A stretch of DNA of 23,913 nt, from positions 1-23,913 of the IMG/VR virus record IMGVR_UViG_3300050343_000129. One strand, 5' to 3'. Position numbers and translations under genes: made by a program. Under the pieces are notes generated by a model. The model was not told the origin of the DNA. It made no database searches and saw only the letters and a list, made by a program, of their open reading frames with translations. This document shows positions 1 to 23,913 of the stretch, piece after piece (the first letter of the stretch is position 1; each line of letters starts with the position of its first letter). The stretch comes from a virus.

Positions 1-95
1 TATTAAGAGAGGTGTGCCCACGAAGTACTTCGTTTACGTAAACCCGCCGTTGTTTGTTGGGCAAGTATATCTCTGCATATCTGCCACCCCTCTGT
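1..95 (-). other. non-coding stretch with palindromes and stem potential
   Basis: No gene is visible here on either strand. Two perfect overlapping palindromes, ACGAAGTACTTCGT (20-33) and GTTTACGTAAAC (32-43), lie inside a possible stem TGCCCA (15-20) with TGGGCA (58-63). An outer stem 8-16 with 85-93 has 8 of 9 pairs. If transcribed with the upstream leftward gene this would be a folded 3' untranslated RNA. It is not a normal tRNA, since there is no TTC-type T-loop. It could equally be a terminator region or a protein-binding site. The left edge of the window may cut it. Confidence 0.35.
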
Positions 96-98
96 TAG

Positions 99-177
99 TG
101 GAAGTGGGCGGAATCGAACCGCCGTTTAAGTTAGTGTGACTTGCGTCTCCTATTTCTTAGCTTACCTTATCACTCCC
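99..177 (-). tRNA. tRNA-like element, anticodon not assignable
   Basis: On the minus strand the 5' segment GGGAGTG (177-171) pairs with CACTTCC (105-99, one G-U) as a 7-bp acceptor stem followed by an A discriminator. A textbook T-arm precedes it: GGCGG, loop TTCGATT, CCGCC. The 79-nt length suits a tRNA, but the 47 nt between acceptor stem and T-arm do not form a convincing D-arm or a 5-bp/7-nt anticodon arm with U33. Only a short GAC-GCAA-GTC hairpin is seen. No CCA is encoded. It is either a degenerate tRNA, a tRNA too divergent to fold by eye, or a tRNA mimic. It follows the 62-aa gene in the same direction. Confidence 0.4.
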
Positions 178-180
178 GTT

Positions 181-285
181 AGTAGCTAGCAATTCACTTT
201 ATGAGTGGTAACCTATACCCCCGTCAGTGCTGCATCTACACCTCGCTGTTTGGTTTACCCTAATTAAGCTACTCGTCTAGCTACT
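181..285 (-). ncRNA. structured RNA candidate closed by a 9-bp inverted repeat
   Basis: AGTAGCTAG (181-189) and CTAGCTACT (277-285) are perfect inverted repeats closing about 105 nt. Inside, GGTAACC (207-213) pairs with GGTTTACC (252-259) with a one-base bulge, a CACT/AGTG hairpin lies at 195-207, and a short helix is possible around 225-248. The right arm contains the stop codon of the adjacent leftward gene, so the fold would form the immediate 3' end of that transcript. Together with the tRNA-like element at 99-177 and the palindromes at 1-95 it makes a 280-nt structured non-coding tail. The function is unknown. Confidence 0.4.
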
Positions 286-469
286 TGCGTCGCCAAGCTC
301 TGTGCACTGATGCACTTACTTCTTGGCTAACTATTTGTATTTCAAGTACTTGCTTGTTAGCGATGATCGGTACATAACTGTAGTCTTGAACTGTGCTACA
401 AGGAACACAAGTTTTATATCCATAACCTACTCTTATTGGGTGTACTTTTTCGCCGCATTTACAATACAT
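281..469 (-). CDS. small four-cysteine (zinc-ribbon-like) phage protein
   Basis: This 62-aa protein begins MYCKCGEKVHPIR and has four cysteines at about positions 3, 5, 21 and 24 (CxC and CxxC), consistent with a small zinc-binding knuckle. A VSQEV segment follows and the C-terminus is basic (WRRK). Similar short proteins with a CxxK(I/V)HP(I/M)R start, KTCV.CS core and (I/L)VSQE segment occur in marine phages, as I recall them; none has a function I can name. The start lies about 20 bases downstream of promoter-like element 489-527 with an A/T-rich leader. It is the last gene of the leftward series and its stop lies inside the closing stem of the RNA candidate at 181-285. It may bind nucleic acid. 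Confidence 0.8.
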   Translation of the reverse strand: MYCKCGEKVHPIRVGYGYKTCVPCSTVQDYSYVPIIANKQVLEIQIVSQEVSASVHRAWRRK

Positions 470-488
470 ATATTTAATTTAATTTGTT

Positions 489-527
489 ACATTTATATTA
501 TCGATATGTATTCGTATTTGTTTTGTA
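489..527 (-). promoter_or_regulatory. early promoter-like repeat, copy 1
   Basis: Written on the plus strand: ACATTTATATTATCG, exactly 9 bases, CGTATTT, 2 bases, TTTGTA. Read leftward, a TACAAA..AAATACG box precedes a CGATAATATAAATGT box. The 62-aa gene starts at 469, just downstream. Five further copies occur before other leftward genes with the same spacing. Confidence 0.75.
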
Positions 528-659
528 TTAATACATATCTTGTTGCCACTTTGGTATCTCGGAATTATATCTAGTCCAATACTCTCGCTCTATCGCCTCG
601 ATTTCTACCAGTTTAATCTTGTGATGACTAAACTTCCGTTTCTTTCTGGATTTCTTCAT
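528..659 (-). CDS. 43-aa basic small protein, unrecognised
   Basis: A reading frame of 43 codons starts MKKSRKKRKF, followed by a charged, probably helical stretch (KLVEIEAIEREYWTRY) and ends WQQDMY. The first ten residues include seven Lys/Arg, suggesting nucleic-acid binding. It overlaps the end of the upstream 65-aa gene by 32 nt and its TAA stop directly precedes the next promoter-like repeat, so it fills the gap exactly. That fit is the main argument for it being real, as neighbouring genes are packed the same way. I do not recognise a family. Confidence 0.6.
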   Translation of the reverse strand: MKKSRKKRKFSHHKIKLVEIEAIEREYWTRYNSEIPKWQQDMY

Positions 660-825
660 ACATTTTTTTGATCGCTAGGTACATTACATGAGCATGTAGC
701 TCATTATAAGAGTCGCCTTCAACGTGAAACTCTGCTATTTGCCAGTGAATGCTGTCATACATTAATTCTTTAGTGACGTCAGCAATACCTTGTGCTACCT
801 CGTCGATTTCTTTCATTTTACTCAT
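628..825 (-). CDS. 65-aa acidic small protein, unrecognised
   Basis: The chosen start is ATG at 825 (MSKMKEIDEV), two bases after the stop of the upstream gene. A longer frame to 867 would overlap that gene and is less likely. The sequence is acidic and looks mainly helical, with a histidine-containing middle (HWQIAEFHVEG, NELHAHVMYLAIKKMYEEI). No catalytic motif is evident. It is the second gene of the transcription unit starting at the element 1017-1055 and is probably translationally coupled to the 60-aa gene before it. The function is unknown. Confidence 0.75.
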   Translation of the reverse strand: MSKMKEIDEVAQGIADVTKELMYDSIHWQIAEFHVEGDSYNELHAHVMYLAIKKMYEEIQKETEV

Positions 826-827
826 AG

Positions 828-1010
828 TTATGCTTTTATATATGTTAAACCTTTGTAGTTGAACCATTCAGATATACCGATTTGATCGCTACCGTCTTTG
901 TCATTGTATTTAAATGCAAATGTTGGTGGTAGATTGCCAAGATTGTATGGCTTATAGGTAATACCGTTTAGTTTTAATTTTTTCTCGTGGAGTTTTTTAA
1001 GTTTATTCAT
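828..1010 (-). CDS. 60-aa small protein, unrecognised
   Basis: This 60-aa protein starts MNKLKKLHEKKLKLNGI. A lysine-rich helix is followed by a short beta-like segment (YKPYNLGNLPPTFAFKYND) and a C-terminal part rich in aromatics (SEWFNYKGLTYIKA). The start follows the repeated promoter-like element 1017-1055 by about 7 bases through an ACAATAT leader. It is first in a three-gene unit (828-1010, 628-825, 528-659). No family or activity is recognised. Confidence 0.75.
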   Translation of the reverse strand: MNKLKKLHEKKLKLNGITYKPYNLGNLPPTFAFKYNDKDGSDQIGISEWFNYKGLTYIKA

Positions 1011-1016
1011 ATATTG

Positions 1017-1055
1017 TTTATTATATTATCGTTAGTTATTCGTATTTACTTTGTA
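1017..1055 (-). promoter_or_regulatory. early promoter-like repeat, copy 2
   Basis: The same two-box layout with a 9-base spacer: TATATTATCG box ending at 1031, CGTATTT at 1041-1047, TTTGTA at 1050-1055. The TAA stop of the upstream gene (1046-1048) is embedded in the distal box, so coding and promoter sequence share bases. Confidence 0.75.
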
Positions 1056-1258
1056 TAATCAACATTCGGTTGTATACTTGCAGCGACACCTTGTCTGAAT
1101 TGCCACTCTCGTCTGCGGTATTCGTGATCGGTGCACCACTTACGCCATGCTTTACTTACTGTATTGTTAGTACCGTATTTCGCTTCGAACTCTTCGACTT
1201 GCTTTAGTTTAGCGTCGATTTGGTCTTGAGGATAGTCGTTGAATTTAGTAGAAGTCAT
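1046..1258 (-). CDS. 70-aa charged small protein, unrecognised
   Basis: This 70-aa protein starts MTSTKFNDYPQDQIDAKLKQ. The first half is acidic and helical. The second half is basic and aromatic (SKAWRKWCTDHEYRRREWQFRQ), suggesting contact with nucleic acid or another protein. It overlaps the 3' end of the 39-aa gene by 14 nt, implying coupled translation, and its stop codon lies inside the next promoter-like repeat. The function is not recognised. Confidence 0.7.
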   Translation of the reverse strand: MTSTKFNDYPQDQIDAKLKQVEEFEAKYGTNNTVSKAWRKWCTDHEYRRREWQFRQGVAASIQPNVDYTK

Positions 1259-1364
1259 AGTATATGTCTAAAACGGTTGATTTTTCTTCGCTAGTCAGTT
1301 TAGAGTAGCACTTGTTATATTTTCTGTAGCTTATTTTAAGCAGATAGGTATTCATATGTCCCAT
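1245..1364 (-). CDS. 39-aa small protein, unrecognised
   Basis: A 39-codon frame starts MGHMNTYLLKISYRKYNK and ends LDIYYDFY; an internal ATG at 1355 is an alternative start. It is tyrosine-rich, with a TSEEKSTVLDIYY segment that could form a helix. The start lies about 12 bases downstream of promoter-like element 1376-1414 through an AATAAATAATACT leader like the other early genes. It overlaps the next gene by 14 nt. The length is below usual annotation cut-offs, but position and leader support it. Confidence 0.55.
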   Translation of the reverse strand: MGHMNTYLLKISYRKYNKCYSKLTSEEKSTVLDIYYDFY

Positions 1365-1375
1365 AGTATTATTTA

Positions 1376-1414
1376 TTTATTATATTATCGTTAATTATTC
1401 GTATTTGTTTTGTG
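1376..1414 (-). promoter_or_regulatory. early promoter-like repeat, copy 3
   Basis: TATATTATCG box (to 1390), 9-base spacer, CGTATTT (1400-1406), then TTTGTG (1409-1414; last base differs from the other copies). It precedes the 39-aa gene starting at 1364. The stop of the upstream membrane peptide is immediately adjacent at 1415. Confidence 0.75.
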
Positions 1415-1564
1415 TTATCCGTAGATTCCAAAGCTTGTTGGTGCTCCGTTTTGTATCATATTTATTATTAATGAAATGGAACCAAAGATTACTAGAGTTA
1501 CTTGAGCATAAGCGATCACGCCTATTACTATGTTAAGTGCTTTGTTGTGGTGAAATTTTCTCAT
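1415..1564 (-). CDS. 49-aa single-pass membrane peptide
   Basis: A 49-codon frame starts MRKFHHNKAL. A hydrophobic segment at about residues 10-36 (LNIVIGVIAYAQVTLVIFGS onward) is long enough to cross a membrane. The tail is polar (NGAPTSFGIYG) and the N-terminus basic, so the positive end is predicted inside. The start is one base from the stop of the upstream 44-aa gene, with a TAAATAATATG leader. Small membrane peptides in phage early regions often alter the host envelope or block superinfection, but nothing here shows which. Confidence 0.65.
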   Translation of the reverse strand: MRKFHHNKALNIVIGVIAYAQVTLVIFGSISLIINMIQNGAPTSFGIYG

Positions 1565-1565
1565 A

Positions 1566-1700
1566 TTATTTATTTGTTGATTTATAAAATTCTATTCTAT
1601 CTAAGACATCTTGTCTAGTTATTTCACCTTCCATTTGTTTACCAATGTAGTGAGTCATGTCGATTTCTTTGCCGTTAGGACAAGTTAAAGTATATATCAT
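1566..1700 (-). CDS. 44-aa small protein, unrecognised
   Basis: The preferred start is ATG at 1700 (MIYTLTCPNGKEIDMTH), preceded by AAAAATAATAATATG like the other leaders. A longer in-frame version starting at 1769 would translate straight through the tRNA-like hairpin at 1715-1755 and is less likely. The protein is a short beta segment followed by a charged helix (ITRQDVLDRIEFYKSTNK). It sits downstream of element 1808-1846 and is followed one base later by the membrane peptide. No function is recognised. Confidence 0.6.
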   Translation of the reverse strand: MIYTLTCPNGKEIDMTHYIGKQMEGEITRQDVLDRIEFYKSTNK

Positions 1701-1714
1701 ATTATTATTTTTAG

Positions 1715-1755
1715 TTGACATAGTGAGAATCGAACTCACATAAACCATTATGTCA
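1715..1755 (-). ncRNA. minimal tRNA-like hairpin (acceptor stem plus T-arm only)
   Basis: On the minus strand TGACATA (1755-1749) pairs perfectly with TATGTCA (1722-1716), followed by an A like a discriminator base. Between them are 9 linker bases and a perfect T-arm, GTGAG-TTCGATT-CTCAC (1739-1723). There is no room for D- or anticodon arms, so the element is a 41-nt minihelix of the tRNA upper half. No better full-length tRNA can be drawn upstream. It lies in the leader between promoter-like element 1808-1846 and the 44-aa gene. It could be a processing signal, a tRNA mimic or a decayed tRNA. Confidence 0.5.
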
Positions 1756-1807
1756 TTACTTGTTCGCATTTTTATACTTATAGAAACAAGTGGAACTTAA
1801 AGTTGTT

Positions 1808-1846
1808 ACATTTATATTATCGATTACCGATCGTATTTAATCTGTA
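1808..1846 (-). promoter_or_regulatory. early promoter-like repeat, copy 4
   Basis: ACATTTATATTATCG (1808-1822), 9 bases, CGTATTT (1832-1838), 2 bases, TCTGTA (1841-1846). The upstream gene's stop codon at 1837-1839 lies inside the element. It drives the leftward unit with the tRNA-like hairpin, the 44-aa gene and the membrane peptide. Confidence 0.75.
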
Positions 1847-2148
1847 ACTGGATTTCTGTCTAGGATTAAATGTCTAGTATTTTTAGGCATATCGGTTGAC
1901 TGTGACCAGTATTGTCTCTTAATCCAGCAAGGCATTATAGATAACTTAGGTAACATTACTTTCAACACTTCGTCGTGATTGTAAGTTCTCTTAACACCTT
2001 TCTTGTTAGTGAAAGAGATGATTTGATTTCTACCGAGCCAAGACTTTCTTACTACAAAGTTTTTTCTTTCGATTGGTGGATAGATCGCACTTAATTCTTC
2101 AGTGCTTAGTTTACTGATAGCTTTCGCTAATAATTCTTTATTACTCAT
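1837..2148 (-). CDS. 103-aa small protein, unrecognised
   Basis: This is the longest gene of the leftward block (103 aa, start MSNKELLAKAISKLSTEE). An N-terminal helix is followed by a basic, aromatic middle (RKSWLGRNQIISFTNKKG, KRTYNHDEV) and a C-terminus with WIKRQYW. The isoelectric point must be high, which fits a nucleic-acid or host-protein binder. The start follows element 2166-2204 by 17 bases through an AATAAATATAATATG leader. No catalytic signature or known family is recognised. Confidence 0.75.
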   Translation of the reverse strand: MSNKELLAKAISKLSTEELSAIYPPIERKNFVVRKSWLGRNQIISFTNKKGVKRTYNHDEVLKVMLPKLSIMPCWIKRQYWSQSTDMPKNTRHLILDRNPVTD

Positions 2149-2165
2149 ATTATATTTATTTATTT

Positions 2166-2204
2166 ACATTTATATTATCGTTTACTCTTCGTATTTAGTT
2201 TGTA
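2166..2204 (-). promoter_or_regulatory. early promoter-like repeat, copy 5
   Basis: ACATTTATATTATCG (2166-2180), 9 bases, CGTATTT (2190-2196), AG, TTTGTA (2199-2204). It precedes the 103-aa gene starting at 2148. The upstream 46-aa gene ends two bases beyond it, at 2206. Confidence 0.75.
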
Positions 2205-2205
2205 T

Positions 2206-2346
2206 TTAACATTCTTCAACTTTCAATACATCGTCTAATTTATAGAAATTAAAGACTTCTTGAATTGTGTTTACTTTTAAGTATTTAACATAGTTTGTAG
2301 GAATTCCATTTTTATTCCAAGTATTCTCTAAAGTTATTTTAAACAT
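2206..2346 (-). CDS. 46-aa small protein, unrecognised
   Basis: A 46-codon frame starts MFKITLENTWNKNGIP, continues NYVKYLKVNTIQEVFNFYKL and ends DDVLKVEEC. It looks like a compact alpha/beta mini-protein. It lies exactly between promoter-like copies 6 and 5, starting 20 bases after copy 6 with an A-rich leader (AACAAATAACAATACT). It is the first leftward gene beside the divergent region and therefore probably among the first expressed. No family is recognised. Confidence 0.6.
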   Translation of the reverse strand: MFKITLENTWNKNGIPTNYVKYLKVNTIQEVFNFYKLDDVLKVEEC

Positions 2347-2366
2347 AGTATTGTTATTTGTTTGTT

Positions 2367-2405
2367 ACATATATATTATCGTATACCAATCGTATTAGGT
2401 TTGTA
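2367..2405 (-). promoter_or_regulatory. early promoter-like repeat, copy 6 (first of the leftward block)
   Basis: ACATATATATTATCG (2367-2381), 9 bases, CGTATTA (2391-2397), GG, TTTGTA (2400-2405). It is the outermost copy, bordering the divergent non-coding region. It carries more differences from the consensus than the others but keeps the spacing. Confidence 0.7.
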
Positions 2406-2725
2406 AAGTAGTACTATTGTTTAGTAGTAGAAAAATAGTTGTAGGTATAATGCAAGGTGTCATTGTGTCATACAATAAGACAACACGTCATATGTCATAG
2501 TGTCATGACGATCAGTCACTTACTTAGTACACTGAACTGGTTTGGTACGGTGATATAGGTAATGCTATACGGGATACAGTATGTGCAGTAAAAAAGGTAA
2601 AACATTTACAGGAAATTATTTTAGTTAGTAGTGATGGATAGCATGTAGTAGTGCGGTTGCAGACATATATACAACGCAAAACGAGAATGACTAGGGGGGC
2701 TGGGTAAATAAAAACAGTTTCCCAT
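2406..2725. other. divergent intergenic control region, possible origin
   Basis: This 320-bp gap separates the leftward small genes from the rightward virion genes. No convincing gene is seen; the only start-to-stop frames are 16 codons or shorter. It holds GTCAT iterons (2457-2506), the palindromes TAGTACTA (2409-2416) and GTCATGAC (2502-2509), a TATAAT hexamer at 2446-2451 without a clear -35 partner, and two GGGATAC copies (one near 2570, one from 2728). The arrangement suits a regulatory switch or replication origin, but nothing proves either. Confidence 0.45.
2457..2506 (+). repeat. GTCAT iteron cluster
   Basis: Five copies of GTCAT lie within 50 bp: GTGTCAT at 2457-2463, 2465-2471 and 2500-2506, CGTCAT at 2486-2491 and TGTCAT at 2493-2498. 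The last copy merges into the palindrome GTCATGAC. Clustered direct repeats beside divergent promoters usually bind a repressor or replication initiator; which applies here is unknown. Confidence 0.5.
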
Positions 2726-2730
2726 ATGGG
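2721..2730. promoter_or_regulatory. palindrome over the first rightward start codon
   Basis: CCCATATGGG is a perfect 10-bp palindrome containing the ATG (2726-2728) of the 47-aa gene. It could be an operator or a small RNA hairpin hiding the start codon. It may also be chance. Confidence 0.3.
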
Positions 2731-2869
2731 ATACGGGGTAAATACGGTAAAAGCTAAGAATAAAGACTATGATCACAAAGATCAGAGATGGGAATCACCT
2801 AAACAAAACAGAGGTAACGACGGTTTAGGTACAAAGAAAGAATCTAACAACAACTACACAACTAAATAA
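2726..2869 (+). CDS. 47-aa polar small protein at the start of the late block
   Basis: A 47-codon frame starts MGYGVNTVKAKNKDYDHKDQ, continues WESPKQNRGNDG and ends in a Lys/Asn-rich tail. It is very polar, without hydrophobic core residues, so it is probably disordered. It ends one base before the next ATG, the tight spacing typical of this gene string, which supports it. No family is recognised; a minor virion or scaffolding role would be a guess. Confidence 0.5.
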   Translation: MGYGVNTVKAKNKDYDHKDQRWESPKQNRGNDGLGTKKESNNNYTTK

Positions 2870-2870
2870 C

Positions 2871-3101
2871 ATGGCAAGAATATCTACATACCCATTAGAC
2901 GGCACCATAGCTTCAACAGATAAGCTACTAGGTACTGATGAAAACAATGTAACTACCAAGAACTTTCAAATACAGAACATAACTACTTATATAAATACCC
3001 AAACGGTAACAGAGCATGCAGATAACGCGGCCGCTATAGCCGCGGGACTACCGGTAGGAACAAGATACAGGACTGGAGATTTCTTAAAGATAGTACATTA
3101 A
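2871..3101 (+). CDS. short tail-fibre-associated protein (MARISTYP family)
   Basis: This 76-aa protein starts MARISTYPLDGTIASTDKLL-GTDENN and ends GLPVGTRYRTGDFLKIVH. The N-terminal 40 residues (ARISTYP..D....D.LLGTD....TKNF.I..I) match the start of the 244-aa protein at 3508, so the two share a domain that probably attaches them to the same virion structure. Short stand-alone versions with this TRYRTGDFLKIVH ending are familiar from marine phages, so it looks complete. It comes one base after the previous gene and one base before the holin gene. Confidence 0.7.
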   Translation: MARISTYPLDGTIASTDKLLGTDENNVTTKNFQIQNITTYINTQTVTEHADNAAAIAAGLPVGTRYRTGDFLKIVH

Positions 3102-3102
3102 C

Positions 3103-3501
3103 ATGAAAAAGTTATTTGCATGGCTAACCGGAGGTGTTATCAAAGAAATAGGTAACGTAATTGATAACTTATCTACATCGAAAGAAGAAAAGCTTATAAT
3201 AAAGAAGCAAATACAGCAGATATTAGAGGATGCAGACAATAATGCTCAAATTCAAGTAACAGAACGCTGGAAATCAGACATGAATTCAGACAGTTTCTTG
3301 TCTAAAAACATAAGACCTATGGTTCTTATATATCTAACTGTAATATTCAGCGCATTATCGTTCACAGATGGTAACATTGGTACATTTAAAGTAGCTAAAG
3401 AGTATATACCTATATTTCAGACATTATTAGTGACTGTTTACGGGGCATATTTTGTTGGTAGAAGTTGGGAAAAGGCAAAAAACACAATATTAAAGAAATA
3501 A
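3103..3501 (+). CDS. holin, three-transmembrane family
   Basis: This 132-aa protein has a basic N-terminus and a coiled charged region (LSTSKEEKLIIKKQIQQIL-ED). The motif WKSDMNSDSFLSKNIRP is followed by a hydrophobic helix at about residues 70-86 (MVLIYLTVIFSALSF) and a second one at about 103-118 (IFQTLLVTVYGAYFVGRSW), then a lysine tail. The RW.SDM.SDS.L.K.IRP stretch before the membrane part is characteristic of phage holins of the GTA-type/3TM class. Holins permeabilise the inner membrane to time lysis. No endolysin is visible beside it in this window, so the lytic enzyme is elsewhere. It sits between two MARISTYP-type fibre genes. Confidence 0.8.
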   Translation: MKKLFAWLTGGVIKEIGNVIDNLSTSKEEKLIIKKQIQQILEDADNNAQIQVTERWKSDMNSDSFLSKNIRPMVLIYLTVIFSALSFTDGNIGTFKVAKEYIPIFQTLLVTVYGAYFVGRSWEKAKNTILKK

Positions 3502-3507
3502 TAGGAA

Positions 3508-4242
3508 ATGGCAAGAATTAGTACATACCCAGTTGATCAGAATCCAGAAGGATCGGACATATTATTAGGTACGGATGCCTCCGGTGGGACAGATGCTACT
3601 AAAAATTTCCGTATATCAGACATATCGCTAATATTAATAAACGATTTCCTAGCTAATAATAGCTGGACATTCAATATTGATGAAGCTGATGCTGAAATGC
3701 GCAAGGCACAGCTGTTTTTTGCAGCAGGTGGCGGCAACAATACTAGTTGGGCAAATATAACAACCTTAAGATCAGTGTTGTTAATGGGTAATAACACTAA
3801 TGCTCAACCTTATCTTCAATACTTACTTACTAATGACCCTATAACGGGGCAACCTGTAGTAAATAACCTAATTAAAATATCAGATCGTAATGATTTAAGC
3901 TCTTTTGGCGTGTTTTCTTTTACATCGTTAACGGCAGTCGCTGGTAAAACGGATATATACGACATAGGACTTACTTTTATTAAAGGTGCAGGTTCAATAC
4001 AAAAGAAGCATGTGTATGGCATCAATATAGATCCATCCGATGCTACCGACAAAACATTTGAATTTACTCAAGGCGTACCAGCTACAACATGGAACATACA
4101 ACATGACTTAGGGAAATTTCCTTCTATAACAGTAATCGACACTGCTGATACTGTAGTGACCGGACAATATACTTATATAGATAACAACAACGTAACACTA
4201 ACATTTTCGGCAGGTTTTGCCGGCAAGGCATACCTAAACTAA
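3508..4242 (+). CDS. tail/fibre structural protein, MARISTYP N-terminus
   Basis: This 244-aa protein begins MARISTYPVDQNPEGSDILL-GTDASG, paralogous to the N-terminus of the 76-aa protein at 2871. A middle region of about 120 residues follows. The C-terminal part reads FEFTQGVPATTWNIQHDLGK and ends in a beta-rich stretch with VTLTFSAGFAGKAYLN. The WxxxHxLG..PS...VD pattern is a recurring C-terminal beta domain of phage receptor-binding and baseplate proteins. The frame is intact and ends 6 bases before the next fibre gene. It is inferred to be part of the host-recognition apparatus. Confidence 0.7.
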   Translation: MARISTYPVDQNPEGSDILLGTDASGGTDATKNFRISDISLILINDFLANNSWTFNIDEADAEMRKAQLFFAAGGGNNTSWANITTLRSVLLMGNNTNAQPYLQYLLTNDPITGQPVVNNLIKISDRNDLSSFGVFSFTSLTAVAGKTDIYDIGLTFIKGAGSIQKKHVYGINIDPSDATDKTFEFTQGVPATTWNIQHDLGKFPSITVIDTADTVVTGQYTYIDNNNVTLTFSAGFAGKAYLN

Positions 4243-4248
4243 CAAACT

Positions 4249-5664
4249 ATGGCAATTAATTTTTTAAACACGGTTGATTTAAATCAGAATCAACTTAACC
4301 AAGCGGTAATACAAAATGTCGCATCGGACCCAGCGTCAGGCGTTGTTGGTCAAATAATATTTAACACTACAACAGATTCATTAAAACAATATGTTGCAAA
4401 TACAGGTGGTGGATCTGCAGGCTGGGAATCTATAGGTGGTGATATACAAAAAGTAGATGGAGGTACTTATATAACTGTAACATGATCCGGATGGGCCTAT
4501 ACCTATTGTTAATCACGACTTAACAACTAGATCAAATACCCCAACTGCCTCTAGCCCAGGTTATGGCGGTGATATCGTAGCTATTAAAGCTATTGGCACA
4601 AACGCAACTGGTCACGTAACATCTGTAGATACTGAAACATACACATTACCAGCCGATACCAATGAAACATATACATTACCTGTAACTGCAGGTACAGTAG
4701 CTCCTGGTGCACCAACAAGTGGTAAAATATCTTTAACAGCTGGTGGCACTGGATCTGGTGTTAAATCTACAGTAGAATTTATAGGTACAACTGGTAGAAT
4801 AGACGTAACAAGTGTAAATCAAAACAACGGTAGTATAACTATTGATTTAACAGATGATGTTACAATAGTAGATGATTTAACAGTTGGAGGTGTAATTACT
4901 CAAAGCCAAACAGGTGAAACAAATAGTTTTGCGAGTCCACTTAATATGAACACCAATAAGCTTACCAATGTTGCCACTGGTACAGCTTCTACAGACGGTG
5001 TTAATTTAGGTCAAGTAGAATTACTAGTTGCAGGCGTTGGTGTATTTAAAGGTGGTTACAATGCTACTACTGATCCTGGTGTTCCAGTTATTAGTGGTGG
5101 TTCTAATATAGCTTTAGATCAAGGTGATTATTTTATAGTAACGCACGATGGTGATATAACTTTTAGTGACACTACAATTTCAGTAGAAGTTGGTGATTTT
5201 ATATTTGCTAATGCATCAATCACAGCATCGTCAACCCCAGCATCAACTCAATACACGTTTGTTTTAGCAGACGCTAATGTAGCAGGCGCTGGTGCAACAG
5301 ATGGTGCAACTGAAAAAGGTGTATCAGGTTTTGATTCAGCTAACTTTGATGTAACAGCTTCTGGTTGGGTACAATTAAATTCTCAAAGAAATCCTTATGG
5401 TAGCTAAACAATCTTTAAATAATACTGCGCCATCTTCAAGAGCAGAAGCTGGGGCGTAACAACATTCACTTGGACTTAGCAGCTGCTAGTTTATTTGGAA
5501 CAGGCGCTTTAGCAGAGAATGTTAAAGTAGAAGTAACTGATGGGTCCTCACCTTATCAAACAGTATTTGCAGAAGTGACAAGAAGTGGGTCCGCAAGTAT
5601 GGCTATAGCTTTTACAGGCTCTATAGCAAACGACGCTTACCAAGTACTTCTTTCGCACGTATAG
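4249..5664 (+). pseudogene. tail-fibre gene broken by about four frame changes
   Basis: Starts MAINFLNTVDLNQNQLNQAV, a common fibre N-terminus. Protein-like sequence continues for 471 codons, but in changing frames. The first frame stops at 4485, the second is open 4487-5407 (GPIPIVNHDL, ETYTLP repeats, VATGTASTDGVNLGQV, NSQRNPYG), a third covers 5406-5450 (SLNNTAPSSRAEA), then a short piece from 5453, and finally 5470-5664 (DLAAASLFGTGALAENVKV, ANDAYQVLLSHV). Each break is repaired by adding or removing one or two bases (about 4480, 5404, 5452 GGGG, 5470), recovering a continuous collagen-free beta-rich fibre. Either the gene is decayed or the sequence has indel errors. Confidence 0.7.
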
Positions 5665-5685
5665 ATTAACTAATACTTATAATGC

Positions 5686-8275
5686 ATGGCATTAAAATTT
5701 TTAAATAACGGATATTTCGCCGGCAAGGTAGGTATTGGAACAGAAAGTTTTAAAAATAGAAGCAGATTCAAATCCTTTTATTAGATGGGTTGAAAATGGA
5801 ACTGATGTTGGATTTTTACAGTTTTTAGGAGATAATGCTTACTTATCGAATATGTCAAATGGTAGTTTATTTATTAGAACTAACAATACTGATAAAATGA
5901 CTATCCTATCCGGAGGCAACGTCGGGATCGGGACTACTAGTCCTGATTTAAAACTCGACGTTACACACGCTACAGCTGGTGAATATGTAGCTACTTTTCA
6001 AAACACTGGATCTAATTTAGAATTAAAGCTTGGAGTAACTTCTACAGGTTATTTAAATATACAAGGGCAACAAATAAATAATTCTGCTACCTTTAACATG
6101 TCTTTACAAGCAGATGGCGGTAATGTAGGTATTAACACAACTATTCCTACTCAAAAACTTCACGTAGTTGGCAATGCAAGAGTTACAGGAGCATACTACG
6201 ATTCTAATAATTCACCAGGTACTGCAAACCAAGTTTTAGTATCTACAGTTACAGGTACTGATTGGATCGATGGCTCAGCTATACCAGGTGTACCAGCAGG
6301 GTCAGGTACTTTAAATACAGTTGCTATGTGGACGCCAGATGGTGATACGCTAGGTAATAGTAATATAACGCAAAGTACTTCGTTTGCAAATGATATAATT
6401 ATACCTCAATACGTAAGACATACTAGTGATACAAATACTTATTTTGGATTTGGTCTTAACGATACAGTTAATTTTGGCACTGCTGGTTCAGAACGTATGC
6501 GTATAACTTCTACCGGCAACGTCGGGATCAAGACAACATCGCCAGCTAACCCTTTAAGTATAAATTTTGCTCCTTACGGTATAAGTAGTATAACAACAAG
6601 TAATAATAGCACTGCGTGGAACACAAGTTCAGCTATAATGTTAGAAGGAGCTTCTAATAGTAATGGATTAGGTTTTGGAGTATCTGGAACAGCTAATGAC
6701 AGAAAATCTTGGATTCAATCCGGGCATCCCGATCAACAGTATGCAAATAGTCTTGGCACTTTAGCTATTAATCCATTAGGCGGCAACGTCGGGATCGGGA
6801 CTACTAGTCCTGACGCAAAGCTTACTGTAAATGGTAATGGAACTGATTTTGGTATTAGAGTTAATAACACCAGCAGTGGTGACGGTATAAGAACTGTTTT
6901 AGCGGCTGATTTAGCAAATAACCATTTACTTTGTAACCAAGGCGGAATTAATATATTTAATTTATATGCGTTAAACGATAATTCTGGTAAGTTTATTATG
7001 AAATCTGGCGACGGTACAGATAAAATAAAACTTAACACAACAGGTGATAGTTATTTTAACGGCGGCAACGTCGGTATAGGGACGACTAGTCCTAGTGCAA
7101 AATTACATGTAAGTAACAGTAGCGCTTCTCAATTATATTTATCAAGAACAGGTAGTATTACAGGCACATACAGAGTTGGTATAGCTGGTGCTACAAATAA
7201 CTTTTATATTTCAGATATTGTTCAAAGCGCAAATAGATTAGTTATTGATGCTTTTGGAAACGTAGGAATCGGAACAAATTCGCCTACTCAAAAACTTCAC
7301 ATAGTTGGCAATGCAAGAGTTACAGGAGCATATTACGATTCAAATAATTCACCAGGTACTGCAAACCAAGTTTTAGTATCTACAGCCACAGGTACAGATT
7401 GGGTTGATGGCTCAGGGTCAAGTATTATAGGCGGTCCTTACTTACCACTTGCTGGTGGCACAATGACTGGTGATTTAAAATTAAACGATGCGGTACAATT
7501 AAAACTGGGTACAGGTAACGATTTAAGAATATATCATTCAGGTACAAATTCTAATATAGAAAATAACAGTGGCACCTTACAGATTATACAAAACTTAGAT
7601 GATGGTGATATAGTATTTAAATCTGATAATGGTGGTGGTGGTGTAGCTGAATATTTTAGATTAGATGGTGGTATAGCAAAAACTGTTTTTTCTAGAGATG
7701 CTCAATTTTTAGATAATGCAAAAGCTCTTTTTGGTAATAGCTACGATCTTCAAATATACCACGACGGAAGTAATAGCTATATAAAAGATACAGGAACAGG
7801 TATTTTAGCTATTCAAGGAAATATTATAGCTCTTGAAAATACAAGTGGAGTAAATTACTTTGTAGGCGTAGATGGTGCTCAAGCAGAGTTATATTACAAT
7901 GGTTCTAGTCAACTTCAAACTACAAGCACAGGTGTTGCTGTAACAGGCGATATAAATATTGATTCTGCTTTACTTTCAAACCAAGAAAACACAGATGTAG
8001 ATACAGGAACTGAAACAGTGGCTAGTGTAGCAATTGCTACGTATACAGCAGCTTTTTTTGACTTTGTTATTAAGAAAACAACTAACGTAAGATCAGGTAC
8101 AGTTTATGCTTGCCACGACGGAACAAACGTAGAATTTACAGAAACATCAACACAAGACTTAGGTGATACATCAGATGTTACACTAAGCGTAGATATATCA
8201 GGAGGCAATATGAGACTTAGGGCTACAACAACTTCAGATGACTGGAGTATTAAATCATTAATAAGAGCAATATAA
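5686..8275 (+). CDS. large tail fibre with GNVGIGTTSP repeats (one frame change near 5750)
   Basis: The natural start is ATG at 5686 (MALKFLNNGYFAGKVGIGTE). Around 5745-5755 the frame changes, and an 846-codon frame then runs from 5735 to 8275, so the intact product would be about 860 aa. Repeats of the GNVGI(G/K)T(T/N)SP type occur about every 45-100 residues (nt 5915, 6515, 6782, 7064, 7256), each usually followed by xxKLxV. These are trimerising beta repeats of phage fibres and bacterial adhesins. A domain with PLAGGTMTGDLKLNDAVQL-KLG and another YDLQIYHDGSNSYI unit follow, then a C-terminal beta domain (FFDFVIKKTTNVRSG, WSIKSLIRAI). It probably binds the host surface. The stop overlaps the next start (TAATG). 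Confidence 0.75.
5722..7285 (+). repeat. GC-rich GNVGIGTTSP-coding repeat, first array
   Basis: A 30-bp unit beginning GGCAACGTCGGGATCGG and ending ACTAGTCCT occurs at 5915-5944 and 6782-6811 (identical), 7064-7093 (four base differences) and 6515-6544 (3' half diverged). Looser copies lie at 5722 and 7256. It is much richer in G+C than its surroundings and uses codons (GGC, AAC, GTC, GGG, ATC) rare in the rest of the gene. Confidence 0.8.
6149..6278 (+). repeat. 130-bp direct repeat, copy 1
   Basis: Encodes TQKLHVVGNARVTGAYYDSN and the following NSPGTANQVLVSTVTGTDW segment. Copy 2 is at 7286-7415, same length, roughly 90 percent or more identical by eye, and in frame. It is an internal duplication within the fibre gene. 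Confidence 0.85.
7286..7415 (+). repeat. 130-bp direct repeat, copy 2
   Basis: The duplicate of 6149-6278 (TQKLHIVGNARVTGAYYDSN and following). Together the copies flank about 1 kb of fibre sequence that recombination between them would remove in frame. Confidence 0.85.
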
Positions 8276-8955
8276 TGGGATTTTATAGAGGACCAAATAT
8301 AGTAACGGATGAGCTAAAATTAGCTTTAGACGCAGGAAGCGAAAGATCTTACGCAGGATCAGGAACTACAGCTTATAATATAATAGATAATTCCTCTGTT
8401 AGTTTACTTAATGGAGTAGGATTTAATTCATCTAATGGTGGATTTTGGGAATTTGATGGTACTGATGATTACATTCAGATACCTAATACAGCTTCTCTTG
8501 AACCACAAAATGAATTATCAATTGAAATGGTTATAAAAGCTCAATCGATTAAAACTGGCTGGAGCAGGCTTTACGGAAAAAATCCATACCAAAATAATGG
8601 CGCATTAGTATTTTTAGAAACAGGTGGTCAATCGATAAGAGCTTTACACTATGTAGGTAGTACTGAGTATAGATGCAACACTCCAGTTACTATATCAACA
8701 TCCGCTTGGATACATGTGGTATTTACTTTTAAAACTGGAGACGCTATTAGAAGCTATTTTAACGGAGTTGCTTCAACTACTACTGCTCTTCCCGCTGGTA
8801 CGTTTTCATATGGTAATTATCCTTACCTTGTGGGGTATGTTGGAGCGTCTTGGCCAAATATCGACTGTGCTATAGTCAGGTCTTATGCAAAGGCACTTTC
8901 AGCTGCAGAAGTACTACAAAATTTTAACGCACAAAAATCAAGATTCGGATTATGA
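8275..8955 (+). CDS. LamG/concanavalin A-like lectin tail protein
   Basis: This 226-aa protein starts MGFYRGPNIVTDELKLALDA, a standard head for these phage adhesins. A jelly-roll laminin-G-like domain follows: FWEFDGTDDYIQIP near residue 60, LSIEMVIKAQ, an RLYGKNPY loop, SAWIHVVFTFKTGDAIRSYF near 145, VGYVGASWPNIDCAIVRSY. The tail is AKALSAAEVLQNFNAQKSRF-GL. The order FDG..DYI / W..V..TF / YFNG / I...R.Y..ALS..E matches LamG_3-type carbohydrate-binding folds. It probably recognises a surface glycan. The frame is intact. Its TGA overlaps the ATG of the small partner gene; a broken paralogue with a partner follows at 9202. Confidence 0.85.
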   Translation: MGFYRGPNIVTDELKLALDAGSERSYAGSGTTAYNIIDNSSVSLLNGVGFNSSNGGFWEFDGTDDYIQIPNTASLEPQNELSIEMVIKAQSIKTGWSRLYGKNPYQNNGALVFLETGGQSIRALHYVGSTEYRCNTPVTISTSAWIHVVFTFKTGDAIRSYFNGVASTTTALPAGTFSYGNYPYLVGYVGASWPNIDCAIVRSYAKALSAAEVLQNFNAQKSRFGL

Positions 8956-9200
8956 TAACATACATTACAATAAATATGTCTGAAATAGCATTGGTTGATT
9001 TCAATCAAGTGTTAGAGACATCAGAACAAACAGTTAGACTATCAGTTGATGGTTTACAAACAGTATTAAAGTGGGAAGGTGCAGAACCTTCATTTGTATC
9101 AACATTAAGTTCATACGAAGGACCTTATACCCACGAAGAAATTTTAGTAATAATGGCTACTCCAGAATGGACTGACCCAAACCCAAATCCACCAGAATAA
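8952..9200 (+). CDS. 82-aa partner of the lectin gene
   Basis: This 82-aa protein starts MITYITINMSEIALVDFNQV, runs through SVDGLQTVLKWEGAEPSFVS and LSSYEGPYTHEEILVIMATP, and ends acidic and proline-rich (EWTDPNPNPPE). Small genes of this kind often follow LamG-type fibre genes in marine phages with the same ATGA overlap, suggesting a subunit or assembly helper of the lectin. A paralogous arrangement (lectin then small gene) recurs at 9202-10031. The biochemical role is unknown. Confidence 0.7.
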   Translation: MITYITINMSEIALVDFNQVLETSEQTVRLSVDGLQTVLKWEGAEPSFVSTLSSYEGPYTHEEILVIMATPEWTDPNPNPPE

Positions 9201-9201
9201 T

Positions 9202-9825
9202 ATGGGAGCATTTGGAGGACCAGATATAGTAACAGACGGATTGCAGCAAAAATAATGCAACATTAAAACGGTTCTATTACTTATACTTCCGGTGCTAATG
9301 GAGGGTTCAACTTTAAACGGTCCTACTACTTTTGACTATATATCAGTTTCTGAAACAGTAACACACAAAACAGGGCAAAGTTTTAGTTATGATGTTTGGG
9401 TATATTTTGATGCGTTATCAGGTTATGACAAAACAATTGTTGGAAAAGTTGGCTGTAATATAGGTTTAGTACAAGCAGGTTCAAGTATGAGAATGCAAGT
9501 ATATGGCCCTAACAGTGCTTGTGCTTCGGGAAATGTAGCTTATACAGCTGTGTCATCAATAACAACAGGAGAATGGATGTATGCTGTCGGTACTTATGAA
9601 GTAGGTGTGGGTGTTAAGCTTTATATGAACAGTGTTTTAGCATCTACAGTAGCTTGCACAGGAAATATAGGTAATTATCCTGATGTTTTATTTTTTGGAG
9701 GATCTATTAACGCTAACTATGTAATGGATGGACGTATAGGTGAAGCTAAAGCATATAGCAAAGCATTAACTCAGGCAGAAGTAACACAAAATTTTAACGC
9801 AGCAAGAACAAGATTTGGAATATGA
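9202..9825 (+). pseudogene. second LamG-like lectin gene, disrupted near its start
   Basis: Starts MGAFGGPDIVTDGL as lectin genes do, then meets a stop at 9253-9255. Compared with the intact neighbour, the segment joining the head to the lectin domain is missing, so a deletion around 9243-9256 is likely. Lectin-like sequence resumes in another frame (NNATL, then NGSITYTSGANGG after an extra A in AAAA near 9266) and shifts again at TTTAAACGG near 9315. From there an open frame runs to 9825: TFDYISVSETVTHKTGQSFS, YDVWVYFDALSGYDK, GEWMYAVGTYEVGVGVKLYM, ending AKALTQAEVTQNFNAARTRF-type sequence. Two of the breaks lie in A runs. It is either a decaying receptor-binding gene or erroneous sequence. 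Confidence 0.75.
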
Positions 9826-10031
9826 AAAATTATATTAATAATACTGAATTATCAATAACTTACATATCTCAAGGGGAGGTTGAAACCAGTGTGTTTGATA
9901 CAGATCAAGAATTTAAAGACTTTATGTATGATGTGTTTTTAATTGTTTCTACCTCTAGGGAATTCACTGAAATACCAGACACGGAAATAGTAGAAAATTA
10001 CAATGCTTTACGAGCAAGATTTGGATTATAG
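9822..10031 (+). CDS. 69-aa lectin partner with a lectin-like C-terminus (chimera)
   Basis: This 69-aa protein starts MKNYINNTELSITYISQG through an ATGA overlap with the lectin gene, as at 8952. Its last part, DTEIVENYNALRARFGL, instead matches the terminal signature of the two lectins (EVLQNFNAQKSRFGL and EVTQNFNAARTRFGI). The likely explanation is fusion of the first half of a partner gene to the last codons of a LamG gene by deletion, leaving a short intact hybrid. Whether the product is stable or functional is unknown. Confidence 0.65.
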   Translation: MKNYINNTELSITYISQGEVETSVFDTDQEFKDFMYDVFLIVSTSREFTEIPDTEIVENYNALRARFGL

Positions 10032-10153
10032 AATAATAACTTTTTGGATATTGAAAAAAAGATAATAATAATATGGCAAACGAATTTAAAATAAAAAAAG
10101 GCTTAATTGTCGAAGGAGCTTCAGGTGGAACCGTGGTAAATGTACTCGGTTCT

Positions 10154-10252
10154 CAAGGGCAACTTCTTTCAGTAACCGACGACTTAAGCGGATCTATATT
10201 CGCTGTGTCAGATATATCTGGTGTACCGATATTCGATGTCAACTCGAGTGGT
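10154..10252 (+). repeat. 33-codon module, copy 1 (synonymously diverged)
   Basis: Encodes QGQLLSVTDDLSGSIFAVSD and the following ISGVPIFDVNSSG. Copy 2 at 11568-11666 encodes nearly the same protein with many silent base changes, so selection acts here on the protein. This contrasts with the nucleotide-conserved GNVGIGTTSP units in the same gene. Confidence 0.8.
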
Positions 10253-10970
10253 CTTTCTACTTTTGATGGTAATGTTAATTTAGGCGCTAATCATATTGGT
10301 AGAGATGATGATAACTATATAGGATTTCAAACTGATAATTTAATTAAGTTTAGGGTTGCTGGCGCCACCCAAGTAAAAATTGGCGATGGAGTATTTTCAG
10401 CACAAACAAATAATGATGTTGACTTAGGTTCTAGTGGTGCTAGATTTAAAGACATATACTTATCAGGAAAAGTTGTAGCGGGTACAGGATCAACCGCGGC
10501 GGCAACTATTAATGCTTATTCTACAGGTCTTGTAACAGGTGTACCAGTATACAAAGGAACGTGGGACTTTTGCAGGTGATATTACTAGTACTGGTTTGAC
10601 AGTTGACTATACAGGTAATCGTACCTGGTGATGCTGGTATTTTAGTAACTAACGACAATGATGATTGGGGTATAAAAGTAGATAAAGACGGTACAGCTGA
10701 CTACGGTATCTTATCGCAAACAGATGGTGAAAATGCAATAGTTGTAAGAAACGCAGCTGGTGTTGATAAGATACAGCTACAAGGTGATGGTGACGCAACT
10801 TTTGCAGGAAATTACATAATTCAACAGATGGTTTAGATGCATTAATTTCATTTACAAATCCTGGAGGAACTTTAGGTAGAATACAAGGAATAGATAATGG
10901 TGGTTTAGGATTTGATGTAGGTAATAATGCTGGTGGTATTAATACTAACGCTATGTTTATCAATAGCTCC

Positions 10971-11923
10971 GGCAACGTCGGGATCGGAACGACTAGTCCT
11001 TATGCTAAATTAGAGGCGCAAGGACCTAATATAGTTTCAGCTTCTCCTGTGGTTATAAAAAAAGCTAAATTACTTAATTTAAGCTTAGCTACATCTGCTT
11101 ACTACGGAGGTTTTGCTGAATTTTGGATGGGTAGATATGCTAATGTATCTAACCACGCTAAATCTGTATTAACTATATCTTTAAATGATGGTCTTTATGG
11201 ATCAAATACTAATGCGGATACCGATGTAATGACACTACGAGGTGACGGCAACGTCGGGATCGGTACGACTAGTCCTATTGATAAATTAAATGTAAATGGT
11301 GGAACAGGAGATGCTATTACTCAACAACCTAAAATAACTGTTACAAGAACTTCAAGTACAGGTAACGTGCTAGCGGGTAAAATGATTCTTACAACTAAAC
11401 CTTCTGATCCCACTAATCACGGTAATTTAGTTTTTCAAGTTAAAACCACCGCAAGTTCTGGTGAAAGTTCTGCTTATTACACAGATGCTATAACTATAGA
11501 TGGTAAAAACGCCAACGTCGGTATTGGAACATCAACTCCTTTAGCTAAATTAGACATACAAGGAACACAAGGTCAGTTATTCTCAGTTACAGATGATCTT
11601 AGCGGAAGTATATTTGCAGTAGCGGATATATCAGGTGTACCAATTTTTGATGTTAATTCTAGTGGTGTATCTTACTTTGATGGCGACGTCGGGATTGGAA
11701 CACAGCTTCAGACGTTGGTGGCCAAATGGTTTTTGGAGGACCAATAAGTGCTACGGATAGCAACAGAACATTTGCATTAGTAGGTGGATACAAAGAAGAC
11801 GGGACTTCTGGTAGTAGGGCAGGATACTTATCGTTTGGAACTAGAGAGAATACAGGTGCACGTGATATAGTTCAAAGAATGCGTATCACCTCAGCCGGCA
11901 AGGTTGGTATCGGTGTGACTGGG
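10971..11923 (+). repeat. GC-rich GNVGIGTTSP-coding repeat, second array
   Basis: Near-identical 30-bp units at 10971-11000 and 11247-11276 (GGCAACGTCGGGATCGG start, ACTAGTCCT end) match those in the separate fibre gene at 5915 and 6782. Partial copies at 11511, 11682 and 11897 keep the AACGTCGG or GACGTCGGGAT core to differing degrees. Confidence 0.8.
11568..11666 (+). repeat. 33-codon module, copy 2
   Basis: Protein-level duplicate of 10154-10252 (QGQLFSVTDDLSGSIFAVAD and following). Third-position differences are frequent, showing an older duplication or import from another phage. Confidence 0.8.
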
Positions 11924-12473
11924 ACTGACTCTAGATTAACAGTTTCATCTGGTACTGCAAACAATGTAGCAAACTTTAAATCAACTGACGGAATGGCTTA
12001 TATTGCTATTTCTGATAATAGTTCTTCAAGTGCTTTAGGTAATCAAGTAGGTGTTGTTGGCGATCAAATGTATTTTGCAGTCGGTGATGTAGAAAGAATG
12101 CGTCTAGTGCCTGACGGTAATAGTACGTTTGTTATAATAAAAGCTAAGCCAGCTACTTATAATTCAAAATCATTTATTACATTGTATGGTACAAATTCTA
12201 GTACTGCTACAAACTTTATATTATCTTCTGATAAAACATTAAAAGAAAATATAAAAGATATAGATAATAAACATATTGATGTTACTGGAAAAACTTTGAA
12301 TTAAAATCTGAACCAGGTGTAAAAAGAGCAGGTGTTATAGCTCAAGAACTTGAAGCAAAACATCCAGAGTTTGTAAGAACAAATGAAGATGGTTTAAAGT
12401 CTGTAGCTTATATAGATTTACTAATAGCTAAAATTGCTGAGTTAGAAGCAAGGTTAGAAAAAGCAGGATTATA

Positions 12474-12893
12474 ATGGCTGTACCAGATACTACTACATTT
12501 ACATTACAAAACGTTGTTGATGAAATAGATAATGACGATAATTTAGTTGGATGTTTTAATGATGCTAATGCTAATTATTTTGATTCATCATACGAAGGCA
12601 GTCAAAACCAATTACTTAATTTTAGAAATTATGGATCACAAAATGCTTTAACGCAATTCACCGGAAGTAGTGGGCAAAATGATATTAAATTCATTTGTAA
12701 CCAATCTACTACTACAAATTATTGGCATAATGGTAGCGCTACATATCCACAAGCAAATGATGATGTATATACTGATTCAAATGGAGCAACGTCATTTGGA
12801 TTTACTTATATGTTAACATCTGGTGGCGGTGGTTACTACTTAACGTTTTCAAGTGGACGAGTTACTAATACAGCGTTTTGTAGCCCACCATAA
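12474..12893 (+). CDS. phage structural-type protein (MAVPDTTTFTLQNVVDE family)
   Basis: This 139-aa protein begins MAVPDTTTFTLQNVVDEIDN, continues DDNLVGCFNDANANYFDSSY and LLNFRNYGSQ, and ends in a Gly/Thr/Ser-rich beta region with three late aromatics (GGGGYYLTFSSG). Proteins with this start (MAVPxTTTFxLxxVxxEV...L..CF..A...YFD..Y......L..FRNY) are common in Bacteroidota phages beside tail genes. I know no assigned function. The start overlaps the preceding stop (TAATG). The frame is intact, marking the right boundary of the disrupted region. Confidence 0.7.
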   Translation: MAVPDTTTFTLQNVVDEIDNDDNLVGCFNDANANYFDSSYEGSQNQLLNFRNYGSQNALTQFTGSSGQNDIKFICNQSTTTNYWHNGSATYPQANDDVYTDSNGATSFGFTYMLTSGGGGYYLTFSSGRVTNTAFCSPP

Positions 12894-12922
12894 TAAATAA
12901 ATAAATAAATAAATAAATAAAT
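12894..12922. repeat. TAAA microsatellite
   Basis: About seven tandem TAAA units follow the stop of the 139-aa gene and precede the next gene by 19 bases. It may serve as an A-rich translation leader of variable length for the 129-aa gene, or be simple slippage. Confidence 0.85.
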
Positions 12923-12941
12923 CAATCTTTAAAATTAAAAA

Positions 12942-13331
12942 ATGGCAATTACTTACAAATGGGATATCCCACAAATGAACGCTCACATTCAATCAGAAGG
13001 TGAAGACAATGTAATATACACAGTACATTACAGATACACTGGCTCTGAAGAATCAGGAGGCAAAACTTATTCATCAACAAACATTGGAACACAAAGTTAC
13101 ACGTATGTAGCAGGAGATCCTTTTGTACCTTACGAAGATACAGAAGCTTTTGAAAACGTAGTTATTGGATGGTTAGAAGGATCACTAGATGTGCCTGCAA
13201 TGCAAGCTAGCATAGCTGCAACTATTCAATCTGAGATTACACCAGTAAACGAAGACTTATACTTTACATGGCAAAACCCAGTACCACCGGTACCACCAGT
13301 AGAAGAGGAAGAAGAAGTGTTAAAGATCTGA
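12942..13331 (+). CDS. 129-aa virion-associated protein with proline/glutamate tail
   Basis: Starts MAITYKWDIPQMNAHIQSEG. A beta-rich body (VIYTVHYRYTGSEESGGKTY, SSTNIGTQSYTY) is followed by a helix (AFENVVIGWLEGSLDVPAMQ) and a NEDLYFTWQNPVPPVPPV linker ending in five glutamates and VLKI. MAITYKW..... TVHWRY starts are common in small phage proteins found near tail genes; the role is unassigned. The last 64 nt overlap the groEL frame, where the proline/glutamate codons read as a threonine/arginine-rich extension in the other frame. Confidence 0.7.
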   Translation: MAITYKWDIPQMNAHIQSEGEDNVIYTVHYRYTGSEESGGKTYSSTNIGTQSYTYVAGDPFVPYEDTEAFENVVIGWLEGSLDVPAMQASIAATIQSEITPVNEDLYFTWQNPVPPVPPVEEEEEVLKI

Positions 13332-14896
13332 ATTTCGGCGATGATGCACGAAATAAAATCATGTCCGGTGTTTCTAAATTATCCGACGCAGTGAAGTCCA
13401 CGTTAGGTGCTTCTGGAAAATGCGTTATATACGAAGACGCTATGGGCAGACCGGTAATCACAAAAGATGGTGTAACCGTTGCGGAAAGCGTAGTCTTAAT
13501 GGACCCGGTCGAAAATATAGGAGCTACTTTAATAAAAGAAGCTGCTAGTAATACAGTGAAAGAAGCAGGTGACGGTACCACTACGGCTATCGTCCTTGCT
13601 CAATCACTATTAAATAAACTAAACGAATACGATGGCGAAGAATCAATTAGATATATTAAAGAAGGAGTTGCAGGATGTGCTAAAGAGATTATGGACTATC
13701 TTGATACTACCTCCACTGAGGTTAAGGGTGAAATGCTTAGTCAAGTTGCATATATTAGCTGTAACAATGACCAAGAACTTGGAGACAAAATTGGAGAAGC
13801 ATATGAAAAAGTTGGACGAAACGGAGTCGTATTAATGGAAGATTCCCCCACAAATGAAACTTATGTTGAGTTTGTTGAGGGTACACAATTTAATTCAGGT
13901 ATTAAATCACCACACTTAATAACAGATAAAGAAAAAGGTACAGCAGTATTAGAAAATCCTTATGTGTTAATAGTAAGTTCAGCAATACCTAATGTAAGAA
14001 GAATACAAGGCATATTAGAACACGTTATAAAAAGCAAACGTTCTTTATTGATTGTTGCTCCAGTAGACCAACAACCATATGCCACATTGCTTGCTAATAA
14101 AGTTAAGGGCAATATAAAAGTAAATATTGTAGATTTACCGGGGTTTGGCCCAACTAAAGAAGATGCTATAGAAGATTTGGCTATCCTGACTGGCGCTACA
14201 GCTGTTAACGAGGAGTTAGGCGATGATTTAGACTTAATAGATGTAAATGTATTAGGTGAAGTCGTTAAGTCCGTTACAGACGATAAAAACACTACGCTGC
14301 AAATTAATGAAGTTACAGAACCTGTAGCTGAAAGAATTAAAGACGTAGAAAGAAAAATAGAAAAAGAAAAAAACGGCTGGATTAAAAAGAAGCTACAAGA
14401 AAGATTATCTATGCTTACTGGAAAAGTTGGTGTAATTTATATTGGTGCGGATTCAGAGGTTGAACTAAAAGAAAAGAAAGATAGAGTTGATGATGCGTTG
14501 CATGCAACTAAAGCTGCATTAGCAGAAGGTATTGTGCCAGGCGGTGGTGTTGCTTTACTTAACGCTTCACAGACTATAGTAAAACAAGATGAAGGTTACG
14601 ATATATTATTAAGTGCTATAACAGCACCTTACCATACTATATTAAAAAACGCTGGATTTGATGATGCTTTAAACCCTAAAGAATATGTCGAAAGTAATAA
14701 AGACATAAATGATAGAGACTGGGCAGGTGTTGGTATTGATGCCACTTGCGGATGTTATAAGAATATGATTGATAGTGGAATTATAGATCCAGTATTAGTA
14801 ACTAAAGCAGCTTTAAAAAATGCAATAAGTGTAGCGACTACAATTGTATCGGCTGATTGTATAATCTCAAACGTAAGAACTCTTGAAAGCAATTAA
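13268..14896 (+). CDS. groL: phage-encoded GroEL chaperonin
   Basis: This 542-aa protein matches group I chaperonin almost end to end (E. coli GroEL is 548). Equatorial ATP-site motifs are present: ITKDGVTVA near residue 64 with the catalytic-loop aspartate, AGDGTTTAIVLAQ near 100, and KKDRVDDALHATKAAL near 403 with the hydrolytic aspartate, then PGGGVALL. The apical domain spans about 205-395 with PGFG near 290. The usual Gly-Gly-Met tail is absent; it ends RTLESN. GroEL homology begins at SVKDLNFGDDARNKI, so the only in-frame ATG (13268) adds 16 Thr/Arg-rich residues read through the previous gene's end. The folding client is probably the phage's own capsid or fibre proteins. Partner groES overlaps by 14 nt. 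Confidence 0.95.
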   Translation: MAKPSTTGTTSRRGRRSVKDLNFGDDARNKIMSGVSKLSDAVKSTLGASGKCVIYEDAMGRPVITKDGVTVAESVVLMDPVENIGATLIKEAASNTVKEAGDGTTTAIVLAQSLLNKLNEYDGEESIRYIKEGVAGCAKEIMDYLDTTSTEVKGEMLSQVAYISCNNDQELGDKIGEAYEKVGRNGVVLMEDSPTNETYVEFVEGTQFNSGIKSPHLITDKEKGTAVLENPYVLIVSSAIPNVRRIQGILEHVIKSKRSLLIVAPVDQQPYATLLANKVKGNIKVNIVDLPGFGPTKEDAIEDLAILTGATAVNEELGDDLDLIDVNVLGEVVKSVTDDKNTTLQINEVTEPVAERIKDVERKIEKEKNGWIKKKLQERLSMLTGKVGVIYIGADSEVELKEKKDRVDDALHATKAALAEGIVPGGGVALLNASQTIVKQDEGYDILLSAITAPYHTILKNAGFDDALNPKEYVESNKDINDRDWAGVGIDATCGCYKNMIDSGIIDPVLVTKAALKNAISVATTIVSADCIISNVRTLESN

Positions 14897-15140
14897 TTAT
14901 TACATCGTTATCGATAAAATAAAAGAAGCGCCGAAGACAGTAGGTGGTCTTGAATTAACTGAAAGTCAAAATAAAGACATTAGGTACTTAAAAGCGAAAG
15001 TTATAAGTTCTGGTGATAAAGTAGATTACATAAAAAAAGATAGTGTTATAAGATACGACAAGCATGCAGGTCATGGTATTGAATGGGACGATAAAATGTA
15101 CCATGTTATTACCATCAATGATGTTGTTTTAGTAGAATGA
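14883..15140 (+). CDS. groS: phage-encoded GroES co-chaperonin
   Basis: This 85-aa protein begins at a TTG codon (14883), as no ATG fits and homology starts there: KAINYYIVIDKIKEAPKTVG. The mobile-loop region GGLELTES corresponds to the GGIVLT loop that docks onto GroEL, then AKVISSGDKVDYIKKDSVIR and a C-terminal strand ITINDVVLVE. It is shorter than typical GroES (about 97 aa), with a reduced roof region. It overlaps groEL by 14 nt and the next gene by 4 nt (ATGA), so the two chaperonin subunits are probably translationally coupled. Confidence 0.85.
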   Translation: MKAINYYIVIDKIKEAPKTVGGLELTESQNKDIRYLKAKVISSGDKVDYIKKDSVIRYDKHAGHGIEWDDKMYHVITINDVVLVE

Positions 15141-15577
15141 GATTAACTTCAAAAGATCTACGAGAAATGAATTTGTTTAAGTATTACAGGCTTGTTAGAA
15201 AATGGGCTTGTAAAACTTATGACATAAAAGACGCAGATCTTGAATTGCTATTTTATTTAGATTGTAAAAAGCATTTTACACGTAATGATTTTATAGAAGG
15301 TGTGTACACATACTCCTGGGATAAAGCTAGATGGGAAAGATTAAGAACTGGAGGCTGGATTGATGTATGGAGTCAAAGAAACAGAACAACAAAAAAGTTT
15401 ACTGTATATACAACATCTTTTAAATGTAAAAATTTAATTAATAGAATATATAGAATACTATTAGCAGAAGAAGATTTACCAACATCTTCAAGAAGTAAAT
15501 TTTATAAAAACAAAACATACACGGACAAAGTTTATAATAAAGCTATTGACGATATGATAAAAGACAAAAATAGATAA
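15137..15577 (+). CDS. winged-helix-like DNA-binding protein candidate
   Basis: This 146-aa basic protein starts MRLTSKDLREMNLFKYYRLV. The helical segment DADLELLFYLDCKKHFTRND resembles the first helices of MarR-type winged-helix domains (LLFYL......FT..D), followed by WDKARWERLRTGGWIDVWSQ, which fits a recognition helix, and a beta wing with basic residues (RNRTTKKFTVYTTSFKCKNL). The remainder is a Lys/Asp-rich tail. Similar winged-helix proteins are widespread in marine phages. It could regulate late transcription or act in the virion. It overlaps groES by 4 nt, so it belongs to the same unit. Confidence 0.6.
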   Translation: MRLTSKDLREMNLFKYYRLVRKWACKTYDIKDADLELLFYLDCKKHFTRNDFIEGVYTYSWDKARWERLRTGGWIDVWSQRNRTTKKFTVYTTSFKCKNLINRIYRILLAEEDLPTSSRSKFYKNKTYTDKVYNKAIDDMIKDKNR

Positions 15578-15593
15578 CTAATAAATATTAAAA

Positions 15594-15998
15594 ATGGGAT
15601 ATTCAGGATTTAAAGGAATTGGTCCAAACAAAATTGGAGCAAGAAAAGGTGGAGCTGTGTCACCTGCAAAAATGTACGGCGGTAAAAAAGGAGATGAATC
15701 TAAAAGTAAATTAGATTACGAATCACCTGCAAAAATGTATGGTGGTAAAAAAGGTGACGAAAGTAAATCAAAGAAAGATTACGAATCACCTGCTAAACAA
15801 ACAGCTAAGCAAAAAAAGAATTTACCAAAACAAATAGTGGATGCAATTGCTGCTAAACAAGGTAAGTCACCAGCTAAAATGAATAAAGGTATGAAGTATG
15901 ACATTAAAGAAGCTTCAAACCAAAAATTAAGCGCTAAAGCAAGAAAGCATTATGCAGAAAATGCACAAGCTGCTTCAAAATCTGGGTATAAAGGATAA
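15594..15998 (+). CDS. basic low-complexity protein with SPAK repeats
   Basis: This 134-aa protein starts MGYSGFKGIGPNKIGARKGG. Two tandem 21-residue copies beginning SPAKMYGGKKGDESKSK follow, then further SPAK motifs (SPAKQTAKQ, KSPAKMNKG) and a C-terminus with AKARKHYAENAQAASKSG. Lysine is about a quarter of the residues and no globular core is apparent. It is first of five consecutive genes with SP(A/F/L/S/T)(K/R) motifs. Such proteins are probably virion internal or DNA-associated; S/T-P-K motifs are known minor-groove binders in other proteins, but that link is inference. Its stop overlaps the next start. Confidence 0.65.
   Translation: MGYSGFKGIGPNKIGARKGGAVSPAKMYGGKKGDESKSKLDYESPAKMYGGKKGDESKSKKDYESPAKQTAKQKKNLPKQIVDAIAAKQGKSPAKMNKGMKYDIKEASNQKLSAKARKHYAENAQAASKSGYKG
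15660..15785 (+). repeat. 63-bp tandem repeat, two copies
   Basis: Units 15660-15722 and 15723-15785 each encode SPAKMYGGKKGDESKSK plus four residues; a third unit begins SPAKQTAK and then diverges. Silent differences show that the duplication is not brand new. Confidence 0.85.
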
Positions 15999-16351
15999 TG
16001 GCATTTAAGCTAAAATCACATTCTGAGGTATTTGGGATACATGAAAAAACATCTCAATTTGGTACTCCTGTCATTTTAAAAGATGATCTGGAAGATGGGG
16101 TTGAAGCTGAAGCTAATAGAGACGGTACTATTTTTGTTAGTTCAAAGTTATCGGATAAAAAAATAGAGGAGGCGGTTGCCCATGAAAAAGTTCATTTAGA
16201 TCAATTAGCTTCTGGTAGATTACAATATTCAGCTGATTCTGTGACTTGGAAAAAAGACACTAGAAGCCCAGCTAGAGTATATAACAGAGCTACTATGAAT
16301 GAAGGCCACCCTGATTTCGAATGGGAAAAAGAAGCATATAAACAATCATAA
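15998..16351 (+). CDS. putative zinc metallopeptidase-like protein (HExxH)
   Basis: This 117-aa protein starts MAFKLKSHSEVFGIHEKTSQ. A beta strand with DGTIFVSSKLSDKKIEEAV leads into HEKVHLDQ (residues about 62-69), an HExxH zinc-binding and catalytic motif on a helix. WEKEAY about 42 residues later offers a glutamate as the third ligand. This layout matches minimal gluzincin-like folds found in phages and toxin-associated proteins. It also carries one SPAR motif (residue about 90) shared with the neighbouring basic proteins, suggesting a common fate in the virion. It could process virion proteins or act during entry. Activity is unproven. Confidence 0.6.
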   Translation: MAFKLKSHSEVFGIHEKTSQFGTPVILKDDLEDGVEAEANRDGTIFVSSKLSDKKIEEAVAHEKVHLDQLASGRLQYSADSVTWKKDTRSPARVYNRATMNEGHPDFEWEKEAYKQS

Positions 16352-16353
16352 TT

Positions 16354-16839
16354 ATGGCAATTACATATAGAGGACAAGCTGGTAGGCTTAATAAAATAGA
16401 GTCTAAACAAAACGCAAGCGGCTTTCAAGAAAAATCAGATCCAGGACCAAGACAAGGTGTTGGTGGTGAAGATGTATCTTTAAAGCAAGCACAATTATCT
16501 TTTAACAAAAGATTTTCATCTCCAAGCAAAAAGAAAAATTTTTATGGTGGTGAAGCTTATTTTCAAGATGGATATGGTGGCGATCTTGCTAGCCCTACTA
16601 AAATGAATCCTATAACGCAAAAATCTAAGTCTTCTCCTTTTAAAATAAATGAATCTTTAGTGGCAGGCGCTGCTGTTACTGGTAAAAAGTTTGTAGATGT
16701 TAATTCTGCAGTAGGTGAAGCTTTTGAAGAAAAAGAAGAACCTAAGGCTGCTGATTTAAGCACAAAGGATGAAGACAAAAAAGACGATACAATAGACAAG
16801 ATTAAATTAGCCACTAAGGCTATAACTCTTGGAATATAA
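16354..16839 (+). CDS. SPxK-motif protein, unrecognised
   Basis: This 161-aa protein starts MAITYRGQAGRLNKIESKQN. The middle carries three SPxK motifs (SSPSKKKNFYGG, ASPTKMNPI, SSPFKINES) and an FYGGEAYFQDGYGGD stretch. A small hydrophobic segment (LVAGAAVTG) precedes an acidic tail with EEKEEPKAADLSTKDEDKKD, and a final helix IKLATKAITLGI could be amphipathic or membrane-associated. No family is recognised. Context (between the HExxH protein and the lysine-rich 309-aa protein) suggests a component of the same internal virion set. Confidence 0.55.
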   Translation: MAITYRGQAGRLNKIESKQNASGFQEKSDPGPRQGVGGEDVSLKQAQLSFNKRFSSPSKKKNFYGGEAYFQDGYGGDLASPTKMNPITQKSKSSPFKINESLVAGAAVTGKKFVDVNSAVGEAFEEKEEPKAADLSTKDEDKKDDTIDKIKLATKAITLGI

Positions 16840-16869
16840 CCATCAACAAAAATAAAACAACTAATCATA

Positions 16870-17799
16870 ATGGGAATTAAAGGAAAAAAGAACGTGCCAA
16901 TTACGGCAAGAGTAAACGCGGGTTTATTTAATCAAAAAAAAGGTGTAACAGAACCTGTGCTTAATGTAGGCCCAGCTGGCGTATACGGGAATAATCAAAC
17001 CAAAAATATCCCATCACCAAGTAAAAAAAGAGGTTATACTATGAAAGCATCTCCTTTTAAGCAAAAAGCTGATGAAGGTGATATCAAAGTTATTACGCAG
17101 GATCCAGATACAAAGAAAGAAGTAACTGTAAAAGGTAAAGATAAAAAAGTATATACTAAGCCAAAAAGAACAAAAGAAGGTGACGAAGCTTACGCTAAAC
17201 TAACTCCAGAACAAAGAAAAGCCCAGGACGATAAGTATAAGAAAAAAAATACGAAGGTAGTTAAAGGTAAGGACGAGAAAAAAACAGTTATAGTTAAAGG
17301 TAAAAAAAGAGAAAAGCCTGTTCAAATTAGAGACGCTGAAGATACGCAAACCGCTAGAGAAAGAAGTAATACTGTAAGAGGTGGTAAGCGAATGAATCGT
17401 AAAGAAAAAAATGCTGCTATTAAAGAAGCAAAAGCACAAGCTAAAATAGATAATCCAGACGACAGAAAAGCTAGAAGGAAAGCTGTTAAAAAAGCTAAGA
17501 ATAAAGCTAAGCTTACGCAAGCACAAAAAGATAGAAAATTAGCTGCTGCTTCAGGGGCTGGTGCTCAAAGACAAGCTGAACAAAATAGATCTATATCTGC
17601 TAGGAAAACTGGCACTGTAAAAAGTAACGAAAGAAGCTTAAGAGAATCTGATATGTCTTCGGATACTAAAAAGAAATTAGTTGATAAGCAGTTAGGGGTT
17701 AATAGCCAAACGGCTAAAAAAACTAATCCAAATGTTTCAGGAGTTTCTAAAGAAGATTTAGAAGGAACAAACAAAAGTAAAACGAATAAAAAAAACTAA
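16870..17799 (+). CDS. very lysine-rich 309-aa protein, possibly DNA-associated
   Basis: Starts MGIKGKKNVPITARVNAGLF. The first 65 residues include VLNVGPAGVYGNNQT and two SPxK motifs (IPSPSKKRGYT, KASPFKQKAD). The rest is a long, highly charged stretch dominated by lysine with arginine, aspartate and glutamate (for example KEVTVKGKDKKVYTKPKRTK, RKARRKAVKKAKNKAKL), almost without hydrophobic residues. It should be disordered or a long single helix and strongly positive. A DNA-condensing or ejection-type internal protein is the natural reading, though only inferred. Its antisense frames are open because of the repetitive composition and are not real genes. Confidence 0.6.
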   Translation: MGIKGKKNVPITARVNAGLFNQKKGVTEPVLNVGPAGVYGNNQTKNIPSPSKKRGYTMKASPFKQKADEGDIKVITQDPDTKKEVTVKGKDKKVYTKPKRTKEGDEAYAKLTPEQRKAQDDKYKKKNTKVVKGKDEKKTVIVKGKKREKPVQIRDAEDTQTARERSNTVRGGKRMNRKEKNAAIKEAKAQAKIDNPDDRKARRKAVKKAKNKAKLTQAQKDRKLAAASGAGAQRQAEQNRSISARKTGTVKSNERSLRESDMSSDTKKKLVDKQLGVNSQTAKKTNPNVSGVSKEDLEGTNKSKTNKKN

Positions 17800-17802
17800 G
17801 AT

Positions 17803-18114
17803 ATGGCATTTAAAATGAAAGGTTCTTGCTTTCAAAGCCCTCTTAAAAAGTCAGCGGCTTGGGAACGTAAAGAAGGAAAAAACCCTGAAGGTGGTTTAAA
17901 TCAAAAGGGTGTTGATTCTTATAGAAAAGAAAACCCTGGATCTAAATTACAAACAGCAGTAACAACAAAACCTTCTAAATTAAAGAAAGGAAGTAAAGAC
18001 GCTAAAAGGCGTAAATCATTTTGTGCAAGAATGAGTGGGATGCCTGGACCTATGAAAAAGCCTAACGGTAAACCTACAAGAAAAGCGTTAGCGTTAAGGA
18101 AATGGAATTGCTAA
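17803..18114 (+). CDS. conserved small phage protein with KRRKSFCARM motif
   Basis: This 103-aa protein starts MAFKMKGSCFQSPLKKSAAW. The conserved block runs AWERKEGKNPEGGLNQKGV, SYRKENPGSKLQTAVTT-KPSKLKKGSKDAKRRKSF, CARMSGMPGPMKKPNGKPTR and ends ALRKWNC. I recognise this block from many marine phage genomes, always as a protein of unknown function. The regularly placed Cys, Trp and basic residues suggest a compact, perhaps nucleic-acid-binding fold. The N-terminal SPLKK motif links it to the neighbouring SPxK genes. It starts four bases after the previous stop. Confidence 0.75.
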   Translation: MAFKMKGSCFQSPLKKSAAWERKEGKNPEGGLNQKGVDSYRKENPGSKLQTAVTTKPSKLKKGSKDAKRRKSFCARMSGMPGPMKKPNGKPTRKALALRKWNC

Positions 18115-18115
18115 A

Positions 18116-18271
18116 ATGAAATCAAAAGGATTAGGAGATACCATAGAGAAAATAACCAAAGTAACCGGAATAAAGAAACTAGTAGATAAACTACCTGGTA
18201 ATTGCGGGTGCAATAATAGAAAAGAAATGTTAAATAAAGCATTTCCTTACAAACAAAAACCAAACAATTAA
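18116..18271 (+). CDS. 51-aa small protein with CGC motif
   Basis: A 51-codon frame starts MKSKGLGDTIEKITKVTGIK, continues KLVDKLPGNCGCNNRKEMLN and ends KAFPYKQKPNN. The pattern GDTIEKIT..TGIKK.VD.....CGC..R...LN..FPY is one I have seen repeatedly as a tiny gene in marine phages; the two cysteines and the helix before them are its hallmark. The start lies two bases after the stop of the previous gene. The function is unassigned; it may be a small virion or packaging accessory. Confidence 0.7.
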   Translation: MKSKGLGDTIEKITKVTGIKKLVDKLPGNCGCNNRKEMLNKAFPYKQKPNN

Positions 18272-18282
18272 ATTAAATTATT

Positions 18283-18561
18283 ATGAGTAAATTAAAAACA
18301 GTAGACGTAGATCACAAAGAAGTAAAGTCAATTTCTGAAGAGCAATTAAAATCATTGCAAGAAACAGTAAATAAGCAAAACCAAATACAAATGCAAATTG
18401 GCGGTATTGAAGGGCATAAAGCCGGTTTAGTATCCCAGTTGCAAGAGGTAGTTAGTGAGTTGCAAAAATTGCAAGCTGATTTAGAAAAAGAACATGGGGC
18501 AGTTAATATTGATTTAACTACAGGGGAAATTAGTGAACAAGATGTCCCAGCAAGTAATTAG
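18283..18561 (+). CDS. 92-aa coiled-coil protein
   Basis: Starts MSKLKTVDVDHKEVKSISEE. Residues about 18-70 form a long coiled coil (LKSLQETVNKQNQIQMQIGG, then VSQLQEVVSELQKLQADLEK), ending in an acidic tail (TGEISEQDVPASN). The leader AATTAAATTATT fits the SD-less pattern. Its end overlaps the next gene by 20 nt. Small coiled-coil genes like this commonly precede terminase genes in marine phages; a scaffolding or adaptor role is possible but not shown. Confidence 0.65.
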   Translation: MSKLKTVDVDHKEVKSISEEQLKSLQETVNKQNQIQMQIGGIEGHKAGLVSQLQEVVSELQKLQADLEKEHGAVNIDLTTGEISEQDVPASN

Positions 18562-18766
18562 AAAAATTAGTGTTGGAAAAGACTATAAGAATGACGCTAT
18601 GCACTATGCTGTTGGACAGGAAGTGTATGGCGGTCATACTATAGCCCATATTGTAGAGGAAGAAGAAAAGTACTCTATCTACATTACAAAAAAAGATATG
18701 TTAATGCCTTGGAAAGATTTCAATAAAAACATGTCTATATCTGTGGAATATGATCTTTCATGGTAA
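18542..18766 (+). CDS. 74-aa beta-rich small protein, unrecognised function
   Basis: ATG at 18542 (MSQQVIRKISVGKDYKNDAM) is preferred; an in-frame GTG at 18533 adds three residues. The sequence continues HYAVGQEVYGGHTIAHIVEE and ends WKDFNKNMSISVEYDLSW. Alternating strands suggest a small beta sandwich. Comparable proteins (VRKISIGKDYK..MHY.VGQ start, WK.FN....VS.E... end) recur in marine phages near terminase genes. It ends where the next gene begins, so the pair is probably translated together. Confidence 0.65.
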   Translation: MSQQVIRKISVGKDYKNDAMHYAVGQEVYGGHTIAHIVEEEEKYSIYITKKDMLMPWKDFNKNMSISVEYDLSW

Positions 18767-19360
18767 ATGCACAGTGTATTTAATTACCTAGTTGAACCAA
18801 AGGGCAGTAGGTCAACTGGAAAAAAAGATATAGAGGGACAAGAACTATTATTAAATACAGAATTACAAAATCACGAATACGTGAATAGAATAGGTACTAT
18901 ATTAAGTTTACCATTAGTGACTGTATATAAAGAATTAAAAGAAGGCGATGATGTCGTTGTGCATCATAATGTTTTTAGAAGATTCAGAGATGTTAGGGGT
19001 AAAGAAAAAGATAGTAAAAACTATTTAAGTGAAAATGTATATTTAGTTCAACCAGATCAAGTATATGCTTATAAAAGAAATAACGAATGGAAAGCTTTAG
19101 AAGGCTTTGTGTTTGTTATGCCTATAAAAGAAACAAGAATGTTTTCGGTAAATGATGAAAGACCATTAATAGGTATTGTAAAATACTCAAATGGTGAATT
19201 TGAAAAAGAGCAATTGATAGGGTTTAGACCAAATTCAGAATATGAATTTATAATAGAAGGGCAGAGGTTATACCGAGTACCCGTCAATTCAATTACAATC
19301 AAATATGAACATCAAGGAAACGAAGAAGAGTATAATCCAGGCTGGGCACAGAGCAGTTGA
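18767..19360 (+). CDS. 197-aa protein, possible tandem GroES-like beta-barrels
   Basis: Starts MHSVFNYLVEPKGSRSTGKK. The first half has RIGTILSLPLV, KELKEGDDVVVHHNVFRRFR and YLVQPDQVYAYKRN. The second has PLIGIVKYSNGEFEKEQLIG, GFRPNSEYEFIIEGQRLYRV and VNSITIKYE. Both halves show the order G-x-I/V, a basic loop, GD-V/L-V-x-F/H, then Y-x-(I/V)-x-x-x-x-(I/V), reminiscent of the GroES barrel, so a duplicated co-chaperonin-like fold is plausible. Alternatively it is an unrelated beta protein of the morphogenesis set. The last 56 nt overlap the next gene. Confidence 0.55.
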   Translation: MHSVFNYLVEPKGSRSTGKKDIEGQELLLNTELQNHEYVNRIGTILSLPLVTVYKELKEGDDVVVHHNVFRRFRDVRGKEKDSKNYLSENVYLVQPDQVYAYKRNNEWKALEGFVFVMPIKETRMFSVNDERPLIGIVKYSNGEFEKEQLIGFRPNSEYEFIIEGQRLYRVPVNSITIKYEHQGNEEEYNPGWAQSS

Positions 19361-19580
19361 GGAACTTATAAAAGTAGCTAAAGAAGATATAGTTGATTCA
19401 GATGATGACATATCTGCTGATAGATTAAAGAATGCTGCAGCTACTAAAAAGCTTGCAATTTTTGATGCTTTCGAAATACTTAACCGCATTGAGGAGGAAG
19501 AAAGAATATTGGATAATAAGCCTAAGAAAGAAATTGAAACAACTTCATTTGGTGGGTTTGCAGAAAAAAGATCTAAGTAA
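19305..19580 (+). CDS. terminase small subunit candidate
   Basis: This 91-aa, mainly helical protein starts MNIKETKKSIIQAGHRAVEE, continues LIKVAKEDIVDSDDDISADR and LKNAAATKKLAIFDAFEILN, and ends TTSFGGFAEKRSK. It lies directly upstream of terL with a one-base overlap (TAATG), the usual place for the DNA-recognition subunit of the packaging motor. Size and helical content suit that role, and the AADRLKNA-like central helix pattern is common in proteins at this position. No helix-turn-helix is certain by eye, so the assignment rests mainly on location. Confidence 0.5.
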   Translation: MNIKETKKSIIQAGHRAVEELIKVAKEDIVDSDDDISADRLKNAAATKKLAIFDAFEILNRIEEEERILDNKPKKEIETTSFGGFAEKRSK

Positions 19581-21790
19581 TGTATAAACAAACTTTATAC
19601 GAGATCATAGAGCCAGTAAAACGTACTACCTTATCTAGATTAAATAAAGGTAAAAAATGGGAATACGGTTATAACAAAGAACACGATATAGTTGTTATAA
19701 GTAAGACTGGGCAAATAGGCGAAATATACAATATACAAAATCTTAAAATAGCTTTACCTAAATCACCTGGTAAGCTTAGTAAAGTTACAGATAAATGGAC
19801 ACCTGAAGAATATCCCAAACAATTAAAAGGTATTAAAAGTATTTTTGATTGGAGGGATTATCCTGAGGGATTTAAAAAAACTTGGGGGAAATATATAGAT
19901 GAAAATTTCAATAAAAGAGAATACGGTCACTGGTTCAATAATAAGGGTGTGGATACTTACATTACTGGTACTCACTTTATGTACTTGCAGTGGTCCAAGA
20001 TTGATGTTGGGCAACCAGATTTTAGGGAGTCAAACAGATTATTCTATATATTCTGGGAAGCTTGCAAAGCAGATCGAAGATGCTACGGTATGTCTTACCT
20101 CAAAAACAGACGTAGTGGATTTTCATTTATGGCCTCAGGGGAAACAGTTAACATGGCCACAATATCAAGCGACTCAAGATTTGGTATATTATCCAAGTCT
20201 GGTTCTGATGCAAAAAAAATGTTTACCGACAAGGTTGTACCAATATCAGTCAACTACCCGTTCTTTTTTAAACCAATACAAGACGGTATGGATAGGCCAA
20301 AAACTGAGCTCGCCTACCGTGTACCCGCTTCTAAATTTACAAGAAGAAAACTTGATAACAACGAGTCTAAAGAAATACTCGCTGGCCTGGACACAACAAT
20401 CGATTGGAAAAACACAGGGGACAACGCTTATGATGGAGAAAAACTTAAGTTATTAGTTCATGATGAGTCAGGGAAATGGGAAAGACCAAATAACATCCTC
20501 AACAATTGGAGGGTTACTAAAACAACATTAAGGTTAGGATCTAGAATTATCGGTAAGTGTATGATGGGATCAACATCAAATGCTTTAGATAAAGGAGGGG
20601 ATAATTTTAAAAAATTATATAATAGTTCAGATGTTACAAAAAGAAACGCCAATGGACAGACTCGCTCGGGATTATATAGTTTGTTCATACCTATGGAATG
20701 GAACTACGAGGGATTCATTGATTCTTATGGGTTACCTGTATTCAACACACCAAAAAACAAAACTATCGGGCCTCATGGGGACGAAATAGACCAGGGTGTA
20801 ATAGAGCATTGGAATAATGAAGTTGAAGGATTAAAAGGTGATCAAGATGCTTTAAACGAATTTTACAGACAGTTTCCTAGAACAGAAGAGCACGCTTTTA
20901 GAGATGAAACTAAAAATAGTATATTTAATTTAGCAAAAATATACGAACAAATAGATTATAACGAAGACTTAGGTAACAGCAATGTTTTAACAAAAGGAAG
21001 TTTTCAATGGGAAAATGGCATAAAAGATTCAAAAGTAATTTTTTCACCAAATCCAAATGGGAGATTTTTAATAAGCTGGATACCTAATTATGATATACAA
21101 AATAGACAGATATCAAAAAACGGTATTAAATGGCCTGGCAATGAACACATGGGTGCTTTTGGCTGTGATAGTTATGATATATCAGGAACAACAGACGGGA
21201 GAGGATCTAAAGGCGCTTTACATGGATTAACTAAGTTTAGTATGGAAGATGCACCACCGAGCACATTCTTTTTAGAATACGTAGCAAGACCACAAACAGC
21301 TGAAATGTTTTTTGAAGATGTATTGATGGCTTGCGTGTTTTATGGCATGCCACTTCTTTGTGAAAATAATAAACCAAGACTTTTATATTATTTTAAAAGG
21401 AGAGGTTATAGAGGTTACTCAATGAATCGCCCTGATAAATTATGGAACAAGTTATCAGTAACCGAAAGAGAAATAGGTGGAATACCTAATTCAAGTGAAG
21501 ATATTAAACAAGCTCACGCTGCTGCTATTGAAATGTATATAGATAAGCACGTAGGTTTAAACGACCAAAACGAATATGGAACAATGTATTTTAATGAAAC
21601 ATTACAAGACTGGGCCAAATTCGATATAAATAACAGAACAAAATTTGATGCCGCTATTAGCTCAGGGCTTGCTATTATGGCTTGTCATAAAGATTTATAT
21701 AGACCAAATATCAGAATGGAAAGAGCACCAATTAATATAAGATTTGCTAAATATCAAATCGAAGGATCAACATCAAAAATAATAAAATAG
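19580..21790 (+). CDS. terL: terminase large subunit (packaging ATPase-nuclease)
   Basis: This 736-aa protein drives DNA packaging into the prohead and cuts the genome. ATPase domain: Walker A-like LKNRRSGFSF near 174-183 (arginine-rich variant), Walker B KLLVHDE near 290-296 with the catalytic glutamate, coupling motif KCMMGSTSNA near 326-335. Nuclease domain of RNase H fold: GAFGCDSYD near 525-533, LLCENNKPR near 592-600 and NRTKFDAAIS near 685-694 supply Asp, Glu and Asp metal ligands. All three nuclease acids and the ATPase motifs are present, so it should be active. The length and the degenerate Walker A are like terminases of crAss-like and related podoviruses. Portal follows 4 bases later. 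Confidence 0.95.
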   Translation: MYKQTLYEIIEPVKRTTLSRLNKGKKWEYGYNKEHDIVVISKTGQIGEIYNIQNLKIALPKSPGKLSKVTDKWTPEEYPKQLKGIKSIFDWRDYPEGFKKTWGKYIDENFNKREYGHWFNNKGVDTYITGTHFMYLQWSKIDVGQPDFRESNRLFYIFWEACKADRRCYGMSYLKNRRSGFSFMASGETVNMATISSDSRFGILSKSGSDAKKMFTDKVVPISVNYPFFFKPIQDGMDRPKTELAYRVPASKFTRRKLDNNESKEILAGLDTTIDWKNTGDNAYDGEKLKLLVHDESGKWERPNNILNNWRVTKTTLRLGSRIIGKCMMGSTSNALDKGGDNFKKLYNSSDVTKRNANGQTRSGLYSLFIPMEWNYEGFIDSYGLPVFNTPKNKTIGPHGDEIDQGVIEHWNNEVEGLKGDQDALNEFYRQFPRTEEHAFRDETKNSIFNLAKIYEQIDYNEDLGNSNVLTKGSFQWENGIKDSKVIFSPNPNGRFLISWIPNYDIQNRQISKNGIKWPGNEHMGAFGCDSYDISGTTDGRGSKGALHGLTKFSMEDAPPSTFFLEYVARPQTAEMFFEDVLMACVFYGMPLLCENNKPRLLYYFKRRGYRGYSMNRPDKLWNKLSVTEREIGGIPNSSEDIKQAHAAAIEMYIDKHVGLNDQNEYGTMYFNETLQDWAKFDINNRTKFDAAISSGLAIMACHKDLYRPNIRMERAPINIRFAKYQIEGSTSKIIK

Positions 21791-21794
21791 TAAT

Positions 21795-23913
21795 ATGGCA
21801 GGAGTAGTAAATAGTTTTTTCCCAAGTCAAGTTGCAAGTGACTCTGAGAAGATGTCACGAGACTACGGACTCCAAGTTGGAAGAGCAATTCAAAATGAGT
21901 GGTTCTCGAACAACTCTGGTGTAACTAGATTCAGAAGCAATCAAAATACATTCCATAGCTTAAGGCTATATGCAAGGGGTGAACAGCCTATACAAAAATA
22001 CAAAGATGAAATGTCTATTAACGGCGATTTATCTTATCTTAATTTAGATTGGAAACCAGTACCTATATTATCAAAGTTTGTTGATATAGTTGTTAATGGT
22101 ATAGCTGATAGATCTTTTGATCTTACTGCTTATTCTCAAGATCCATACGGAGTTAGTAAAAGAACTAAGTATATGGAATCCATTATAAGAGATTTACAAA
22201 CAGAAGAGCTGAATGTATTTGCTCAAGAGAATTTTGGAATAAATTTATTTGAAAACAATCCAGATAAGTTGCCAGACTCTGAAGAAGAGTTAGATTTACA
22301 TATGCAACTTAGTTACAAGCAAGGTATTGAGATAGCAGAAGAAGAAGCTTTAAGCGTTATGTTTGATGAAAATAGATATGACTTAACAAAGAAAAGATAT
22401 TACTATGATATAACTACTCTTGGTATTGGCGCTGTCAAAAATAATTTCACAGAAGCGGAGGGTGTAACAGTAGAATATGTTGATCCGGCTTATTTAATTT
22501 ATTCTTATACAGAGGACCCGTATTTTCAAGATATATATTATGCAGGCGAAGTTAAATTCGTGCCCTTAAACGAGCTTAAAAAGCAGTTTCCAGACCTATC
22601 TGAAGAGCAAATGGATCAGATACAATCACAAGGGTCACAAAATTATGGAGTTTGGAATAATAATATAAGTAATACAAACAATAATAATAGGGATCAAAAC
22701 ATAGTTCAGATACTTTACTTTAATTATAAAACTTACATGAACGAAGTTTATAAAGTAAAAGAGACTGCGACAGGTGCTTCAAAAATAATAGTAAGGGATG
22801 ATCAATTCAATCCACCTATTGAAATGTACGAAGAGCAATTTGGTAAAATGTCTAGATCACTTGAAGTATTATACGAAGGTGTAATGGTATTGGGAACTGA
22901 TATATTACTTAAATGGGAGATGGCTAAGAATATGATGCGACCAAAAAGTGATAGTTCTAAGGTTAAAATGAATTACGCTATAACAGCTCCTAGAATGTAT
23001 CAAGGCAGAATAGAATCAATAGTAAGTCGTTGTACTGCTTTTGCTGATATGATACAATTAACACATTTAAAATTACAGCAAGTATTACAAAGAATGATAC
23101 CAGACGGTGTTTATTTAGATGCTGATGGTATAAATGAAGTTGATTTAGGTAATGGTACAAATTATAATCCTCAAGAAGCACTTAATATGTTCTTTCAAAC
23201 AGGGTCTATAATAGGTAGATCATTTACACAGGAGGGTGATATGAACCCTGGTAAAGTGCCAATACAGGAAGTTCAAACCGGAAGCGGAGGTCAAAAGCTA
23301 CAAACACTTATATCTACGTACAACTATTATCTTCAAATGATAAGAGATGTAACTGGATTAAATGAAGCGAGAGATGGCAGCACGCCAGACGCAAGAGCTC
23401 TAGTGGGTGTTCAAAAATTAGCGGCAGCTAATTCTAATACAGCAACAAGACATATACTTGATGCAGGTTTATATTTAACAAGAGAAACAGCAGAATGTTT
23501 ATCTTTAAGAATATCTGACATACTTGAATACCACCCAGCAAAAGAATCTTTCATTCAAAAAATTGGTGGGTTTAATGTGGCTACTTTAGATGAATTAAGG
23601 GATTTACATTTGCATGATTTTGGTATATTCTTAGAATTAACGCCCGATGAAGAAGAACAACAACTTTTAGAAAATAATGTACAACAAGCATTATCAGCTG
23701 GTTTAATTGATTTATCTGATGCTATAGATATAAGAGAGGTTAAGAATATAAAGTTAGCTAATCAATTATTGAAGGTTAGGCAAAAGAAACGTCAGGAAAG
23801 ATTACAACAAGAACAGCAAGCAAATATACAGGCTCAAGCTCAAGCAAATGCACAGGCTCAACAAGTAGCGGCGCAAGCTGAAATACAAAAAGACCAAGCT
23901 TTATTTCAAACTA
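21795..23913 (+). CDS. portal protein, 3' end beyond the window
   Basis: A continuous frame starts MAGVVNSFFPSQVASDSEKM and runs 706 codons to the right edge without a stop. Portal proteins form the dodecameric vertex through which TerL pumps DNA. Landmarks: SLRLYARGEQPIQKYK near 60, PILSKFVDIVVNGIADRSFD near 90, TTLGIGAVKNNF near 210, EYVDPAYLIYSYTEDP, and the highly conserved DVTGLNEARDGSTPDARALV near 516-535 followed by NSNTATRHILDAG. The C-terminus becomes glutamine/alanine-rich (repeated QAQAQANAQAQ), probably coiled. The GLNEARDGSTPD block is what I associate with crAss-like portals. It lies directly after terL, the standard order. Confidence 0.93.
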   Translation, partial: MAGVVNSFFPSQVASDSEKMSRDYGLQVGRAIQNEWFSNNSGVTRFRSNQNTFHSLRLYARGEQPIQKYKDEMSINGDLSYLNLDWKPVPILSKFVDIVVNGIADRSFDLTAYSQDPYGVSKRTKYMESIIRDLQTEELNVFAQENFGINLFENNPDKLPDSEEELDLHMQLSYKQGIEIAEEEALSVMFDENRYDLTKKRYYYDITTLGIGAVKNNFTEAEGVTVEYVDPAYLIYSYTEDPYFQDIYYAGEVKFVPLNELKKQFPDLSEEQMDQIQSQGSQNYGVWNNNISNTNNNNRDQNIVQILYFNYKTYMNEVYKVKETATGASKIIVRDDQFNPPIEMYEEQFGKMSRSLEVLYEGVMVLGTDILLKWEMAKNMMRPKSDSSKVKMNYAITAPRMYQGRIESIVSRCTAFADMIQLTHLKLQQVLQRMIPDGVYLDADGINEVDLGNGTNYNPQEALNMFFQTGSIIGRSFTQEGDMNPGKVPIQEVQTGSGGQKLQTLISTYNYYLQMIRDVTGLNEARDGSTPDARALVGVQKLAAANSNTATRHILDAGLYLTRETAECLSLRISDILEYHPAKESFIQKIGGFNVATLDELRDLHLHDFGIFLELTPDEEEQQLLENNVQQALSAGLIDLSDAIDIREVKNIKLANQLLKVRQKKRQERLQQEQQANIQAQAQANAQAQQVAAQAEIQKDQALFQT

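What the first reader, a model, noticed from the sequence alone, without database searches (positions are those of the whole stretch)
489..2405. Six-copy two-box element with invariant 9-base spacing before leftward small-gene units
Copies at 489, 1017, 1376, 1808, 2166 and 2367 share ACATTTATATTATCG (slightly varied), exactly 9 variable bases, CGTATTT, 2 bases and TTTGTA. The spacing never changes while the spacer sequence does, as expected of protein-DNA recognition. Every copy precedes a leftward gene by a short A-rich leader. I saw none in the rightward block. It fits neither the sigma70 consensus nor the usual Bacteroidota -33/-7 motif, so a phage-encoded polymerase is a candidate reader. 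crAss-like phages are known to carry a virion RNA polymerase for early genes; whether this phage does cannot be seen in the window.
Basis: partly seen in the sequence, partly recalled or inferred. Interest (0 to 1): 0.75.

Follow-up and report, generated by a model that had tools for sequence, protein, structure and literature searches.

The report
Phage sigma-factor promoters before small genes
Six copies of one DNA signal in this bacteriophage look like on-switches for small, probably early genes, and the switch is most likely thrown by a sigma factor that the phage brings itself: all 24 motif-bearing relatives read in full carry both signal and sigma factor, and 14 motif-free relatives carry neither.

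Summary
In detail: six copies, all on the minus strand at 494-2405, none in the rest of the window. The element is family-wide: at least 119 IMG/VR stretches carry it, each genome's copies lying almost entirely on one strand in a 3-10 kb cluster. On the coding strand it reads TACAAA-N3-AATACGA-N8-nGATAATATA. A purine sits at one fixed downstream position in 502/510 copies. Taking that as +1 puts CAAACT at -35 and GATAAT at -10 with a 17-bp spacer, a sigma70-type layout plus an extra box near -25. By nearest relatives the phage is not crAss-like but a podovirus related to Cellulophaga phi38:1. No polymerase was found. Instead all 24 motif genomes encode a sigma70-family factor, absent from 14 motif-free relatives. 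Of 73 sigma loci with 6 kb upstream, 69 have at least 3 copies; two of the other four carry a variant with the same -10 but a swapped -35 (ACGGACTT). The sigma gene itself has the motif just before its ATG in 19/106 loci (control 0.4%). Most likely these are promoters read by host RNA polymerase carrying the phage sigma factor. Nothing was tested at the bench; how sigma is first expressed is unknown.

The parts
494..527 (-). Promoter copy 1 (GATAATATA 494-502; AATACGA 512-518; TACAAA 522-527); predicted +1 at 490 (G)
   Evidence: 0 mismatches of 22; ORF 281-469 begins 21 nt downstream
1022..1055 (-). Promoter copy 2; predicted +1 at 1018 (A)
   Evidence: 0 mismatches; ORF 828-1010 begins 8 nt downstream
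1381..1414 (-). Promoter copy 3; predicted +1 at 1377 (A)
   Evidence: 1 mismatch; ORF 1245-1364 begins 13 nt downstream
1813..1846 (-). Promoter copy 4; predicted +1 at 1809 (G)
   Evidence: 1 mismatch; ORF 1566-1769 begins 40 nt downstream
2171..2204 (-). Promoter copy 5; predicted +1 at 2167 (G)
   Evidence: 0 mismatches; ORF 1837-2148 begins 19 nt downstream
2372..2405 (-). Promoter copy 6, nearest the divergent point; predicted +1 at 2368 (G)
   Evidence: 0 mismatches; ORF 2206-2346 begins 22 nt downstream
1837..2148 (-). 103-aa small gene under copy 5, unknown function; relatives in 22 of 24 motif genomes by blastp, not in MW202828 or phi38:1
   Evidence: no Pfam or PHROGs match
281..469 (-). 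62-aa ORF under copy 1
   Evidence: no family match
828..1010 (-). 60-aa ORF under copy 2
1245..1364 (-). 39-aa ORF under copy 3
1566..1769 (-). 67-aa ORF under copy 4
2206..2346 (-). 46-aa ORF under copy 6
2406..2725 (.). Divergent region between the leftward small-gene arm and the rightward arm (holin, tail fibres, GroEL, terminase, portal); no host-type promoter recognised here

Best explanation
The six copies are promoters for short leftward transcription units of a virulent podovirus of Bacteroidota, probably Flavobacteriaceae. They are read by host core RNA polymerase carrying a phage-encoded sigma70-family factor of about 250 aa. That gene lies downstream in the same arm, outside this window, next to a co-conserved 206-aa HTH protein. 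SHOWN by computation: the motif, its strand and place, its co-occurrence with the sigma gene, the sigma homology, the fixed purine, and motif copies directly before some sigma genes. INFERRED: that the sigma binds the motif (region 2 reading nGATAATATA, region 4 reading ACAAA at -35), that transcription starts at the purine, and that sigma amplifies its own expression where its gene carries the motif. The AATACGA box near -25 may be read by the 206-aa protein or by sigma itself; unresolved. First expression of sigma (host promoter, or sigma carried in the virion) is unknown.
For: (1) Chance excluded. (2) In 50 contigs all exact copies are on one strand and the reversed-pattern control gives 0; relaxed scans show about 6-12 copies clustered in one arm. 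(3) Sigma homologue in 24/24 motif contigs, none in MW202828 or phi38:1; Pfam Sigma70_r2 and r4; profile against solved structures SigA 1.8e-10 and FliA over nearly its full length 2.4e-10; model matches sigmaA chains, Foldseek E 1.8e-6. (4) Relatives chosen by terminase: MW202828, phi38:1 and 12 MW-type contigs have neither sigma nor motif; the 4 contigs with sigma belong to the motif family, 3 with copies found. (5) Chosen by sigma: 69/73 loci with 6 kb upstream have at least 3 copies. (6) Motif 3-6 nt before the sigma ATG in 19/106, control 0.4%. (7) Purine at position 28 in 502/510 copies; ORF start within 120 nt in 474/510 against 265/510 at random places; this gives -10 at -12..-7 and a 17-bp spacer. 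(8) Lineage-specific changes run through all copies of a genome: the base before GATAAT is C, G, A or T by lineage, and some genomes swap the whole -35, as expected when one reader sets the sequence. (9) In 84,980 prokaryote genomes only two single, chance-like sites match; known flavobacterial sigma motifs differ (PMC9723704).
Against: No binding or transcription data exist. Sigma is not the only gene tracking the motif: primase-helicase, ERF, the 206-aa HTH protein and others do too, so co-occurrence alone does not single it out. The covariation of sigma residue 53 (D/E) with C before GATAAT (14 of 15 acidic are C) was the best of many columns and is not significant on the tree. No sigma residue cleanly explains the -35 swap. 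A conserved box inside the spacer is unusual for sigma70. Promoters near the divergent point read by a sigma that must first be made pose a start-up problem, and no host-type promoter was found in the right place.
Confidence: 0.8

Rival explanations
1. Promoters read by a phage-encoded RNA polymerase (virion type as in N4 or crAss-like phages, or T7 type).
For: The relatives have a giant last structural protein, about 2,100-4,000 aa, with a conserved C-terminal 700-aa domain, where N4 and crAss phages keep their virion polymerase.
Against: No T7-type polymerase in 17 contigs (positive control T7 rings) and no beta-prime family match. The conserved domain has no match in solved structures and no conserved DxDGD-like motif. 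The -35/-10 layout with a 17-bp spacer is that of sigma70-type promoters. A very divergent polymerase cannot be excluded.
Confidence: 0.05
2. Promoters read by host RNA polymerase with a host sigma factor only.
For: Promoters beside the divergent point should be usable on entry; TATAwwTG at the 3' end loosely resembles the host TAnnTTTG box.
Against: No host-genome set of such sites; the six motifs mapped in F. psychrophilum differ; the related MW202828 group, with similar structural genes, has no copies.
Confidence: 0.07
3. Operators of a DNA-binding regulator (for example the 206-aa HTH protein) lying on otherwise weak promoters, with sigma irrelevant to their sequence.
For: The 206-aa HTH protein is present in 24/24 motif genomes and usually lies beside the sigma gene; MW202828 has a perfect 16-bp palindrome at the same places, which looks like an operator.
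Against: The motif is asymmetric and strictly oriented; its fixed distance to a purine and its -10/-35 positions are those of a core promoter.
Confidence: 0.08

Closest known systems
Phage-encoded sigma factors that redirect host polymerase (SPO1 gp28 middle genes, T4 gp55 late genes; from general knowledge)
   Same: A sigma-like phage protein with a dedicated promoter sequence spread over a gene block
   Different: Unrelated phages; here the sites sit in the small-gene block beside the divergent point, in an uncultivated Bacteroidota phage family, with an extra box near -25 and lineage swaps of the -35 box
Sigma-70 group factors, nearest in full-length match FliA (sigma28)
   Same: Regions 2 and 4 match; the -10 CGATAA recalls the FliA -10 GCCGATAA (from general knowledge)
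   Different: Different -35 box, plus AATACGA near -25; no flagellar link
Marine Bacteroidetes phage group 2 of Nishimura et al. 2017 (PMC5332604)
   Same: phi38:1-related genomes with GroEL; one gene (OBV_N00025 gene20) was noted to resemble a sigma-70 factor
   Different: No promoter motif or regulon is described there
N4 and crAss-like virion RNA polymerase early promoters
   Same: Repeated promoters before small early genes
   Different: No polymerase found; sites are not hairpins
Bacteroidota -33/-7 promoter (TTTG / TAnnTTTG)
   Same: Host group
   Different: Sequence and spacing differ (PMC9723704, PMC6847099)

Membership tests
Sigma70-type promoter | -10 hexamer near TATAAT with A at -11 and T at -7 | tested here: met
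   GATAAT, conserved in sequence and place, if +1 is the conserved purine
Sigma70-type promoter | -35 element about 17 bp upstream | tested here: met
   ACAAA(CT) or ACGGACTT at -36 to -29, spacer 17 bp
Sigma70-type promoter | Measured start site at the predicted +1 | not testable with these tools
   Only the purine bias 502/510
Phage-encoded sigma regulon | Phage carries a sigma-family gene | tested here: met
   24/24 motif contigs. In the window's own contig the gene is off the end; it is present in near-identical G016
Phage-encoded sigma regulon | Motif and sigma gene co-occur in both directions of search | tested here: met
Phage-encoded sigma regulon | Sigma binds the motif and directs transcription | not testable with these tools
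   Needs biochemistry
Phage-encoded sigma regulon | Sigma residues covary with motif bases independently of descent | tested here: inconclusive
   Residue 53 against the base before GATAAT: 1-4 independent pairs agree, 0 oppose, too few
N4 or crAss-like virion RNA polymerase system | Phage encodes the RNA polymerase | tested here: not met
   a very divergent enzyme is not excluded
Crassvirales | Nearest relatives by terminase and portal are crAss-like | tested here: not met
   elemo, phi38:1, Calle, Panino, Gundel; one weak crAss muzzle match below cut-off
Bacteroidota sigmaA promoter | TAnnTTTG at -7 | tested here: not met
   Motif consensus; none at the small-gene starts

The most novel reading that the evidence does not exclude
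A two-factor phage transcription switch: the sigma factor reads the -10 and the adjacent 206-aa HTH protein reads the box at -25 and/or helps at -35. Sigma (made at trace level or carried in the virion) starts its own feed-forward loop, and whole lineages have re-coded all their promoters together, changing the base before GATAAT or swapping the entire -35 box, while keeping the -10.
Probability: 0.2. Interest if true: 0.72.

Novelty: new variant of a known kind. Interest (0 to 1): 0.55.

Why it matters
It gives a concrete, testable transcription programme for a widespread uncultivated family of aquatic Bacteroidota phages (hundreds of IMG/VR contigs): a sigma factor, its promoter, its start site and its regulon. 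The motif is a simple marker that finds the small-gene (probably early) block and the sigma gene in unannotated contigs. The co-ordinated changes of all promoters in a genome (base before GATAAT; -35 swap) are a natural experiment on how a sigma factor and its promoters change together, and could yield orthogonal promoter parts for Bacteroidota, where standard ones fail.

Tried and rejected
Giant last virion protein as a virion polymerase: conserved C-terminal domain aligned, no PDB, Pfam or catalytic-motif support. T7-type or beta-prime polymerase elsewhere: none. Host promoter: no host regulon, no TAnnTTTG at the right place. Hairpin promoter: at most a 3-bp CGA...TCG pairing by eye, so rejected for this family. 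Sigma-motif covariation: residue 53 suggestive but not significant on the tree. Single-residue explanation of the -35 swap in region 4 or in the 206-aa protein: none found. Fold of the 206-aa protein: confident model, no PDB match. Single exact hits with unrelated flanks (for example L008, L020, L023, L078, L083, L104) were set aside as chance. A first position table was built on too few copies through a slicing slip and was redone.
Full report
Observation. The six copies are real. Five match TATATTATCG-N9-CGTATTT exactly, with no match in 100 dinucleotide shuffles; the sixth differs by one base. Read on the coding (minus) strand, all six fit TACAAA-N3-AATACGA-N9-GATAATATA with 0-1 mismatch of 22. 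No other place in the window does better than 5 mismatches. All six point left, each towards an ORF whose ATG is 8-40 nt from the predicted start site. The A-rich leaders are normal for Flavobacterium, which lacks Shine-Dalgarno sites and favours A-rich, Kozak-like starts (PMC6847099).

What phage this is. The rightward block encodes a holin, tail fibres, GroEL, terminase and portal. Terminase and portal are nearest to MW202828 (63% and 56%); other relatives are Maribacter phage Panino, Flavobacterium elemo phages and Cellulophaga phi38:1. It is thus a podovirus related to phi38:1 (Pervagoviridae), not a crAss-like phage by nearest kin. PMC5332604 places phi38:1 and the IAS virus (crAss-like, from general knowledge) in one loose group, and one protein has a sub-threshold match to a crAss muzzle domain, so a distant tie exists. 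G016 (IMGVR_UViG_3300047157_000041, 66 kb) carries a nearly identical region and supplies the missing arms.

The motif is a family trait. A scan of IMG/VR gave at least 119 stretches; a few are chance hits inside genes. In 50 contigs all exact copies are on one strand and the reversed-pattern control is zero. Relaxed scans of 24 contigs show mostly 6-12 copies in a 3-10 kb cluster at the start of one arm, with an occasional opposite copy at the divergent point (G018, G043, G048). The 24 contigs share structural and replication genes. MW202828 and phi38:1 share mainly the structural genes and have no copies.

The candidate reader. Genes shared by all or nearly all motif contigs but absent from MW202828 and phi38:1 include a primase-helicase, an ERF recombinase, a 206-aa HTH protein and a 250-aa protein that is plainly a sigma70-family factor. 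Evidence: Pfam regions 2 and 4 (above the curated cut-off for region 2 in G011 and for region 4 in G021), profile matches to SigA (1.8e-10) and to FliA over nearly its full length (2.4e-10), and a predicted structure whose best matches are sigmaA chains. Co-occurrence was tested three ways. From the motif: 24/24 have sigma. From the terminase: the four contigs in which sigma was found belong to the motif family, three with copies found; MW202828, phi38:1 and twelve MW-type contigs have neither. Five other terminase-selected contigs are fragments without sigma, one of which (G056) has motif copies at its end. From sigma: 69 of 73 loci with at least 6 kb upstream have three or more copies. Of the four exceptions, L451 and L416 carry a variant motif, L402 has two copies, and G051 was read across contig ends.

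Layout. The base four positions past GATAATATA is a purine in 502 of 510 copies. If it is +1, GATAAT lies at -12 to -7 and CAAACT at -35 to -30, with a 17-bp spacer: the layout of a sigma70-type promoter. AATACGA then lies at -28 to -22, inside the spacer, which is unusual. ORF starts follow within 120 nt in 474 of 510 copies, median 22 nt from the motif end. In G032 and G052 the sigma ATG begins exactly at the predicted +1, which would make those messages leaderless. In 19 of 106 loci the sigma gene is itself preceded by the motif 3-6 nt before its ATG (control windows 0.4%), which suggests autoregulation; several of these loci are close relatives, so they are not 19 independent cases.

Lineage changes. 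The base before GATAAT is C in the window but mostly G, A or T in other lineages, often uniform within a genome. A second class, ACGGACTT-N16-GATAATATA, replaces the -35 and lacks the AATACGA box in some 20 contigs. On the sigma tree this class needs up to four changes, but one origin is not rejected (p-AU 0.066). Attempts to tie these changes to sigma residues gave leads, not proof. Acidic residue 53 goes with C in 14 of 15 cases, but with too few independent pairs. All 15 class-2 sigmas have E at residue 228, which my reading of the HMM alignment places opposite E. coli Q589, but so do many class-1 sigmas. The 206-aa protein folds confidently (pLDDT 88) with no PDB match.

Rivals. A phage polymerase: none found, with a T7 control that rings; the giant virion protein's conserved domain shows no polymerase signature. 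A host sigma: no host-genome motif set, known flavobacterial motifs differ (PMC9723704), and no TAnnTTTG promoter lies at the small-gene starts. An operator: the strict orientation and spacing argue for a core promoter.

Limits. Expression timing is inferred from gene position only. If sigma reads these promoters it must first be present, so they may be delayed-early or middle promoters, or sigma may enter with the virion. The window's own contig is a 24-kb fragment and does not itself hold the sigma gene. The literature search (open-access papers only) found one passing mention of a sigma-like gene in a phi38:1-related marine genome (PMC5332604) and no description of this motif.

Noticed in passing
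L125:43745-49889 (MW202828.1): The motif-free relative MW202828 has a perfect 16-bp palindrome GTGTCGTTAACGACAC, 14 exact copies in its rightward arm, many directly before small genes; possibly an operator or hairpin promoter.
   Followed up: partly
L468-L474 (G061, G062): MW-type relatives carry GTGTCTTTGAAGACAC / GTGTCTTCAAAGACAC near-palindromes dispersed over the genome rather than in one block.
   Followed up: no
L127:11963, 14916, 24416 and others (phi38:1): phi38:1 has eight copies of TTTGATAGTGTT on one strand, several 11-18 nt before leftward gene starts: perhaps its own promoter or operator element.
   Followed up: no
L156:16004-18172 and relatives (alignment A1): The giant last structural protein has a strongly conserved, uncharacterised C-terminal domain of about 700 aa with no match in solved structures.
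   Followed up: partly
L161-L167 (G027, 129,537 bases): Two motif clusters about 62 kb apart and duplicated genes suggest that this contig holds two phage genomes' worth of sequence, or a head-to-tail assembly.
   Followed up: no
L158:9954-10571, L131:162-779 and relatives: A 206-aa HTH protein near sigma, present in all 24 motif genomes; a confident model without any PDB match.
   Followed up: partly
window 2406-2725: The divergent region has no recognisable host-type promoter for either arm; what starts the rightward (structural) arm is unknown.
   Followed up: partly

Follow-up and report, generated by a model that had tools for sequence, protein, structure and literature searches.

Tail-fibre capping loops as probable recombination junctions homogenised within uncultured aquatic phages

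A 30-bp unit recurs in two tail-fibre genes of the DNA analysed here, a virus record of 23,913 bp (IMGVR_UViG_3300050343_000129:1-23913, henceforth called the window), and its codons are more alike within a phage than the encoded protein requires. The explanation that we consider best overall, and hold with fairly high confidence, is that capping loops of the fibre serve as recombination junctions and are homogenised by exchange, with Erf as the likely enzyme. The unit would then be the capping loop closing each beta-helical module of a trimeric tail fibre and, as a loop would head every module, its 27–30 bp would be the sole DNA common to unrelated neighbouring modules. Where two copies met, either as two sites of one genome or from phages sharing a cell, modules would be joined in frame by homologous exchange across the loop. 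Repeated exchange would transfer modules between fibre genes and between phages, and would at the same time overwrite the loop copies, so that the same codons would be found within a phage while the flanks differ. The exchange would likely be carried out by an Erf-type single-strand-annealing recombinase of these phages. More tentatively, the silent sites of the loop may be under second-order selection, the loop acting both as protein cap and as recombination anchor across many unrelated aquatic phages; if this is true, a phage gains a working set of points for in-frame exchange by keeping its loop DNA the same inside its genome and across genomes. The evidence base consists of metagenomic contigs throughout, and exchange was read from sequence.

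Fibre genes and loop copies of the window

The terminase large subunit of the window shared 63% identity with its counterpart in an uncultured Caudoviricetes genome and about 45% with those of Flavobacterium phages, Cellulophaga phages likewise being among the matches; the nearest named group was phages of Flavobacteriia. No phage record matched the window, or its second fibre gene, at the DNA level. Genes for GroEL and GroES were also present in the window. Fibre gene 1 (5735..8275, plus strand) matched the annotated tail-fibre families PHROG 18345 (E = 1e-22) and 9942 (E = 3e-20); it contains an apparent frameshift near 5742, and its real start probably lies upstream of 5735. Fibre gene 2 (10073..12470, plus strand) is fragmented, apparently split up by single-base frameshifts, into the pieces 10073-10579, 10603-10836, 10953-11747, and 11726-12304 plus a remainder. 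Read by eye, the end of this gene looks like an S74 intramolecular chaperone (SDKTLKENI...), without a library match: the region reads SDKTLKENIKDIDNK and, after an apparent frameshift, KSEPGVKRAGVIAQELEAKHPEFV, the broken pieces having no Pfam match. The claim of an earlier note on this DNA that two genes carry the unit stands, with the second "gene" (~10073-12470) lying in pieces via apparent frameshifts.

Five copies of the 30-mer encoding GNVGIGTTSP were found exactly where the earlier note had placed a near-identical repeat (5915, 6782, 7064, 10971, and 11247), with 0, 0, 3, 2, and 2 mismatches to GGCAACGTCGGGATCGGGACTACTAGTCCT, respectively, and all in one orientation. Pairwise, the five units shared 27–30 of 30 bases and 7–10 of 10 codons, and 100 dinucleotide shuffles yielded zero copies of a unit resembling GGCAACGTCGGGATCGGGACTACTAGTCCT. 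Unit 1 (5915..5944, consensus DNA), unit 2 (6782..6811, equal to unit 1), and unit 3 (7064..7093, 27/30 bases shared with units 1 and 2) lie in the ORF 5735-8275, units 4 (10971..11000) and 5 (11247..11276) in fibre gene 2, all on the plus strand. The unit codons are unlike their surroundings, as had been proposed: outside the units, the ORF 5735-8275 used GTC for 0/48 valines, ATC for 2/55 isoleucines, GGG for 4/91 glycines, and ACG for 4/86 threonines.

The region holds about 11 loops, six of which (6119, 6515, 7256, 11511, 11682, and 11897, likewise on the plus strand) are partly or wholly diverged. Two diverged loops, GNVGINTTIP (6119..6148) and GNVGIGTNSP (7256..7285), head the two copies of a true module duplicate of 160 nt (6119-6278 versus 7256-7415, 88% identical); the earlier claim that the flanks of the unit are unrelated needs refinement for this pair, which stands behind diverged loops. 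The variant loop GNVGIKTTSP (6515..6544) is consensus in bases 1-15, and ANVGIGTSTP (CCAACGTCGG, 11511..11540) is partly consensus. GDVGIGT (GGCGACGTCGGGATTGGAACA, 11682..11702) is followed by an apparent frameshift and forms the end of a module shared with contig L016 (11514-11701), and the last loop reads GKVGIGVTGT (11897..11926).

Most loops, in either fibre gene, read GNVGIGTTSPxxKL, which fits the published capping-loop motif of trimeric beta-helical fibres, V-G-[G/N]-x-x-x-P-x-x-x-L, known from Bdellovibrio fibres and S74 phage proteins (PMC10769870). The best solved relative was bd2133 (PDB 8ond, E = 1.3e-4, phmmer). Based on this fit and this match, the amino-acid repeat itself is an already known structural element; the peptide GNVGIGTTSP was not named in the literature searched.

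Distribution of the unit and codon identity of the loop

With the third positions of two codons left free, the 30-mer was found in 34 viral contigs besides the window; at least 120 contain its 18-base core. All of the 85 checked copies of the core were in frame on the coding strand of long ORFs; the unit is therefore a coding element, and an independent DNA site was ruled out. A site-specific shufflon or invertase, which would need inverted recombination sites and a dedicated recombinase beside the fibre gene, was rejected on the same count, together with the uniform orientation of the units and the result that no recombinase was recognised among the window proteins scanned. A search of 84,980 genomes of bacteria and archaea found the unit pattern once, in a pond MAG and there in a gene resembling a bacterial S74 fibre gene, and an origin from the host or a prophage was rejected on this count. 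No cultured phage contained the full unit, the best match (24/30 bases) being an uncultured Manatee Spring genome; descent from cultured phages was discarded on this basis and for the lack of DNA-level phage matches to the window.

The earlier note had stated that DNA identity in the unit goes beyond protein need and had read it as short recombination anchors for in-frame shuffling of fibre modules or, alternatively, as recent spread by gene conversion. For an unbiased sample, 120 contigs were picked by the amino-acid motif alone, to avoid selecting codons, and 77 viral ORFs were tested. Loop pairs were compared within one ORF, pairs with homologous flanks were left out, and the expectation was derived from the codon usage of the ORF itself. 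Codon sharing at loop codons 1-9 was 0.54–0.78 (expected 0.26–0.61), compared to 0.47 at codon 10 (expected 0.40) and 0.32 at the conserved leucine 14 (expected 0.32, i.e., no excess). The per-ORF excess of codon identity was 0.217 in the loop and positive in 66 of the 77 ORFs (p = 1.5e-10). At the conserved positions K13, L14, V16, and G18 next to the loop, it was 0.014 (p = 0.87). Homogenisation hence ends sharply after codon 9, at about 27 bp, and protein requirement alone cannot account for the DNA identity of the loop. At silent sites the unit thus differs from its flanks, and the within-ORF excess supports homogenisation by recombination, the gene-conversion half of the earlier reading. 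The internal control named in the earlier note, a module conserved only as protein, was borne out too: 10148-10267 and 11562-11681 share 35/40 amino acids but only 15/35 of the corresponding codons.

The excess was 0.229 outside the relatives of the window and 0.254 in contigs with a GC content above 0.42. A bacterial comparison set, genes that carry this loop and come from the same phylum as the single bacterial genome bearing the unit, gave 0.060. Loops located in separate ORFs of one contig had a codon identity of 0.60 (expected 0.37; 9 contigs), whereas pairs taken across contigs of the unbiased sample had 0.33 (expected 0.33). Since the excess exists within contigs and not between them, the loops are homogenised inside each phage.

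Kinship of the phages or recent duplication of modules could in principle make loops alike by descent only. Of the 34 contigs with exact matches, 23 join the window in one group linked by non-fibre DNA, and the common consensus is confined to part of the phages, mostly this group. However, pairs with homologous flanks had been excluded, the conserved neighbouring codons were not alike, and the effect was equally strong outside the group of the window; moreover, the shared modules described below are far more similar than the core genes of the contigs carrying them. Given the flank control, common descent or module duplication is largely refuted as the sole cause, and we consider it very improbable.

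It is also unlikely, if slightly less so, that the codon string has a function of its own, either in slow translation and folding or as an RNA or DNA hairpin. In favour, the gene around the loops seldom uses the consensus codons (GTC 0.60 versus 0.03 expected, ACG 0.60 versus 0.07), and an imperfect inverted repeat, GGACTACTAGTCC, lies within the string. Yet the G opposite AGTCC occurred at 0.28 with AGT serine codons and at 0.23 with TCN, i.e., without covariation, and a hairpin or RNA element, considered among the alternatives (ALTERNATIVES), was dropped as unsupported, its possible stem showing no such covariation. Separate phages were homogenised to separate codon versions, and the loop codons were only slightly rarer than random in the unbiased sample, both of which fit poorly with rare-codon pausing; a rare-codon patch was likewise rejected as weak in that sample. 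Finally, the consensus codons were linked as haplotypes (variance 3.8 versus 1.9, 0/2000 shuffles, with contig GC differences uncorrected).

Junctions between fibre modules

The window is a mosaic of modules (all on the plus strand) shared with other contigs and repeatedly bordered by loops. The module 6497..6812 was 94% identical to contig L033 and is bounded by the loop at 6515 on its left and by unit 2 (6782) on its right, with 100-base flanks at 50% and 56%, i.e., the level of unrelated sequence. A second module (10809..10999), with 90% identity to L213, has its right border in unit 4 (59% downstream); in the stretch of L213 compared, no similarity to the window was found in non-fibre DNA. 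From unit 5 on the left to the loop at 11511 on the right, the module 11246..11527 was 85% identical to L063 (flanks 52% and 53%), and no non-fibre similarity was found across the 1.6 kb of L063 compared. The loop at 11511 also forms the left border of the next module (11515..11678), which starts in it and was 94% identical to L179 and 87% to L016. Core genes of the window reached at most about 80% identity (best ~78–79%) with any contig compared and mostly 65–72%. In the module-sharing contigs, modules were 85–94% identical, and core genes 66–78% or without detectable similarity. As the modules are far closer than the cores, they have moved between lineages whose cores diverged long ago.

Module borders were then counted in an all-against-all alignment of 285 fibre ORFs from 259 loci, in which a block was defined by at least 120 bp and at least 80% identity and its end was counted where identity fell to the level of unrelated sequence. 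Loops were excised before alignment, since a conserved loop alone might lengthen an alignment. With the loops excised, 47/154 right and 43/161 left block ends lay within 3 bp of a loop site (1.4% expected). When each distinct junction was counted once, this was the case for 66 of 249 junctions (3.6 expected; maximum of 12 in 500 simulations). Ninety junctions lay within 3 bp of a loop in one contig, and in 78 of these cases the partner contig showed the same, in register; 24 of the 91 blocks with two sharp ends were loop-bounded on both sides, and the junction set involved 108 contigs. About 60% of the junctions lay away from loops even at a 12-bp margin, so that loops are preferred and not exclusive. 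The module shuffling at the unit that had been proposed is supported by these counts, breakpoints indeed falling there; with the silent-site and the breakpoint tests both favourable, the shuffling and the homogenisation halves of the earlier reading are each supported.

We infer that crossovers occur inside the loop. In junction loops, codon identity was higher towards the module and lower on the far side (p = 0.01 at the 12-bp margin, p = 0.04 at 3 bp), which is the expected trace of such crossovers, although the effect is small, and most junction loops resembled each other no more than randomly drawn pairs of the same contigs did.

Selection on the protein could also place junctions at loops if illegitimate recombination joined modules at any position but folding succeeded solely in chimaeras with the join at the capping loop. 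The loop is a known structural border, i.e., the capping loop of beta-helical fibres (PMC10769870), and at such a domain border protein selection alone would favour junctions; the scarcely elevated likeness of junction loops points the same way. This accounts for the positions of the junctions but not for codon homogenisation: its confinement to codons 1-9 and its near absence from bacterial genes with the same loop are left unexplained, and the agreement in register of 78/90 near-loop junctions in both contigs would be rare by chance joins. We regard this explanation as possible but improbable, if clearly less so than the others weighed here.

There is very little chance that assemblers produced the pattern by joining unrelated modules at short repeats. 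The contigs are metagenomic, the repeats are about 30 bp long, and the window contains apparent frameshifts. Against this, homogenisation was measured inside single ORFs, where no junction is required, and identical borders recurred in independent contigs among the 108 involved. Ordinary reads and the k-mers of late assembly stages are, moreover, longer than repeats of 30 bp.

Candidate recombinase and known systems

Thirty bases are close to the lower limit for homologous exchange. Among 21 contigs tested for recombinases (unit carriers or relatives of the window), Erf (PF04404) was detected in eight (E-values down to 2e-34), including the larger contigs L010, L020, L033, L038, L045, and L213, and was not found in the other 13, mostly fragments, nor in the window fragment. 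With DNA of 22% divergence (78% identity), the Erf of phage D3 matches Red-beta in recombination efficiency, and short homologous stretches suffice for Rad52-like recombinases (PMC3945230). That relaxed recombination, Erf included, resembles the situation here in the phage-encoded annealing recombinase, the short or diverged homologies, and the mosaic genomes; it was assayed in phages of E. coli, whereas for the aquatic phages it is deduced from sequence (PMC3945230). Erf may accordingly be the enzyme that carries out the loop exchange. RecT was absent from all 21 contigs and was ruled out as the exchange enzyme on this ground. RecA scored above the cut-off in one of the 21, and no recombinase was recognised among the scanned proteins of the window.

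The practical question addressed is how tail fibres can be rebuilt quickly without damage to the protein, and swapped modules may change receptor binding and host range. An element of 27–30 bp in many phage groups, recognisable via codon homogenisation alone, predicts sites of module exchange, and module boundaries of uncultured phages become readable from sequence. In T-even phages, short conserved coding motifs in the fibre or adhesin gene reportedly act as in-frame exchange points. The T-even type system thus likewise relies on in-frame exchange at conserved motifs, and breakpoints at the motif as well as DNA-level conservation were found here. In contrast to it, the motif here is a repeated beta-helix capping loop of another phage group with many copies per gene, and its 27-bp homogenisation was measured against neighbouring codons and bacterial genes.

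In phages of E. coli, conserved DNA motifs of 44, 95, and 20 bp around receptor-binding domains have been proposed as recombination hotspots (PMC10408124). As here, DNA is more conserved than its surroundings at the borders of exchanged receptor-binding parts, but those motifs flank one receptor-binding domain, whereas the present unit recurs within the fibre gene, with a copy at the border of every module. The mosaic adhesive trimer (MAT) fibres of Bdellovibrio (PMC10769870; PDB 8ond, 8oml, 8ol4) are of the same fibre type with the same loop motif; they combine capping loops with an S74 chaperone, and tip swapping has been proposed for them. In bacterial loci of the Bdellovibrio type, however, loop codons are near expectation (0.06), unlike the phage excess of 0.22. 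That phages swap fibre parts at conserved motifs is already known (T-even phages; PMC10408124). This analysis adds the identification of the element and its presence in many phages, shows a homogenisation limited sharply to 27 bp against controls from the protein and from bacteria, and counts the breakpoints directly.

Arginine codon preceding the unit

Codon -4 relative to the 30-bp unit encodes the arginine of the preceding MRI motif, for which CGT was preferred both in the fibre ORFs of the unbiased set, i.e., contigs found by amino-acid motif only (0.41 observed vs. 0.22 expected), and in those of the consensus set (0.47 observed vs. 0.12 expected). Despite this preference, within-ORF homogenisation was absent at this arginine in the fibre ORFs of both sets.

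Laminin-G-like ORFs and the region 3' of the fibres

Laminin-G-like ORFs had starts (MGxxxGPxIVTD) and ends (AEVxQNFNAxxxRFG) that were near-identical between ORFs at the DNA level, with repeats located at 8905, 9775, and 9981 and at 8269 and 9196. Positions 8893-9242 were 86-93% identical to the compared loci L179, L028, and L049. These ORFs with common ends possibly constitute a second in-frame cassette system.

Immediately 3' of the fibre locus, a small ORF region (12903-13317; ORF 12942-13331, PHROG 7802, function unknown) reached up to 93% identity to several contigs (median 81%), whereas the adjoining GroEL gene was mostly 65-77% identical. The region looks like a further exchange border or a fibre-linked gene moving together with the fibres. 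The phage carried both chaperonin genes (13268-15140), GroEL (PHROG 5725, E = 1e-137) and GroES (PHROG 3188).

Frame breaks and assembly

Several structural genes were interrupted by apparent single-base indels (5742 and approximately 9240, 10570, 10630, 10830, 11702, and 12300); at 12300, for instance, the S74-like reading switched to a different frame downstream of an A homopolymer. Such interruptions point to sequencing errors in the contig rather than to gene decay. Contig L213 (IMGVR_UViG_3300047157_000162, 129,537 bp), which shares a fibre module with the window, contained a pair of Erf genes separated by about 62 kb, possibly due to a genome assembled doubled.

Unit in a bacterial gene

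One unit copy matching the phage consensus was located inside a bacterial gene of a pond MAG (L264, JAIYDC010000130.1), which may reflect phage-to-bacterium transfer or coincidence. This gene had an S74-like end and resembled Bdellovibrio MAT fibre genes.
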